A stretch of 64,000 nucleotides of DNA from Methanocaldococcus infernus ME (GTDB lineage: Archaea; AGJL01; Methanococci; Methanococcales; Methanocaldococcaceae), in assembly GCF_000092305.1 (NCBI RefSeq), contig NC_014122.1, forward strand, positions 496,001 to 560,000, written 5' to 3'. Every line of letters starts with the position of its first letter. Within the stretch, counting starts at the first letter, position 1. The notes beneath the pieces were generated by a model, which did no database searches, was not told the origin of the DNA, and saw nothing but the letters and a program-made list of their open reading frames with translations. The position numbers and the translations under genes were made by a program. Of the stretch, positions 1-64,000 are shown piece by piece.

Positions 1-443
1 AAGTGTTCAACCTCTTTTCTTAAAGCCCTTGCTAAGTCTAAAATTAACTCCTCCTTGTTAGAGTAAAATTCATCTCTAACAGAGTAGGCTATTGTGCATG
101 GCCCAGTAATAATTCCCTTAACCTCAACCTTACTATCAATTTTTTTAGCTACTCTCTTAGCAAATATTAGGTCTTTTAAAGTTATTGGTTTTATAAATTC
201 AACTCTATTAATAACTCTTTTATCTTCAAAGCCATACAAATTTTTGGTGAAGATCTCTATCATATCTCCCCTAACTTGACCATCACTTATTATTTCCACT
301 CCTGCAGTTACTTGGTCTCTAACAGCTATTTCTATACTATATTCAAATTCATCATATAAGCCAAATATTTTTTTAATCTTATCTATAAGCTCTTCTCTCT
401 CCTTCTTTACAACTGGGTAGCTTCCAACAACTGTAGTTTTCAT
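1..443 (-). CDS. Methionine synthase, MetE-like archaeal core (partial, 3' end outside window)
   Basis: The reading frame from the ATG at 443 runs off the left edge. It opens MKTTVVGSYP and carries SDGQVRGDMIEIFT and ITGPCTIAYS, which resemble the archaeal cobalamin-independent methionine synthase-like family (the short MetE C-terminal-domain enzymes of methanogens). Family knowledge: these transfer a methyl group to homocysteine in methionine synthesis, using a zinc site. The zinc ligands lie in the missing C-terminal part, so the catalytic site cannot be checked. The start overlaps the stop of the upstream HTH gene by 4 nt (ATGA), so it is the last gene seen of a minus-strand operon. Confidence 0.75.
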   Translation of the reverse strand, partial: MKTTVVGSYPVVKKEREELIDKIKKIFGLYDEFEYSIEIAVRDQVTAGVEIISDGQVRGDMIEIFTKNLYGFEDKRVINRVEFIKPITLKDLIFAKRVAKKIDSKVEVKGIITGPCTIAYSVRDEFYSNKEELILDLARALRKEVEH

Positions 444-721
444 TTATCTTCCCTCTCAAGATTTGTTAAATTTAAGATCTCTCCTAAAAATTTTTTAAAC
501 TCTTCCTTTCCCTTTTCAGTTATCTTCACCACTGTCCTAATTCCTTTTTTGGTTATAGCTTTCTTTATAATAACTAATCCTTCTTTCTCCAAAATTTTTA
601 AATGATGCTCTAAATTCCCTGGAGAAACCTTTAACTTCTCCCTTAAGTAAGAAAATTCACAGTATTCCATTCCATACAATAGAGCTAAGATCTTTATCCT
701 CACTTCTGAGTTGAAGATCAT
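440..721 (-). CDS. Winged-helix (ArsR/MarR-like) transcriptional regulator
   Basis: A 93-residue protein with a single winged helix-turn-helix domain: MIFNSEVRIKILALLY forms helix 1, YLREKLKVSPGNLEHHLKIL the recognition helix-turn-helix, and GLVIIKKAITKKGIRTVVKIT the wing. This architecture is typical of small archaeal dimeric DNA-binding repressors. No metal-binding cysteine pair is visible. It overlaps its neighbours on both sides by 4 nt (ATGA junctions), so it is translationally coupled between a membrane protein and the MetE-like gene. The ligand and target are unknown; control of its own operon is inference. Confidence 0.75.
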   Translation of the reverse strand: MIFNSEVRIKILALLYGMEYCEFSYLREKLKVSPGNLEHHLKILEKEGLVIIKKAITKKGIRTVVKITEKGKEEFKKFLGEILNLTNLEREDK

Positions 722-1224
722 AATTTCACTAAAAATATGAATGAATAAATTAACAAAATTAAGCCAAAGATTAAAAGATTATATGGAAAAAATATTAAAA
801 TTGGTGATAAAAGAATTAGGATAAGTCCTAAAAACTTTCTAACATTTGATTTAAAGATAATTCCATCTATACATAAAAATAAGCCAAAATAGTTTGATAA
901 AACACTTGACAACAACTTAGGATCAGTTAAAGACACAGCCAAAATTAAAGCAAGTAAGGAGAGAAAGCCAAACTCTAAAATTCTTTCAAATATCTTCTCA
1001 AAATAACTTTTTGTTCTTTTATAAAGTTCTCTCTGTCTTAAAATTAGTATTCCTGAAATAACTAATAGAATTGGAACAATAAGCAAGGCATTATAATTTA
1101 TATATAAAATAATGAACATTAGCCCAGTAATAAAATAAGAAAGAAAGTATGCTTTCTTTTTATATTTTTTATCCTCTTCTCTATATCCTTCTTCTAAAAG
1201 TTCTAAGATTTCTTTAACTTCCAT
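718..1224 (-). CDS. Multi-pass membrane protein of unknown function
   Basis: A 168-residue protein that I do not recognise. A charged N-terminus (about residues 1-27, rich in Lys and Glu) is followed by hydrophobic segments near residues 29-62 (probably two helices), 90-110, and 128-167 (probably two). It probably spans the membrane four or five times. It sits 2 nt after trm-G10 and overlaps the HTH gene by 4 nt. Small membrane proteins paired with a winged-helix regulator are common in archaea and may form a sensor-regulator pair, but nothing in the sequence proves this. Confidence 0.6.
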   Translation of the reverse strand: MEVKEILELLEEGYREEDKKYKKKAYFLSYFITGLMFIILYINYNALLIVPILLVISGILILRQRELYKRTKSYFEKIFERILEFGFLSLLALILAVSLTDPKLLSSVLSNYFGLFLCIDGIIFKSNVRKFLGLILILLSPILIFFPYNLLIFGLILLIYSFIFLVKL

Positions 1225-1226
1225 GG

Positions 1227-2252
1227 TTAAACCCTATAGACATGTATATGTCTAATTAAATTTTTATGAATATATATTTTAAATAAATTCTCTAATTTTA
1301 AATTTAGCTCTATAAATTTTGGATAGGCAAAGACAAAATAGCCTCCTTCCTTAATAACTTCTGGTAACTCATATAGTATATTTTCAACCTCTCCCTTCTT
1401 GGCTGTTGATATCCCATATGGAGGATCAGTTACTATAGCATCTACCTTATCTATATTAAGCTCTCTTAAAAAATCTTTAACATACTTAGCATCTAAGGTT
1501 TTTATTTTGATAACATTATTTAGTAAATTATAATCTTCTAAATTTATTAGGGTTCCTCTGCTCATCCTCCAATCTATGTCACAGCCAATTAACTTAGCTC
1601 CCAACAGGCCAGCTTCAATTAAAAACCCTCCTGTCCCACAGAAGGGGTCTAAGACTATGTCATTCTCTTTAACCCTTGCTAAGTTAACCATAGCCCTTGC
1701 TAACTTTGGCATGATACAGCCAGGATGGAAATACTTCCTTAAGTGAGGCCTATTTTTTCTAAAGTATTCTCTATCTCTAAAAGCCAAAACCTTAGAAATA
1801 AAGATAAAGTCTTTTTCAATAACCACTCTAAATAAATTGTCTGGCTCTTCCAAATTAACTTTAGCATTACTATGTCTCTTTATTATCCCTCCTATCTCTC
1901 TCTCAATTGTTAAAGAATTTAAATTTTTTGTGTAGTCATCTTTAAATAATTTTAAGGTTCTAACAGCATAAGAGCCTTTAAATTCCAAGTTATAGTTTTT
2001 TAAAAAGTTGTCAAACTCTTTGAAGAAGTTGTTTAAGCTTTCTCCTTCCCTATACTTATATTTAAATATAACTTCATGACCCTCATCTATATCTCCACTT
2101 CTCTCAATAACCTTTAGAACTGGAGAGTCTTCAACTAAGGCATATCTATTTATTCTCTCAACCTTACTTTTAACTTTAAATATGTCTAAGATAGCTTTTA
2201 ATTCCTCATAAGGAAGAGTTTCATGCTCTCCACTTAAGACATAGCCATGCAT
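1227..2252 (-). CDS. trm-G10: tRNA (guanine(10)-N2)-dimethyltransferase, THUMP/Rossmann type
   Basis: The protein has an N-terminal THUMP-like RNA-binding region (about residues 1-160) and a C-terminal SAM-dependent methyltransferase domain. That domain carries motif I LDPFCGTGGFLIEAGLLGA, the acidic loop GCDIDWRM and the catalytic N-methyltransferase motif TDPPYGIS. This is the Trm11/Trm-G10 family, which makes N2,N2-dimethylguanosine at tRNA position 10. Trm14 (m2G6) is the main alternative. The start at 2252 is preferred over a GTG at 2261 because that GTG belongs to a GTGATC sequence matching the 16S rRNA 3' end. It is divergent from the UPF0201 gene with only 27 nt between the starts. 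Confidence 0.8.
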   Translation of the reverse strand: MHGYVLSGEHETLPYEELKAILDIFKVKSKVERINRYALVEDSPVLKVIERSGDIDEGHEVIFKYKYREGESLNNFFKEFDNFLKNYNLEFKGSYAVRTLKLFKDDYTKNLNSLTIEREIGGIIKRHSNAKVNLEEPDNLFRVVIEKDFIFISKVLAFRDREYFRKNRPHLRKYFHPGCIMPKLARAMVNLARVKENDIVLDPFCGTGGFLIEAGLLGAKLIGCDIDWRMSRGTLINLEDYNLLNNVIKIKTLDAKYVKDFLRELNIDKVDAIVTDPPYGISTAKKGEVENILYELPEVIKEGGYFVFAYPKFIELNLKLENLFKIYIHKNLIRHIHVYRV

Positions 2253-2279
2253 AGAGATCACTTTAAAGGTGAGAGATTT

Positions 2280-2708
2280 ATGGAAATCTATATTAAATCA
2301 AAGGTTAAGCCTACTGAGAATAAAAATAAGGTTAGAAGAGCAATATTAAATATTTTTCCTCATGCTAAGTTAGTATTTAAAGACAACTACTGGGAAGGCA
2401 CATGTAGAGATGTTGAAACACTAAAACAGAGGCTGAGAAAGCAGGCTATCTTAGACACTGCAAGAGCTATCTTAGAGGAGAATGTTAAAGGAGATACTGT
2501 AACCTTTTATTTAAATAAGCAGGCTGCCTATGTTAAGGCTATAAACTTTGATATTGACACACATGGAGGAATATTTGTTAAAATTAAGGATGAAGAGATT
2601 ATGAAAGTCATAAAGGATATAGCTCCAAGGACTAAGGGAGGGGTTATAATAGAGGAGGAAGAGTTAGAGCAAGAAGAGCAAGAAGAAACTCAAAAAGAAG
2701 AACAATAA
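2280..2708 (+). CDS. UPF0201 RNA-binding family protein
   Basis: A 142-residue protein beginning MEIYIKSKVKPTENKNKVRR, resembling the archaeal UPF0201/PF01877 family, small proteins thought to bind RNA. Residues 40-75 contain TCRDVETLKQRLRKQAILDT and the family-typical LNKQAAYVKAINF follows. The start at 2280 follows AAAGGTGAGAG. The last 20 or so residues are almost entirely Glu and Gln. This acidic tail is encoded in DNA that is also the 3' end of cbiQ on the other strand. The family assignment is good; the molecular role is not established. Confidence 0.75.
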   Translation: MEIYIKSKVKPTENKNKVRRAILNIFPHAKLVFKDNYWEGTCRDVETLKQRLRKQAILDTARAILEENVKGDTVTFYLNKQAAYVKAINFDIDTHGGIFVKIKDEEIMKVIKDIAPRTKGGVIIEEEELEQEEQEETQKEEQ

Positions 2709-3402
2709 ATAGGTTTTTAAGTTTGAGATTTGGTAACTCTGTTAATATCCTTATATCTCCATCATATCCTCTTGAAGCCATTGAAATATAAACTTTTTCA
2801 CTCTTCTCATAAGTTCTTATAAAAAGGTTACTCATTAGCATACCAAGAGATTTATATGAGGTTTTTACATCTTTATACCCTAATCTTGTCTCTTGGGCAT
2901 TTTTCATGGTTAAGAAAGTATCTAAGAGATCAAAGATAAATTTATACATCATTAAGGCTATATCTATAAACTCTTTTGGTAAATATCTTCTTAAAACATA
3001 AAATAGCTCTATTATAGGGGTAGTTAAAGCTAAAAATAGCATTGTTGATACTCCTCCTAAGATTCTGAAAAATATTAAAATTCCCTGCTTTAATCCCTCT
3101 AATTTAAAGGTAATGAAAAAAATTTTAAAAATAACTATTTTCCCATACCAAAAGGACATGAAAATTAAATTAAAGAGAGCAAAGGCTATAGCTGGAAGCA
3201 AGAGATAAAGGTAAATTTTCACTGGAACCCTTGCTCTGAAAATTATTAAATAAGAAGAAACTAAAAAAGCTATGAAAGGGACAAAAATATTTTTTGAAAA
3301 AAGAGAAATAATTAGAGTTAAGAAAGTGTATAAAATTTTTAACTTAGGATTTACAATTCTAAGTTTATTGTTATGGGCTATGTAGTCTAAGTTGTACTTC
3401 AT
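2644..3402 (-). CDS. cbiQ: Cobalt/nickel ECF transporter permease CbiQ
   Basis: A 252-residue transmembrane protein of the CbiQ/EcfT family, the permease that couples the ATPases to the substrate-binding subunit in energy-coupling factor transporters. Visible features are hydrophobic segments near residues 20-60, 65-90, 105-130 and 230-250, and the EcfT coupling-helix motif SRGYDGD near residue 208. It overlaps cbiN by 4 nt, so cbiM-cbiN-cbiQ form one operon importing cobalt or nickel, both essential in methanogens (corrinoids, F430, hydrogenases). The ATPase gene cbiO, which normally follows, is absent here. Its last 65 nt overlap the convergent UPF0201 gene. Confidence 0.88.
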   Translation of the reverse strand: MKYNLDYIAHNNKLRIVNPKLKILYTFLTLIISLFSKNIFVPFIAFLVSSYLIIFRARVPVKIYLYLLLPAIAFALFNLIFMSFWYGKIVIFKIFFITFKLEGLKQGILIFFRILGGVSTMLFLALTTPIIELFYVLRRYLPKEFIDIALMMYKFIFDLLDTFLTMKNAQETRLGYKDVKTSYKSLGMLMSNLFIRTYEKSEKVYISMASRGYDGDIRILTELPNLKLKNLFIVLLFEFLLALLALTLPPLL

Positions 3403-3677
3403 GCCTGTCCACTTTCAGCTTTTCCTTTGTAATAGCCTATGAAGTATCCTATAATAATAGCTCCAATAGCTGCCTGTAAGGCAAATAATAAACTTTCTAT
3501 CTCTCCACTTGGTGGCTCCCAGACTGGCTCAAACCAGGGCTTATAATGAGGATTAACTTCTTTTATAACATCTTCTGCCTGATCATCAGCTCCTCCAAAT
3601 TCTCCTTTTACAAATAGGATAGGGATTACCATCAAGAGAACAACAATTCCTAACATTATTATATGCTTCATCTCCAT
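3399..3677 (-). CDS. cbiN: Cobalt/nickel transporter accessory protein CbiN
   Basis: A 92-residue protein with two hydrophobic segments (about residues 5-22 and 62-82) separated by an acidic, Trp- and Pro-containing outside loop (YKPWFEPVWEPPSGEIESLLF). This layout and length match CbiN, the small subunit that helps CbiM capture Co2+ or Ni2+. It lies between cbiM and cbiQ in the usual order and overlaps cbiQ by an ATGA junction. Confidence 0.88.
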   Translation of the reverse strand: MEMKHIIMLGIVVLLMVIPILFVKGEFGGADDQAEDVIKEVNPHYKPWFEPVWEPPSGEIESLLFALQAAIGAIIIGYFIGYYKGKAESGQA

Positions 3678-3698
3678 CTTTATCCCTCAAAAATTTAA

Positions 3699-4388
3699 TT
3701 ATAGAGATACAGCTACACCTTCAGTTTTTAATTCATTCTCATCTAAAACTCCTAATTTTATTAAGATGTCAGGCCTTAACTTCTTAATGTAATCCCAAAT
3801 AACCATTGTTAAGATACCCTCAGCTATGGCTAAAGGAACTTGGGTTACAGCAAAGACTGAAGCAAAGGCTAAGAATGTTTTAACTGGATCATCTCCAGGG
3901 AATGCTAAGGTTAGTTGTATAGAAGTTGTAACATAGGTTAGCCAATCAGACATTACTGCAGCTAAACCAACTGCATAGGTTGAATTTATCTTCCCTTTAA
4001 GAGCTTTGTAGGTTAACCACCCAAATATTGGTCCAACAACTCCCATAGAAACTGTGTTAGCCCCTAAGGTTGTTATTCCTCCATGAGCTAAAAACAATGC
4101 TTGGAACAGTAAAACAATTGCTGCTAACAATGAGGTAACCTCTGGACCAAAGAGAACAGCTCCTAAACCATTACCACATGGGTGAGAACAGGAGCCAGTA
4201 ACAGAAGGCATTTTTAAAGAACTTAAAACAAACATGTAAGCCCCAGCTAAGGCAACTAATGGTTTAGCCTCTGGAGTCTCTGAAAATATCTTTTTTAACT
4301 TTCTAATCCCTAAGATCCAAAACACTAAAGCAACAATGTACCAAAATATACACCACTCTATTGGAAGATAGCCTTCCATAATATGCAT
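3699..4388 (-). CDS. cbiM: Cobalt/nickel transporter substrate-capture protein CbiM
   Basis: A 229-residue membrane protein starting [16 protein letters not shown]. The His at position 2 and the N-terminal HIMEGYLP motif form the metal site that CbiM and NikM proteins use to bind Co2+ or Ni2+. The family motifs [20 protein letters not shown] (about 65-84) and [20 protein letters not shown] (about 100-119) are present, with about six to seven membrane segments. First gene of cbiMNQ. The start follows GGTGACATC and a TATA element lies about 50 nt upstream. Cobalt versus nickel cannot be told from sequence. Confidence 0.9.
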
Positions 4389-4436
4389 GATGTCACCTTA
4401 TCAAAAAAATTTTAGTTAGTTAAAGATAACTTAATC

Positions 4437-4445
4437 ATATTTAAA
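4437..4445 (-). promoter_or_regulatory. Probable TATA element of cbiMNQ
   Basis: On the minus strand the sequence AACTTTAAATATG lies about 50 nt upstream of the cbiM start. This gives a predicted 5' leader of about 25 nt ending in the GGTGAC ribosome binding site. The assignment rests on resemblance to archaeal TATA boxes in a very AT-rich region. Confidence 0.45.
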
Positions 4446-4545
4446 GTTTATTATTTATGATTTTAAATATACCAAGAAATAAAGTATATATTATTTATTT
4501 AAAAAATAATACATTAAGAATAGTAATTAAACAAGGTGGTGTAGA

Positions 4546-5418
4546 ATGAAAAGGGCAGTTATAATTTTAATATTATTTTCATTATTATTCTGTGGCTGTA
4601 CCACTTCAAAAACTAATGTAAATACTCAATCAGAGGAAAAAAGTTATAATAATTACAAAAAAGAAGAGAGTCAAAAATTAGAGAATAATATAGTAATCCC
4701 AAAAAAGATAGAGTACTTATGGGTTGTTAATGATGGAGATAGGAGAGTTTTACAAGTTGCCCTTGCTGATGAAAATGGTAGGATAATAAGAGTAAATGAT
4801 GGTTTTATATATGTAGAAGTTTATGATGAGTCTGGTAAGATATTTGAAAAGAGCTATCCTATAAAGGAATTAGAGAATTCTGGAGGTTACTATATTATAA
4901 AACTCCCAGAAATAAAAGGCGTTTCTGAAAAGGCTAAGTTTGTAGTCCATTACAAATATAATAATATAGACATCTCAAAAGAAGCCTATGGAACCCTCCC
5001 CAGGTATTCTTTAGAAGAAATCAATAAAATTTTAGATAAGAAGTATCATGAGCATTCTATAAAGACCCATGTTGAAGCCTATAGAGAGCCTATTAAAGTA
5101 AGGTTTATTGTCACTGAATATGGACCTTGTAAATTTTACAATACAATAACCAATAAAATTGAAAGTGGTTTTAGGGTTGACTTTACTATTGAAAATGAAA
5201 ATCCATCTTTATTTTACTTAACCCCTACAAATATAATGCTACTTGCTGGAGATAAAAAATACGGGTTAATATATGGGCCTAAAAAATTAAAGCTTATATA
5301 TGATGGAGATGTTAAAAGCTATTGGATCTTCAGAATGCCTGAAACTACAAAAGATTTAAGGTTAAGATTTGAAGTAAATGGTATTGTTTATGACTTGCCT
5401 TTAAATGTAAGTGAATAA
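4546..5418 (+). CDS. Predicted secreted lipoprotein of unknown function
   Basis: A 290-residue protein whose first 20 residues are a signal peptide ending in a lipobox-like LLFCGC, so the mature protein is probably lipid-anchored at Cys18 or nearby on the outer face of the membrane. After a Ser/Asn/Lys-rich linker (about 20-55) it looks like one or two beta-rich domains (about 60-290), with one Cys at FIVTEYGPCKF. I do not recognise the family. It starts after AAGGTGGTG and is transcribed away from cbiMNQ. It has no close same-strand partner, so its role cannot be inferred from context. Confidence 0.65.
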   Translation: MKRAVIILILFSLLFCGCTTSKTNVNTQSEEKSYNNYKKEESQKLENNIVIPKKIEYLWVVNDGDRRVLQVALADENGRIIRVNDGFIYVEVYDESGKIFEKSYPIKELENSGGYYIIKLPEIKGVSEKAKFVVHYKYNNIDISKEAYGTLPRYSLEEINKILDKKYHEHSIKTHVEAYREPIKVRFIVTEYGPCKFYNTITNKIESGFRVDFTIENENPSLFYLTPTNIMLLAGDKKYGLIYGPKKLKLIYDGDVKSYWIFRMPETTKDLRLRFEVNGIVYDLPLNVSE

Positions 5419-5419
5419 C

Positions 5420-5902
5420 TTAAATATATAAAATTTCTTTAATAATCTTCACTATTTTATCCCCAGATCTTTTAACCTCTTCAGACATCTTAAAAAAGTC
5501 TAAAGACTTTGGCTCAACTCCAAGGATCTTCACTTCAATTTTTTCTCCAATGTATTTTACTATAACCTCTAATGGAAGTGTATGGGTTGAAAATATAAAC
5601 TCTTGAATATCATCTTTATCAATCAAATAAATAGTTCCTGGAGCTTTGTTACTTATAACACAGTCAATAAATAGAATATGAGAGGGTTTAAACTCTCTAA
5701 TAATATTTAAAAAAAAGTCTGGCACTGTTTTGGCATTTATTATAAGAATATTATTATATTCTTTATATTCTCTGTCTCCAATTAGTTTTTTTATGACATA
5801 GACTCCAAGAGCATCATCTCCTCTTAGCTCATTTCCTAATCCTATTATTACTAACCTCTCAAAATCTTTTAACCAGTTTTTTAAATCTTTTTTTATTTGC
5901 AT
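5420..5902 (-). CDS. hycI: Hydrogenase maturation protease (peptidase M52, HycI/HyaD-like)
   Basis: A 160-residue protein with the M52 signature VIIGLGNELRGDDALGVYV (about residues 17-35), including the Asp that binds nickel during cleavage. A second conserved region HILFIDCVISNKAPGTIYLI follows and the histidine motif FSTHTLPL lies near residue 106. These endopeptidases remove the C-terminal extension of [NiFe]-hydrogenase large subunits after nickel insertion. The partner hydrogenase is not in the window, so the substrate (coenzyme F420-reducing or membrane hydrogenase) cannot be named. It is convergent with the lipoprotein gene (1 nt gap). Confidence 0.82.
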   Translation of the reverse strand: MQIKKDLKNWLKDFERLVIIGLGNELRGDDALGVYVIKKLIGDREYKEYNNILIINAKTVPDFFLNIIREFKPSHILFIDCVISNKAPGTIYLIDKDDIQEFIFSTHTLPLEVIVKYIGEKIEVKILGVEPKSLDFFKMSEEVKRSGDKIVKIIKEILYI

Positions 5903-5987
5903 ATTTTAGCACCATTAGCCTACACAAAACTATTATATATTTTAAAATACAAGATATTTTTGTAAAATTTTAAATATTGTGATTTTT

Positions 5988-6179
5988 ATGATACCCAATA
6001 TTAAGAAAATTATTGACAATATATTATATATTTATGAGAATTTAAGCTCTGATGCATTAAAATATATCCTTATAAAGAGGATTCTCATTAAATGTCCAAA
6101 AGACACATTCCAATATCTTCCTGAAGAAGTTAAAAGCTTTCTCACTGAGATGGACAAAATAGTTAAAAAGAATAAATAA
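5988..6179 (+). CDS. Small helical protein of unknown function
   Basis: A 63-residue protein starting MIPNIKKIIDNILYIYENLS, all predicted alpha-helix, basic at the C-terminus (MDKIVKKNK). The ATG at 5988 is chosen because GTGAT at 5979-5983 matches a Shine-Dalgarno site; the GTG there is not itself likely to be the start. It is followed by a T-rich tract at 6180-6197 that could end transcription. No family recognised. Codon use is like that of its neighbours, which supports it being a real gene. Confidence 0.5.
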   Translation: MIPNIKKIIDNILYIYENLSSDALKYILIKRILIKCPKDTFQYLPEEVKSFLTEMDKIVKKNK

Positions 6180-6224
6180 TTTTTTATTTTTTATTTATAC
6201 TTTTATATATTTGGATTTACAAAC

Positions 6225-6238
6225 TTAAATATATAAAT
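6225..6238 (+). promoter_or_regulatory. Probable TATA element upstream of nifB
   Basis: The sequence AACTTAAATATATAAATC is a good archaeal TATA candidate about 75-85 nt before the nifB start. A leader of about 50 nt would follow. The 131-nt gap contains no GGAA-N6-TTCC site, so nitrogen control through NrpR is not indicated for nifB here. Confidence 0.45.
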
Positions 6239-6310
6239 CTAATTTAGAAACTATTTAATAAAACCTCTCAACTAAATTTAAGTTTTACAAGTTTTTATAA
6301 GGTAGAGATT

Positions 6311-7219
6311 ATGGAGAAGATGAGTAAGTTCTCCCATCTTTTGAAGGCACATCCATGCTTTAATGAGAAGGTTCATGATAAATATGGAAGGGTTCATCTA
6401 CCAGTGGCTCCAAGGTGTAACATAGCCTGTAAGTTCTGTAAGAGAAGTGTCTCTAAGGAGTGCTGTGAGCATAGGCCAGGAGTTTCATTAGGGGTCTTGA
6501 AGCCAGAGGATGTTGAAGACTATCTAAAAAAGATTTTAAAGGAGATGCCAAATATTAAAGTGGTTGGGATAGCTGGACCAGGGGATAGTTTATTTAACAA
6601 AGAAACATTTGAAACTCTCAAAATAATTGATGAGAAGTTTCCAAACTTAATTAAGTGTATATCTACAAATGGCTTACTTTTAAGTAAGTACTATAAAGAC
6701 TTAGCTAACCTAAATGTTAGAACCATAACTGTAACTGTCAATGCTATAAAGCCAGAGATCTTAGAGAAGATAGTTGATTGGGTCTATTATGATAAAAAAC
6801 TTTATAGAGGCTTAGAAGGAGCTAAGTTATTAATTGAGAAGCAAATAGAGGGAATAAAGAAAGCTTCAGAAGAGGACTTTATTATTAAAATAAATACTGT
6901 CCTCATCCCAGAGATAAATATGGATCATGTGGTTGAGATAGCCAAGTTCTTTAAAGACTATGCCTATGTGCAAAATATCATCCCTCTTATTCCACAGTAT
7001 AAGATGAAAGAGCTAAGAGCTCCAACATGTGAAGAGATAAAAAAAGTGAGGAAAGAGTGTGAGAAATATATTCCTCAATTTAGAGCCTGTGGTCAGTGTA
7101 GAGCTGATGCTGTAGGGCTTATAAAGGAGAAGGAGTTATTAAAAGAGTTCTTCAAAGAGAAAAATAAGGAGAAAAATATTAAGTTGGAAGTCTTTGACTT
7201 AAAGCACTTCTCCCACTGA
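6311..7219 (+). CDS. nifB: Radical SAM protein NifB (nitrogenase FeMo-cofactor precursor synthesis)
   Basis: A 302-residue radical SAM enzyme with the NifB N-terminus HPCFNEKVHDKYGRVHLPVAP. The CX3CX2C cluster-binding motif is at C36, C40 and C43, and further cysteines (KECCEH, and FRACGQCRADAVGL near the C-terminus) bind the substrate clusters K1/K2 in this family. NifB inserts carbide while fusing two 4Fe-4S units into NifB-co. This is the short archaeal form without a C-terminal NifX domain. No nifHDK or other nif genes are in the window, and nifB occurs in some methanogens without nitrogenase, so nitrogen fixation cannot be concluded. The next gene begins 7 nt after its stop. Confidence 0.9.
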   Translation: MEKMSKFSHLLKAHPCFNEKVHDKYGRVHLPVAPRCNIACKFCKRSVSKECCEHRPGVSLGVLKPEDVEDYLKKILKEMPNIKVVGIAGPGDSLFNKETFETLKIIDEKFPNLIKCISTNGLLLSKYYKDLANLNVRTITVTVNAIKPEILEKIVDWVYYDKKLYRGLEGAKLLIEKQIEGIKKASEEDFIIKINTVLIPEINMDHVVEIAKFFKDYAYVQNIIPLIPQYKMKELRAPTCEEIKKVRKECEKYIPQFRACGQCRADAVGLIKEKELLKEFFKEKNKEKNIKLEVFDLKHFSH

Positions 7220-7225
7220 TCACCT

Positions 7226-8515
7226 ATGTTAGACCTCTCAAAGTTTAGAATGATAACTGATGTTAAAAGTAAAGGAAACAAGTTAATCTTAGAGATTAAC
7301 AAAAATTACATAACTGAGCTTGAAATTCCCTATGAGAATGTTGAGATTGAGGGTTCTATAATAAAGGTTAATGATCACCCAAGAAAGGCTAAGAATATAG
7401 AGATGGGCATTTTAAATTTAATCTCTTACTCTATAGCCACAAATTTAAGGAGTAAGATAACAAAGAGAAGAGTCATTTACATATCTGAGCCCACTCCTTT
7501 AATTGGGCATACTGCCTTTGGATTAATAGAGAGAGGTAGAAACATTATTCAAGTTAGGGGACACTGTGGCTGTAATTTAAACTGTATCTTTTGCTCTGTT
7601 GATGAAGGTGAATACTCAAAAACAAGAAAAAATGACTATTATGTTGATCTTGATCACCTAATAAAGGAATACAAAAAATTAGCTGAATATAAGGGAAGGG
7701 TGAAGTTAGAAGCTCACTTAGATGGCCAGGGGGAGCCTTCTCTTTACTATCCCTTAGTTGATTTAGTTCAAGAGCTTTCAAGCATAAATAAAGATGGAAT
7801 AGTTACAATGCAAAGTAATGGTGTTCCTTTAACTTACAAGTTGATAGATGAGCTTGAAGAGGCTGGACTACATAGGATAAATTTGTCTATCAATGCCTTA
7901 GATGAAAAGATGGCTAAAATGCTGGCTGGAAGAAAAGACTATAAAATAGAGAAAATCTTAGATATAGCTGAGTATATAAAGAACTCTAAGATTCATCTCT
8001 TAGTAGCTCCTCTTTTGCTCCCAAATATCAATGATGAGGAATTTAAAAAGGTTATTGATTATACTGTAGAGTTAGATCAAAGAATTAAGCAGAATGTGAT
8101 AAATCCTTTAACCAATAAGAGAGATCCAATCTTGGGCTGTCAGCTTTGTAAAATTTACCAACTTGGAAGGAAACCTAAGAAAATGAAGGTTTGGGACTTT
8201 GAAAAATTCTATTCTCTTTTAAGAACATATGAGTTAGAGTATAAGAAAAAAGGAATTGATGTAAAATTAGTTCTATCTCCTAAGGACTTTGGGACCCATA
8301 GAAGGAAGAGATTACCATATGTTTTTAAGGTTGGAGAGGTTATTAAGGTTAAGCCCATCTTAGATGGTAGGGTTTATGGGGAAGTTTTAGCTATAGAAAG
8401 AGATAGGATTATACAAATAATAAATTGTAAGAATGAGGATAAGCTATTAAATAGAGAAGTTAAGGTTAAAATTTTAAGAAATAAGGACAATATTTATGTT
8501 GCAGAACCAATTTAA
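7226..8515 (+). CDS. Radical SAM protein with C-terminal TRAM domain, function unknown
   Basis: A 429-residue protein. An N-terminal region of about 105 residues of unknown type is followed by a radical SAM domain with RGHCGCNLNCIFC (CX3CX2C at C116, C120, C123; an extra Cys at 114) and GQGEPSLY as the SAM-binding GGE-like motif. A later Cys pair, GCQLCKIYQLGR, sits near residue 300. The last 70 residues (from about 360) look like a TRAM RNA-binding beta-barrel. The TRAM domain and order resemble tRNA-modifying radical SAM enzymes such as MiaB, but the MTTase N-terminal domain is missing. An RNA-modifying role is inference. It follows nifB by 7 nt and precedes nog1 by 10 nt. Confidence 0.75.
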   Translation: MLDLSKFRMITDVKSKGNKLILEINKNYITELEIPYENVEIEGSIIKVNDHPRKAKNIEMGILNLISYSIATNLRSKITKRRVIYISEPTPLIGHTAFGLIERGRNIIQVRGHCGCNLNCIFCSVDEGEYSKTRKNDYYVDLDHLIKEYKKLAEYKGRVKLEAHLDGQGEPSLYYPLVDLVQELSSINKDGIVTMQSNGVPLTYKLIDELEEAGLHRINLSINALDEKMAKMLAGRKDYKIEKILDIAEYIKNSKIHLLVAPLLLPNINDEEFKKVIDYTVELDQRIKQNVINPLTNKRDPILGCQLCKIYQLGRKPKKMKVWDFEKFYSLLRTYELEYKKKGIDVKLVLSPKDFGTHRRKRLPYVFKVGEVIKVKPILDGRVYGEVLAIERDRIIQIINCKNEDKLLNREVKVKILRNKDNIYVAEPI

Positions 8516-8524
8516 AGGGAGAAA

Positions 8525-9544
8525 ATGAAAGAAAACCCATTTAAGAAGATGCCTACTATACTAATGCCCAATGAATTGATGGAAAAGGCTTTAAGGAGAG
8601 GAGAGAAGGTAGCTGAAGAATTTAGAAAAAAGGAAGTGCCAAGATATTTAAAGGCTAAGATTGTTGAGGAAAACAAGGTTAGAACAATAGCTTCAGTTAT
8701 ATCTGACAATTTACAGAAGTATATAGATAAAACTCCACCAGTTAGGAAGTTACCAAAATTTTACCAAGAGATGGTTGAGGTTTTAGCTGGAATTGATGAA
8801 TTCAAAAAGTGCATGGGAGCCTTTAAATGGGCCTCTGATCTTGTAAGAAAGTTGGGAAATGAATATGCTAAGAAAATTAGGAAGGCAAGAACTCCACAAG
8901 AGGCTGCTAAGTTAAGGAAAGAGTTTGTTGGAAGGGTTAAGAGTATTTTAAAGCAAATTCACCCAGAGATGGCCTTTATTGCAGTTGCAAGAGAAAAACT
9001 TAAGGAGCTTCCAACATTTAAAGAGCTTCCCACAATTGTCATAGCTGGCTATCCAAATGTTGGAAAGTCAACTTTACTAAAAAAACTAACTGGGGCTGAT
9101 GTAGAGATAAACAGTTATCCTTTCACAACAAAAGGGATAAATGTAGGATACTTAGAAGAGTTTCAGATAATTGACACCCCTGGGTTACTTGATAGGCCAT
9201 TGCATGAAAGGAATGATATAGAGCTTCAAGCTATCTTAGCCCTTAACTACTTAGCCAACCTAATCCTCTTTATTATAGATGCAAGTGAATACTGTGGCTT
9301 TCCAATTGAGAGTCAGATCAAGCTTTTAGATGAGATTAGAGAACTTTTTAAGATTCCTATTTTTGTGGCTATAAATAAAGTGGATTTAGCTGATGAGGAA
9401 GCTGTAAAAAAGGTTGAGGAAGAGTTAAGGAAGAGAAGCTTAGACTATATAAAGATCTCAGCTGATAAAGAGCTTAATTTAGAAGAGCTTAAGAAAGAGA
9501 TCAAGAGGAGAGCATTTGAAGAGTTTAAAAAAGCTCATATGTGA
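8525..9544 (+). CDS. nog1: Nog1-family GTPase (large ribosomal subunit assembly)
   Basis: A 339-residue GTPase with the Nog1 N-terminal helical domain (FKKMPTILMPNELMEKALRR, PPVRKLPKFYQEMV) followed by a G domain: G1 GYPNVGKST (about 176-184), G3 DTPG (about 218), G4 NKVD (about 284) and G5 SADK. Eukaryotic Nog1 acts in 60S assembly, and a role in archaeal 50S assembly is expected by homology. It begins after AAAGGGAGAAA and ends by overlapping the region that holds the ribosome binding site of the NikR-like gene, so the four genes from nifB to nikR are probably cotranscribed. Confidence 0.88.
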   Translation: MKENPFKKMPTILMPNELMEKALRRGEKVAEEFRKKEVPRYLKAKIVEENKVRTIASVISDNLQKYIDKTPPVRKLPKFYQEMVEVLAGIDEFKKCMGAFKWASDLVRKLGNEYAKKIRKARTPQEAAKLRKEFVGRVKSILKQIHPEMAFIAVAREKLKELPTFKELPTIVIAGYPNVGKSTLLKKLTGADVEINSYPFTTKGINVGYLEEFQIIDTPGLLDRPLHERNDIELQAILALNYLANLILFIIDASEYCGFPIESQIKLLDEIRELFKIPIFVAINKVDLADEEAVKKVEEELRKRSLDYIKISADKELNLEELKKEIKRRAFEEFKKAHM

Positions 9545-9549
9545 TATCT

Positions 9550-9957
9550 ATGGTAAATGTTGAGAGGATAAGTATCTCATTCCCCAAGTTTTTGCTAAAG
9601 GAGATAGATGAGCTTGTTAAGAGTAAGGGCTATTCAAGTAGAAGTGAGCTAATAAGAGATGCTGTTAGAAAGTATGTTCTTGAGAGCAACTCCTTAGATA
9701 GAGAAGGGGAGGTTAGTGGAATTATAATTTTAGTGTATAAGCCTACAAAAGAGAATATGGAGAAGCTTAATGAGCTCTATTTAAAACATAAGGAGATTAT
9801 AAAGTCTATGTGCCATGGCTATATAAAAACTTCATGTGGTAAGGATAAGAAGACAGAGCTTTTTATTGTTAGTGGAGACTGTAAAGAGATAAAGAGCTTT
9901 TATGAAGAACTTATCAAGATAGATAATAAGATTTTTGACAAGGTAATAATTTTTTAA
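9550..9957 (+). CDS. nikR: NikR-like ribbon-helix-helix regulator (CopG family)
   Basis: A 135-residue protein with a ribbon-helix-helix DNA-binding domain (VERISISFPKFLLKEIDELV, GYSSRSELIRDAVRKYV) and a C-terminal ACT-like domain as in NikR. In my alignment by eye, the nickel-site region reads KSMCHGYIKTSCGK: one central His and a Cys are kept, but the second His of the usual HxH is Tyr, so nickel binding may be altered. The start at 9550 is preferred because the GTGAT at 9541 is its Shine-Dalgarno site, overlapping the nog1 stop. A link to cbiMNQ regulation is possible but unproven. Confidence 0.8.
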   Translation: MVNVERISISFPKFLLKEIDELVKSKGYSSRSELIRDAVRKYVLESNSLDREGEVSGIIILVYKPTKENMEKLNELYLKHKEIIKSMCHGYIKTSCGKDKKTELFIVSGDCKEIKSFYEELIKIDNKIFDKVIIF

Positions 9958-10050
9958 TACTTTTTATGAAAAATTTCTAAATAAGTAATAAAAATTATAC
10001 TTTACTCTTTTACACCTGTGTCAAAAACATTTTTATACTATATTATGAAT

Positions 10051-10058
10051 GATATAAA
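10051..10058 (+). promoter_or_regulatory. Probable TATA element of the nitrate operon
   Basis: GATATAAACC directly precedes the first NrpR-like operator, with a second TATA-like TTTATACTATAT 20 nt upstream. A start site about 25 nt downstream would place the operator over the initiation region, as expected for a repressor, leaving a leader of roughly 130 nt before narK. Confidence 0.45.
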
Positions 10059-10060
10059 CC

Positions 10061-10074
10061 AGAAATAGGTTTCC
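10061..10074 (+). promoter_or_regulatory. NrpR-type operator 1 (imperfect)
   Basis: AGAA-ATAGGT-TTCC departs by one base from the GGAA-N6-TTCC operator recognised by NrpR, the nitrogen repressor of methanogens. It shares a 15-nt core (GAAATAGG[TC]TTCCTA) with operator 2, including spacer bases that the consensus does not require. It lies just after the TATA candidate. Confidence 0.55.
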
Positions 10075-10163
10075 TACTTCTGGAAATCCTACTTAGAGAT
10101 TCTAAATCTTTCAACAATTTTCCAACATTCAATTTAAAAATGTTTGAATTTATTACTTAATAG

Positions 10164-10177
10164 GGAAATAGGCTTCC
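10164..10177 (+). promoter_or_regulatory. NrpR-type operator 2 (perfect GGAA-N6-TTCC)
   Basis: GGAA-ATAGGC-TTCC matches the published methanogen NrpR operator exactly and lies 36 nt upstream of the narK start, 103 nt downstream of operator 1. Two operators per promoter are known for NrpR-controlled nif genes in Methanococcus. A single such match is expected about once by chance in a window this size; the pair with shared spacer sequence, in front of nitrogen-assimilation genes, is what makes it convincing. Confidence 0.7.
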
Positions 10178-10212
10178 TAATTCCTAAATTTATAAATAGG
10201 AGGTGAAACAGA

Positions 10213-11628
10213 ATGAAAAACAACAATAAAGAAAAGAAAGAAAAGAAAAAAGTAGGAATTATTGAAGCTTTAAAGAGTGGAGATATAAAGACTTTAATAG
10301 CTTCTTTAATTTACTTTGACACTGGTTTCATGGTTTGGCTACTGTTTGGACCAGCTTTAGGTTTATTTATAGCTCAAGAGCTTGGTCTATCTCCAGCTGA
10401 GAAAGGGTTTATGGTTGCTATCCCAATACTTGCTGCAGCCCTCTTTAGAATTCCATTTGGTTATATGTATCAAGCCATTAATGGGAAATATATTGCTTTA
10501 GCAGGGATAATTCTTTCAGCTCTCCCTATAATTTATGTTAATCTATTCCCAATAAACTATACAACCTTACTAATCCTTGGAGCCTTCTTAGGAATTGGTG
10601 GGGCAAGCTTTGCCATAGCTCTACCAATGGCTGGAAGTAACTATCCTAAGAAGTATCAAGGCTTAGTCTTAGGATTAGCTGCTGCTGGTAACTTAGGGGC
10701 TATGATGGATGGGCTTATCTTCCCACCCATTGCTGAAACCTATGGTTGGAGAACAGCTGCTTTAGTAGCTTTAATATTCTTGGCTATAGCATTCATACTC
10801 TGTTACTCTTGGATTAAAGATAGTTGTCTAAAAAGACCAGAGTTAAAGTATCATGCTATCTTCAACTTCATAGTTACATTTATCTCATTGATAGCATTTA
10901 CTCTCATACTCTATAGTGGAATTATTGGAATCAGTGGAAAGTTTGGACTCTTACTCTTGCCTATCATTGTAGGAGCCATATCTATACTTCTATTAGATAA
11001 AACCTACAGAAATGCTTTAAAGAAGAGGGATCCTTGGATTTTCATGCTCTTCTATGCCATAACCTTTGGTGGATTCGTTGGAATGTCTGGATCAGTAGCC
11101 TTTATCTTAAATGGCCAGTATGGCTTTGACCCAGTGTTGGCTGGAATGATTATGGCTCTCCTATCATTCACAGGAGCTTTAATAAGGCCTATTGGAGGTT
11201 GGATCTCTGACAAAATTGGGGGAGTTAAAGTATTATTAGCTGTCTTTACAGCTATAGCATTCTGTGACTTAGTTTTAGGTTTATTCTTACCTCCTGCATT
11301 CATAGGAGTTCCTCTACTATGGTTACTATTTGTAGCATTTGGTTTAGGAAATGGGGCAGTGTTCCAATTGGTTCCTCTAAGATGGCCAAGAGCCACAGGG
11401 ATGGCTACAGGGTTAATTGGAGCTGCTGGAGGGGTTGGAGGCTTCTACCTATCTTCAACCATGGGGTTGGCTAAAGAATTAACAGGTTCTTATGGGTTAG
11501 GTTATATCATCTTTGGAGTCATCTCTTTAATAGCCTTAACAGCTCTATACTTCTTAAGACATGAGTATCACTCCTGGGGTTATGTTAGAGAAGAAGAAGT
11601 TAAAAAAGAAGTTGTAGTTTGTGAGTAA
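10213..11628 (+). CDS. narK: Nitrate/nitrite transporter, NarK/NasA-type MFS
   Basis: A 471-residue major facilitator protein with about 12 membrane helices. It carries the nitrate signature regions: the first GIGGASFAIALPMAGSNYPK (about residues 135-154, with the NxxYPK end), and the second around GFGLGNGAVFQLVP-like AFGLGNGAVFQLVPLRWP (about 378-395). The Arg residues in helices 2 and 8 (ALFRIPFG, ALIRPIGG) match those that bind nitrate. The start follows a strong AGGAGGTGA. It is followed by nasA, so it probably imports nitrate for assimilation. The N-terminus is unusually Lys-rich (about residues 1-14). Confidence 0.85.
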   Translation: MKNNNKEKKEKKKVGIIEALKSGDIKTLIASLIYFDTGFMVWLLFGPALGLFIAQELGLSPAEKGFMVAIPILAAALFRIPFGYMYQAINGKYIALAGIILSALPIIYVNLFPINYTTLLILGAFLGIGGASFAIALPMAGSNYPKKYQGLVLGLAAAGNLGAMMDGLIFPPIAETYGWRTAALVALIFLAIAFILCYSWIKDSCLKRPELKYHAIFNFIVTFISLIAFTLILYSGIIGISGKFGLLLLPIIVGAISILLLDKTYRNALKKRDPWIFMLFYAITFGGFVGMSGSVAFILNGQYGFDPVLAGMIMALLSFTGALIRPIGGWISDKIGGVKVLLAVFTAIAFCDLVLGLFLPPAFIGVPLLWLLFVAFGLGNGAVFQLVPLRWPRATGMATGLIGAAGGVGGFYLSSTMGLAKELTGSYGLGYIIFGVISLIALTALYFLRHEYHSWGYVREEEVKKEVVVCE

Positions 11629-11685
11629 CTCTTTTTCTCTTTTTTAATTTTTAAATTAAAAAATTAAATTTTTTTGGTGAGATAA

Positions 11686-13698
11686 ATGGATATTTTTAAA
11701 GCTCAGTGTCCTTACTGTGGAACAGGTTGTGGCTTAGAAATCATAGTTAAGGATGATAAAATAAAGATCAGAGGAGATAAAGAGCATATAGCCACTAAAG
11801 GAAGTGTATGTATAAAAGCTGTTCATCTTCCTAAGGTGTTTGATAGAGGAAGGTTAGATAGAGTTCTCTATAGAGAGAGTAAAGAGGAAGAATTTAAAGA
11901 GATTGATTGGAACTTAGCTTATAAAATTTTAAAAAATAAGTTAAATTCACTATCTCCTGAGGAAACTTACTTCTATGTCTCAGGACAGCTCTTTACAGAA
12001 GATAGCTATGTTATTAATAAGTTTGTTAAAGGCTTCTTAGGGACAAATAATATAGACTCTAACTCAAGGCTCTGTGTAGCTACAGCAGCAACTGCCTATA
12101 AATTAGCCTTTGGCTCAGATGGAGTTCCTGGCTGTTATGATGATATTGATGATGCTGACACTTTCATCTTTATAGGCTCAAATGCTGCATGGGCACATCC
12201 TGGAATCTTTAGAAGAATCTTAAAGAGAAGGAAAGAGGTTAAGATTGTTGTTATAGACCCAAACTATACTGAAACAGCTAAACATAGTGATAAATGGATA
12301 GAAATTAAAGCTGGCACTGATACAGCCTTTTTAAATGGAGTTCTCTACATACTCTATAAAAATAATTGGATAGATTGGGACTTTATTAAAAACTATACTG
12401 AGGGATTTGAAGAGCTTATAAAGGAGATAGAGAAATATGATCCTAAAACTGTGGCTAAGATCTGTGAGATTGATGAAGAAGATATCTATTATGTGGCTGA
12501 GCTCTTTGCAAAGAGTAGAAAACTTATAACTTTTTGGACCATGGGGGTTAATCAATCAACAAATGGAACCATGAAGGCTTTAGCTATTATAAACCTTCAC
12601 TTAGCCACTGGAAGATTAAATGATAAAGGCTGTCCCTTCTCTCTAACTGGACAATGTAATGCCATGGGAGGTAGGGAAGTAGGTTATTTATGTAATGGCC
12701 TACCTGGGTTTAGAGATGTGAGAAATGAAGAAGATAGGAAATTTATGGAAGAGTTTTGGGGAATAGAGAGAGGAAAAATTAAAGAGAAGCCAGGATACTC
12801 AATTACTGAAGCTATTGATAAGATATTAGAAGGGGAAATTAAATTTTTATGGATTGTCTGTACTAATCCAGCTGTATCTATGCCAAATCTAAATAAGTTT
12901 CTTAAAGCTCTTAAAAAAGAGGATCTCTTTGTTGTGGTTCAAGACTCTTACTTCACTGACACTTGTAAATATGCTAATCTTATCTTACCAGCAGCTCAGT
13001 GGGGAGAGAAGGAGGGGGTGATGACAGGAGGGGATAGAACAGTAACCTATTGTAGCAAATTTAGAGAACCTCCAAAAAATGCTAAACCAGATTGGAAGAT
13101 ATTTACAGAGTTGGCTCAAAGAATGGGTGGAGAAGAGTTATTCCCATATAAAAATAGTAGAGAAATCTTTGAAGAATTTAAAAGATGCACAAAAGGAAGA
13201 CTCTGTGACATTTCAGAGTTTAACTATGAAAATCTGCCAAAAAGATGGGGAGGAAAACATTTATATAAAGATTTAAAGTTCCCTTCAGGAAAGGCAAGGT
13301 TTCACATCACTAAGTATGAGGAGCCAGATGATGAAGGTTTTGACTATATATTAACAACTGGAAGGCTTAAAAAGCAGTGGCACACTATGACAAAAACTGG
13401 GAAGGTTGAAGAGCTATTAAGAGGAGAAGATATTCCTTATGTACTTATGAATGAAGATGATGCTAAAGAGCTTGGAGTTAATGATGGAGATGAAGTTTTA
13501 ATAGTTTCTAAGAGAGGAGAGATTAAGAGAGTAGTGAAATTAGGAAAAATTAAGAGAAAACATTTATTTACTCCATTTGGATACAATAGAGAGTTTTGTG
13601 ACACTCCAACCAACTTAGTTACAAAGGATAAAGTTGATCCTCTATCAAAAGAGCCAGAGCTGAAATTTACAGGAGTAAAGATTGTTAAGATTGATTGA
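11686..13698 (+). CDS. nasA: Assimilatory nitrate reductase catalytic subunit (molybdopterin, 4Fe-4S)
   Basis: A 670-residue molybdopterin oxidoreductase. The N-terminal 4Fe-4S motif uses C8, C11, C15 and C42. The molybdenum ligand is Cys130 in SNSRLCVATA, as in Nas/Nap nitrate reductases rather than the Sec/Cys-His-Gly of formate dehydrogenases. Further motifs are WTMGVNQSTNGT and GREVGYLCNGLPGFR, and a C-terminal molybdopterin dinucleotide-binding beta-barrel starts at YILTTGRLKKQWHTMT. It reduces nitrate to nitrite for nitrogen supply. The GGTGAG ribosome site and 57-nt gap after narK support cotranscription. Oxyanion-specific relatives (formate dehydrogenase) are the alternative; the narK neighbour argues for nitrate. 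Confidence 0.85.
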   Translation: MDIFKAQCPYCGTGCGLEIIVKDDKIKIRGDKEHIATKGSVCIKAVHLPKVFDRGRLDRVLYRESKEEEFKEIDWNLAYKILKNKLNSLSPEETYFYVSGQLFTEDSYVINKFVKGFLGTNNIDSNSRLCVATAATAYKLAFGSDGVPGCYDDIDDADTFIFIGSNAAWAHPGIFRRILKRRKEVKIVVIDPNYTETAKHSDKWIEIKAGTDTAFLNGVLYILYKNNWIDWDFIKNYTEGFEELIKEIEKYDPKTVAKICEIDEEDIYYVAELFAKSRKLITFWTMGVNQSTNGTMKALAIINLHLATGRLNDKGCPFSLTGQCNAMGGREVGYLCNGLPGFRDVRNEEDRKFMEEFWGIERGKIKEKPGYSITEAIDKILEGEIKFLWIVCTNPAVSMPNLNKFLKALKKEDLFVVVQDSYFTDTCKYANLILPAAQWGEKEGVMTGGDRTVTYCSKFREPPKNAKPDWKIFTELAQRMGGEELFPYKNSREIFEEFKRCTKGRLCDISEFNYENLPKRWGGKHLYKDLKFPSGKARFHITKYEEPDDEGFDYILTTGRLKKQWHTMTKTGKVEELLRGEDIPYVLMNEDDAKELGVNDGDEVLIVSKRGEIKRVVKLGKIKRKHLFTPFGYNREFCDTPTNLVTKDKVDPLSKEPELKFTGVKIVKID

Positions 13699-13761
13699 AA
13701 ACTTTTTTATCCTATCTTTTTTAATAAGGTTAATTAATTAAGCTATTTTTTAGGTGGTTTT

Positions 13762-14166
13762 ATGGAGAGGACATTAGTGATTATTAAGCCAGATGCTGTT
13801 AGGAGAAAATTAATAGGAAAAATTATTGAAAGAATTGAAAATAAAAATCTTGATATAGTTAAGATGAAGATGGTTAAACTAACCAAGGAAGAGGCTGAGG
13901 AATTCTATAAAGAGCATAAGGGAAAAGAGTTTTACAACAGCTTAGTAGAATTTATGACTTCTGAAAGGATTGTTGTGATGGTTATAGAGGGAGAAAATTG
14001 TATAAATATTATAAGAAAACTAATAGGTAAAACTGATCCAGCTGAAGCAGAGCCAGGGACTATAAGAGGAGATTTTGCTTTAAAATTGCCTGAAAATGTT
14101 GTCCATGCCTCAGACTCTAAGGAGAGTGCTGAGAGAGAAATTAAATTTTTCTTTGGTGAAGAATAA
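13762..14166 (+). CDS. ndk: Nucleoside diphosphate kinase
   Basis: A 134-residue protein, the normal length of the family, opening MERTLVIIKPDAVRRKLIGK. It has the catalytic histidine motif NVVHASDSKESAEREI (His near residue 115), which carries the phospho-enzyme intermediate when phosphate is moved between nucleoside tri- and diphosphates. The start follows TTAGGTGG. Its TAA shares one base with the ATG of the next, tiny pilin-like gene (TAATG). Confidence 0.96.
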   Translation: MERTLVIIKPDAVRRKLIGKIIERIENKNLDIVKMKMVKLTKEEAEEFYKEHKGKEFYNSLVEFMTSERIVVMVIEGENCINIIRKLIGKTDPAEAEPGTIRGDFALKLPENVVHASDSKESAEREIKFFFGEE

Positions 14167-14339
14167 TGAGAGGACAAATTTCCTTAGAGTTTGCCCTATT
14201 TATGGTTATTGTTGTAGCCTCTTCTGCTATAGTAGCTTACTATCTTGTACAAACTGCTTTAAGTATTAGAGACTCTGGAATAGAATCAATAAATAAATCT
14301 GCAAACACTGCCAAAGAGGTTTTAAGTAGAGTGAGCTAA
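14166..14339 (+). CDS. Short type IV pilin-like protein with class III signal peptide
   Basis: A 57-residue protein, MRGQISLEFALFMVIVVASS at the N-terminus. QISLEF is the QXSXEXXXL motif of class III signal peptides, which the archaeal peptidase EppA cleaves just before the Gln, and the following 20 hydrophobic residues are the pilin helix. The rest (residues 28-57) is short and polar. It fits exactly between ndk (1-nt overlap) and the UPF0200 gene (the ATG follows its stop immediately), which argues it is translated. It may be a minor pilin or a pilin-like membrane peptide. Confidence 0.78.
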   Translation: MRGQISLEFALFMVIVVASSAIVAYYLVQTALSIRDSGIESINKSANTAKEVLSRVS

Positions 14340-14924
14340 ATGCTGATTGGAATAACAGGAATGCCTGGGGCTGGGAAAGGGGCTATCTACAAAGTAGCTA
14401 AAAAATTGAATATTCCAATAATCTCTATGGGAGATGTTGTAAGACATGAAACAATTAAGAGAGGCTTAGAGCTAAACCCTAAAAATGTTGGGGATACAGC
14501 TATCTGGTTAAGAGAGAAGTATGGGAAAGAAGCTATAGCTGTAGCCTGCTTAAATTACATAAATGAAAAGTTAAAGGATGAGGAAATAATTATTATTGAA
14601 GGCTTAAGAAGCTTGTATGAAGCTGATTACTTAAGAAAACATAGGCCTTTAATTATCATAGCCATACATGCCTCTCCTAAAACAAGGTTTGAGAGGTTAA
14701 AGAGTAGAGGGAGGGAGGATGATCCAAGAGATATTAGAGATTTCATAGAGAGAGATTTAAGGGAGTTAAACTTTGGGATAGGGGAATGTATAGCTCTTGC
14801 TGACTTTATGGTGGTGAATGAGAATAAAGATTATGATACATTTTTAAAAGAGTTGGAAGGGATTGTCAAAAAAGTTATTGAAAATAAGGAGAGGTTTAAA
14901 GAGCAAATCCAATATAGAAGTTAG
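14340..14924 (+). CDS. UPF0200 P-loop kinase (dephospho-CoA kinase/AMP kinase-like)
   Basis: A 194-residue nucleotide kinase-like protein with Walker [15 protein letters not shown] (about 6-19), the substrate region [15 protein letters not shown], and the lid-like [22 protein letters not shown]. This matches the archaeal UPF0200 family, distantly related to dephospho-CoA kinase. The substrate is not established. It begins directly after the stop of the pilin-like gene and converges with the CxxC protein gene, overlapping by 4 nt. Confidence 0.8.
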
Positions 14925-15202
14925 ATATTAGATTCAATAACTATCTTTTCTGGACATGCCTTCTTAATCTTCTCAAAAACTTCATCTCCCTTCTCTTCTT
15001 GGCTTAACATAATACTGGAGTTACAGATAGGACAAGATGGTAGATTAATGTCACAAACCTCAAACTCTTCAAACAATAAGGATAGCTTCATAAGAACGGA
15101 TGGATCGTTACTACACAAGTCGCAAAAGAGAACGAAATCGTAATCGCTTAGGGCGATGCCGAGGTTATTATATTTGTATTTGCAAACTACCAAAACTTTC
15201 AT
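14921..15202 (-). CDS. Small CxxC protein of unknown function
   Basis: A 93-residue protein starting [20 protein letters not shown], with cysteines at FCDLCSND and SCPICNSS that could form a metal site. The start at 15202 follows GGTGATGCC. I do not recognise the family. The first half (15097-15161) uses C-ending codons that create eight CpG dinucleotides in 65 nt, whereas the rest of the gene and neighbouring genes have almost none (see findings). Confidence 0.6.
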
Positions 15203-15311
15203 GGCATCACCAAAAATAACAAACTGTATTATTATTGAATAACTCATATAAAAAACTTTCTATTTTGTTAGTTTAAATATTTAAATTAAAAATAGAAAAA
15301 ATAAAAAAGAA

Positions 15312-15701
15312 TTATTCTTTAACAAGAACAGCATTGACAGTTCCATCCTGCCCTGGTCTGGAGGTTACTTTTGCTAAACCTAACTCAGTTTCTATAATTG
15401 CTCCTTTTGTAATAATGTTTCTTCTAACATAGTGTATATTTGCACTATTCTCTTTAACTCCTAAGATCTTAACCTTCTTACAAGTATTTGTCTCAGGATC
15501 CATAACATTAGCATAGGCTGTTTTAACAACCTTAACCTTTAAGTTTCCTCCCATCACTCTAACTTTCTTCATCTTGTATCCTTCATCTGTAACATGTGTC
15601 TCTATTGGTAATCTACCCATCTCTCTCTTTCTCTTCTTTCTAAACTTTTTGTATAATCCTCCTGTTGGTTTTCTTCTACTTCTTTTTTGCCAAACTCCCA
15701 T
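15312..15701 (-). CDS. rps8e: Ribosomal protein S8e
   Basis: A 129-residue basic protein beginning [20 protein letters not shown], the archaeal S8e, a 30S subunit protein shared with eukaryotes. Its start follows AGGTGAAACACTT, and TTTTATATAG about 55-65 nt upstream is a TATA candidate. It is not part of a ribosomal operon here, being flanked by the CxxC protein and trpS. Confidence 0.96.
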
Positions 15702-15791
15702 AAGTGTTTCACCTTTTTATAAGCTGATTATGATTTAAGTTTTAATAGTTCCAAATACTATATAAAAATTTTATGCTCTTAATTGAAATAT

Positions 15792-16862
15792 CTATATAAG
15801 CTCCAATGCTTTATCTAAAACCTCATCTCTTCTCTCCTTAAGCTCTTTAAGGAATTCTACAACTTTATTATAGGCTATCTTTTTACACTTACCACAGGTT
15901 AGCTCTCCTCTCTTACAGCTTTCATAAATCTCCTTAAGTTCTTTATCATCTAAGATTAGGTGGTAGAGGAAGAGCTCATAGATAACACACTCCTCTGGAA
16001 TTCCACCATATTTCTTATGTTCCTCTAAGGTTTCCCTACCTCCAGTTTTAGCCCTAAAGATTTTTTTCTTAACTACTTCAGGAGAATCTGTTAAAAATAT
16101 AGCTGTTTCTGGCTTTGATGAGCTCATCTTTCCTCCTAAGAGCCCTCTCATAAATCTATGGTAGGTGGAGGATGGAGGAGTTATTTTAACTCTCTTAGCT
16201 ATATCTCTTGTTAACCTTATATGAGGATCTTGATCTATTCCCACAGGCACAACAACAGGAAGAGGGGAGGGTTCAAGATTCTCATCAAACTCTGGGTTTA
16301 AGATGTCAGAGACTTGAACAATTGGAGCAAAGACATGGCCAATATTGGTTTCTCCAGTGAAGCCATAAATGGCTTTCATCTCATTGAAGTTTGTTCTCTT
16401 AGCCAACCTTAGGGAAAGGTCTTTAACCTTCTCATTCTTTGATTGTAAATATATCTTAACCTTCTCAGGATCTAAGCCAAGGGCTAAATAATTAATAATA
16501 TATTCATTCAAAGCTATCTCCTTAGCCTTCTCAAAGCTTATATTTCTTGCCCAATAGGCTTCCAAGTCTGCTATTGGAATGTAAATTTTATCTGTAAACT
16601 CTTGGTAGAATTTTAAGATATCAACAACCATCTTATGCCCAAAATGCATCTTTCCAGAGGGCATCATTCCACTGACAACAGCAAAGTTATCATTCTTTTT
16701 TATAGCTTCTAAGATTCTCTCAAAGTCTCTATGTCCAAAAATAATCTTTCTTCTAAATAGATGGAAGTCATTGAACTCATTAAAGTTAAATTCCTTAATC
16801 CCAAACTTTTCCATAGTTTCTTTATAATCTATAGATTCTGGAGTTTCCCAGGGTGTTAGCAA
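15792..16862 (-). CDS. trpS: Tryptophanyl-tRNA synthetase
   Basis: A 356-residue class I synthetase. The HIGH-like motif is PSGKMHFGHK (about 67-76) and the KMSKS motif is GGKMSSSKPETAIF (about 246-259), in the archaeal/eukaryotic TrpRS arrangement. It charges tRNA-Trp. The C-terminus contains CGKCKKIAYNKV. It overlaps the upstream pyrK gene by 7 nt, so pyrK-trpS are cotranscribed. Confidence 0.95.
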   Translation of the reverse strand: MLTPWETPESIDYKETMEKFGIKEFNFNEFNDFHLFRRKIIFGHRDFERILEAIKKNDNFAVVSGMMPSGKMHFGHKMVVDILKFYQEFTDKIYIPIADLEAYWARNISFEKAKEIALNEYIINYLALGLDPEKVKIYLQSKNEKVKDLSLRLAKRTNFNEMKAIYGFTGETNIGHVFAPIVQVSDILNPEFDENLEPSPLPVVVPVGIDQDPHIRLTRDIAKRVKITPPSSTYHRFMRGLLGGKMSSSKPETAIFLTDSPEVVKKKIFRAKTGGRETLEEHKKYGGIPEECVIYELFLYHLILDDKELKEIYESCKRGELTCGKCKKIAYNKVVEFLKELKERRDEVLDKALELI

Positions 16863-17608
16863 AGTCTCACCTTTCTACCACATTCATCTCTCTTATACTT
16901 TCCAAACTCTTTAATATACTTCAGCTGAAAGCTGTTAAATACAGGGCCATCTCTACAGACACATAAGCCTTGGTCATCAACACAGCACTGACCGCAGATT
17001 CCTATGCCACACTTCATATATCTCTCCATAGAAACCTGAACTGGAATAGGAGAGAGCTCTAAAACCTTTTTCATCATAATTTCAGGGCCACAAGTAATAA
17101 TAAGATCATAGCTCTCTAACTTTAGCTCTCTTAACTTCTCTGTTGTATATCCCTTAAAGCCACAGCTTCCATCATCAGTACATAGAATTAATTCATTTGA
17201 ATATTTTTCAAACTCTTCCACAAATAATAGCTCTTCCTTACACCTTGCTCCTAAGATTGTTGTTACCTCAGCCTTCTTAGAGAATTCTTTTACAGCTGGC
17301 AGTATAGGAGCTGAGCCAACACCTCCAGCTATAGCTAAAACTCTATCTCCATAGGGTTTAAAGTAAGAGCCATATGGTCCTCTAACCCCTAAGATGTCTC
17401 CTTCTTTAAGCTCATGCATCTTCTTAGTAAACTCTCCAACCTTGGCTATGGCAAATTTATCTTCATCTAAAAAGCTGAATGGTTTTTCATCAACTCCAGG
17501 AAGCCAGAGCATTGCAAACTGTCCAGGCTTGAACTTAATTTTTTTATTTATGACTATAGTTTTAACTGTTGAACTCTCTTCAATAACTTCTTTAACTTTC
17601 ACTATCAT
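16856..17608 (-). CDS. pyrK: Dihydroorotate dehydrogenase B electron-transfer subunit
   Basis: A 250-residue iron-sulfur flavoprotein. It has a ferredoxin-NADP reductase-like FAD domain (KFKPGQFAMLWLPG, KPFSF), an NAD-binding domain (AIAGGVGSAPILPA, ITCGPEIMM) and a C-terminal 2Fe-2S cysteine cluster, MKCGIGICGQCCVDDQGLCVC. PyrK passes electrons from dihydroorotate oxidation by PyrD to NAD+ in pyrimidine synthesis. The start at 17608 is preferred because GAGTGAAG lies directly upstream; it overlaps the trmI 3' end by 17 nt. pyrD is not in the window. Confidence 0.88.
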   Translation of the reverse strand: MIVKVKEVIEESSTVKTIVINKKIKFKPGQFAMLWLPGVDEKPFSFLDEDKFAIAKVGEFTKKMHELKEGDILGVRGPYGSYFKPYGDRVLAIAGGVGSAPILPAVKEFSKKAEVTTILGARCKEELLFVEEFEKYSNELILCTDDGSCGFKGYTTEKLRELKLESYDLIITCGPEIMMKKVLELSPIPVQVSMERYMKCGIGICGQCCVDDQGLCVCRDGPVFNSFQLKYIKEFGKYKRDECGRKVRLC

Positions 17609-18431
17609 CTTCACTCTCCTCAGGTGGAACTCTGGCAAAGGTTATATAACCTGTATGCCCTATCATCCTTGTTGAGGGTCTAACTCCTTTCTCAGAGATC
17701 TCTATAACTCTCTCTAACAACTCATAAGTCTCTATATCCCAAAATCCTTCCTCTTTTAACTTCTCAACTACCTTCTTAGTTTGCTCAATATATGGAAGAT
17801 AAGTAATAATTCTTCCTCTCTTCTTGTTCAAAACCTTCTTTGCATTCTCAATAACATTCCAAGGGTCTGGCATATCTAAGACAATAACATCTACATCTTT
17901 CTCATCTATCTTCTCTCTAACATCTCCTAACTTAAGGGTTACATTAAATAAGCCATCCTCAACTTCAACATCATCATCAAACTCTTCATCTAAACCAACA
18001 ATCTTATCACCTTTTTTAATAGCTCCAACCATTAATAAGTTTCTCCTTGCAACCTTTAGAGATTCTACTCTTATATCATAACCTATAACCCTTCCACTCT
18101 TACCAACAGCATTGGAGAGATACATGGTTAAAGCTCCTGATCCTACTCCAGCTTCAACTACTGTTTCTCCCTCTCTAATGCCCCCTCTTGCTAAGATAAA
18201 GCCTATGTCCTTTGGTAGTAAAGTGGTTACATTCCTCTTCATCCTCTTTAAAAAATCATACATTGTTGGCTCAACTAAGTAAAATTTATAGCCCTTATGG
18301 GAGTAGTAAGTTTTTCCCACTTCTTCAAGCTCAACAACTCCCAAGTCTGTACCAAACTTTTTAACATCCTTCTTTAAAAGATACTTCTTTCCTCTCTCAT
18401 CAACTAACAACTTTGGATACATATCCATCAT
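17592..18431 (-). CDS. trmI: tRNA (adenine-N1)-methyltransferase TrmI
   Basis: A 279-residue SAM methyltransferase with the archaeal TrmI layout: an N-terminal small domain, motif I ETVVEAGVGSGALTMYLSNAVG (about 103-124), and DVDVIVLDMPDPWNVIENAK (about 179-198) as the catalytic region. TrmI makes m1A at tRNA positions 57/58. No Shine-Dalgarno site precedes the start; the sequence AATTTATAG centred about 27 nt upstream looks like a TATA box, which suggests a leaderless mRNA. First of a probable trmI-pyrK-trpS operon. The tail is acidic (EESEDDSES). Confidence 0.88.
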   Translation of the reverse strand: MMDMYPKLLVDERGKKYLLKKDVKKFGTDLGVVELEEVGKTYYSHKGYKFYLVEPTMYDFLKRMKRNVTTLLPKDIGFILARGGIREGETVVEAGVGSGALTMYLSNAVGKSGRVIGYDIRVESLKVARRNLLMVGAIKKGDKIVGLDEEFDDDVEVEDGLFNVTLKLGDVREKIDEKDVDVIVLDMPDPWNVIENAKKVLNKKRGRIITYLPYIEQTKKVVEKLKEEGFWDIETYELLERVIEISEKGVRPSTRMIGHTGYITFARVPPEESEDDSES

Positions 18432-18496
18432 CTTAAAATTTATATAATGCCACTCTATAAATTATTATTCAAATTAAAAAGTTTTTAGGTGAGAAC

Positions 18497-19657
18497 TTGG
18501 AAAATGAGAAGATAACAGTAAGTGTTATTAAGGCAGATGTTGGTGGATTGTGTGGGCATACCTTAGCTCCTGAAGATCTCTTAGAGGCTTGTGAAGGAGT
18601 TTTAGAAGAGGCTGTTGATGAGATAATAATTGATTATTATGTAACAAGATGTGGAGATGACATAGACTTAATCATGACCCACAAGCTTGGCTGTGATAAT
18701 GAAAAGGTTCATGGCTTAGCCTGGAAAGCCTTTGAAGAGGCTACTAAGGTGGCTAAAGAGCTAAAACTCTATGGAGCTGGGCAAGATCTGTTAGCTGACA
18801 GCTTCTCAGGAAATGTTAGAGGTTTGGGTCCAGGATGTGCTGAAATGGAATTTGTTGAAAGGAAGAGTGAGCCAATAGTTGTCTTCTGTTGTGATAAAAC
18901 TGACCCAACAGCATTTAACCTACCCCTATTTAAGATGTTTGCTGATCCATTTAACACTGCTGGTTTAGTCTTTGACCCATCTATGATCTCTGGTTTTAGA
19001 TTTGAGGTTCATGATGTAATAGGGCATAAGAAAGTTTACTTGGACACTCCTGAAGAGATGTACATGCTCTTAGCTTTAATAGGAGACTATGAGAGATATG
19101 CAATTAAGAGAGTTTATAGAAGAAAGGATAATGAGATAGCTGCAGTTGTCAGTACTGAGAAGATCAACTACATAGCTGGAGAATATGTTGGAAAAGATGA
19201 CCCTGTTGCTATTGTAAGAGCTCAGTCTGGATTCCCAGCAGTTGGAGAAGTCTTAGAGCCATTTGCCAATCCTCACTTTGTCCCTGGATGGATGAGAGGA
19301 AGCCACTGGGGGCCATTGATGCCAGTTTCAGAAGAGGATGCTAAGCCTACAAGATTTGATGGACCACCAAGAATTATGGCTTTAGGTTTCCAATTATGTG
19401 ATGGAATGTTGGTAGGACCAAATGACTTATTTGAAGATAAAGGATTTGATAGAGCAAGAGAGAAAGCCTTAGAGATGGCTGACATTATAAGAAGAATGGG
19501 TCCATTCCAGCCTCATAGATTACCAGCTACAATGATGGAATATACAACAGTACCTAAGGTTTTAAAGGCTCTTGAAGATAGATTTATTCCATTGGAAGGT
19601 TTAGAGTTAGTGGAGGAGGGAGGAGTTAAGAGAAAGGATAGGGGAGATGTTGAATAA
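18497..19657 (+). CDS. fbp: Fructose-1,6-bisphosphate aldolase/phosphatase (FBPase class V)
   Basis: A 386-residue protein opening MENEKITVSVIKADVGGLCG, the bifunctional archaeal gluconeogenic enzyme that condenses triose phosphates and dephosphorylates the product. The conserved metal/substrate residues appear in HTLAPEDLLE, GAGQDLLADSFSGNVRGLGP and CDKTDPTAFNLPLFKMFADP. The start is a TTG at 18497, four bases after AGGTGA; no ATG or GTG lies in frame before residue 56, inside the conserved domain. Methanogens rely on this enzyme for autotrophic sugar synthesis. Confidence 0.93.
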   Translation: MENEKITVSVIKADVGGLCGHTLAPEDLLEACEGVLEEAVDEIIIDYYVTRCGDDIDLIMTHKLGCDNEKVHGLAWKAFEEATKVAKELKLYGAGQDLLADSFSGNVRGLGPGCAEMEFVERKSEPIVVFCCDKTDPTAFNLPLFKMFADPFNTAGLVFDPSMISGFRFEVHDVIGHKKVYLDTPEEMYMLLALIGDYERYAIKRVYRRKDNEIAAVVSTEKINYIAGEYVGKDDPVAIVRAQSGFPAVGEVLEPFANPHFVPGWMRGSHWGPLMPVSEEDAKPTRFDGPPRIMALGFQLCDGMLVGPNDLFEDKGFDRAREKALEMADIIRRMGPFQPHRLPATMMEYTTVPKVLKALEDRFIPLEGLELVEEGGVKRKDRGDVE

Positions 19658-19691
19658 CTCTTTTTAAAATTTTTTTTAAGGGTGGGATTTG

Positions 19692-19985
19692 GTGAGTAGG
19701 ATAAGAAGAATGGTTTTAGATATCTTAAAACCCCATGAGCCAAAAATAACTGAGATGGCTTTGAGGATAACAAAGATTGAGGGAGTTGATGGGGTTAATA
19801 TAACTGTCTATGAGATTGACAAGGAAACAGAGAATGTTAAAATAACAATAGAGGGCTCTGACTTAGACTTTGATAAAATTCAAGAGGTTATAGAGGAGTT
19901 AGGAGGAACTATTCATAGTATAGATGAGGTTGTTGCTGGGAAAAGAATAATAGAGGAGGTTAAGACTCCTCAGGATAGACATTAA
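19692..19985 (+). CDS. DUF211 family protein
   Basis: A 97-residue protein matching the archaeal DUF211 family: [20 protein letters not shown] at the start, then [25 protein letters not shown] and a C-terminal helix. It is a ferredoxin-like fold with no known activity. The start is taken as the GTG at 19692, which keeps the RRxVLDxLKPHEP N-terminus and lies after AAGGGTGGGA; a TTG one codon earlier and an ATG at residue 7 are alternatives. It follows fbp by about 34 nt and may be cotranscribed. Confidence 0.78.
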
Positions 19986-20003
19986 ATTCTTTAAGGCAAA
20001 AAT

Positions 20004-20212
20004 ATGGGGAAAGTAGCAATCATACATAATAAAGAAATGGAAACTTTATATATATGGTAGAAAGAATTTATCTGTGAGGAAGTTGGTGAAGGAATAATAT
20101 TAAAAAAAGATAAGAGTGGGGAGTAATAGGAATTGAAATTCTTTACTTTACAAAGGAAGATATTCCATTTGAGTTCTTGAATATTTCAAATGTTATTAAA
20201 GAGGAGATCTAA
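20004..20212 (+). pseudogene. DUF2283 family remnant (nonsense and frameshift)
   Basis: The reading starts MGKVAIIHNKEMETLYIW and then meets TAG; past it come KEFICEEVGEGIILKKDKSG and, after a frameshift near 20127, VIGIEILYFTKEDIPFEFLN. The blocks ETLYI, EEVGEGIIL and GIEIL are the family signature of DUF2283, small proteins often found near toxin-antitoxin genes. At least two lesions are present, so this is a decayed gene. Its end overlaps the cfbD stop by 4 nt. Confidence 0.65.
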
Positions 20213-21234
20213 CCTATAAAAAGCTCTAAACTCTCTCCAAATCTTGATCTAACTATATCTCTCTTACCTAAAACCTTTGCATGGGCATCAAGCTCTATGA
20301 CAGCGTAGTCATAAAGCTCTTTTATTGGATAATAGGTTCTTGGACCATCACTAATAGCTATTTTTATAACATCTTTACCCAACTCCTCAACTGGAAGAGC
20401 ATGGGGAACTCCAGAGACAACTATTACATCAACATCTAACTCTTTTAAAATTTTAACAGCCTTCTCTCCAGCTATGGGATACTCATCTAAAGAGCCAGTT
20501 ATATAGTCAGGCTTGAATCTCTTAAGTATATTTTTAGCATCTTCCCTTATCTTCTTTAACCCTCTCTCAGTTGATAAGTTGGCTATATTGACACAATCAA
20601 AATATTTATTTAAAACTATCAATGGGTGAGTAAATAAATAAGCTGTCTCTTTTTTGGCATTCAATACACAAGCTATTTTTTTAGCATCCCTTAGCACTTC
20701 CAAAGCTTCCTTTAAATCATCATCATAGCTTGGCTTTATATACTCTCTCTTAGCCATCCCTCTCTTCTTCTCCACTTCAGTAGCCTTCTTTAGTAAAAAC
20801 TTTTGCCTCTCAAATTCTTCCTCATCTATTAAGCCAAGCTTTAAAGCTGATTCCATAACCTTTATAGCTCCTATAGTGTTGTCACCTAAACCACTATGGA
20901 CTTCAACAGGAACTATAGTAGTGTTCCTATAATTTACATAGTCCCATAAATTCTCTCCTATAATCATACTTGCACAAGTTCCAACCAGGCCAATAAATTT
21001 ATAACCTTTGTCAATAACATAATCTAAAGTTCTCTCTAAGTTCTCTTTACCTCCAAAGATTATAGAATCTTCATTAAGGCTTGTTGTAAAAACCCTTACA
21101 TTATCCATCTCTAAGAGCCTTGCTGTTCTAAAACAACAGCCAGAGGGGCCATGTAGGATAATGGCTTCAACTCCCAAATCTCTCAGCTGATACATAGCTG
21201 CAGCTATTGGTGAAGGTCTTGGATGGAAAAACAT
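20209..21234 (-). CDS. cfbD: Ni-sirohydrochlorin a,c-diamide reductive cyclase, catalytic subunit CfbD
   Basis: A 341-residue NifD-like protein (the former methanogenesis marker 13/NflD). Diagnostic parts are the N-terminal HPRPSPIAAAMYQLRDLGVE, the cluster-ligand region ILHGPSGCCFRTARLLE, and GLVGTCASMIIGENLW. CfbD, with the NifH-like CfbC, reduces and cyclises Ni-sirohydrochlorin diamide during coenzyme F430 synthesis, the cofactor of methyl-CoM reductase. It ties the organism to methanogenesis. cfbC is not in the window. The divergent flavoprotein gene starts only 37 nt away. Confidence 0.85.
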   Translation of the reverse strand: MFFHPRPSPIAAAMYQLRDLGVEAIILHGPSGCCFRTARLLEMDNVRVFTTSLNEDSIIFGGKENLERTLDYVIDKGYKFIGLVGTCASMIIGENLWDYVNYRNTTIVPVEVHSGLGDNTIGAIKVMESALKLGLIDEEEFERQKFLLKKATEVEKKRGMAKREYIKPSYDDDLKEALEVLRDAKKIACVLNAKKETAYLFTHPLIVLNKYFDCVNIANLSTERGLKKIREDAKNILKRFKPDYITGSLDEYPIAGEKAVKILKELDVDVIVVSGVPHALPVEELGKDVIKIAISDGPRTYYPIKELYDYAVIELDAHAKVLGKRDIVRSRFGESLELFIG

Positions 21235-21271
21235 GGGCTTAACACCTTAAAAACTTTTTGAGGTTCTAACT

Positions 21272-22408
21272 ATGGATGTTGTTATCATTGGTGGAGGAGT
21301 TGCTGGATGTATAACTGGGGAAAACATTGATGGAGAGGTTTTAATTGTTGAGGAGCATCCTGTTATAGGGGTTCCCTTACAATGTGCTGGGATCATTAGT
21401 GTCAATGCTTCTAAGGAGTTGGGGTTTCCCAAGGGGTTGGTTAATGACATTAGAGGGGCATACATATACTCTAAGAGCAATGTCATTAAAATAGGTGATG
21501 ATAGGGTTAGAGCCCATGTCTATGAAAGGAAAATTATGGATAAAGATATTGCCAAAAGAGCAGCTAAGAAGTGTAACTTTCTATTAAAAAGTTTTGCTGA
21601 CATCTCTGATAATAAAGTAGTTATCAACAGATTAGGAGAGATTATAGAGGTTAAACCTAAGGTTATTGTCAATGCTGAGGGTGTTAGGGGCTATATAGGG
21701 AAAAAATTAGGATTAATAAAGAGAAGGGAGATATTATCAGCAGTTCAGTTGGAAATGGTTAATGTAGATATAGATGATGACTTTGTTCACATCTTCTTAG
21801 ATAAGAGATACTCAGAGAGCTTCTTCACCTGGATTATTCCAATGGGAAAGGATAGAGTTAGAGTTGGTCTATTGGATAAGAGAGATGCTTATAAAAAGCT
21901 GATGAAGTTTATAAATGAGAATGAGATAGCTAACGAGCTATTAAAAAAAGCCACTCCTGTAGAGTTCTCCTCTGGAGCCTTGCCAATTGGCTACTTAGAG
22001 AGAACAGTTAAAGACAATATCTTAATGGTTGGAGATTCTGCCTGTCAAGTAAAACCCTTAAGTGGTGGAGGTCTTTACTACTCAGCCATCTGTGGAAAGA
22101 TTGCTGGGGATGTTATAACTAAATATTTAAATGGAGAGATTAATAACTTAGATATTTATGACAAGCTATGGAAGGAGAAGATTGGAGAGGAAATAAAAAG
22201 ATCTCTCTTACTTAGAAGGCTATTTTTAAAGTTGAGTAATGAAACCCTTGATAAGATAATTTACAAGCTCTCAAAAAGAGAAGATTTAATTGATTACATA
22301 AATAAATATGGAGATATGGATAGACAGGGAGAGTTAGGATTAAAGATTTTAAAGCTTCTTGACCTCAACTTAGGCTTCAACATAATAAAGGACTTTTTAA
22401 GGTTTTAG
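21272..22408 (+). CDS. Geranylgeranyl reductase-family flavoprotein
   Basis: A 378-residue FAD-dependent oxidoreductase. The N-terminal dinucleotide fold is MDVVIIGGGVAGCITGENID. VNAEGVRGYIGKKLGL and the second FAD motif MVGDSACQVKPLSGGGLYYS (about 253-272) match the geranylgeranyl reductase group, which saturates isoprenoid chains of archaeal lipids. IGVPLQCAGIIS is also typical of this family. Methanogens carry several paralogues with differing substrates, so the exact reaction is uncertain. Only 1 nt separates it from the helicase gene. Confidence 0.78.
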   Translation: MDVVIIGGGVAGCITGENIDGEVLIVEEHPVIGVPLQCAGIISVNASKELGFPKGLVNDIRGAYIYSKSNVIKIGDDRVRAHVYERKIMDKDIAKRAAKKCNFLLKSFADISDNKVVINRLGEIIEVKPKVIVNAEGVRGYIGKKLGLIKRREILSAVQLEMVNVDIDDDFVHIFLDKRYSESFFTWIIPMGKDRVRVGLLDKRDAYKKLMKFINENEIANELLKKATPVEFSSGALPIGYLERTVKDNILMVGDSACQVKPLSGGGLYYSAICGKIAGDVITKYLNGEINNLDIYDKLWKEKIGEEIKRSLLLRRLFLKLSNETLDKIIYKLSKREDLIDYINKYGDMDRQGELGLKILKLLDLNLGFNIIKDFLRF

Positions 22409-22409
22409 C

Positions 22410-24302
22410 ATGAACTTTTTAGAGTTTGTTAGCAAAAAATTTCCATACTCAACTATAAGGGAGCCACAGAAGAAGATGATGCTTAGTATTTACAACTCTA
22501 TAATTAATAGAAAGCATCTGATAGTTGAAGCTCCTACAGGGGTAGGAAAGACCTTAGCCTACTTACTCCCAGCTATATACTTTGCTGAGCAGGGAAAGAG
22601 AATTTTAATTCTAACTGAAACCATAGACCAGCAGAAGAGAATCTTTGATGAGTTGAATAGACTAAATCATAATTTAAAGGTTTCCTATTTAATGGGAATT
22701 AGGAATTATACATGTAAAACTCTGAATAGGAAAGCTAATAGGATATTTTGCAAAATAAACTATAGATGTAGATATAGACCAAATAAAAAACCTATCTGCT
22801 TCTGTGGGATGAGAAAAATTAAGGTTGGCTCTCTTTATTACTGTCCTCTGTGTGTCTGTGAATATAAAAAATGTAAGTTGGAGAGCTTAGTTTCTAATAT
22901 AGTGGTTATGAATAACACTATGTTCTTCTACTCAAAAGAGGACTGTAGAGACTTTGACATTATCATAGTTGATGAAGCCCACAAGTTAGAGGATAGTATT
23001 AGAAGAGCCTTAACAATTGAGATAAATCCTGACACTTTGATAGAGAGATTAAAGTATATGGCCTTTCATTACTCTCCAAGTGTTTTAAGGAAGAGGATGA
23101 CACATGATAATGTCTTTGATTTGTTAAAGAATTACTTAGATGGAGTAGATATAGATCTTTACAGAAGAGCTTTAATCTATGATGATGGAGAGCTTGACTC
23201 TTTTTACAACCTTACTAAATCAATTCTATCCTCTATTTTAAATGCATACTATAAACTAATAAAACTTAAAGAGAAAATTTTAGAGTTTGAGGAGAATGAA
23301 GAAATTAAAGAGGAGATAAAGTTTGATTTAGATTTTAAAGACATATGCTTAGTTGAGCTAAACTTTATAAATAAAGTTAAGAGCTCAGATCTTCTTTTTA
23401 ATGAGTTCTTTGAGAATATTAGTAAATTAAGATTAAGTGATAACTATGTCCTTTATAGATCTGGGAACTCTTTAATTTATGAGCCTGTCTTTGTAAATAA
23501 CTATTTAAAAACTTTGTATGGGAATGCTGTTGTTATCCACTGCTCTGCAACTATAGGAAGTTTTAAAAGCCATGCTCATAGAACAGGGTTGGAAGATGCT
23601 AACTTTTTAAGGTTGGAAAGTCCATTTCCAATGGATAGGAGAGAGATAATAGCTTTAAAAGATGGAGCCAATATGAAGTATGAGGTAAAGGATAGAGAGA
23701 AGGCAAATGAAATTATTTTAAAGATGTTGGAAGCTATAAATGACAATACTTTAATCCTCTTTAAGAGCTTTGAAGATCTTGAAAACTTCTATAACTATTT
23801 AAAATTAAGGATTGATAAGTTAAATCTAAGAAATAAAAAGATTCATGTTTATGAGAGAGGGATGAGTGGAGAAGAGGCTAAAGAGCTACAGGAGAGGTTT
23901 AAAAAAGAAGGGGGAATTTTGTTAGCAACAGGTAGATTTTCTGAAGGTGTCGATTTCCCAGGGGAAACATTGGTTGGGGTTATTATAGACTCTCTTCCCT
24001 TCCCAGTTCCAACCCCTTTACTAAAAAAAGAGAGAGAAATATTAATGAAAAGAGTAGGTAGTTGGGAAGCATTTCTATTAACTTCCTTTGACAGGATGGC
24101 TAAAACTCTTGTCCAGATGATAGGAAGGCTAATTAGAACAGAAAAGGATTATGGGGTTGTTGTTATCCAAGATAAAAGGTTTTATGAGTGGGTTGGAGAC
24201 ACTTTAAGAAGAAGAGGCTATATTAGGGATTATAAGGTTATGAGTGTAGGTGAAGCTATAAACTATATTCCAAGATTTATAAAGAAGTATAAAAATACAT
24301 AA
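22410..24302 (+). CDS. XPD/Rad3-like superfamily 2 helicase with Fe-S domain
   Basis: A 630-residue helicase. Walker A is EAPTGVGKTLAYLLPA (about 40-55), the DEAH box VDEAHKLEDS (about 190), and motif VI QMIGRLIRTEKDYG (about 566). Between motifs Ia and II lie cysteines in RNYTCKTLNRKANRIFC and YYCPLCVCEYKKCK, consistent with the 4Fe-4S cluster of XPD, FancJ and DinG enzymes. It should unwind DNA 5'->3' in repair or replication. The cysteine-rich region is longer than in minimal XPD. It is tightly coupled to the flavoprotein gene, with no obvious functional link. Confidence 0.85.
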   Translation: MNFLEFVSKKFPYSTIREPQKKMMLSIYNSIINRKHLIVEAPTGVGKTLAYLLPAIYFAEQGKRILILTETIDQQKRIFDELNRLNHNLKVSYLMGIRNYTCKTLNRKANRIFCKINYRCRYRPNKKPICFCGMRKIKVGSLYYCPLCVCEYKKCKLESLVSNIVVMNNTMFFYSKEDCRDFDIIIVDEAHKLEDSIRRALTIEINPDTLIERLKYMAFHYSPSVLRKRMTHDNVFDLLKNYLDGVDIDLYRRALIYDDGELDSFYNLTKSILSSILNAYYKLIKLKEKILEFEENEEIKEEIKFDLDFKDICLVELNFINKVKSSDLLFNEFFENISKLRLSDNYVLYRSGNSLIYEPVFVNNYLKTLYGNAVVIHCSATIGSFKSHAHRTGLEDANFLRLESPFPMDRREIIALKDGANMKYEVKDREKANEIILKMLEAINDNTLILFKSFEDLENFYNYLKLRIDKLNLRNKKIHVYERGMSGEEAKELQERFKKEGGILLATGRFSEGVDFPGETLVGVIIDSLPFPVPTPLLKKEREILMKRVGSWEAFLLTSFDRMAKTLVQMIGRLIRTEKDYGVVVIQDKRFYEWVGDTLRRRGYIRDYKVMSVGEAINYIPRFIKKYKNT

Positions 24303-24317
24303 TTTTGGTGATTATCT

Positions 24318-24722
24318 ATGATGACTTATGAGCTTAAAATATATGGTAAGGTTCAGCATGTTGGTTTTAGAGATAGAATTGAGAATATTGGAAGAGGTTT
24401 AGGAATTAGTGGGATAGTGTATAATCATAAAGATGGAACTGTTAGAATATTGGCTAACTTTGATGATGAGGAGATTAAAGAGTTATTTAAGAGAAGTATC
24501 AAAGCCTTAGAGAAGAGGGATAAGTTAATTAAAATTGAGAAAATAGAGGAAAGAGAGTTAAATACTCCTGAAGGAATAAATAGAATATCCTCTGATGATC
24601 TAATTGAGCTAAATAAAAAATTAGATGAAGGAGTTAAATATATAAAACTAATTTTTGGAGAAATGGAAAAGATGAATGAGAAGTTAAATAAAATTATTGA
24701 ACTCTTGGATAAGAGACTTTAG
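24318..24722 (+). CDS. acyP: Acylphosphatase-domain protein with C-terminal helical extension
   Basis: A 134-residue protein. Residues 1-88 form an acylphosphatase domain with the catalytic Arg in [11 protein letters not shown] and the Asn in [13 protein letters not shown]. The remaining 45 residues ([19 protein letters not shown] and on) are a Lys/Glu-rich heptad-like helix, probably a coiled coil. Ordinary acylphosphatases are about 90 residues. The start follows GGTGATTATCT; two consecutive ATGs are possible. The native substrate is unknown. Confidence 0.8.
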
Positions 24723-24796
24723 CTAAATAGAAAGTTTTAAAATCTTAGTTGAAATATTATTAGTTAATTGTTTAAAAATTTTTTAGAGTGAGATTT

Positions 24797-25918
24797 ATGA
24801 AGATACTTATCTCTGTATGTGGTGAGGGGTTTGGGCATACAACAAGATGTTTAGCTGTTGGTAATGCTCTAAAAGATGAGTTTGACATAGCATATTTAGC
24901 CTATGGGAAAAGTAAAGACTTCATAGAAAGCTATGGCTTCAGAGTTTTTGAAACCTATCCTGAAATTAAATTAAAAGGGAAAGATGGAAAGTTTGACATC
25001 AAATCAACCTTATTTAATAAAGAACATTCTCCAAAAAAAGCTATTAAGAGAGAGTATGAGATTATTAAAAAGTATCAGCCAGATTTAATAATAACTGATT
25101 GTAAATACAGTACAGCAGTGGTTGCCAAGCTATTAAAAATTCCAGTGTTCTGCATAAGTAATCAGAACTATACAAAGTATAAGATAAAGACTGATATCTT
25201 AGTTTATCCTACCATGGCCATCTTAAACTTAATAAATAAGAGATGTGAAAAGTTCTTAGTTCCAGACTTCCCTATGCCTTACACTATTTGCCAATACAAT
25301 ATAAAGCCTATATCTAACTTAGAATATTTAGGGCCTTTAATAAGATATGACAATGTTGATAATGTTGATAATGATGGCTATATTTTAAGTGTTATTGGTG
25401 GTTTTGAATACAGATATAAAATTTTAGAGAGCTTGGCTGAACTTGCTATAAAAAATGATTATCATGTTAAATTGGTTTGTGGAAGTTATGAGGTTGCAAG
25501 TAGGTTAAGAGCTAAGTATAGTAGAAAAAATATAGAAATAATTCCAATAACTAAAGATATGGATGAACTAATGAGAAGAGCTTCTCTTATAGTATCCCAT
25601 GGAGGACACTCAACAATCATGGAAGCCCTCTGCTTTGGAAAGCCTTTAATTGTTATCCCAGATATGGATCATCCTGAGCAGTGTAATAATGCTAAGAAGG
25701 TTCATGAGCTAAGATGTGGAATCTCTCTAAGTTATAAACAACTAAATCAGTTGGAGAGAGCTATTGAGGAAATTGAGAGCAATAAAGTTTATAGAAAAAA
25801 TGCTAACCACATGAGAGAGCTTTATGAATGCTACAATGGGAAAGAGAATATTAAGAGACTAATTTATCAGTTCTTCTCCAACTATGGAGGAGAGAAGTTT
25901 AAGGTGAAGATATGCTAA
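24797..25918 (+). CDS. MurG/UGT-like glycosyltransferase
   Basis: A 373-residue GT-B fold protein: [20 protein letters not shown] is the N-terminal glycine-rich acceptor motif, and [20 protein letters not shown] with [15 protein letters not shown] (about 270-305) is the C-terminal nucleotide-sugar site of the MurG/UDP-glycosyltransferase group. The start at 24797 is chosen because GAGTGAGA overlaps the upstream GTG. The gene overlaps cofD by 7 nt, an arrangement I recall from M. jannaschii as well. A product in surface glycan or lipid glycosylation is likely; a role in F420 is not implied by its own sequence. Confidence 0.78.
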
Positions 25919-26814
25919 TTCTCTCTGGTGGAACAGGGACACCTAAATTACTACAGGGGTTAAAAGAGCTCTTAGATAACTTTACAGTCTTAGTTAATAC
26001 TGGAGAAGACCTCTGGCTAAACAACCTCTATGTTTCTCCTGATGTTGACACTGTTTTATATACTCTCTCAGATTTAATCAATGAGGAAACTTGGTATGGG
26101 GTTAGAGGAGATACTTTTCACACCCACGAGCAGTTAAAAAAGCTTGGAGTTGATGAATTTTTAAGAATTGGTGATAAAGATAGAGCTTTAAAGATACAGA
26201 AGACTTTACTTTTAAATAGAGGATATAAACTCTCAGAGGCTATAGAAATTCAGAGGAAAGCTTTAGGAGTTAAATATAAAGTTCTACCTATGACTGATGA
26301 TAGGGTTGAAACTAAAATCTTAGCCAACATAGATGGAAGAAAAGAGTTACTAAAGTTCCATGACTTTTGGATCAAGAGAAAAGGGGAAGTGGAGGTTTTA
26401 GATGTTATCTATGAAAATTCTTTATATGCTAAGCCTCCAGAGGAGTTTTATAAGCTCTCCTTTGACAAGGTTATTATTGGCCCTTCAAACCCTATAACCT
26501 CTATCTTTCCAATTTTAAGTATAGAGGATATTAAAAAAGAGCTTATGAAAAAGAAAGTCTTGGCTGTCTCTCCATTTATTGGCTCTTCTCCAATCTCTGG
26601 CCCTGCTGGAAAGTTGATGAAGGCTAAGGGTTATGAAAGCTCAGCTGTTGGAGTTTATCAATGCTATAAAGACTTTTTAGACATCTTAGTTATAGATGAA
26701 AAAGATAAAGAGTTGGCAAGAGAGATAGGGTGTGAAGTCTATACAACCAACATTTTAATGAAAAGCTTAGAGGATAAAATAAGATTAGCTAAAGAAATAT
26801 TAGAGTTACTCTAA
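25912..26814 (+). CDS. cofD: 2-phospho-L-lactate transferase CofD (coenzyme F420 synthesis)
   Basis: A 300-residue protein starting [20 protein letters not shown], with [37 protein letters not shown], and [21 protein letters not shown]. These are the nucleotide- and Fo-binding regions of CofD. It transfers phospholactate from the activated GDP/PP donor to Fo to give F420-0, the core of the deazaflavin hydride carrier of methanogenesis. It overlaps the glycosyltransferase gene upstream and the convergent leuS by 9 nt. Confidence 0.95.
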
Positions 26815-29577
26815 GTATATAGCTGGCTTGAATGGGATGGCTACTCTTTTCTTGTTTGCTTTATCTTCTCCATTTATAATTATCTCAGCATTGAACTCTT
26901 TTTCTAAGAACTCTTTATTTTTCTTTAACACCTCTTCCTCATCTATGTCTAAGGCTCTAAGCTTAATTAAATGATTAACTAACTTTGGCACTTCCTTACC
27001 AAACTTCCTAAATTCAGGATCTTTCATGATCATCTTAATGATCTCCTTGGCATCCTTATCTTTATTTTCATTTATAATCTTTAATATTTGGCATTTCCAA
27101 GGCTCTGCTGTATAAATATAAATTCTCCTTGGCTCAGTCTTTGTAATCTTTATAATCTCTCTTATATCTTCAATCAACTTCTTAAGATAATCTTCAATAA
27201 ATTCAATTTCATCATCTATTAGCTCTTCCTTAGCTTCAGGAATTCTTTCTAAGGAGATAAAGTTTTTCTTTCCCAATAGTTCCCATAGCTCTTCAGCTAA
27301 GTGAGGGGTGAATGGAGCAAACATCTTAACCAAGGTTTCACAGTAATTTAGTAGTAGCTCTTTATTATTCCCTCCTCTTCTTCTGTACCAATGTATATAT
27401 TCATCAAGTAAGTAGTGAGACAATAAGATTCCAGCCTTTCTTAGCTCAAATTCTTCCATAAGTTTGTGGTAATCTTTTAAAGCCCTGTTTAGCTTACTCA
27501 ATAACCATCTATCTATTTCTCTCTCTTCAGAGTCTTTCATATTGATAACTTCTTTTGTAAAGTTGTATAGCCTTTCTAAAACTCTCTTTGTTTTTTCAAG
27601 CTCTGAAAACTTGATATCAGCATCTTGTGGAAGCTCTGCACAAGTTGTTATATAAAACCTTCCTACATCAGCCCCAAAGGTTTCAGCAACCTCTAAGACA
27701 GGGAGTAATGGACCTTTAGACTTAGATAACTTCTTTCCTTCAATTGTAACATAACCATTAACCACTATTCCTCTTGGCCATAACTCCTCTGGGAAGATGG
27801 CTACATGGTTGAAAATGTAGAATGTTAAATGATTAGGAATTAAATCCTTAGCTGAGCATCTCCAATCCACTGGGTAGTAGTAAAGGAACTCTTCCCTCAT
27901 CTTTTTTATTAACTCCTTATCTAAGCCACTATCTTCACTAACTTCTTCTAACTCTCCCTTTCCTAAGAAGATGTAGTCAAAGAGCTTTATAGTTAATTGT
28001 TCTGGCTTTATATTATATTCATTTACATACTTAGCTATAGTGTAATAAGCTGGGTAGATGGTTGAGTCTGATAAAGACTCTATGATCCAACCTTCCTCAA
28101 ATGGAAACTCTGTTCCTAAACCTCTTCTTCTTACACAGGCTTTATCCTTCATCCAATCAATCATTTCATGGAAAACTCTTCTTAAATTCTCTGGGATAAA
28201 GTTCATTCTATCTACACACTTGTGTGCCAACTCCTTCCATTTCTTGTCAGAGTATTTTATAAACCACTGATCCTTTACAACCTTAATAATACATGGAGAT
28301 CCACATCTACAAACCACTCTTTCCTCACTGAACTCATACATAACTTCAGCCAATCCCTTGTTAATTAAATCCTCTATTATCTTATCCTTAGCCTCCCTAA
28401 CTGGAATTCCTCTATACTCTTGACAGTTCTCATTTAAAACTCCCTTGTGGAACTCATCTTTATAAACTTTTTTAGTAGCCTCCTCTAACTTGTCTCTCTC
28501 CTCTTGGCTCTTTATATTCATTTTTTCTACAATTTCCTTAGCTGGGAATTTCCCATAACCTTTAACCTCTATTAGTGGAATTATCTCTATCTTATCCAAT
28601 AAGCCTAAATCTTTTAAGGCTATGTAGTCATAAGGAGCATGTGCTGGAACTGACATGACACAGCCAGTTCCAACATTGGTTTTAACAAACTTAGCTGGGA
28701 ATATAGGAACTTCCTTATTTGTTACTGGATTTAGAACTTTTTTATTAATTAACTTCTCTCCTTTAAATTCCTCTAAGATTTCAACTTCTCTACCCTGATA
28801 CTTTAACTTTTCAGCAGCTTCCTTAGAGAGGATCCAAGTTTCTCCATTAACCTTAGCTCTTACATAAGTTTTTTCTGGGTTAATCCAGATGTTTGTAACT
28901 CCAAAGACTGTTTCTGGCCTTAGAGTGGCCATTGGCATAACTTCATTATCTTCAGTTCTAAATTTAATTAATATATATTCAACTAATGTAGCCCCTTCTC
29001 CATGAAGTAAGTCATGATCCTCAACAGGGTTATCACACTTTGGACAGTACTTAACAGGGTGAGAGCCTTTAACTATATAGCCCTTCTCTTTCAGCTTATG
29101 AAATTGCCAAATAATAAATTTTTTAAAAGCCTCATCATTTGTTGTAAATTTCCTTCTCCAATCTAAGCTAAATCCCATTTTTTTAAAGGCTTCTTCAGCC
29201 TTCTTAGAGAAGTATTCAACAATATTCTCAGGGGTTGTTAGCTTTAATAAAATTTCTTCAGGGATCTTATGAAGGTTTGTATATGCCCAAATAACCTCTT
29301 CCTTCCTTTCCTTAATTTGCTCAGCCAATCCTAAAATAGGGGTTCCAGTGACATGATAGCCAAAGGTCCAGAGAACATTTTTTCCTCTCATTCTTTGATA
29401 TCTTGCCACAACCTCAGGGATTGTGAAAGTTCTTAAATGCCCTGCATGTAGAACCCCATTTAAGTAGGGAAAGGCAGCAGTTATAAAGAACTTCTCCCTA
29501 TTGTCAGGATCAGAAAAAAATATCTTACTCTCTTCCCATCTCTTTTGCCACTTCTCCTCTATCTTTTTAAAATCCAT
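26806..29577 (-). CDS. leuS: Leucyl-tRNA synthetase (archaeal type)
   Basis: A 923-residue class I synthetase. The HIGH motif is PYLNGVLHAGHLRTF (about 37-51), the CP1 editing domain contains MATLRPETVFGVTNIWINP with the T-rich discrimination motif, and the KMSKS motif is KKLSKSKGPLLPVLE (about 622-636). Length and order match archaeal/eukaryotic LeuRS. It starts after AGGGGAGAAAT, 14 nt after the UPF0212 stop, and ends in a 9-nt overlap with the convergent cofD. Confidence 0.97.
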   Translation of the reverse strand: MDFKKIEEKWQKRWEESKIFFSDPDNREKFFITAAFPYLNGVLHAGHLRTFTIPEVVARYQRMRGKNVLWTFGYHVTGTPILGLAEQIKERKEEVIWAYTNLHKIPEEILLKLTTPENIVEYFSKKAEEAFKKMGFSLDWRRKFTTNDEAFKKFIIWQFHKLKEKGYIVKGSHPVKYCPKCDNPVEDHDLLHGEGATLVEYILIKFRTEDNEVMPMATLRPETVFGVTNIWINPEKTYVRAKVNGETWILSKEAAEKLKYQGREVEILEEFKGEKLINKKVLNPVTNKEVPIFPAKFVKTNVGTGCVMSVPAHAPYDYIALKDLGLLDKIEIIPLIEVKGYGKFPAKEIVEKMNIKSQEERDKLEEATKKVYKDEFHKGVLNENCQEYRGIPVREAKDKIIEDLINKGLAEVMYEFSEERVVCRCGSPCIIKVVKDQWFIKYSDKKWKELAHKCVDRMNFIPENLRRVFHEMIDWMKDKACVRRRGLGTEFPFEEGWIIESLSDSTIYPAYYTIAKYVNEYNIKPEQLTIKLFDYIFLGKGELEEVSEDSGLDKELIKKMREEFLYYYPVDWRCSAKDLIPNHLTFYIFNHVAIFPEELWPRGIVVNGYVTIEGKKLSKSKGPLLPVLEVAETFGADVGRFYITTCAELPQDADIKFSELEKTKRVLERLYNFTKEVINMKDSEEREIDRWLLSKLNRALKDYHKLMEEFELRKAGILLSHYLLDEYIHWYRRRGGNNKELLLNYCETLVKMFAPFTPHLAEELWELLGKKNFISLERIPEAKEELIDDEIEFIEDYLKKLIEDIREIIKITKTEPRRIYIYTAEPWKCQILKIINENKDKDAKEIIKMIMKDPEFRKFGKEVPKLVNHLIKLRALDIDEEEVLKKNKEFLEKEFNAEIIINGEDKANKKRVAIPFKPAIYLE

Positions 29578-29591
29578 ATTTCTCCCCTATT

Positions 29592-29933
29592 TTACATTTT
29601 TACAACATCAACAGGCTCTAAAGGAATATCTTTTAAGACTTTCCCTATTGTTGCCTTAGCTATCCTTATAGCATGCTCTTCACTTTCAGCATTAAACACT
29701 TTCATAGATAAGAGAACTCCTACTAAGGCTGTTCTTGCCACAACTAAGACACAGTCTATAAGCTCTCCACACTTTGGACAGACAGTTAACCCTATATCAA
29801 TATCAACATAGTTCAGTCCAGCCTTGTTTAATGTCTTCCCTATCTGAGAGATGGCTACACTTATAGCATCTTCAACATCATCTATATTTCTCACAATGTA
29901 AGCTGCTTGAAGGGTTACATGGTAATTAGGCAT
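29592..29933 (-). CDS. UPF0212 (DUF555) protein
   Basis: A 113-residue archaeal protein, [20 protein letters not shown] at the N-terminus, with a [10 protein letters not shown] cysteine motif near residues 52-61 and the conserved C-terminus [13 protein letters not shown]. Family UPF0212 has no established function. It lies just upstream of leuS in the same direction and its start follows GAGGGAAACCA. GTATATAAAG about 45 nt upstream of the start is a TATA candidate, so it may lead a short operon with leuS. Confidence 0.82.
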
Positions 29934-30039
29934 TGGTTTCCCTCAAACTCTTTTTTTACCAAAATCTTTATATACTGATTGAATTTATTGATAAATACCA
30001 AACTTCACTATTTATAAATTTTCTTTTGGAAAGGGCTAA

Positions 30040-30082
30040 AAATATATAAACCTGAAAAGCCCTTTATGGGCAGGGACAGGTT
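30040..30082 (+). promoter_or_regulatory. L3 operon promoter and nested hairpin
   Basis: AAATATATAA at 30040-30049 is a strong TATA candidate. The following bases can form a nested hairpin: outer stem AACCTG (30049-30054) with CAGGTT (30077-30082), inner stem GCCC (30059-30062) with GGGC (30068-30071). Start sites of archaeal promoters lie about 25 nt after the TATA centre, so the palindrome covers the likely start and could be an operator or a leader structure. The L3 ATG follows at 30142 after GGTGAG. Confidence 0.45.
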
Positions 30083-30141
30083 ATATTTATTAATTAATTT
30101 AAACACACTAATTTTTAATTAAAATTATAAGGTGAGTTTGA

Positions 30142-31143
30142 ATGAAGTATCATACACCAAGAAGAGGTTCCTTAGGATTTAGTCCAAGAAAAAGAGCTAA
30201 GAGACCTGTACCAAGAATAAGAAGCTGGCCTGATGAAGATAAAGTTAGGTTGCAAGCTTTCCCAGTATATAAAGCAGGAATGACACATGGCTTAATTAAG
30301 GAAGACAATCAAAAAAGCCCAAGAGCTGGACAAGAGGTTTTTACACCAATGACTGTCTTGGAGGCTCCACCTATTAATGTATTTGGAATAAGGGTTTATG
30401 GAAGAAATGAGAGGAATTACTTAACAACCTTAACTGAGATCTGGGCAGATAACTTAGATAAGGAGTTAAGCAGAAAAATAAAATTACCTAAGAAAGAAGA
30501 AAGGAAAGGAGTAGAATATTTAGATGAGATAAAGGATAAAATAGAAGATGTTAGAGTTCTTGTTCATACAAATCCAAAATTAACCTGCTTACCAAAGAAG
30601 AAGCCTGAAATATTGGAGATAAGAATAGGAGGAAAGGATTTAGAGGAAAGATTAAACTATGCTAAGGAAATCTTAGGGAAGCAGTTAAATATAACTGATG
30701 TCTTCCAAGAGGGAGAATTAGTAGATACTATTGGAGTTACCAAGGGTAAGGGGTTCCAGGGAGTAGTTAAGAGATGGGGAGTTAAGATACAGCCAAGGAA
30801 GCATAGAAGACAGGGAGTAGGAAGACATGTTGGTTCTATAGGCCCCTGGCAGCCTAAGATGATCATGTGGACCGTCCCAAGACCAGGACAGATGGGCTAC
30901 CATCAGAGAACTGAGTACAATAAGAGAATATTAAAGATAGGAAATAATGGAGAGGAGATAACTCCAGAAGGTGGATTCCCACACTATGGAGTTATTAAAA
31001 ATAACTATGTTATCTTAAAGGGGTCAGTTCAAGGGCCTCAGAAGAGGTTAATAGTTTTAAGAAGTGCTATAAGGCCAGAAGAGCCATTAATTAAGGTTCC
31101 TGAGATAACATACATAAGTACAACACCTAAAACAAAGAAATAA
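30142..31143 (+). CDS. rpl3: Ribosomal protein L3 (uL3)
   Basis: A 333-residue archaeal/eukaryotic-type L3. The N-terminus [20 protein letters not shown] and the central [18 protein letters not shown] and [18 protein letters not shown], which reach the peptidyl transferase centre, are diagnostic. First gene of a partial S10 operon (L3-L4-L23-L2-S19), with a start after AAGGTGAG and a promoter 60-100 nt upstream. Confidence 0.97.
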
Positions 31144-31155
31144 GAGGGAAGAAAC

Positions 31156-31905
31156 ATGGCTAAGGTTTATAACTTAGAGGGAGAGGTTGTTAAAGAGATA
31201 GAGTTGCCAGATGTTTTTTACACTGAATATAGGCCAGACATTATAAGGAGAGCTTTCCTCTCAGCATTTACTGCAAGGTTACAGCCAAAGGGAACAGATG
31301 TATTAGCTGGTTTAAGAACATCAGCTAAGAATATTGGTAAAGGACATGGGATGGCAAGAGTTGATAGAGTTCCACAGGGTTGGGCTGTTAGAGTTCCTCA
31401 GGCTGTTGGTGGTAGAAGGGCCCACCCTCCAAAGGTTGAAAAAATTTTATGGGAGAGAGTTAATAGAAAAGAGAGACTGTTGGCTATAAAGTCAGCAATT
31501 GCTGCTACTGCAAATCTTGAGTTGGTTAAAGAGAGAGGACACATCTTTGAAGGAGAGGTTCCTTTAATTATTGAAGATGGCTTTGAGAATTTACAGAAAA
31601 CTAAGGAAGTCTTTGAAGTCTTTAAGAGGTTAGGCTTAGACAAGGATGTAGAGAGAGCTAAGAAAGGAAAGAAGGTTAGAGCTGGAAAAGGAAAAATGAG
31701 AGGAAGAAGATACAAGAAAAAGAAAAGTGTCTTAGTGGTTGTTAAAGATAAATGCCCTGCTGTCCTTGCCTCAAGGAATCTTCCAGGGGTTGATGTAATA
31801 ACTGTTAAAGACTTAGGAATTTTACACTTAGCTCCTGGAGGAGTTGCTGGAAGATTAACCTTATGGACAGAGGGAGCATTAGAAAAATTGAAAGAGAGAT
31901 TTTAG
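31156..31905 (+). CDS. rpl4: Ribosomal protein L4 (uL4, L1e family)
   Basis: A 249-residue archaeal L4, with the extended internal loop [20 protein letters not shown] that reaches into the ribosomal exit tunnel, and [20 protein letters not shown]. It starts 12 nt after L3 following GAGGGAAGAAAC and precedes L23, in the standard operon order. Confidence 0.97.
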
Positions 31906-31915
31906 GTGAGGAAAC

Positions 31916-32176
31916 ATGGATCCATTTGATGTTATTATAGCTCCTGTGGTTAGTGAGAAAGCTATTAGGTTAATAGAAGAGGAGAATAAGATAGTTTTCT
32001 ATGTCCATAAAAAAGCTACAAAGCAGGATATTAAGAGGGCTATGAAGGAGTTGTTTGATGTAGAGGTTGAGAAGGTTAATACTCTAATTACTCCAAGAGG
32101 AGAGAAAAAAGCTTATGTCAAGTTAAAAGAAGGCTATGATGCAAGTAAGATAGCAGCAAGCTTAGGAATCTACTAA
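31916..32176 (+). CDS. rpl23: Ribosomal protein L23 (uL23)
   Basis: An 86-residue protein, [20 protein letters not shown], with the conserved [21 protein letters not shown]23 sits at the tunnel exit, where SRP and other factors dock. It starts 10 nt after L4 following AGGTGAGGA. Confidence 0.97.
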
Positions 32177-32200
32177 AAAATTTTCTTTAGGTGAGCTTAT

Positions 32201-32929
32201 ATGGGTAAGAGATTAGTAGCTCAAAGAAGGGGGAGAGGTAGTCCAACATACTCATGCCCATCCCATAAGAGAAGAGGGGCAGCAAAATATAGAAAATTTG
32301 ATGAGTTAGAAAAGAATGGAAAAGTTGTAGGGAAAATTATTGATATCTTACATGATCCAGGAAGAAGTGCTCCAGTGGCACAGGTTAAGTTTGAAACAGG
32401 GGAAGAGAAGATAATGTTAGTTCCTGAGGGTATGAAGGTTGGAGACCTTATAGAGTGTGGAGTTGCTGCAGAGATAAAGCCAGGGAATGTCTTACCTCTT
32501 GGTTCTATTCCAGAAGGGATCCCAGTTTTCAACATTGAAACAATGCCTGGAGATGGAGGAAAGTTAGTTAGAGCTGGAGGTTGCTATGCTCATGTCTTAA
32601 CACATGACAATGATACAACATATGTTAAGTTACCTTCAGGGAAGATAAGAGCCTTTGATTCCAAGTGTAGAGCCACTATAGGGGTTGTAGCAGGAGGAGG
32701 AAGGTTAGAGAAACCTTTAGTTAAGGCTGGAAAGGCTTACTGGAAGTATAAAGCTAAGGGAGTTAAGTATCCAAGAGTTAGAGGAGTTGCAATGAACGCT
32801 GTTGACCACCCATTTGGTGGAGGGAATCATCAACACACTGGGAAGCCAACAACTGTTTCAAGGAAAAAGGCTCCTGCTGGTAGAAAGGTTGGACATATAT
32901 CAGCAAGAAGAACTGGAGTTAGGAAATAA
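32201..32929 (+). CDS. rpl2: Ribosomal protein L2 (uL2)
   Basis: A 242-residue protein opening MGKRLVAQRRGRGSPTYSCP, with the conserved C-terminal GVAMNAVDHPFGGGNHQHTG that contains the histidine near the peptidyl transferase centre. It starts after TTAGGTGAGC. A short AT-rich gap of 80 nt with a weak hairpin (AGCAAA/TTTGCT, 32951-32969) separates it from S19. Confidence 0.97.
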   Translation: MGKRLVAQRRGRGSPTYSCPSHKRRGAAKYRKFDELEKNGKVVGKIIDILHDPGRSAPVAQVKFETGEEKIMLVPEGMKVGDLIECGVAAEIKPGNVLPLGSIPEGIPVFNIETMPGDGGKLVRAGGCYAHVLTHDNDTTYVKLPSGKIRAFDSKCRATIGVVAGGGRLEKPLVKAGKAYWKYKAKGVKYPRVRGVAMNAVDHPFGGGNHQHTGKPTTVSRKKAPAGRKVGHISARRTGVRK

Positions 32930-33009
32930 TTTAAATTTTCAAATTCTTTTAGCAAAAACTTAATTTGCTATTTCTAAAATTTTTTATGTTAATAAGAAAG
33001 GTGAGAACT

Positions 33010-33465
33010 ATGGCTGGTGCAAGAAAAAGAAGATTAAAGAAAAAACAAACTATTTCAAAGAAGGTAGAGTTTAGATACAGAGGTTATACATTAGAAGAGT
33101 TACAGAAGATGCCTTTAAAGGAGTTTGTTAAGTTACTTCCAGCAAGAGCAAGAAGGACAATATTAAGAGGATTAACTCCTCAGCAGAGAAAATTAGCTTT
33201 AAAGATAAAGAGAGCAAGAAGATTATTAAATAAAGGGAAGGAGCCAAGAATTATAAGAACTCACTGTAGAGACTTTATCATAACCCCTGACATGGTTGGC
33301 TTAACCTTTGGGGTTTATAATGGAAAAGAGTTTGTTGAGGTTAAAATAACCCCTGAAATGATTGGACACTACTTAGGAGAGTTCTCATTAACAAGAAAAC
33401 CAGTTCAGCATGGAGCTCCAGGGGTTGGAGCTACAAGGTCAAGTATGTTCGTCCCAATCAAGTAA
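33010..33465 (+). CDS. rps19: Ribosomal protein S19 (uS19)
   Basis: A 151-residue S19 with an archaeal N-terminal extension, and the conserved [20 protein letters not shown] and [20 protein letters not shown]. The start at 33010 follows AAGGTGAGAACT; in-frame codons before it are not part of the family. It is the last gene of this ribosomal block: L22, which follows in most archaea, is not here, matching the break I recall in M. jannaschii. A T-rich tract follows the stop. Confidence 0.95.
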
Positions 33466-33515
33466 ATTTATTTTTTCTTTGTTTTCTATTCAATGGATTT
33501 TAAAAACCAAATATT

Positions 33516-33860
33516 TTATTTAATTTCTCTTAAAATTTCTTTTATTGGCTTTTCTATTTCTAAAACTTTATTTTTTGCAACATCCCAAACAATGTCTAAA
33601 TTTACACCAAAATAAGAATGTATGAGTTTGTCTCTCATTCCTGCAATATTTTTTCAAGGTATATTGTTATATTTTTCTTTAATTTGTGGAGATAGGGGTT
33701 TTACAGCTTCTCCAATTATTTCAATGTTTCTTATAACTGCATCTTGTGTTTTTATATCTGATAAAAATGTTTTATAATCTATCTCTTTTGTATAAATTTT
33801 TATCCTACTTATAGCCTCTAAAATATCCATTAAAATCTCTTTATCTCCTCTTTTAGACAT
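33516..33860 (-). pseudogene. hepT: HepT-like HEPN toxin interrupted by in-frame TGA
   Basis: The first 68 codons (MSKRGDKEILMDILEAISRI, then RNIEIIGEAVKPLS, KEKYNNIP) match the N-terminal half of HepT/DUF86 proteins. A TGA at 33654-33656 sits where relatives have Trp (IPW), and the same frame then continues KNIAGMRDKLIHSYFGVNLD to a normal TAA at 33516, for a full length of 114 codons. The RNase motif R-x4-6-H (RDKLIH) lies after the TGA, so the truncated product would lack it. Nonsense mutation is most likely; selenocysteine is unlikely because Trp is the usual residue and I see no SECIS nearby. Confidence 0.75.
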
Positions 33861-34161
33861 ATATAACCCTTTTTTTAATATCTTCTTTAATTTCTTTTAT
33901 TCTTATGCTTTTTAAACCTTCAATTGTGATTACATCAACTTTTTTATTAAATAAGTTTTCAAGATATGGTATTAAATTTATATAATTGTCATAAGTTGCC
34001 TGCCCTTCTTCAAATTCAACTAAAATATCAATGTCTGATGTTTCCTTCTGCTCATCTCTTGCATAACTTCCAAATAAACCAATTCTCTTAACACCAAATT
34101 TTTTTAATTCACTTTTATGTTTTCTAAGAATGTTTAAGATAATATTTTTATTTAGTTGCAT
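33853..34161 (-). CDS. mntA: MntA-type minimal nucleotidyltransferase antitoxin
   Basis: A 102-residue protein with the polymerase-beta nucleotidyltransferase signature IGLFGSYARDEQKETSDIDILVEF (GS-x10-D-x-D). In the HepT/MntA system the nucleotidyltransferase adds AMP to the HEPN toxin and silences it. It overlaps the hepT start by 8 nt, as usual for the pair. The gene itself looks intact although its partner is broken. Confidence 0.85.
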   Translation of the reverse strand: MQLNKNIILNILRKHKSELKKFGVKRIGLFGSYARDEQKETSDIDILVEFEEGQATYDNYINLIPYLENLFNKKVDVITIEGLKSIRIKEIKEDIKKRVIYV

Positions 34162-34175
34162 AGTTTCACTTATAG

Positions 34176-35273
34176 TTATTTTTCCCTTGCCACAACCAAA
34201 TATATATTATTTTTCCCTATTTTCCCTCCAAATTCAGAGATCTTCTCTAAATTTAATTTCTTAGAAAGATCATCAACTTTTTTCCTTCCACTATCCTTAG
34301 TTTTCTCCCCAAAAGAGATAATTAAGTAGTTGTCATCAATTTTTTTATAGCCAAGGACTGGCTTTTTTATCTTGTCCTTTAACTCTTCTTTATCTTTCAA
34401 TTCTAAGAGGATAGCTTTAGCATCTTCAAGAAATGGGAAGTTTTCTAAATGCTTGGTTATAAAGCTAATATCTTTCTCTCTCTCTTGACCATACTTTTTA
34501 ATGTCAACCTTATAGTAATTTAACTTCCCATCTTGATACTCCTTTATAATAGCTTTAGCTGTCCTCTTTAAATCTATTTCTCCACCTTTCTCTAAATATT
34601 TCCTTTTTTCTCCAATTCTCTTAATTAGTTCTTCATCAACTTCCTCATAATCAATATCAAAATATTCCTTTATAACATCCTTATCAAAATTATCTATCCT
34701 TTTAAGCAATTTTAAAGCTGCTGGAACAGGATTTTCAACCTTCTCCAACCTTAAGGCTCCACTTATAATTAGATCATCTTCATCCTTCATCTCCAAGACT
34801 CCTGGAGTATCTAATAGCCTAATTTTTTTGGTTAGCCTAACCCACTGCTCTCCCTTGGTTAAGCCTGCTAAACTTCCTGATATGGCCTTCCTACTTCCAG
34901 TTAGAGCATTTATTATAGAGGATTTCCCAACATTTGGATAACCAATGATTCCAACATTAACCTTTTCCTTGTTTAAGCTCTTAGCAATCTCTTTAATTTT
35001 ATCTCTTAGAATTTTTGTTCCTAACCTTCTCTTAGCTGAGAGGTAAACAACCTCACCAGGGAGTAAAGATTTCCACTTCTCTAAAATTTCTTTTGGAACC
35101 AAATCAGCTTTATTTAGTACATAGATAACTTTTTTTCCTTTTTTCCTAATTTTTTCTTCTATTTCCCTATTCCTTGTTAGTTCTGGATCCCTTGCATCTA
35201 AGACTAAGAGGATGATGTCACATTCATCAATAACTTTATTAACTATCTTCTTAACTGGAACCTTCTTTCCCAT
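34176..35273 (-). CDS. Circularly permuted GTPase, YlqF/RbgA-like
   Basis: A protein of about 365 residues with permuted G motifs: G4 YVLNKADLVP comes first (about residue 51), then G1 GYPNVGKSSIINALTGSRKA (about 112), then G3 LLDTPGVLE (about 155). This order marks the YlqF/YawG family involved in ribosome assembly. An extra C-terminal domain of about 150 residues, rich in Lys and Asp, follows. The start at 35273 (MGKKVPVKK) is preferred because GGTGA precedes it and overlaps the upstream ATG at 35288, which has no ribosome site. Confidence 0.82.
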   Translation of the reverse strand: MGKKVPVKKIVNKVIDECDIILLVLDARDPELTRNREIEEKIRKKGKKVIYVLNKADLVPKEILEKWKSLLPGEVVYLSAKRRLGTKILRDKIKEIAKSLNKEKVNVGIIGYPNVGKSSIINALTGSRKAISGSLAGLTKGEQWVRLTKKIRLLDTPGVLEMKDEDDLIISGALRLEKVENPVPAALKLLKRIDNFDKDVIKEYFDIDYEEVDEELIKRIGEKRKYLEKGGEIDLKRTAKAIIKEYQDGKLNYYKVDIKKYGQEREKDISFITKHLENFPFLEDAKAILLELKDKEELKDKIKKPVLGYKKIDDNYLIISFGEKTKDSGRKKVDDLSKKLNLEKISEFGGKIGKNNIYLVVAREK

Positions 35274-35382
35274 CTTTTTATTCACCATCTTTTTTAAAGC
35301 TTTATTAGGCTTTTATGTAGTATAAGTTTTTTTATTGGTTTATTTTTATGTATGGATTTTAGGTTAAATAAAAATAATATTA

Positions 35383-36158
35383 GTTTCCATCCTTGTTTTA
35401 ATGGACTGGCGATTCAAACAGGGTGAAACCAGTTGCTGGAATGTTCGACTATGACATGTTTCCATCCTTGTTTTAATGGACTGGCGATTCAAACCTAAGC
35501 TCTCTTCTCTCTAACTTGAGAAATAAAGCGTTTCCATCCTTGTTTTAATGGACTGGCGATTCAAACGTGATAGAAACATCTTTTTTATGAATTGTTTGAT
35601 TGTAGTTTCCATCCTTGTTTTAATGGACTGGCGATTCAAACCATTTTGGAGCCATAGGGATAATATGGAGCTTACAAGTTTCCATCCTTGTTTTAATGGA
35701 CTGGCGATTCAAACATGAAGATTGGCAAATGATTAGGCTATTATTCAAGGGTTTCCATCCTTGTTTTAATGGACTGGCGATTCAAACTGTTCCAAACACA
35801 GATGAGTGGTTAGATTGGGCTATCAGTTTCCATCCTTGTTTTAATGGACTGGCGATTCAAACGAAAATCTCTTAAAATACTTAATGAAAATGAAAATCTG
35901 TTTCCATCCTTGTTTTAATGGACTGGCGATTCAAACACACAACAACTTTACGACTTCCTGAAGTGTTTACAGTTTCCATCCTTGTTTTAATGGACTGGCG
36001 ATTCAAACAGTGCAGATGAAATACAAACTAGAAGAAAACCATTGAAGAGTTTCCATCCTTGTTTTAATGGACTGGCGATTCAAACTTTTAGACAAACTAA
36101 AGAAATGGGGGCTAATAGAAAGTTTCCATCCTTGTTTTAATGGACTGGCGATTCAAAC
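35383..36158 (-). CRISPR. CRISPR array, 11 repeats and 10 spacers, no adjacent cas genes
   Basis: Eleven identical 37-nt repeats start at 35383, 35458, 35530, 35605, 35678, 35751, 35826, 35900, 35972, 36049 and 36122. On the + strand each begins GTTTCCATCCTTGTTTTAAT and ends GGACTGGCGATTCAAAC. The ten spacers are 35-40 nt and all differ. The strand is inferred: read on the minus strand the repeat ends in ATGGAAAC, like Methanocaldococcus repeats, which puts the leader on the right (36159 onward). All repeats being perfect suggests the array is maintained. No cas gene is in the window, so it must use proteins encoded elsewhere. Confidence 0.97.
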
Positions 36159-36243
36159 CCTTAATGTCTGCTCTTATTTTATATCGAAACTCCTATAAAA
36201 AACTTTCTTTTTTAACCTGAGTTTTCTTACTGGTTGATTATTG

Positions 36244-36266
36244 AACCCCTATATAAAAGTAAGAAA
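36244..36266 (-). repeat. Leader element copy A (promoter-like)
   Basis: A 23-nt sequence with one mismatch to copy B, 226 nt away. Read on the minus strand it contains CTTTTATATAGGGG, a possible TATA element whose start site would lie about 80-90 nt before the first repeat. Confidence 0.6.
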
Positions 36267-36469
36267 GATTGTTTCCTCCATTTAAAAATACTATGCACAA
36301 CCATTAAAACAAAGCTCAACAATTAACCCTTATTTCACTAAAAATAAAGTCTAATTAAACCTAAAATATATAAAATAACAGCAAATAAACCAAAAAACTA
36401 AAAAATCACAATTCTCCAACGAAAAAATCAGTATTACTTTTCCACAATTTTCTCGTACCAATTTCCAAC

Positions 36470-36492
36470 AACCCCTATATAAAAGCAAGAAA
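36470..36492 (-). repeat. Leader element copy B (promoter-like)
   Basis: The second copy of the 23-nt leader element, differing from copy A by a single C/T. It may be an additional promoter or a duplicated protein-binding site used in spacer acquisition. Confidence 0.6.
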
Positions 36493-36540
36493 ACTTAATT
36501 AAAAACTTTAATAGCGATATCTAAATAACTAATAACAAAA

Positions 36541-36642
36541 AACTCTTTTTGATAAAACTTTTTTTAAAAGTTTATAATTAATAACAAAAATAAAAACTCA
36601 TCAAGCTAACTCTTTTGATGAAACTTTTTTTAAAAGTTTCTT
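36541..36642. repeat. Imperfect direct repeat pair
   Basis: The stretch AACTC-T4/5-GAT-[AG]-AAACT7AAAAGTTT occurs at 36541 and again at about 36609, roughly 68 nt apart. Each copy contains the small inverted repeat AAACTTT/AAAGTTT. They lie between the CRISPR leader elements and the SRP RNA promoter; function unknown. Confidence 0.55.
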
Positions 36643-36701
36643 TTAAAAGTTTCCTTCTAAAGGTTTCTTATAAAAAATTTCAAAAATAAAAACCGAAAGT
36701 G

Positions 36702-36709
36702 TTAAATAT
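36702..36709 (+). promoter_or_regulatory. Probable BRE/TATA element of the SRP RNA gene
   Basis: CGAAAGTG-TTAAATAT looks like a BRE followed by a TATA box centred about 27 nt before the 7S RNA start at 36734, the usual archaeal spacing. A second AT-rich TATATAAA at 36718 is too close to the RNA to serve. Confidence 0.55.
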
Positions 36710-36733
36710 CACAACCTATATAAATTATTATTT

Positions 36734-37059
36734 GGCGTGCATGGCTAGGCCGGGGGGTTGGGCGTCCCCTGTAACCCGAAATCGTCCTCATGCGGGGGCC
36801 GAAAACCTGGGGGCGGCTTGTCAGCCGTAGCTCTCCCCCTGAGCCAACCGATGACGTCTCGTCCCATGGGGCTCGACGGTGGGGGAGCACCTTCCGGAGG
36901 GAAGGTGTAACCCCCTTTACCTGCCGAACCCCGCCAGGCCCGGAAGGGAGCAACGGTAGGCAGGACGTCGGCGCTCATGGGGTTGAGCGGGGCTGAGGTT
37001 TGGCTCAGGGATAAGAGGGCTACGGCTGGCAAGTCCACCCCAGGGAAGCCATGCACGCC
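36734..37059 (+). ncRNA. ffs: 7S signal recognition particle RNA
   Basis: A GC-rich island of about 326 nt in an AT-rich genome. The ends GGCGTGCATGGC and GCCATGCACGCC pair to form the closing helix of archaeal SRP RNA. The SRP54-binding helix 8 has the near-universal CCAGGCCCGGAAGGGAGCAA, and the Alu-domain start GGCCGGGGGGTTGGGCGTCC is present. SRP RNA with SRP19 and SRP54 brings signal-peptide proteins to SecY. A T-run at 37064-37069 probably ends the transcript. Confidence 0.95.
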
Positions 37060-37099
37060 ACCATTTTTTATAGCTCTCTAAATTAGGAAACCTTAAGAT

Positions 37100-37430
37100 T
37101 TAAAAATAAACTAATTCTTTTTTTATTAGCATCTCTTTAACATCTTTCTATCCACTATCTTTAGCATCCTCTAATCAATTTTGAATTTCAATTTTTAACC
37201 TTAAGAGTCTTTATTCTCACAAATAATTAAAAACTCACCAACATAGCCATAAATTAATTTTTTCTTCTCAGCTAAAAAAATCCATAAACTTTTTCTTTAT
37301 CAAAGTCATCAACTAATAAATATTTAGCTCTATCTCTAAGTAGAGCTTCATCAGGATGAAATGCTCCCCAAGATTTATATAAAAAATTACATATATAAGT
37401 TTCTATAAATTGTTGTCCTAAGAATTTCTT
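37100..37430 (-). pseudogene. Decayed protein gene of unknown family
   Basis: No intact gene lies between the SRP RNA and yfcE (about 420 nt), but the minus strand shows a coding remnant. One frame reads FLGQQFIETYICNFLYKSWG and GAFHPDEALLRDRAKYLLVD to a stop at VYGFF. Adding one base in a T7 run near 37275 continues it as LAEKKKLIYGYVGEFLIICE. After another shift come LEDAKDSG and KDVKEMLIKKEL with two in-frame stops. The AEK-x-LIYGYVGEF part could come from a GNAT acetyltransferase, but this is a guess. No start codon is recognisable. Confidence 0.5.
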
Positions 37431-37478
37431 TTATTTTTCCTAAATATTTAAAAAATTGTCTCTAAAATGGTGTAGGAA

Positions 37479-37952
37479 ATGCTAATTGGAATTATCTCAG
37501 ACACTCACATATATGATAGAGCTAGCTCTATCCCAAAGAAAGTTTTTGAAGAATTTTCAAATGTTGATCTAATTATTCACTGTGGAGACATTACAGATAA
37601 AGAGATTTTAGATGAGCTTAGTGATTTGGCAAGGGTTATCCCTGTCCAGGGAAACTGTGACTATCTAAATTTACCAAGAGAGCAAATTTTAGAGCTAAAT
37701 AACTATAGGATAGGAGTGATACATGGAGACATCATTTACCCAAGAGGAGACCTTTTAAAATTAAAGCTCTTGGGCTTAGAGATGGGGGTTGATATCCTAA
37801 TCTCTGGTCACACCCATTGGCCAATACATGAGAAATTTGACAACCTCTTACTTCTAAACCCTGGCTCTCCAACAGTGCCAAGATGTCCTATAAGGAGTGT
37901 AATGAAACTGAGCTTAGAAGATGAGCCAAGAGCTGAGCTTGTGGTGATCTGA
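37479..37952 (+). CDS. YfcE/MJ0936-family phosphodiesterase (calcineurin-like)
   Basis: A 157-residue metallophosphoesterase with the full motif set: GIISDTHIYD (5-14), IIHCGDITD, VQGNCDY, VIHGD and ISGHTHWP. These ligate two metal ions. The family (M. jannaschii MJ0936, E. coli YfcE) hydrolyses phosphodiesters in vitro; the natural substrate is unclear. The stop overlaps the ATG of the ferredoxin gene by one base (TGATG). Confidence 0.9.
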   Translation: MLIGIISDTHIYDRASSIPKKVFEEFSNVDLIIHCGDITDKEILDELSDLARVIPVQGNCDYLNLPREQILELNNYRIGVIHGDIIYPRGDLLKLKLLGLEMGVDILISGHTHWPIHEKFDNLLLLNPGSPTVPRCPIRSVMKLSLEDEPRAELVVI

Positions 37953-38113
37953 TGGTTAAGGTTAATGAGAAATGTGTGGGCTGTGGTATCTGTGTCCCAT
38001 TCTGTAGAAAAAAAGCTTTAAAAACCTATGGGAAATTAATTATAGATAAGGAGAAGTGCATCAACTGTAAACTCTGTATTAAATATTGCCAAATCAATGC
38101 TTTGGAGGGCTAA
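37952..38113 (+). CDS. Short 2[4Fe-4S] ferredoxin
   Basis: A 53-residue protein, MVKVNEKCVGCGICVPFCRK at the start, with two CX2CX2CX3C-type clusters, CVGCGICVPFC and CINCKLCIKYC; the usual Pro after the last Cys of each cluster is replaced. The gene is preceded by GGTGATC, overlaps the yfcE stop by one base and ends 2 nt before purO. At this size it would be missed by most length cut-offs. A small electron carrier is expected; the partner is unknown. Confidence 0.9.
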   Translation: MVKVNEKCVGCGICVPFCRKKALKTYGKLIIDKEKCINCKLCIKYCQINALEG

Positions 38114-38115
38114 CA

Positions 38116-38715
38116 GTGTATATAGGAAGGTTCTTAGTTGTGGGCAAAACTCCAAGTGGAGAGAGCTTTGTAGCCTATAGGGTGTCAAGTAGAAGCTTTC
38201 CCAATAGAGTGGCTAAGATAGTGGATAATAAAGTTTATATCCTACCAAAGGATCCAGAGGAGGTTTTAAAAAACCCATATATCTCTTACTGTTGTTTGAG
38301 GGTTGAAGATAAAACAGTTGTGGCTGGAAATGGTAGCCATGTTGATTTTATAGCTGAAAAACTAATTTATGGAAAGAGGGATGCTTTAGCCTATCCTCTC
38401 TTAGCCTTAGACTATGAGAAAGATGAATATAGAACTCCAAGGATAGCTACAGTTGTTGATAAAGAGGAGTGTTACTTAGGATATATTAAAGATGATGAAT
38501 TAGCCATAAAAAAGGTTTCTTTAAATAATGGGGAAGGAATTTATTTAGGAGTTTATAACTCCTGTAAAATTGATGAATCTCAAAAAATAGGCATCCCTTA
38601 TAACAAAGCTGAAGAGATAGCAAAATATATATTAAATTATAAATTCTCCCATCCAGTTGTTTGTGTAGTAGCCGTTATATATAATGAATACATAGACATT
38701 AAAATAGCCCCCTGA
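38116..38715 (+). CDS. purO: Archaeal IMP cyclohydrolase PurO
   Basis: A 199-residue protein starting MYIGRFLVVGKTPSGESFVA and including YRVSSRSFPNR and VAGNGSHVDFI, the signature of PurO, which closes the ring of FAICAR to give IMP in archaeal purine synthesis. The start is the GTG at 38116, after GGAGG in the ferredoxin tail. The last codons coincide with the first arm of a downstream guide RNA. The fold (Ntn-hydrolase-like) differs from bacterial PurH. Confidence 0.92.
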   Translation: MYIGRFLVVGKTPSGESFVAYRVSSRSFPNRVAKIVDNKVYILPKDPEEVLKNPYISYCCLRVEDKTVVAGNGSHVDFIAEKLIYGKRDALAYPLLALDYEKDEYRTPRIATVVDKEECYLGYIKDDELAIKKVSLNNGEGIYLGVYNSCKIDESQKIGIPYNKAEEIAKYILNYKFSHPVVCVVAVIYNEYIDIKIAP

Positions 38716-38779
38716 CAGCCGAGCCGCCGGAGCTGTCTAAGGAGACGCGATGATGGTTAGGTTCGATACCAGGGGGACA
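38708..38779 (+). ncRNA. Candidate H/ACA guide RNA 1
   Basis: A GC-rich element with an H/ACA layout. The lower stem CCCCCTG (38708-38714) pairs with CAGGGGG (38770-38776), directly followed by ACA (38777-38779). Inside it a second helix CGAGCC/GGTTCG, unpaired pocket strands ACAGC and ATAC, a K-turn-like GGAG...GATGAT region and a terminal hairpin GTCT-AAGG-AGAC can be drawn. The pocket-to-ACA distance is slightly short (11 nt), so confidence is moderate. Its first seven bases overlap the purO stop. The target uridine was not identified. Confidence 0.55.
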
Positions 38780-38786
38780 TTTAAAA

Positions 38787-38862
38787 GGGGGCTAGGGCGA
38801 GTTATGCGAGAGAGCTCTTAAGCTCTATGAAGATGAAGCATAACTCAGCATAGCCCCCTACA
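38787..38862 (+). ncRNA. Candidate H/ACA guide RNA 2
   Basis: A convincing H/ACA fold: lower stem GGGGGCTA (38787-38794) with TAGCCCCC (38851-38858), then T and the ACA box (38860-38862). The pocket strands are GGGC and AGCA; the upper stem GAGTTATGC (38799-38807) pairs with GCATAACTC (38838-38846). A K-turn-like GAG/ATGAAGATGAA lies above, capped by AGAGCT-CTTA-AGCTCT. L7Ae would bind the K-turn, and Cbf5 would act in the pocket. It lies 7 nt after RNA 1, so both may be one two-hairpin RNA. Its 3' end overlaps the convergent bioA stop. Confidence 0.7.
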
Positions 38863-40195
38863 GAGCTTTTTTAATGCTTTCATAGAGAGAAGAGCATAAA
38901 TATTTTATTTCCTCCTCAGTTATTGACAGTGGAGGAACTAAGATAACAACATTCCCTATAGGTCTCATGTATATTCCTCTTTTCAAAAGTTCCTTAGCTA
39001 CCCTAAAGCCAGCTTTATAGCCATAGAGATATGGTTCTTTAGTCTCTTTATTCTTAACCAACTCTATCCCTATCATAAAGCCCCTTCCTCTAATGTCTCC
39101 AACATGTTCCAACTCTTTTAACCTCTCTAATTCTTCCCAAATTAATTTTATCTTTGGCTTCAGCTTTTCTAAAACCCTCTCTTTTTCAAAGATCTCTAAG
39201 TTTGCAAGTGCAGCTGAGCAGAGAATTTGGTTTCCTGTGTAAGTATGCCCATGGTAAAAGTGCTTAGCCTCTCCATACTCTCCTAAGAATTCATTAAATA
39301 TTTCCTCTGTTGTTAAAGTTGCAGCCAAGGGAACATAGCCTCCAGTTAAGCTCTTTCCTAAGCATAATATGTCTGGCTTACCCTTTAACCTATTTGAGAA
39401 AAACATATCTCCAGTTCTTCCAAAGCCTGTAGCCACTTCATCTAAAATTAAGATTAGATCTTCTCTCTTACAGGCTTTACTAACTTCCTCTATATATCCA
39501 TCAGGAAATGGAATCATTCCAGCTGATCCCATAACTCCTCCTTCTAAGATGACACAGAAAGAGTTTTCACCATAATTTTCTATCAAGTTCAAAATTTCAT
39601 TTAGACATTCCATATTACAATCTCTCTCTTTACATCTATAACAGTATGGATGTCTTGCTCTATAACCTTTAAAGAGTAGTGGCTTAAATATACCATGGAA
39701 GAGTTCAGAGCCTCCAACACTCATGGCTCCAACAGTGTCTCCATGATAGCCTTCAGTAACTGAAATAAACTTCTCTCTCTTGTCCCCTTTTAAGTAGTAG
39801 TATTGATAAGCCATCTTCACAGCTATCTCAACAGCCTCTGAGCCATCTTCAGAATAAAAAACTTTCCTTAACTGATTTGGAGTTATCTCAACCAACTTCT
39901 TAGCCAATAAAATAGCTGGAACATTTGAAGAGCCTAACAGAGTTGAATGCCCAATCTTCTCAGCCTGATTTTTTATAGCTTCAATAATCTCCCTTCTACT
40001 ATGTCCAAAGGTGTTACACCATATAGAGGAAACAGCATCTAAATATCTATTTCCATATATGTCAATTAAGTAATTCCCCTCTCCTCTCTCTATAATTAAA
40101 GGCTTTTCCTCAATATAGTCTTTCATTTGAGTATATGGGTGCCATATATACTCTTTATCCCATCTCTCCAAGTCTTCTGGTTTCATTCTTACCAT
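38858..40195 (-). CDS. bioA: Adenosylmethionine-8-amino-7-oxononanoate aminotransferase
   Basis: A 445-residue class III PLP aminotransferase. The N-terminal WDKEYIWHPYTQMKDY contains the Trp and Tyr typical of BioA, the PLP-binding lysine is in CLGKSLTGGYVPLAATL (about 277), and the biotin-pathway motif HGHTYTGNQILCSAAL is present. It makes 7,8-diaminononanoate in biotin synthesis. No other bio genes are next to it. Two ATGs three codons apart (40195 and 40186) are possible starts. The 5' end overlaps wecC by about 40 nt, a long overlap for this window. Confidence 0.88.
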   Translation of the reverse strand: MVRMKPEDLERWDKEYIWHPYTQMKDYIEEKPLIIERGEGNYLIDIYGNRYLDAVSSIWCNTFGHSRREIIEAIKNQAEKIGHSTLLGSSNVPAILLAKKLVEITPNQLRKVFYSEDGSEAVEIAVKMAYQYYYLKGDKREKFISVTEGYHGDTVGAMSVGGSELFHGIFKPLLFKGYRARHPYCYRCKERDCNMECLNEILNLIENYGENSFCVILEGGVMGSAGMIPFPDGYIEEVSKACKREDLILILDEVATGFGRTGDMFFSNRLKGKPDILCLGKSLTGGYVPLAATLTTEEIFNEFLGEYGEAKHFYHGHTYTGNQILCSAALANLEIFEKERVLEKLKPKIKLIWEELERLKELEHVGDIRGRGFMIGIELVKNKETKEPYLYGYKAGFRVAKELLKRGIYMRPIGNVVILVPPLSITEEEIKYLCSSLYESIKKAL

Positions 40196-41402
40196 CTCCT
40201 AATAAATAGGTTTTAAAGCCAAACTTCTCCCACTCCTCTCTCTGAATAATATTCTTTGTGTCCAAAATATTTTTATTTCTCATCAATTCACCAATCTCCT
40301 TAATTGGCAAGTTTTTATATTCCTCATGGTCAGACAAAATTAAAATTAAATCACTATCCTTAACACACTCCTTTAAGCTGTAAAGCTTATATTTAAATTT
40401 CTTAACCTTTGGATCATGGCACATAACACTGTAATTTAATTTTAAAAGCTCTTCAATTATCTTTATTGCAGGGCTCTCCCTTGTGTCATCAACATTTCCC
40501 TTATATGCAACCCCTAAAATAGAAATCTTCCCCTTTTCAACAATATCTTTTACTTTCTTAACAACAAAATAGGGCATGGAATCATTAACCTCTCTTGCTA
40601 CCTTTATTAACTTAGCCTCCCTGCTCTTCTCAACTATAAACCATGGGTCAATTGGAATACAATGACCACCAACTCCAGGACCAGGTTTTAGAATATTAAC
40701 CCTTGGATGATTGTTAGCAAGAGCTATAGCCTCCCAAACATTGACTCCAAGCTCTTCAGAGATTTTAGCAAACTCATTGGCTAAGGCTATATTTACATCT
40801 CTATAAGTGTTTTCCATCAACTTAACCATCTCAGCAGTCTTTGCATCAGTTACATATATTTTTCCCTTCACAAAGCTCTCATATATCTTCTTAGCCAAGT
40901 TTGCAGACTCTTCATTAATTCCTCCTATAATTCTATCATTTTCAATTAGCTCCTCTAACAAATTTCCTGGCAAAACTCTCTCAGGACAGTAAGCCATTAG
41001 TATCTTTTTTCCATTTGATAACATCTTATAGAGCTCTTCAGTAGTCCCTGGAGGAACAGTACTTTCAATAATTATTAAGTCTCCATCTTTTAGATAGGGC
41101 TTTATACTCTCTATAGCCTTCTTCACATGGCTTAAGTCACATCTCTTCTTCTCATCTATTGGAGTTGGAACACAAATTATATAGGCATCAGCTTCCTCTG
41201 GCTTATCCTTTAAAATTAAATGCCCAGACTTTAAAGCAGCACTAACCAAGGTTTTTAAATCTCTCTCTTCAAAGTCTAAGTTCTTTATCTCTTTAAGCCT
41301 CTCTCTGTTAATATCAACTCCAACCACATGAAAGCCATTAACAGCCAGAATAGCAGCTGTTGGCAATCCAACATAGCCAAGGCCAAGAATACAGAGTTTC
41401 AT
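40155..41402 (-). CDS. wecC: UDP-N-acetyl-D-mannosamine dehydrogenase (WecC family)
   Basis: A 415-residue UDP-sugar dehydrogenase. The N-terminal NAD fold is MKLCILGLGYVGLPTAAILA, CVPTPID follows, the catalytic cysteine is in GPGVGGHCIPIDPWF (about 243-257), and GVAYKGNVDDTRESPA marks the C-terminal UDP-binding domain. It oxidises UDP-ManNAc to the uronate used in archaeal surface glycans. Related UDP-glucose or UDP-GlcNAc dehydrogenases are alternatives. It overlaps the aminotransferase gene upstream by 4 nt and bioA downstream. Confidence 0.85.
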   Translation of the reverse strand: MKLCILGLGYVGLPTAAILAVNGFHVVGVDINRERLKEIKNLDFEERDLKTLVSAALKSGHLILKDKPEEADAYIICVPTPIDEKKRCDLSHVKKAIESIKPYLKDGDLIIIESTVPPGTTEELYKMLSNGKKILMAYCPERVLPGNLLEELIENDRIIGGINEESANLAKKIYESFVKGKIYVTDAKTAEMVKLMENTYRDVNIALANEFAKISEELGVNVWEAIALANNHPRVNILKPGPGVGGHCIPIDPWFIVEKSREAKLIKVAREVNDSMPYFVVKKVKDIVEKGKISILGVAYKGNVDDTRESPAIKIIEELLKLNYSVMCHDPKVKKFKYKLYSLKECVKDSDLILILSDHEEYKNLPIKEIGELMRNKNILDTKNIIQREEWEKFGFKTYLLGDGKNETRRLGEMG

Positions 41403-42496
41403 AGTATCTCCTCAATTATCTCAAGAGCCTCTTTAATTTTCTCATAATCTGTAGCATAGCTAAATCTAACATAGTTCTCATTACCAAAGGCAGAGCCAGG
41501 GATAGCTAAGATCTTGTTTTCAATTAATTTTTTTACTACATCAATATCCTTTCCATACTCAGAAACTCTTGGGAAGATGTAAAAAGTTCCTTCTGGCTTC
41601 ACAACTTGAAACTTCTTTTTTAACCCCTTATATATTAAATCTCTCCTTTTTTTAAATTCTTCAACCATCTTTTTTATAAAACTGTCTCCTTCTCTTAAAG
41701 CTACTAAGGCTCCATATTGGGAGAAGGTGTTTACACAGGCAAAGCTATACTGATGAATCTTTAAAAACTCTTCTATAAGCTCTTTTTTAGCTATTAAATA
41801 GCCAACTCTCCAGCCAGTCATGGCATAACTTTTAGAGAATGAGTTAACAATTACTACATTCTCATAAAATTGTGCTGGAGAATAGTGTTCTTTCTCATAA
41901 ATAATTTTGTCATAAACTTCATCAGACACTATAAAAATATTATTATCCTCAGCTATCTCAGCTAAGCCTTTAATTGTCTTCTTATCATAAACCTTTCCTG
42001 TTGGATTTGTTGGAGAGTTGAAGAAGATAACTTTAACCCCTTTCACAACCTCATTTAACTCATCCAAGTCTATGTTAAAATTATCATCAACCTTAAACTC
42101 CAAAATCTTAGCTTCAGCTAACTGGGAGAGAGCTTTATAAGAGACAAAATAAGGATTAATGATTAAAACCTTATCTCCTCTATCTAAGAGTCCAAAGGTT
42201 GATAGGTAGAGAGCTTCTGAAGCTCCTCCTGTGACCATGACATTATCTTTACTAATCCCTAAGTTGTAATCTTCATTAACTTTCCTTGCAATCTCTTCTC
42301 TAAGCTCAGGAATTCCTAAGTTTGGGGAATAACAAGTTTTTCCCTCTCTTAAAGCTTTTATAGCCCCTTCTTTAACAAACTCTGGAGTGTCAAAGTCAGG
42401 CTCTCCAATTCCCAAGTTAATAAAATCCTCTCCTGACAGGTTGAAAATTTCCCTAATCATAGATTTCTCTATATTTTTAACTCTCTCACTAACCAT
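41399..42496 (-). CDS. Class I aspartate/aromatic aminotransferase
   Basis: A 365-residue PLP enzyme of aminotransferase family I. Visible are GIGEPDFDTPEFVKEGAI, the NPTGKVYD loop, SDEVYDKIIYE, and the PLP lysine in NSFSKSYAMTGWRVGYLIAK (about 219-238). Substrate choice (aspartate, aromatic or other amino acids) cannot be read from sequence; M. jannaschii has several paralogues. It is 4 nt downstream of pth2 and overlaps wecC by ATGA, so pth2, this gene, wecC and bioA may be one transcript. Confidence 0.85.
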   Translation of the reverse strand: MVSERVKNIEKSMIREIFNLSGEDFINLGIGEPDFDTPEFVKEGAIKALREGKTCYSPNLGIPELREEIARKVNEDYNLGISKDNVMVTGGASEALYLSTFGLLDRGDKVLIINPYFVSYKALSQLAEAKILEFKVDDNFNIDLDELNEVVKGVKVIFFNSPTNPTGKVYDKKTIKGLAEIAEDNNIFIVSDEVYDKIIYEKEHYSPAQFYENVVIVNSFSKSYAMTGWRVGYLIAKKELIEEFLKIHQYSFACVNTFSQYGALVALREGDSFIKKMVEEFKKRRDLIYKGLKKKFQVVKPEGTFYIFPRVSEYGKDIDVVKKLIENKILAIPGSAFGNENYVRFSYATDYEKIKEALEIIEEIL

Positions 42497-42500
42497 ATTA

Positions 42501-42848
42501 TCACAGCAACTTTAGATGTCCAGTTATCTTATCTATCTTCTCATCCCTCTCTGGCCCTATAGCAACAGCTGTTATAGTCCCTGGCTTCAACTGAGTTAAT
42601 CCAGCATCTCTAATAATTGAGCATGGCAAACCTTCAGCCTTAGCTTTATTGTAAATATCTAATAGTTCTTCTTCAGAGGAAACCTTTAACACTACTTTCT
42701 TCTGCCCCTCTCTTAACCAATCTTCAACCAACTTAGGGTTAAGTTTTTGAGCATGTCTATAGCATTCTATAATAGCATGTCCTCCCTGAGCTACCATCTT
42801 TCCCTTACCCATATTTAAATCTGTTCTTAATATAACAACCATCTTCAT
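42501..42848 (-). CDS. pth2: Peptidyl-tRNA hydrolase, archaeal Pth2
   Basis: A 115-residue protein starting [20 protein letters not shown], with [34 protein letters not shown] and [21 protein letters not shown]; these are the Pth2 family motifs. It frees peptides from stalled peptidyl-tRNA. The start at 42848 follows GGTTGATTACT. A longer reading upstream exists only because it runs through the C/D guide RNA and should not be used. Confidence 0.93.
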
Positions 42849-42873
42849 AGTAATCAACCTTAATAAATAGTAT

Positions 42874-42930
42874 GGCTCAGCTGCGGGAGTAGTCATCACA
42901 GATCAGATAGCGAAATTTTCATCATCGCCA
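42874..42930 (-). ncRNA. C/D box methylation guide RNA
   Basis: On the minus strand, in order: box C GATGATGA, a 12-nt guide AAATTTCGCTAT, box D' CTGA, a short link, box C' TGTGATGA, a 12-nt guide CTACTCCCGCAG, and box D CTGA. Spacing and box sequences are those of archaeal C/D sRNAs bound by L7Ae, Nop5 and fibrillarin. The D' guide is complementary to the conserved 23S rRNA segment UAGCGAAAUU; by the +5 rule it would direct 2'-O-methylation at the C matching E. coli C1934. The D guide's target was not identified. It lies in the pth2 leader, 25 nt before the ATG. Confidence 0.85.
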
Positions 42931-42942
42931 TTGGTGATATTG

Positions 42943-43440
42943 ATGAAATGCTTATCAATAAGTGGGAAAATCATAGCTAAGAACTTATTTGGGAAGAGGT
43001 ATTCAAAAAGATTTATAAATAAAAGGTTGTTGAAAAAACTTAACCTCTATTTAATCCCTTCCTTGGCTGTTGATGGGATCATCTTTGAGGACAATAAAAT
43101 TTTACTAATAAAAAGAAGGAATGAACCTTTTAAAGGTTACTATGCACTTCCTGGTGGGTTTGTTGAGTGTGGAGAGAGTTGTGAAGAAGCCATAATTAGA
43201 GAGATTAAGGAGGAGACTAACTTAGATGTTGAAATAGAAAAGCTTTTAAATGTTTACTCTAATCCTAATAGAGACCCAAGGGGACATGTGGTTTCAGTGG
43301 TCTATATATTAAGAGTTGTTGGAGGCTCATTAAAAGCTGGAGATGATGCTAAAGAGGTTAAGTTTTTTGAAATCAACAAGATTCCAAAGTTAGCCTTTGA
43401 CCATGAAAAGATTATTAAAGATTTCTTAGGTGAGATTTGA
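42943..43440 (+). CDS. NUDIX hydrolase (ADP-ribose pyrophosphatase-like)
   Basis: A 165-residue protein with an N-terminal basic helical region (MKCLSISGKIIAKNLFGKRY, then SKRFINKRLLKKLNLYL) and a NUDIX domain. The box is GGFVECGESCEEAIIREIKEETNL (about residues 72-95), matching GX5EX7REUXEEXGU, and the downstream SNPNRDPRGHVVSVVYIL is typical of ADP-ribose pyrophosphatases (compare M. jannaschii MJ1149, recalled). The start at 42943 follows GGTGATATTG. It is divergent from the C/D RNA and pth2, and its stop overlaps the TFS start (TGATG). Confidence 0.88.
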   Translation: MKCLSISGKIIAKNLFGKRYSKRFINKRLLKKLNLYLIPSLAVDGIIFEDNKILLIKRRNEPFKGYYALPGGFVECGESCEEAIIREIKEETNLDVEIEKLLNVYSNPNRDPRGHVVSVVYILRVVGGSLKAGDDAKEVKFFEINKIPKLAFDHEKIIKDFLGEI

Positions 43441-43754
43441 TGGTTAAGTTCTGTCCAAAGTGTAACAATGTTCTACTCCCAAGTGAGGGAAAGTTAAAGT
43501 GTCCAGTCTGTGGCTACACTGAAGAGGGAGAGAAAGAAGGTTATGAATACAAGGAGAAGTTAAAGAGAAAAGAGGAGATAGCTGTTATTGAAGGAAATGA
43601 GATAGAAACGCTGCCAACAATAAAAATAGAGTGTCCAAAGTGTGGGCATACAGAGGCTTATTGGTGGCTACAACAAACAAGATGTGCTGATGAGCCAGAG
43701 ACAAGGTTTTATAGATGTAAGAAGTGTGGCCACACATGGAGAGAGTATGATTAA
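43440..43754 (+). CDS. tfs: Transcription factor S (archaeal TFIIS homologue)
   Basis: A 104-residue protein with two zinc ribbons: KFCPKCNNVL...LKCPVCGYTEE at the N-terminus and IKIECPKCGHTEAYWWLQQT, then RCADEPETRFYRCKKCGHTW at the C-terminus. The acidic pair in ADEPE reaches the RNA polymerase active site and stimulates transcript cleavage. This is archaeal TFS, also annotated as RpoM-like. It is coupled to the NUDIX gene and overlaps the convergent dph2 by 4 nt. Confidence 0.94.
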   Translation: MVKFCPKCNNVLLPSEGKLKCPVCGYTEEGEKEGYEYKEKLKRKEEIAVIEGNEIETLPTIKIECPKCGHTEAYWWLQQTRCADEPETRFYRCKKCGHTWREYD

Positions 43755-44683
43755 AAATCTTCCTCTTTTATTTCATCAAATTTATAGCTAAAGTCTTTAT
43801 TTAAAATCATCTTAAACTCTTCTGGAGTCACTATTATTTTATCATAAAGCTCAAAGTCATCCAAAACAATCCTTGGACAGGCTATAATAACATAGAGATC
43901 AACATCATAAAATAGAAGCTCTGGCTTAATCTCATCAGCTAAGAATTTTATATACTCTATATTTCTCTTCTTTAGCTCCTCTTCAAGAGCCTTTAAAACA
44001 TTTATTCTACACTGTCCAGGCTTCACTGAGAGAATTAACCCAACTTTTTTTATTGGTTTTAAGAGAGCCTTTGATATCTTAGCCAACCTTCTCTTTATAA
44101 ATTTCTCTATTTCCTCTTTACTTATCTTCTCTAACCTTTTAGAGTAGGGATTATAAATAAGAACTTCAACCCCATATTTGTAAGCTATCATTAATGGGTG
44201 AAATCTTCCAGTTCCAACATATAGAATTTTATCTCCTTCTACTTTCCCTCTACAACCTAAGATAACCTTAGGGTTAAACTCTTTTAGTAATTTTTCATAT
44301 TGGACAGTTGTAACTACTTCATAACCTTTTTCAACAAACTTCTTTACATCTTCCTTTATTTTAGCCTCCTCTTCCTCTGAGCAGGAGAAATAAGCAGGAA
44401 TGAAGAGAACTTTTTTATAGCTAAGATAGCTTAGTGGTTTATGCCCATAGTGTATAATTAGATCAGCATCTACCTTAGGAATATCACAAGCTCCATAACA
44501 AGAGTTTAGCCACAAAAATAGATCTCCTTCAATTCCTCTTTTTTTCAACTCTTTATCTATTTTTTCAATCTCTCTCTGAACCTCAAGCTTTAAACCCTCA
44601 GGAGCTTGAAATAAGATAAGTGGTTTCTTTTTATTTAGCTTGACAATCTTTTCTATAACTTTTTCTCTTTCTAAGTTATACAA
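43751..44683 (-). CDS. dph2: Diphthamide synthesis radical enzyme Dph2
   Basis: A 310-residue archaeal Dph2. Its three cluster-binding cysteines fall in NSCYGACDIP (about 66), ILGCRGK (about 144) and YVIIACPRIVLDDF (about 270). It uses a 4Fe-4S cluster to cleave SAM and move the aminocarboxypropyl group onto a His of elongation factor 2. KPGQCRIN is a further conserved region. It is a single-gene unit with a long AT-rich gap (94 nt) to the divergent ATPase gene. Confidence 0.9.
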   Translation of the reverse strand: MYNLEREKVIEKIVKLNKKKPLILFQAPEGLKLEVQREIEKIDKELKKRGIEGDLFLWLNSCYGACDIPKVDADLIIHYGHKPLSYLSYKKVLFIPAYFSCSEEEEAKIKEDVKKFVEKGYEVVTTVQYEKLLKEFNPKVILGCRGKVEGDKILYVGTGRFHPLMIAYKYGVEVLIYNPYSKRLEKISKEEIEKFIKRRLAKISKALLKPIKKVGLILSVKPGQCRINVLKALEEELKKRNIEYIKFLADEIKPELLFYDVDLYVIIACPRIVLDDFELYDKIIVTPEEFKMILNKDFSYKFDEIKEEDF

Positions 44684-44777
44684 GAGTAACCCCTCTTTTC
44701 TTGCCTGATTAACTTATATTAATTATGATGATAATTTTAAATAATCTAAATAATAATGTAAGATAGAGGTTATAGTT

Positions 44778-45788
44778 ATGAAATTCTACAATAGAGAGAA
44801 AGAAGTTAGATATCTAAAAACTTATTGCCAGTTGGAGCCAAACTCTATTTTATTCGTTTATGGCCCTAAATCTTCTGGAAAATCTACAGTAATAAGGAGA
44901 GTTATTAAAGAGCTTGAAGATAGTGATATCGTATTTTTTTATTATAACTTAAGAAAGTATGCTACGCCAACAAAGGAAGAGTTTTTTAAAATATTTTTTG
45001 AAAGATCTGATAAAAAATATGTTCCTAATAAGCTGGAATTTAATTTAGGAGTTTTTAAATTCGGAGTTGAGAAAGAATTAAATTTTAAAGAGTTTTCTTT
45101 AAACGATGTCTTTGCTAAGATAAATGAAAGCATTAATGAAGTTATAAAAGAGGGAAAGAGGCCTGTCTTAATTATAGACGAGCTTCAAAAGTTAAAAAAT
45201 ATTTACTTTAATGGAGAAAAATCTTTATTAAATGAGCTATTCAATTTATTCGTCTCCTTAACTAAGATGGAACATCTTTCCCATGTCATCTGCTTAACTT
45301 CTGACACTCTATTTATTGAAGAGATTTACCAAAACTCTACATTAGAAAACGCTTCCGAATACTATTTAATTGATTGGTTAGAAAAGGAAGATATTAAAAA
45401 AATCTTAAAAGAAGAGAACTTCAATGAAAAAGAGATAGATTACGCTATAAACTACCTCTCTCTACCATATGAAATAACTGAACTAATAAATAATAAAAAA
45501 CTTGGCTTAACAGTTGAAGAAACTATAAAAAAGTGGATAAATATTGAGAAGGACAAGCTTTTATATCTATTGGCTAACGCTAACGTTGATGAAGATAAAA
45601 TAAACACTATTCTATCTAAATTTAAAAATAATGTTAAAGTTGAGGCTAAGGAAATTATTAAAAAAGATCTTATAAATGAATTTAAATTCTTAGTAAATAA
45701 TGAAGTTCTTTTCTACGACATTATTAACGGCATAATAAAACCAACATCAATAAAAAAATGGCACGCTATAAAAAAACTTAAAATTTAG
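44778..45788 (+). CDS. Archaeal ATPase (STAND/AAA, PF01637-like)
   Basis: A 336-residue P-loop ATPase. It opens MKFYNREKEVRYLKTYCQLE (the FxxREkEl motif of this family), Walker A is VYGPKSSGKSTVIRRV (about 28-43), and Walker B is RPVLIIDELQKLKN (about 128-141). The C-terminal half contains a winged-helix-like region. Such ATPases are numerous and mobile in Methanocaldococcus and function is unknown. The gene holds well over a dozen CpG dinucleotides, unlike its neighbours, which suggests recent acquisition. Confidence 0.8.
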   Translation: MKFYNREKEVRYLKTYCQLEPNSILFVYGPKSSGKSTVIRRVIKELEDSDIVFFYYNLRKYATPTKEEFFKIFFERSDKKYVPNKLEFNLGVFKFGVEKELNFKEFSLNDVFAKINESINEVIKEGKRPVLIIDELQKLKNIYFNGEKSLLNELFNLFVSLTKMEHLSHVICLTSDTLFIEEIYQNSTLENASEYYLIDWLEKEDIKKILKEENFNEKEIDYAINYLSLPYEITELINNKKLGLTVEETIKKWINIEKDKLLYLLANANVDEDKINTILSKFKNNVKVEAKEIIKKDLINEFKFLVNNEVLFYDIINGIIKPTSIKKWHAIKKLKI

Positions 45789-45802
45789 GAATGAACCAAT
45801 AA

Positions 45803-46090
45803 TTATTTCCTTCTCCTCTCAAATTCCTTATAGATCTCTTCCAACTCAATCTCTTTATATGCCAGTAAAATCATAACATGGAAGATTAGATCAGCTGTTT
45901 CATGTATAATTTCTTCTCTTTTATTATCTTTAGCAGCTAATATAAGTTCAACAGCTTCCTCTCCAATCTTTTCACAGATTTTATTTAGCCCACTCTTTTC
46001 ATCATCTTCTATTAGCTTAGCCACATAAGAACCTTCAGGCCTCTCTTCTATCCTTTTCTTTATGGTTTCAAAAACTTCATTTAGTATCAT
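45803..46090 (-). CDS. hisE: Phosphoribosyl-ATP pyrophosphatase
   Basis: A 95-residue all-helical MazG-fold protein: [20 protein letters not shown], then [14 protein letters not shown] with the EExxE metal-binding helix, and [14 protein letters not shown]. HisE removes pyrophosphate from PR-ATP in the second step of histidine synthesis. It follows ribH with no gap, an adjacency I also recall in M. jannaschii. Confidence 0.95.
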
Positions 46091-46501
46091 TTAGATCTCC
46101 TTTAGCCTTTTAACCATCTTAACAGCTGCTTCAACAGCTCTCTTACCATAGTCTATTCTCTCCTCAGCCTGTAGCCTTGTCATTCCTGGCCCAGAGATGC
46201 CTAAGGTTACAGGCTTATCATACTGTAAAGTAAGATCTGCTATCTTCCTTGCAGCATTGTGCATAACTATCTCATCATGCTCAGTTTCTCCTTCAATCAC
46301 ACATCCTATGGTAACAACAGCATCAACATCATCCTTTTCTAACAACTTTTTAACAGCCAATGGGATGTCAAAAACTCCTGGAACTCTAATTTTATATTTA
46401 ATCTCAGCTCCTAAGAACTCTGCATGCTCTTCAGCTACCTTCTCCATCATATAGGTTATGTCTCTATTGAACTCAGCTACAACTAAGGCTAATCTAACCA
46501 T
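46091..46501 (-). CDS. ribH: 6,7-dimethyl-8-ribityllumazine synthase
   Basis: A 136-residue protein, [20 protein letters not shown], with [28 protein letters not shown] (containing the catalytic His region) and [20 protein letters not shown]. It makes the lumazine precursor of riboflavin. Flavin-derived Fo/F420 also needs the riboflavin pathway in methanogens. The start at 46501 follows AAAGGTGAGAAG; the longer in-frame upstream reading has no support. Confidence 0.95.
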
Positions 46502-46600
46502 CTTCTCACCTTTAGCTATTAGAAAATTTATTAGCAATGTTTTTAAAATCTCCCTACATAAAATATTTACTCACCACAAATTAAGTTTTTGGTGATAAGG

Positions 46601-47617
46601 ATGAAGTTAACTGAGATGGTTAAGCTACATGGTTGAGCCTGTAAGCTCCCCAGTGCTGAGCTTGAGGTTTTGGTTAAGGATATTGTCAAAGATGAAGATT
46701 TAAAACATTGCCTTGTTGGCTTGGGAGATGATGCAGCTGTGATAAAAAAGGAAAACTTGGTTATAGCTAAAACTGTTGATGTCTTTACCCCAATAGTTGA
46801 TGATCCCTACATACAAGGAAAGATAGCAGCTTGTAACTCAACAAATGACATTTATGCTATGGGGTTAAGGGAGATAATAGGGGTTCTTGCTATAGTTGGA
46901 ATTCCTGAGAAGCTATCTTTAAGTGTGGCTAAAGAGATGTTAAGGGGATTCCAAGACTTTTGTAGGGAAATAGGGACTTCAATAGTTGGAGGGCATACAA
47001 TACTAAACCCATGGCCCCTAATTGGTGGCTCTGTAACTGGGGTTGGAAAAGAGGAAGAAGTATTAACAAAAGCTGGAGCTAAGGTTGGAGATGTTTTAAT
47101 ACTAACTAAGCCTCTTGGCACTCAGAGTGCCATGGCTTTAAGTAGGGTTCCAAAGGAATTTTTAGAGCTAATAAATATTTCAGAGGAGGAGAAGGAAGAG
47201 ATAATAAATAAAGCTATAAAATTAATGACAACCTCAAACAAGTATAGCTTAGAAGCTTTGAGAAGAGCTGAGGAGAAAGTTGGAGATAAAATAGCTAATG
47301 CTCTAACAGATGTTACTGGCTTTGGGTTACTTGGACATAGTAATGAGATAGCTAAGCAAAGTAAGGTTAATATAAAAATTGATACTCTCCCTTGTATAAA
47401 GAAGACTCCAGAACTTAGTAAGATGTTTGGCCATGCCCTACTTGAAGGTTATGGTGCTGAAACTGCTGGAGGTTTATTAATTGTGGCTAAGAGAGAATAT
47501 AAAGATGAGCTAATTGATGAGCTAAAAAAAGTTGGCTATGCCTTTGAAGTTGGAGAAGTTGTAGGAAGAGGAGATAAAGCAACTCTCTCAAAAGACCTAA
47601 AAATTATAGAAGTTTAA
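46601..47617 (+). CDS. selD: Selenide, water dikinase, itself a selenoprotein (UGA-Sec at codon 12)
   Basis: Reading from the ATG at 46601 (after GGTGATAAGG) gives MKLTEMVKLHG, then TGA at 46634-46636, then ACKLPSAELEVLVKDIV. The GxACKLP context with Sec in place of the catalytic Cys is the well-known SelD active site, so TGA is read as selenocysteine; a conventional caller would start too late, near 46670. Downstream, GLGDDAAVIKK, DVFTPIVDDP and NALTDVTGFGLLGH are the ATP-binding motifs of the family. Length is 338 residues. SelD makes selenophosphate for Sec and selenouridine. An archaeal SECIS lies in the 3' UTR, and an 18-nt sequence at 46646-46663 pairs with 47616-47633. Confidence 0.95.
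46646..46663 (+). repeat. 5' strand of long-range complementary pair in selD mRNA
   Basis: The 18 bases CTCCCCAGTGCTGAGCTT encode codons 16-21 of SelD, beginning 9 nt after the UGA. They are the exact reverse complement of 47616-47633, about 950 nt away, with a possible G-U pair added at 46664/47615. Confidence 0.9.
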
Positions 47618-47633
47618 GCTCAGCACTGGGGAG
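47616..47633 (+). repeat. 3' strand of long-range complementary pair in selD mRNA
   Basis: AAGCTCAGCACTGGGGAG begins on the last two bases of the selD stop codon and runs into the 3' UTR, ending 19 nt before the SECIS. It is perfectly complementary to 46646-46663. Confidence 0.9.
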
Positions 47634-47652
47634 AAAATTTTAAAATGTTGAA

Positions 47653-47689
47653 GGGCATGCCGAACCACTTTTTAAGTGGAGGCATGCCC
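47653..47689 (+). promoter_or_regulatory. Archaeal SECIS element of selD
   Basis: A 37-nt stem-loop: lower stem GGGCATGCC (47653-47661) with GGCATGCCC (47681-47689), the conserved asymmetric loop GAA opposite A (47662-47664 and 47680), then the upper stem CCACTT/AAGTGG with a TTTA loop. This is the archaeal 3'-UTR SECIS consensus. Its right side (47672-47689) is also the coding end of the convergent gene. Confidence 0.93.
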
Positions 47690-48676
47690 AATAATCTTTA
47701 TCTTAGCTGGATAGTTTTCAATATACTTCTTTATTGTCTCCTTCTCTATCCTTGCCTCAAGTCTTGTTAAAATCCTCTCCTTAAAATGTCTTGAAAATCC
47801 TTTTGGAATAACCTTTTTTATCTCTTCTAAGGAGTTGTAAGGCCTATTCTTTTCCAGAAGTTCAGCAACATGGTTAGGAAGATACTTATAGAGATCATAG
47901 TTATTAGCTGTCTCTAAAATTCTTTCAGTGTCTCTCTTTAAGATATAGTTTTCTAAACCTTCTCTTTTCAACTCCTCTAAAATTTTCAAAGTACTCTCTG
48001 GCAACATGTCTTTAACAAGCTCAAACTTGCCCTTTAAAATGGCTTCTCTAATCTTTGTTCCACTTATCCCTTCTAATCTCCTTATAAATAAAAACTTTGG
48101 CTCATAGTTTAGAATTGGCTTTAACTTGTAGATGGTTTGGGACATTGAGGCTATGACATAGTTATCTATCTCCAACTTCTCCCCTAAAATCTCTTTAGTT
48201 TCAGCACACATAATTTTAAAGGGCTTCACTATAATATGATAGCCCCTATTTATACAGTTAATAACCTTCTCCATAGTAGGATCAGGAATATAGCCCCTTG
48301 GAATGATCTCAGCCTTTAAATGATAGAAGAGCTTTATTAGGCATAACATATATTGACCAGAGCCTAATAGCCCCATAGGAGGACCTTCAACTACTAAGTT
48401 GACTCCAGCAGCTATAGCCATCCTTGCCCTTATATATCTATTAAAAAGATAAGGGATCCCTCTACCACTTCTCTCTAAAGGACCAGGAAGAACTGAAACA
48501 AAAAACCCCTTCTCTCTCCCTTTATCTAAGGCATACTTATGTCCCTTATGTAAAGGGTTATACTCAGTGAAATCTGACACAACCCTCTTATTTTCAACAA
48601 TTTTATAATATTGTTTAAATGACTTCTCATCCTTTTCCTTAGCATCTTTCTTTATCTCCTTAATATCCTCAATCAT
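47672..48676 (-). CDS. HIGH-superfamily nucleotidyltransferase (TmcAL-like)
   Basis: A 334-residue protein with a charged N-terminal extension (about residues 1-30) and then [20 protein letters not shown], a HIGH-type nucleotide-binding motif. [20 protein letters not shown] and [18 protein letters not shown] (an ISGTxIR motif) follow. It resembles archaeal relatives of bacterial TmcAL, which acetylates the wobble cytidine of tRNA-Met, but the substrate of the archaeal branch is not known. Its last six codons and stop lie inside the selD SECIS on the other strand. It starts 12 nt after the hcgG-like gene. Confidence 0.72.
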
Positions 48677-48688
48677 AGTTAAAAACCT

Positions 48689-50170
48689 TTAAAATAGGGT
48701 TTCTAAGGTTTTATACTTATTTAGAAGCTTTAAGGCTATCTCTGGGATAAAGGAGGTTATATAAGCTTTCCCTACAGAGATGGCTTTTTTATCATCTCCA
48801 TTACATGGATAGGCATTAATATTATTCTCATTTAATATCCTTATTGTAGCTCTCTCAACAAACTCATCTTTATCTGAGATGTAAGCTTCTTCAGCTCTCT
48901 CAGCTATCTTCCAAGAGATATATCTCCCTCCTAATAAGCCAACTTTCTCCTCATCTATATCTTCTATACTCTTACTTGGCTTTAAATTACTTAACTTACT
49001 CTCATAGATAGCTCTCCAATGAGCATCTCCAATATAGAAAGAGCCTAACCTACTTGGATATATCTCTCCCTTTAAAAAGTTTCCACTCATGGCTATAGCC
49101 TTAGCTATCTCTTTACCCATTAATTTAAAGCCTTCCTCTTTTATAATTCTCATAACTCTCCTTAACCCAAAGTTTCCTCTCCTTGCTGTTCCTGGAGAGT
49201 AGCCACACATGTACCCATGATGGTTTAAAGGAAAGCCAGTTATTACAGTATTTAACCCAGCTCTTAGTCCAATTCTTAACTCATCTTCATAAGCTCCATT
49301 TGTAGCTACAACTCCTCCTTTAACTAAGATTCTTGAGATAGCTACAGCTTTAGCAAAGTTTTTAACCCTATCCTTTAAGTTGAATGGTCCACCTTCAACA
49401 ACAAAGACATCAACATCTAAGTCAATACAGGCTAAGATCCCCTCTATTAAGTCATCATATCCATCTCCTATGTGGAAAATGCCTTCAACCCCTTTCCCAA
49501 ACCTCTTAGCAGCTTCAGCCACTTCTCTCATCTCATCTATAGGGGCACCATGTTCCTCTCTTCCCTGTTCCTCAACAACATTGACACAGACAGTTGAAGC
49601 CAACCTTATCCAATCTAAGAACTCTTCTTCATACTCCTTCTCTTTCTCAATTAGTCTCTTATGAATTCTTTCCCTTGGACATTCTCTTGCTAATCCTAAG
49701 TTATAACAATCTCCTCCACAGAAAACAATTTCCTTAGGGAACCTCATAGGACCATATTTTCCAAAGTGGTCTATATCTATTGGAACCTCCACAGTGTCAT
49801 AAACTTTTTTAAAAACTTCTAATGGGGTTAAGTTCTCTTTCTCAGCTATATCAGCTATAGCATAGCCACAGATGTGTATGGGAAATCCTATATAGTCTGA
49901 GAGAATACAATTTTCTAAGAGCTCTATTAAAGACAAAGAGGAAGAGCATGGCCCTATAGCTAAATCAACTAAATCACATCCCAATGGAAAGGTTCTTAAG
50001 TTGTTCCCAAGTTTAATAATTTCTTCTAAGCTTAAGCTATCAACTGTATCAACAACCTTTATAATATCTTCTTCTTTTAACTTCCCTTTCTCTATCTTAT
50101 CTAAGATAATTTTCCTCAACTCTAAGCCAGCAAATTTATTTTTTACAGTTTCCTTTATTAAGTCTTCCAT
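48689..50170 (-). CDS. hcgG: Probable HcgG/HmdC ([Fe]-hydrogenase guanylylpyridinol cofactor synthesis)
   Basis: A 493-residue soluble protein. Distinctive stretches are FPLGCDLVDLAIGPCSSSLS, VFCGGDCYNLGLARECPRER, EEHGAPIDEMREVAEAAKRF, GIFHIGDGYDDLIEGILACI and ITGFPLNHHGYMCGYSPGTA. I match these from memory to the Hmd co-occurring protein HmdC/HcgG, which takes part in building the FeGP cofactor of [Fe]-hydrogenase; a methanogenesis-marker assignment is the alternative. hmd is not in the window. The start at 50170 is preferred because GTGATT precedes it, overlapping the tiaS stop. Confidence 0.55.
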   Translation of the reverse strand: MEDLIKETVKNKFAGLELRKIILDKIEKGKLKEEDIIKVVDTVDSLSLEEIIKLGNNLRTFPLGCDLVDLAIGPCSSSLSLIELLENCILSDYIGFPIHICGYAIADIAEKENLTPLEVFKKVYDTVEVPIDIDHFGKYGPMRFPKEIVFCGGDCYNLGLARECPRERIHKRLIEKEKEYEEEFLDWIRLASTVCVNVVEEQGREEHGAPIDEMREVAEAAKRFGKGVEGIFHIGDGYDDLIEGILACIDLDVDVFVVEGGPFNLKDRVKNFAKAVAISRILVKGGVVATNGAYEDELRIGLRAGLNTVITGFPLNHHGYMCGYSPGTARRGNFGLRRVMRIIKEEGFKLMGKEIAKAIAMSGNFLKGEIYPSRLGSFYIGDAHWRAIYESKLSNLKPSKSIEDIDEEKVGLLGGRYISWKIAERAEEAYISDKDEFVERATIRILNENNINAYPCNGDDKKAISVGKAYITSFIPEIALKLLNKYKTLETLF

Positions 50171-50175
50171 AAAAA

Positions 50176-51438
50176 TCACTTAATTAAGTCAATAAGTTGG
50201 ATAGGCTTACTTAAATGCCTCCTTGCAACTCCAGGAACTTCATAAAAGCCTATTTTCAAATCCCTCTTAATCTCCTCTTTCTCAATCTCCTCATATTTTA
50301 TAACTTTTTTACACCTCTTACACTTGTAGCCAACCTTCTTGCCCTTAGCCTTTAGTGTCCCTCCACAGTGAGGACATCTCTTATTTAACCTATAAATCTT
50401 TTCCAATTTTAAGATCTTAATTTTCTCTATGTTAATTGTTAATGGCTCCTCTCTAACAGTTCCATAAACAGCTACAAAATCTCCAGGAATTAGCTTTCTA
50501 ATGGTCTCTCTAAAGCCCTTGGTTGGTTCATAGGCTATACAGTCAATATTTCCAGTGTCATCAGAGAGTTTAAAGATGACATGTCCCCCTTCTATATCTC
50601 TTGGCTTTTCAGAAACTTTTCCATAAACAATAACTCCAGTGTTAGGATAAATATCTCTAATTTTCATAACCCTTAGATGAACATCTGTTCCATGGTTAGT
50701 TTTAAAGATCATAAATCTCTCAGGTTTCTCTCCCTTAACCATAAAATAGGCATCAATTAAAGTTTTAATATTAATTCCTCTAATGCCAAAGAGAACTGGA
50801 CATGGAGTGTTAGGAGTAATTAAAACCTTCTCATTTTCATAGTCATAGTTGTCAAAAGTGTAAGGAAATGTTTTCCTATCCATCTCTATAACACTTCTCT
50901 CATCTATCTCTCTCCTCTTCCCCCAATTTTCCTTTTTTCTGTAAGCTAATAGCTCATAAGTGTAAGGAGGTTCAGAACTTATAGCCCCTAAGGCTCCAAT
51001 AATCCCAAGCCCTTTTTTAAATTTTATAAACCCTCCTCCAACTCTCTTAATAACTTTCTCAGCATATTCCAAGGAGAGAATGTTAAAAAGAGCTTCTTTA
51101 TAGTAATTTCTTAAAATTTCTCTATTTTCTTTAAATTTTTCCCTATCTAAAAAAACAATTCCTGGGTTTGTTTGGTCAGAGGAGAGATCTGAATATTTTT
51201 CAACAAACTTTATAGTTATCTCTCTAACTTCCTCCTTATCTCTCTTCTCTAAATCATCTAAAATTTCTATACAAACTCCACCATTTCCTCTTGTCTTATA
51301 CTTAACCATTGGATTTAGTCTTATCAACTTAGGAATGTTTAAAGTGTAACTCTTCTTAAGCTCTTCATAAATTAGAGTAGCTAAGTAAGTTGTACAAAAC
51401 TTTTTTCTGCTGTCAGTGTCATCTATGCCAATGAACAT
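50176..51438 (-). CDS. tiaS: tRNA(Ile2) 2-agmatinylcytidine synthetase TiaS
   Basis: A 420-residue protein: MFIGIDDTDSRKKFCTTYLA is the TiaS N-terminus (catalytic Asp residues), KTRGNGGVCIEIL follows, then an OB-fold domain (VIVYGKVSEKPRDIEGGHVI) and a C-terminal zinc ribbon (RCPHCGGTLKAKGKKVGYKC, KRC). TiaS attaches agmatine to the wobble C of tRNA-Ile2 so that it reads AUA, a very frequent codon here. It overlaps the ribosome site of the hcgG-like gene. Confidence 0.92.
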   Translation of the reverse strand: MFIGIDDTDSRKKFCTTYLATLIYEELKKSYTLNIPKLIRLNPMVKYKTRGNGGVCIEILDDLEKRDKEEVREITIKFVEKYSDLSSDQTNPGIVFLDREKFKENREILRNYYKEALFNILSLEYAEKVIKRVGGGFIKFKKGLGIIGALGAISSEPPYTYELLAYRKKENWGKRREIDERSVIEMDRKTFPYTFDNYDYENEKVLITPNTPCPVLFGIRGINIKTLIDAYFMVKGEKPERFMIFKTNHGTDVHLRVMKIRDIYPNTGVIVYGKVSEKPRDIEGGHVIFKLSDDTGNIDCIAYEPTKGFRETIRKLIPGDFVAVYGTVREEPLTINIEKIKILKLEKIYRLNKRCPHCGGTLKAKGKKVGYKCKRCKKVIKYEEIEKEEIKRDLKIGFYEVPGVARRHLSKPIQLIDLIK

Positions 51439-51464
51439 AAAAAACCCTTAAAAATTAAAAATTT

Positions 51465-52751
51465 TTAGAAGAATGGATTTCTAAAGTTTCTTCCAGCATA
51501 TTTAGATAAGCCAAGCTCTTCCTCTATCCTTATTAGTTGGTTATACTTAGCTACCCTCTCCCCTCTTGCAGGAGCTCCTGTTTTTATTTGGCCAGTGTTT
51601 AAAGCCACTGCTAAGTCTGCTATTGTTGTATCTTCAGTCTCTCCACTTCTATGTGAAACTATCACTGAGTAACCATTTCTAAATGCCAAGTTAGCAGCAT
51701 CTATAGCTTCACTTAGGGTTCCTATTTGATTAACCTTTAATAATAAGGCATTAGCCGCTTTTTTCTTAATTCCTTCCTTTAGTCTTTCAACATTGGTAAC
51801 AAAGAGGTCGTCACCAACAATTTGTATATCTAATTCTTTAGTAATCATTGAGAAGCCTTCAAAGTCTTCCTCATGGAATGGGTCTTCAATAGAGACTATA
51901 GGATATCTCTCAACCAACTCTTTATAGTAATTTAAAAGCTCTTCTCTACTTAGCTTTTTCCCTTCTATGTAATAGTAACCATCTCTATAAAATTCTGAAG
52001 CAGCACAGTCTAAGGCTAAGACTATCTCATCCTCATATCCAGCTCTTTTAATACTTTCCATTAATAGATCTAAAGCTTCCTCAGCCTTCTTTAATGGAGG
52101 GGCAAAGCCTCCCTCATCTCCAACATTTATAGCTGATTTTCCATACTTTTCTATAATTGTATTCTTCAAAGTGTGATAAACCTCAGAGCCTATCCTTATA
52201 GCTTCTCTTACAGTACTTGCTCCAATTGGCATAATCATAAACTCTTGAATATCTAAATCATTCCCTGCATGCTTTCCTCCATTGATAATATTCATCATAG
52301 GGACAGGCATGACATAACTGTTAGCTCCACCTAAGTATTTATAGAGTGGAACCTTAGCTGTGTCAGCAGCTGCTTTAGCAACAGCTAAGGAAACTGCTAA
52401 GATGGCATTAGCCCCTAACTTGGACTTGTTTGGAGTTCCATCCAACTCAATCATAATATAGTCTATCTCTCTCTGCATTCTTGAGTCATAACCAACAATC
52501 TCAGGCTTTATAATTGAATTTATATTCTCAACAGCTAACAAAACCCCTTTTCCTCCAAATCTCTTTTCTTTATCCCTTAACTCTAAAGCCTCATGTGTTC
52601 CTGTTGAGGCTCCACTTGGCACTATTGCTCTTCCATAACCCTTTCCCTTTGTTATTACTTCAACCTCAACTGTAGGGTTTCCTCTAGAATCTATAACTTC
52701 TCTTGCTATTAAATCTTTAATTTCAAATCTCTCATCAATATGATTTAACAA
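51465..52751 (-). CDS. eno: Enolase
   Basis: A 428-residue enolase. [20 protein letters not shown] is the N-terminus, [20 protein letters not shown] carries the substrate His region, and the metal ligands appear in [24 protein letters not shown] and [11 protein letters not shown]; the catalytic Lys is in [14 protein letters not shown] and [11 protein letters not shown] closes the site. The only start codon in frame near the conserved N-terminus is a TTG at 52751, preceded by GGGAGGGA; relatives begin with ATG at the position that is Ile5 here. Glycolytic/gluconeogenic, housekeeping. Confidence 0.95.
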
Positions 52752-52836
52752 CCAAATCCCTCCCTGTAAGCTTTTAATAACTATATAACCTTAAAAATAA
52801 CAAGAAACAATATTTAAAAATTTTGTGAGTGAGAGA

Positions 52837-53322
52837 ATGAAAGTAGTTTTAGATGCCTCAGCTGTTATCCATGGTTTTAATCCTCTAAATTATGAAGAGT
52901 GCTATATAACCCCAAAAGTTTATGAAGAGGTTAAAGAGAACAGAATTTTTTTAGATCAGGCCATATCCTTAGGAAAGTTAAAAATTTTAGAGCCTAAAAA
53001 GGAGAGTATAGAGAAAGTAAGAAATTTGGCTAACAAGGTTGGAGAACTCTTATCTGAAGCTGATATAGAGGTTTTAGCTTTAGCTTATGAGCTAAAGGCT
53101 TTAATTTTAACTGATGACTATGGAATTCAGAATATAGCCAAAAGATTAAATATTAAGCATAAAGGAATATACTATGATAAAACAAATAAAATTATTGTCT
53201 GGAGAAAGGTTTGTTTAGGCTGTAAAAAAAGTTATCCAATTAGCTATGAGTATGATGAGTGTGAAGTTTGTGGAAGCCCACTAAAGAGAAAGGCTGTTAA
53301 TGTTAAGAGGGAGGGGAAATAA
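52837..53322 (+). CDS. nob1: Endoribonuclease Nob1 (PIN domain and zinc ribbon)
   Basis: A 161-residue protein. The PIN nuclease domain has acidic residues at VVLDASAVIHGF, SEADIEVLALAYEL and ILTDDYGIQNIA, and the C-terminal zinc ribbon is VCLGCKKSYPI...CEVCGSPLKRK. Nob1 cuts the 3' end of 16S rRNA during 30S maturation. The start at 52837 follows GAGTGAGAGA. Its TAA shares a base with the next ATG (TAATG). Confidence 0.9.
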   Translation: MKVVLDASAVIHGFNPLNYEECYITPKVYEEVKENRIFLDQAISLGKLKILEPKKESIEKVRNLANKVGELLSEADIEVLALAYELKALILTDDYGIQNIAKRLNIKHKGIYYDKTNKIIVWRKVCLGCKKSYPISYEYDECEVCGSPLKRKAVNVKREGK

Positions 53323-53927
53323 TGGCTTTAGGTTTAAGAACTATGGTTATGCTGTCAGTAACAATTATAGTTTTGGGAATAGTTTTTATTAGCTTTTTAA
53401 AGATAACTGATAAAGTCTTAGGACACTCTGGATTAAGTGATCAAGACATCAGTAAAGGAAAAGAGATAGCTGAACTCTCTTTAAATCAGATTGCTACTTA
53501 TGGAAATATTTCAATAAAAATAGTTGATCTCTTTAAAGCTAAAAAAGTTATTGGTAATATGGGAAGAAAGGAAGGTGATAAAAATGAAACCTTCCTATTT
53601 ATAAAAGTTAGGATAGATAACCATGGAGATCTTCCTTATCAAATATCTAACTTAGACTTTGAGCTAAAGGATGAAAATAATAAAACTTATGATCCTGAGG
53701 TGAATGTTTTAGACATCCCTGATGCCTTAGTATTAACAGCTGTCCAACCACATAGGAAGATAGAAGGTTATTTAATATTTAAAATCCCTGAAAATTTGGA
53801 AAAGTGTAAATTAGTTTATAAGCTTAATAAGGTTGAGGGTTATGTATTTGTTAGAAAGGAAATTCAGTGGAATATTAATTTAACAGATGTTAAAGAGTTA
53901 GATGAGTACTCTGTTATAAGAAAGTGA
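53322..53927 (+). CDS. Membrane-anchored protein with DUF4352-like extracellular domain
   Basis: A 201-residue protein with one N-terminal membrane helix ([19 protein letters not shown], about residues 8-26), then a linker. A beta-sandwich follows that resembles DUF4352: [36 protein letters not shown] and [16 protein letters not shown]. Such domains face outward. It is translationally coupled to nob1 and lies 4 nt before mmp10, so it shares an operon with ribosome and methanogenesis genes, without an evident functional link. Confidence 0.68.
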
Positions 53928-53931
53928 GACT

Positions 53932-55137
53932 ATGTTACTTTTAGATCTAAAGGGAGAGCCTGGAAAAGACTGTAGAGGATTTTGTAAATTTTGCTATTTT
54001 AGAAAGTTGGATAAAAAGAGAGTTGAGCCACTTGGCTGTAAAAATTGCCAATTTACTATAGGTTGTGACTACTGTACATACTCAGTTAGGGAATTAAATG
54101 GCCCCTTCCTCCCAATCCCTTTAATTTTAATGCAACTACAAAGCTCTCTAATGTTTAAAAGATATGAGAAGGTTAATATTACTGCTGGAGGAGACGTTAG
54201 CTGCTATCCTAACTTAGTAGAGTTGTGTAAAGCTATAAATGACTTTGGCTTAAAGATACATCTTGGCTACACTTCAGGGAAGGGGTTTAATGATATAAAG
54301 ATAGCTGAGAGATTGGTTGAGTGTGGAGTTGATGAAGTTACTTTCTCAGTATTCTCAACTGATCCTAAGTTAAGAGAGGAGTGGATGAATGATAAAAATT
54401 CAGAGAAAGCTATAGAGTGTCTAAAATACTTCTGTGAGCACTGTGAGGTTCACACAGCCATTATAGTTATCCCTGGAGTGAATGACCAAGAGGTTTTATA
54501 TAAAACCCTCTCAGACCTTGAAGAGTGGGGAGCTAAGGGAGTAATATTAATGAGATTTGCAAACACTGAAGAACAAGGTTTAATATTAGGAAATGCTCCA
54601 ATACTTGAAGGAATTAAGGTTCACACTTTAGAAGAGTTTAAGGAAATTGTTAAAGAGGCTTATGAAGAGTTTAACTTAAGGGTTACAGGAACTCCTCTTT
54701 ATGACCCTGTTACAGGAACACCTTTTGCTATAGCTAAGGAGGAAAAGATATTAGAAAAATTAAGAGAGAAGATAGAAGGAGAAGGAACTATAATAACTGG
54801 AAATGTCTCTTACCCATATCTAAAGAAAATCTTTGAGGGAACAGAGATTAATGTGGTTAAAGTGAATAAGGATATAGCTGATCTCATAACAGCAAAAGAT
54901 TTAGAGAAAGTAAATAAGAAGGAGTTGAAAGAAACAGTTTTTATTCCTGAGAAGGCATTTGTACATGATGAAGTAGCCAAAAGAATTTTAAATAGAGATA
55001 TTATAGTAAGAGTTGGCTCTCTAACCTTAGATGGAGAGGTTAGTGGAGTTTATACAAAAAAGGAAGCTTTAGATTATGAAATTAAAGCCTTTGAAGAATT
55101 CATTAGAATGATAAATTTCTTTGGGTATAAGAGATGA
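53932..55137 (+). CDS. mmp10: Mmp10, radical SAM methyltransferase of McrA arginine
   Basis: A 401-residue methanogenesis marker protein 10. It opens with [20 protein letters not shown] (the radical SAM cysteines) and continues [20 protein letters not shown], a second cysteine set, and [12 protein letters not shown] as the GGE-like motif. Mmp10 uses SAM and cobalamin to methylate an arginine in methyl-coenzyme M reductase subunit McrA. The start follows AAAGTGAGACT. Its stop overlaps the THEP1 start by 4 nt. It is a methanogen hallmark gene. Confidence 0.9.
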
Positions 55138-55637
55138 GGGTCTTTATAACTGGAGAGCCAGGAGTTGGGAAAACAACTCTAATAAAGAGAATTTATGAGC
55201 TGTTAAAGGATAAGTATAAGGTTGGAGGATTCATTACAGAGGAGATTAGAGAAAAAGGGAGAAGAGTAGGTTTTAAAATAAAAGACTTCAGTGGAAATGA
55301 GGAAATCTTAGCCTATGTTGGAGAAGGCCATCCAAGGGTTGGGAAATATAGAGTTTATGTAAAAAATTTAGATAAAGTTCTTGAATCTCTAAGTTGGGAA
55401 GATAAAGACATTATTTTAATTGATGAAATTGGAGCAATGGAATTTAAAAGTAAGAAATTTAAAGAGTTCTTAGATAAAGTTTTAAGCTCTAATAAAGATT
55501 TGATAGCTACTTTACATAGACACTATGTTAATAAATTTAAAGACTTTGGTAGAGTTATAAGGCTTGAGAAGAACAATAGGGAAGAGATTTTTAAACACAT
55601 AGTTAAGGTGTTGGAAAATGAAGGGTATGTGTTATAG
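55134..55637 (+). CDS. Nucleoside-triphosphatase THEP1 family
   Basis: A 167-residue NTPase. Walker A is [20 protein letters not shown] (GEPGVGKT at 7-14), [19 protein letters not shown] is the family motif, and Walker B is [14 protein letters not shown] (about 95-108). THEP1 proteins hydrolyse several nucleoside triphosphates; the physiological role is unclear. It overlaps mmp10 (4 nt) and nmd3 (20 nt). Confidence 0.9.
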
Positions 55638-56703
55638 ATGTGGAGCTATTGATGAGTTGATAGATGGCTTATGCCCTCTTTGCTATAAACAACTAAATCC
55701 ATTAATTGAAATTCCTGATAGAGTGGAGATAGAAGTTTGCCACATGTGTGGCTCTTACAAGAGGAAGACTTGGCAAACTCCTAAGGGAGAGAGTCCAGAG
55801 GAAATAGTTGAGGAAATTGTCAGATGGGCAGTTAGGGATAACTTAGAAGTTAAGGGAGATGTTGAAATAGAAGTTCTTCCTTACATCTCTCAACTTCCTG
55901 GAGGGAAGAGGAGTAAGTTAATTGTTCCAGTTAAGATTATTGCTAAGGGTAAGTTGCCAGGAGAGAAGGAAGAGAGGGAAGAAGAGAGAGATATAGAGGT
56001 TCATTTAAAGATGGTTCAGTGTCCAAGATGCTCAAGGTTCATGTCTAATTATTATGAAGCTACCCTACAAGTAAGGGCTATGAATAGATACTTAACTGAG
56101 GAAGAAAAGGAAGAGATTGATAAGTTTGTTAGGGAAGAACTATATAGAAGGCTGAAGAAGGATAGAATGGCATTTATATCCAAATTTATCCCTCAAAAGG
56201 AAGGGCTTGACTATCAACTTGGCTCTGTTGGAGCAGCGAGATCAGTGGCTCAGAGGATAAAGCAGAAGTATGGAGGGAAGATAACAGAGAGTGCCACTCT
56301 TGTAGGAGTAGATAGTGAAGGAAATGAGTTATATAGAGTAACTGTCTCTGTAAAGATTCCTGAGTATAGGGTTGGAGATGTAGTGGAATATAAAGATAAG
56401 TATCATGTGGTTTCAGCCATAACAGAGAATAAGGTTTATATGAAAACCTTGGATGAGAAGAGGGAGAAGGTTGGAGTATCTTGGCACATAGCTGAAAAGG
56501 AAACAAAGTTAATTAGTAAAAGGGAAGATCTTAGCTCAGCTACAGTAATCTCAACCATCCCTAAGTTGATGGTGATGGATGATAGGAGCTATGAAATTTA
56601 TGAGTTTGACACTAACTTAGATGTAAAAGAGGGAGACAAAATTAAAATCTTAAAGAAAGATGAGAGAATTTACTTAGTGGGAAAGGATGATAGAGATAGA
56701 TAA
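55618..56703 (+). CDS. nmd3: Nmd3-family ribosome export/assembly factor
   Basis: A 361-residue archaeal Nmd3. The N-terminal zinc-binding cysteines are [20 protein letters not shown] and [13 protein letters not shown], a third [19 protein letters not shown] follows, then eIF5A/L22-like beta domains. Eukaryotic Nmd3 accompanies the 60S subunit; in archaea a role at the subunit interface in 50S maturation is likely. It overlaps THEP1 by 20 nt and the methyltransferase by 17 nt. Confidence 0.88.
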
Positions 56704-57832
56704 AAGAGCTTACCAATCTATTAAGAATTTCTCAAGGATAATTTATAGAAAGGTTATAAAGAATAAAGAAGAGTTGCCTGAGCATGAAGATATTATAGAG
56801 CTATACTACAATGGTAAGTTTGTGGCTAAAGCTATCTATAACCCTAAATCTGTAATTATAAAGATTTTAACAACTGAAAGAGAAGAGATAGATTATAACT
56901 TTTTTTATAAAAGGATTGAGAGGGCTAAGTATTACAGGGAAGAGGTCTTAAACTATAAAGATGTGTATAGATGGATCTATGCTGAAGCTGATTCTCTACC
57001 AAATATAATTTTTGATAAATATAATGAGCTTGGAGCCTTGCAACTTATGTCAAAGCTTATAGAGAGGAGATATCTTAAAGATCTTGTCAATGCTTTTTTT
57101 GATCTCTCAAACTTAGAAAGTATCTATGTAAAAAAGGGAAAGAAAGGAGAAAAAATTAAAGAGAGGGTTTTTGGAAATAAGGAGAAGAAGGAAACTATAA
57201 TTAAAGAAGGGGAGGCTAAGTTTATTGTCAATGTTAAAGGTCATAAAACAGGCTTCTTCTTAGACCAGAGGGAGAATAGATTAGCATTAGAGAAATTCAT
57301 TAAGCCAGGAGATAGGGTTTTAGATGTCTTCTGCTACACTGGTGGATTCTCTGTCCATGCAGCTATAAGAGGAGCTTACGTTACTGGAATAGATCTGTCT
57401 AAGAAAGCTCTAAGCGTAGCTGAACAAAATATGGAAATTAATAATATCCCTAAGGATAGATATGAATTTATTGAAGGAAATGCCTTTGAGATTTTAACAG
57501 ATCTTGCCGATAGAGGAGAGAAGTATGATGTTGTTATCTTAGATCCACCAGCCTTTACAAGGGATGAGGATGATATAAAAAGAGCTTTAAAGGCATATTC
57601 AACCATAAACTACTTAGGGATAAAGTTGGCTAAAAGAATATTTGTTACTTGCTCTTGCTCTCATCATATTGATAAGGAGATGTTTAAGAGAGTTGTCTTT
57701 TCTTCAGCATTTAGGGCTAAGAAAAATATGTTTTTAATAGAGTATAGAGGACAAGCTCCAGATCATCCTATAGACATAGCCAACAAAAATTTAGAGTATT
57801 TAAAGTGTATCTTCTTTTATGTTAAAAACTAA
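56687..57832 (+). CDS. RlmI-like SAM-dependent rRNA (cytosine-C5)-methyltransferase
   Basis: A 381-residue protein with an N-terminal PUA-like domain (about residues 1-75) and a methyltransferase domain. [17 protein letters not shown] is the linker motif of the RlmI family, motif I is [20 protein letters not shown] (about 205-224), and [15 protein letters not shown] and [14 protein letters not shown] carry the substrate-binding and catalytic Cys. E. coli RlmI makes m5C1962 in 23S rRNA; the archaeal target is inferred. It ends 6 nt before the convergent DUF106 gene. Confidence 0.85.
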
Positions 57833-57838
57833 GATGTT

Positions 57839-58420
57839 TTATTTTATCCCCAAGATCTTCCTTAGGATGGTTGAGCAAACCATAGAGCTCATTATATACC
57901 ATCCCAACCATCCTAAGGCATTTGGCACAACTTTAAAGCCACCATGGTAAAAGACAGAGCCAAGCCAATGCCAGAAGTCAAGGAGCATAATCTTACTTAT
58001 TATTATTGGAAGATAGACTACAACTCCATTCCAGTCAGGATAGAGTTGATGATACAAACCATTAAAGCCATAAAGATGCTTCATATAGATAAAAATTAAG
58101 ATGATTGGGACAAAGGTGTAGATCATAGGTTTAAAGCTTAACCTCATTAGCTCAGCATTTAAAGCCATCATCTTCTCTTGCTCTTCCTGCAACTTCTTTA
58201 AAGCCTCTGGATCTTTTGTAGCTAATTTATACTTTTTCTGAAACTTCTTTATCTCTTCTTTTAACTCTCTAACCCTCTCCTGATCAACCAGTAGTTTAGT
58301 AGCTATGTTAGAGATTAAAGACACTCCCAGGGAGAAGATTAAGATGCCTATAGCTGGGGGATAGTTCTTAACTATAGGCAATACTAAGGAATCAATAAAA
58401 TTTAAAATTGATTCAAACAT
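57839..58420 (-). CDS. DUF106 membrane protein (EMC3/Oxa1-superfamily insertase)
   Basis: A 193-residue protein with three main membrane segments (about residues 20-42, 100-117 and 160-190) and a basic cytoplasmic coiled coil ([20 protein letters not shown]). This is the archaeal DUF106 family, related to YidC/Oxa1/EMC3 and able to bind ribosomes. It follows secY and adkA, as recalled for M. jannaschii, consistent with membrane protein insertion. The start at 58420 is preferred over a TTG at 58429 because AAGGTTGA, overlapping the adkA stop, is its ribosome site. Confidence 0.85.
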
Positions 58421-58425
58421 TCTTT

Positions 58426-60326
<1,901 letters not shown>

Positions 60327-60532
60327 AAAATACCACCTCAATAAATCTTTTTATTTTTTAGTTATTTAACAAAAATTTCAAAATAGAAAAGTCTTTTAAG
60401 AGCAAATTATCAAAATCTCTAAAAAAAAGTAAAATAATATTGGCTAAAAAATTAAAATTTAAATTCTCCTCTTCTTCTGTAAATTCAATATTATCATCAA
60501 AAAAGAGAAATAAGAAGATAATTAAAAAGAGC

Positions 60533-60964
60533 TTAGAGTTCAACAACCTCTCCACCTGCTGACTCAATCTTCTCCCTTGCCTTTTCAGAGACTTCTATAG
60601 CTTTAACCACCATAGGGATAGTAACCTTTCCTCTACCTAATACTTTTTCATAACCTAACTCTAAGACATCAACTATATACTTATCTCCTTCCTTCTCAAA
60701 CTTGTCAGGGTTTTTTAGGACAAGTTCTTCAAGCTCTCCAACATTTATGGTTTCATAACTTTTAACTAAGCTTGGGTGCCTACTGAATCCATACTTCCCA
60801 AATCTGTCAGGATCATACTTTATAACCCAAGTCCAATGGTGGTCAAATCCTCCAGAGAATCCTCTACCTCCTCTATTTCCAGCTCCTCTTCTTTTCTTAT
60901 GGCTTCCCCATCCAAAGGTTCTGGAACCTCTCTTCTTTTTAACTTTTCTTCTCTTTCTTATCAT
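60533..60964 (-). CDS. rpl15: Ribosomal protein L15 (uL15)
   Basis: A 143-residue basic protein, MIRKRRKVKKKRGSRTFGWG, with KKRRGAGNRGGRGFSGGFDH, the glycine- and arginine-rich extension that threads into 23S rRNA. It lies in archaeal spc order after L30. A 190-nt AT-rich gap with no credible gene separates it from secY. Confidence 0.97.
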   Translation of the reverse strand: MIRKRRKVKKKRGSRTFGWGSHKKRRGAGNRGGRGFSGGFDHHWTWVIKYDPDRFGKYGFSRHPSLVKSYETINVGELEELVLKNPDKFEKEGDKYIVDVLELGYEKVLGRGKVTIPMVVKAIEVSEKAREKIESAGGEVVEL

Positions 60965-60977
60965 GTTTTTCCCCTCT

Positions 60978-61442
60978 TTACATCATTCTCTCCAATAACT
61001 CATTAATCTTCTCTCCTCTATATCCTAAAGCTCCTCCAATGTTGAAGTGTTTCTTAATTCCTCCTCTCTCATAACCCTTTCTTGGAGGATGTAATCTAAA
61101 GACAGGCTTTAGAGGAGTGTCCTTTAATTTAATTTCTCCATTTATTATTTTTTCAGCTAACTCTTCAACAGTCATTCCAGTCAATTCCTTTATAATTTCA
61201 GGGGTAACTTTTTTATCCCCCTTTAACCTTCCTCTCTTTAAAATTAATTTTATCAATGTTTCTTTATTTATCTCTCCCCAGGTTATATAATCCTTAGCCT
61301 TCTGTAACATTCCCTTGTATGTTTCTGTTTCAGGGACTATAACACAGTGGTTAGTTTTGTGTAATCTTAACATCTTTAAAGTGTCAGCAATGTCTCCTCT
61401 AACCCCTATTCTTCCCCTAACTCTTACAACAGCATAAGCCAT
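60978..61442 (-). CDS. rpl30: Ribosomal protein L30 (uL30)
   Basis: A 154-residue archaeal L30, longer than bacterial L30. [20 protein letters not shown] is the conserved N-terminus and [20 protein letters not shown] the archaeal/eukaryotic C-terminal extension. Ribosomal spc cluster, between S5 and L15. Confidence 0.96.
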
Positions 61443-61451
61443 GTTTCCACC

Positions 61452-62105
61452 TTAAAATACTCTTCCTTCTAAGATCCCTAATTTCTGTTTATGCTTATCC
61501 ATAGTTCTTGTAAAGTTCAGGCTCCTTAGAGCTTCAAATGTTGCCATTGCAAAGTTATAGGTTGTTCTTGTTTCTCCAAAGGTTTTGGTCCAAACATCCT
61601 TAACTCCAGCTAAGCCTAACACAGCCTTAGCTACATCTCCAGCTACTAAACCAACTCCTCTTGGAGCTGGGAGTAAAATGATAGCTGTACTTCCACACTT
61701 ACCATAACCCTTATAAGGAACTGAGTGAGGTGTTCCACAACCACACTCCCAGGAACCACAACCTCTTCTAACTCTAATGATATTCTTCTTAGCCTGAGCT
61801 ATTGCCTTTCTTATTGCTGGACCAACCTCTTTAGCCTTCCCTTTTCCAACCCCAACATAACCATTTCTGTTACCAACAACCACTGTAGCTCTAAACCTTG
61901 CTCTTCTTCCAGACTTGTGCATTCTCTGAACTAACTTAACGTCTAAAACCTTCTCTTCTAAATCTGGAAGTAAGGCATCAACTATCTCAGGCTCTAAGAT
62001 TGGAAGGTTATTGTCTAAGATGTAGTCTATATCTGTTATCTCTCCCTCTTTAACCATTCTTCCAACAGCTGTTTTTGGTTCCCACTCTTCTATGTTGAAC
62101 CTCAT
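61452..62105 (-). CDS. rps5: Ribosomal protein S5 (uS5)
   Basis: A 217-residue archaeal S5. [20 protein letters not shown] and [20 protein letters not shown] form the RNA-binding domain, and [20 protein letters not shown] the second domain. S5 takes part in decoding accuracy. Ribosomal spc cluster. Confidence 0.97.
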
Positions 62106-62116
62106 AGTTTCACCTT

Positions 62117-62704
62117 TTAGAACATGCTGTCTATCTTAGCCTTTATTTCTTCAAAGTGTTCAGGTAACTTTTCAGGAGGTAAGCCCTTCTCTAAATACTT
62201 TGAGAACTGTCTTCTGTATTTTTCTTCATCCTCTTCCTTTAAAAGCTCAGCATAAGCCTTTATATGCTCTCCTCTTATCCTTTCTTCACTTGGTAATATG
62301 TCTTCTCCATGAGGAACCTCTAACCCAGCATCTAAGGCTCCTTTTAGTATAGCGAATAAGGCATTTCCTTTAGTAGCTCTATGTAATCCAATATCTAAAA
62401 CAGCCTCTTTGTAACCCTTCTGTAAAGCCTTCTTTCCTAAGAGGTAGCCAGTTAAGTAAGCTGAGCATAAGTTTCCAGTATGTCCCTTGTAACCAAGCTT
62501 TATTAACTCTCTTGAGTGGGCTGAAACTACTGTTCTATCTCCCTTCTCATCATATTCTACAATCTGAGCTATACAGTGGTTTAGTGTTCTCCTTGCCACC
62601 AATCTTGGCTTTCTTGAGAGTAACAATCTTAACCTCTTTCTGTAATCTGTCTTAGCCTCTCTTCTTCTTCTGAACTTAACCCTGTAAGTTGGCCCATGTG
62701 CCAT
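62117..62704 (-). CDS. rpl18: Ribosomal protein L18 (uL18)
   Basis: A 195-residue archaeal L18: [20 protein letters not shown] at the N-terminus and [20 protein letters not shown] in the core. It binds 5S rRNA in the central protuberance. The start follows AAGGTGAAACACTT. Confidence 0.97.
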
Positions 62705-62727
62705 AAGTGTTTCACCTTAAAAATTTT

Positions 62728-63177
62728 TTATTGTTTTAAAAGCTCATGTTCTTTTAGGTATAAGTATAAGTGTGATCTACTTCTGAATGCTCCTCCTTTT
62801 GCCATTCTGTAAAGTTTTCTATAAGTTTTTCTGTCTATCTTATTCTTCTCTTTTAACTCTTTTAATGTCTTTCTTAAAGCTCTTATTGTGTTCATCCACT
62901 TCTCTTTTGGTGGAGTTCTTGCTCCCTTAGCCCCTCTCCTTGATCCTGGTCCTCTTCTTCTTCCCTTCTTTCTCTGCTCTTTCAACTTCTTAACTCTTGC
63001 TGAACTTATTCCCTTCTTTTGTAATTTTCTAATAATTCCTTTTTTTATTAAAACTCTTATGTCATCCTTACTTAAAGCAGATTTAACCTCATCTAAGTGT
63101 TCAGGGTCGATCCAAACTCTGTCAAGGCCACATTTCAATATCTCAGCAGCCATTCTTCTCTGAACTGAGACATCCAT
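62728..63177 (-). CDS. rpl19e: Ribosomal protein L19e (eL19)
   Basis: A 149-residue basic protein: MDVSVQRRMAAEILKCGLDR, VWIDPEHLDEVKSALSKDDI and REKQRKKGRRRGPGSRRG-like KKLKEQRKKGRRRGPGSRRG are typical. It is specific to archaea and eukaryotes and lies between L32e and L18 as in other archaea. Confidence 0.97.
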   Translation of the reverse strand: MDVSVQRRMAAEILKCGLDRVWIDPEHLDEVKSALSKDDIRVLIKKGIIRKLQKKGISSARVKKLKEQRKKGRRRGPGSRRGAKGARTPPKEKWMNTIRALRKTLKELKEKNKIDRKTYRKLYRMAKGGAFRSRSHLYLYLKEHELLKQ

Positions 63178-63179
63178 AT

Positions 63180-63590
63180 TTACTCACCCTTAGCCAACTT
63201 TAACAACTCTTCCTGTTTCTCTTCAGAGATGTTTAATATTCTTATTCCCAACTCTTTTGCTCTCTTTATAATTTCAATTTTCTTCCTCTTCCCAACTGTT
63301 GAGGCTATTCTTGCTCCCTGTGTTTTTGGGTCTAACTTCTCTAACTCTTTAACGTTGTGAACTAACACATCCTCTAAACCAGATGGGTGGAGATATCTAA
63401 CAGCCTTAGGCATTCTGTAACCTATCTCAACAACTGGAGGCTTTTCCTTCCACTTTAATCTCATCTTACTGTGTCTTCCCTTAGGTCTTCTCCACTTCTC
63501 TCCTAACCTCTTATGCCTATGGGCTTCTTGCCTTATAAAGTCAGGCTTTTTCATTTTCATTTTAAATTTTAGTCTTAATAGTCTGTCCAT
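63180..63590 (-). CDS. rpl32e: Ribosomal protein L32e (eL32)
   Basis: A 136-residue basic protein. [20 protein letters not shown] and [20 protein letters not shown] are the eL32 signature. The start follows GGTGAGGATTTT. It lies downstream of L6 and 2 nt before L19e. Confidence 0.96.
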
Positions 63591-63602
63591 AAAATCCTCA
63601 CC

Positions 63603-64000
63603 TTAAATAGCTTTTCCAGCTTTCTCCACTATATAAATTCCATCCTGGAAGACTCTTGGGTCTCTATCCTTAATCTTTGTAGCCTGCTCTATGTTAGCAG
63701 CTGTTTGTCCAACCTTCTCTTTATCTATTCCAGTGACTATAACATCTTCTCCCTGAACTTTAACAGTAACCCCTTCCAAGATCTTAGCCTTCCTTGGGTG
63801 TTTCTCTCCTAAGAAGTTCTCTATGATAACTTCATCTCCTTTAACATAAACCTTCATTGGGAAGTGAGCATATCTTATCTTTAACTTGTATGTGAAGCCT
63901 TCAGTAACTCCCTTGATCATGTTATTTATATGTGCTCTAATGGTTCCAATCATAGCCTTATCCTTCTTTTTTGGGTAGTGACAATAGATGACAATCTCAT
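63603..64000 (-). CDS. rpl6: Ribosomal protein L6 (uL6), partial, 5' end outside window
   Basis: The frame is open to the right edge: the codons before [20 protein letters not shown] read [15 protein letters not shown], so the true start lies beyond 64000. [20 protein letters not shown] and the C-terminal [19 protein letters not shown] match archaeal L6 (about 180 residues); some 130 are visible. L6 lies near the GTPase centre. It is the first gene seen of the minus-strand spc-type cluster. Confidence 0.95.

Follow-up and report, generated by a model that had tools for sequence, protein, structure and literature searches.

A covarying long-range helix predicted to tether the 3'-UTR SECIS of selD to its UGA-Sec codon in hyperthermophilic Methanococcales, and a candidate trans-acting form serving hdrA and fwuB

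Introduction

In the closest system described, fdhA1, the SECIS lies in the 5' UTR and is bordered by flanks of 7 and 10 nt that are complementary to the ORF, are longer in thermophilic genera, and are predicted to put the SECIS 43 nt 3' of the UGA, according to the accessible part of the report (Peiter & Rother 2025, PMC11881835). When complementary flanks were added to a Methanococcus maripaludis reporter, activity was unchanged and mRNA was three-fold lower, with two-fold activity per mRNA, a modest effect. The same portion of that report names the sps (selD) SECIS as the most effective one in the M. maripaludis reporter, and states that no SECIS-binding factor is known in archaea (PMC11881835). 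The canonical euryarchaeal 3'-UTR SECIS is described as free of stringent distance constraints, and in M. maripaludis reporters untethered 3' SECIS elements functioned at distances of 520-679 nt, as far as the accessible text goes (PMC9622424). Plant RNA viruses provide a more distant likeness, in that the long-distance readthrough elements of tombusviruses (PMC3234231, accessible part) and luteoviruses likewise use a distal 3' element that pairs near the recoded stop; these act in near-cognate readthrough and involve no SECIS, SelB or Sec-tRNA, and we claim no homology with selD.

The selD locus of Methanocaldococcus infernus resembles fdhA1 in that a UTR stretch beside the SECIS complements the ORF downstream of the UGA, with greater complementarity in hyperthermophiles. 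The two differ in that the selD SECIS lies 3' of the stop codon rather than in the 5' UTR, and in that both SECIS flanks pair in fdhA1 as described in the accessible text, whereas in selD only the arm 5' of the SECIS does so, in a helix that starts 9 nt after the UGA. Split flanks of the fdhA1 type were considered for selD and rejected, the 3' flank of its SECIS having only scattered matches of 5-11 nt. With the canonical 3'-UTR SECIS the selD hairpin shares the GAA/A motif, the GC clamps and the 3'-UTR site, to which it adds a pairing arm. Thus, selD is a 3'-SECIS, single-arm form of the tethering known from fdhA1, and not the first case. The preliminary description of this DNA had known of no report of such a bridge; this stands only in part in view of the fdhA1 5'-UTR flanks published in 2025, but we found no mention of the selD, fwuB and hdrA tethers, or of the trans form described below, in the accessible text of PMC11881835 or in other open-access PMC literature.

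Results

Layout of the selD locus and significance of its complementarity

The window is the whole 64-kb stretch of M. infernus DNA that was analyzed, and its genome, pieced together from shorter stretches (G000; 1,328,194 bp, 1,343 ORFs), served as the control set. Features of the selD locus, all on the + strand and in window coordinates, are as follows.

46601..47617, +, ORF of selD (selenophosphate synthetase) with in-frame UGA; ATG at 46601; above the TIGR00476 cut-off, with one internal TGA
46634..46636, +, UGA-Sec codon of selD, codon 12, in the context LHGUACKLP
46646..46663, +, 5' arm of the putative tether helix, CTCCCCAGTGCTGAGCTT, encoding LPSAEL and beginning 9 nt after the UGA
47615..47617, +, stop codon TAA, whose last two bases belong to the 3' arm
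47616..47633, +, 3' arm of the putative tether helix, AAGCTCAGCACTGGGGAG, which reverse-complements 46646-46663 without a mismatch, with covariation
47634..47652, +, linker of 19 nt from the 3' arm to the SECIS, of widely differing length among species
47653..47689, +, SECIS hairpin in the 3' UTR, with GAA/A kink-turn-like motif (as defined in PMC11881835) and GC clamps

Recomputing the positions of the UGA, both arms, the linker and the SECIS returned the values first given for them. The hairpin follows the layout GGGCATGCC-GAA-CCAC...GTGG-A-GGCATGCCC, and has the two stems flanking a GAA/A internal motif and the G-C clamps by which a euryarchaeal SECIS is recognized. The LHGU.CKLP context is conserved in all Methanococcales selD genes examined. 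Two structured RNAs also lie in the window, an archaeal SRP RNA (RF01857) at 36738-37055 (+) and the C/D box sRNA sR39 (RF01122) at 42875-42929 (−).

The 18-mer of the arm occurs in only two copies in the 64-kb window, with an expectation of 0.02 even when 3 mismatches are allowed. When the 1,343 control ORFs were scored for complementarity of the 5' coding region to the ORF's own 3' UTR, the maximum was 13 nt, compared with 18 nt in selD; over 4,000 random pairs the same statistic likewise peaked at 13 nt. The 18-mer search and the ORF control exclude a chance origin of the match, bearing out the initial assertion that it lies far beyond chance.

An unconstrained fold of the full selD mRNA predicts all 18 helix pairs at 37 °C, with a mean pair probability of 0.98, and 17 of the 18 at 85 °C, where the mean is 0.93, so that the computational fold proposed as a check of the pairing returns the helix at both temperatures. 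The predicted duplex energy of the selD helix at 85 °C is −13.9 kcal/mol, within the range of −12.6 to −17.5 kcal/mol predicted for hyperthermophile helices at that temperature; an 11-nt mesophile helix is predicted at −16.7 kcal/mol at 37 °C and at only −3.8 kcal/mol at 85 °C. These modeled energies are consistent with a helix length tuned to growth temperature.

Compensatory evolution of the selD helix

A search of 31 genomes yielded 30 selD loci with the UGA. Perfect complementarity of 17-22 nt was observed in 13/13 Methanocaldococcaceae loci and in 2/2 loci of a second hyperthermophile genus, g3, probably Methanotorris. In these 15 loci the 5' segment begins 9-13 nt after the U of the UGA and its partner lies between the stop codon and the SECIS. 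No helix above background was found in any of the 15 selD loci sampled from other Methanococcales genera (g2, g4 and g5), which confines the selD tether to two hyperthermophile genera among the Methanococcales loci examined. The stop-to-SECIS distance is 45-129 nt in loci with the arm; in arm-less loci it is mostly 4-23 nt, with one of 54 nt and three in which the SECIS was not located. The loci retrieved from Methanopyri and Asgard archaea, several of them partial or lacking a clear stop, contained no convincing selD tether.

Amongst the 14 distinct selD sequences, 98% of alignment cells are paired; 7 of the 18 pairs have changed on both sides, 9 are invariant, and none shows a one-sided change. 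None of 500 shuffles matched the observed paired fraction, the number of double changes or the covariation score. The signal disappeared when one strand was offset from the other by 1-3 columns. The 5' arm of G000 matches its own 3' arm along 18 nt, against no more than 9 nt for the 3' arm of any other species. While the 3' arm shifts position relative to the stop and the SECIS from species to species, the coding segment that it pairs with never changes. An alignment of selD orthologues had been suggested as a check, with a lack of covariation counting against the helix; what we observe is that 15 orthologues retain the pairing through compensatory changes. A reading of the repeat as a DNA-protein operator is ruled out, given that the arms vary in concert and hold no fixed motif.

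The same arrangement in fwuB and hdrA

Comparison with other selenoprotein genes reveals the same arrangement in fwuB, including two paralogues, and in hdrA. The gene fwuB, encoding the Sec-containing subunit B of formylmethanofuran dehydrogenase, pairs with the stretch directly 5' of its SECIS, in a helix that starts 26-33 nt after the U of the UGA and whose length depends on the genus: 25-26 nt in g3, 18-19 nt in the genus of the window, 12-21 nt in g2 and 14-16 nt in g5, with 9-11 nt in the Methanococcus-like genus g4 as against 16-26 nt in the hyperthermophile genera. Among thermophiles as a whole, most fwuB helices measure 14-26 nt and one measures 12 nt. A second Sec fwuB paralogue shows 16-19 nt of complementarity in five genomes, and hdrA has a cis helix of 20-29 nt in several genera. 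The fwuB arm mirrors coding changes in its own ORF, such that exchanging arms between loci shortens the match from 21 to at most 13 nt (L312), from 16 to at most 8 nt (L354) and from 26 to at most 11 nt (L350); at L353 and L311, foreign arms pair equally well or better. No tether pairing was found in vhuU and vhuD, where the UGA lies near the gene's own SECIS.

In selD, fwuB and hdrA the topology is constant: the arm lies 5' of the SECIS and the helix starts at least about 9 nt past the UGA. This geometry brings the SECIS out of the helix at its UGA-proximal end. The earlier proposal that a selected long-range pairing places the SECIS at this end thus finds support in the 15 selD loci, in their compensatory changes and in the recurrence in fwuB and hdrA.

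The start positions bear on whether the helix might instead be a local stimulator at the mRNA entry site, as in viral readthrough signals, acting regardless of where the SECIS lies. The selD helix and the trans hdrA helix described below do begin about 7-10 nt after the UGA codon, and selD, at 9 nt, falls within the fixed 5-9 nt spacing of readthrough stimulators. The cis helices of fwuB and hdrA fail this spacing, beginning 26-38 nt after the U of the UGA and thus outside any entry-site register, and the 3' strand always adjoins the SECIS, which together make a purely local stimulator decidedly unlikely. The entry-site role first suggested for the helix is accordingly less well supported: the 9-nt spacing is no rule, although no conserved helix starts much closer than that.

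We also considered whether the 3' arm acts as an antisense repressor, stopping elongation past the UGA, with the SECIS incidental to it. An 18-nt antisense stretch within an ORF could stall ribosomes; however, the arm is kept in several energy-metabolism genes with the order of arm then SECIS unchanged, and the fwuB 3' arm is missing exactly where the fwuB 3' SECIS is missing, in G000, G002 and G003. We regard such a repressor as very improbable.

A candidate guide RNA carrying a SECIS

The regions downstream of the UGA in G000 hdrA and fwuB, searched for complements genome-wide, gave best matches that coincide, at 356,195 (22 nt, hdrA) and 356,212 (18 nt, fwuB). Both fall within one element, here given in genome coordinates.

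356185..356288 of contig C1 of G000, outside the window, candidate guide element (L367, of the set L365-L378) with guides, SECIS and T-run

In G000 the guides are followed directly by the SECIS and the T-run, and the element lies downstream of a ksgA-like gene, past a gene on the opposite strand. Comparable elements make up a candidate RNA gene of roughly 100 nt, composed of an hdrA guide, an fwuB guide and a SECIS, in 13/14 Methanocaldococcaceae genomes; it is absent from 22/22 other Methanococcales, and the one Methanocaldococcaceae genome that lacks it, G004, is 86% complete. The hdrA guide, of 21-23 nt, forms a predicted helix beginning some 10 nt past the U of the UGA, together with a second helix of 7 bp, and the fwuB guide measures 17-19 nt. 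In most genomes the element follows fwuB and doubles there as the fwuB 3' arm and SECIS. In G002 it lies 442 kb from both targets, between two opposite-strand genes, and in G003 a separate contig carries it. The G008 copy lies at about 1,137,153-1,137,256 of contig C1.

In G000, G002 and G003, hdrA and fwuB retain the UGA without a recognizable SECIS of their own (in G000, UGA at 345,478 for hdrA and at 351,415 for fwuB). The 750-769 kb region of G002 contains only the vhuD and vhuU SECIS elements, and no SECIS was found in the 11 kb around G003 fwuB. One remaining alternative is that hdrA and fwuB of G000 and G002 share a polycistronic mRNA with vhuD/vhuU and rely on the SECIS of the latter, which would leave G003 fwuB, on a different contig from vhuD/vhuU, unexplained.

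A TATA-like box stands about 30 nt upstream of a conserved GGGGTGGGCG in most genomes. Rfam holds no family for the guide element. Minimum free energy folds of the guide region vary among species, and we therefore claim no conserved fold beyond the SECIS.

Covariation between unlinked loci and decay of the hdrA cis SECIS

Guide and target have changed together. In G000, hdrA reads CCCCGAAG...GCGTCGC and the guide GCGACGC...CTTCGGGG, where other genomes have AAAG and GTTGC against GCAAC and CTTTGG; the second, 7-bp hdrA helix is CCACCCA/TGGGTGG in G000, from CCACCCC/GGGGTGG. For fwuB, GATTCAGG in G003 faces CCTGAATC in the guide, where others have GATGTAGG facing CCTACATC, and G000 pairs GGACGTAGG with CCTACGTCC. 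Double changes number 3 pairs for hdrA and 4 for fwuB, reached by 0 of 500 shuffles for either target, and they come from few genomes (G000, G002 and G003), hence few independent events, joining loci that are unlinked.

These changes also bear on whether the inverted repeats are functionless and maintained by copying from arm to arm, through template switching or gene conversion. The perfect Watson-Crick identity in selD and its lack of one-sided changes are what such copying would leave. Against it, all species pair through one and the same coding segment even as the 3' arm changes place with respect to the stop and SECIS, helix ends do show some G-U pairs and mismatches, and the concerted changes in hdrA and fwuB connect loci that are separated by 442 kb or sit on different contigs; we consider copying between arms scarcely credible.

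The hdrA cis SECIS is intact in some species and degraded in others. It has been lost in G000, G002, G003, G004 and G011, with a plain hairpin in its stead (L396 in G011, L389 in G002), and G008 and G001 have a degraded cis arm. The trans guide is perfect in all hdrA genomes with a lost or degraded cis form where the element was found, which is the pattern predicted by takeover by a trans RNA. The Rfam flpD RNA (RF01737) matches the hdrA 3'-UTR hairpin beside vhuD/flpD, that is, the region of the hdrA cis SECIS (L381, G008); RF01737 is a cis element, and the stand-alone guide matches no Rfam family.

Taken with the unlinked covariation, this makes it likely that a SECIS can act in trans, with the guide RNA carrying the recoding signal to the hdrA and fwuB mRNAs and the selD tether being the cis form. 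Independent transcription of the small RNA and its action in trans are what we infer from this pattern.

Discussion

Building on complementarity, its conservation, compensatory evolution, constant topology and predicted stability, we consider it quite likely that the selD arms form an intramolecular helix holding the 3'-UTR SECIS next to the UGA-Sec codon; its formation in cells and its stimulation of Sec insertion are our inference. The recurrence in fwuB and hdrA, the trend of helix length across genera, the lack of such pairing in vhuU and vhuD and the published fdhA1 analogue, with its doubled activity per mRNA, also speak for the tether. In the mechanism we propose, the helix would loop out the reading frame, and its presence would be compatible with the UGA in the A site since it begins at or past the mRNA entry point. 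Lying 3' of the arm, the SECIS would exit at the UGA-proximal end of the helix and stay near the ribosome, which would raise the local concentration of the SECIS, its binding factor and SelB-GTP-Sec-tRNA, and the ribosome would unwind the helix while moving on. Helices in hyperthermophiles would be long, GC-rich and fully Watson-Crick because shorter ones would melt. On this proposal, selD would be one case of a Methanococcales system for genes in which UGA and SECIS are at least about 1 kb apart, comprising selD, fwuB and hdrA, and fdhA1 by publication.

Several observations count against the tether. Translating ribosomes must melt the helix repeatedly, the G000 3' arm overlaps the stop codon, the selD helix, unusually for RNA, contains no G-U intermediates, and the flanks added to the fdhA1-type reporter did not change its total activity (PMC11881835, accessible part). 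The accompanying three-fold fall in reporter mRNA would also suit a helix that forms and mainly controls mRNA stability, circularization or translation level, for instance in selenium-dependent feedback on selD, rather than Sec insertion, as would the finding, in the accessible text of PMC9622424, that a 3' SECIS needs no tether at 37 °C. Such a role is nonetheless unlikely, as the helix is found in selenoprotein genes with a distant UGA, beside the SECIS and always just past the UGA, with no comparable case among the 1,343 control ORFs, and as the trans element couples the guides to a SECIS. We thus favor the tether as an aid to Sec insertion and not as a universal requirement, because a 3' SECIS at 520-679 nt can do its work untethered (PMC9622424, accessible part). 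The broader suggestion that such a bridge explains how archaeal 3' SECIS elements act in general is not supported in that form, given this untethered function and the 15 helix-less selD loci of g2, g4 and g5.

The covarying tether in selD, fwuB and hdrA offers a concrete physical answer to how a SECIS in the UTR could act on a UGA roughly 1 kb from it. Should the trans RNA function in the way its covariation implies, a base-pairing guide RNA would determine what a stop codon means. That would be a new kind of recoding, and the RNA might offer a programmable means of inserting selenocysteine at chosen sites.

A separate observation concerns a Sec fwuB paralogue whose ORF contains a SECIS-like GAA/A hairpin, tattgggGAACCAATCCTATGGActcaatg, 97 nt after the UGA. 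The hairpin occurs at L304, L306, L357 and L361, in the Methanococcus-like genus, and at L317, loci where no 3'-UTR SECIS of the paralogue was detected, and judged by its sequence it is possibly a coding-region archaeal SECIS.
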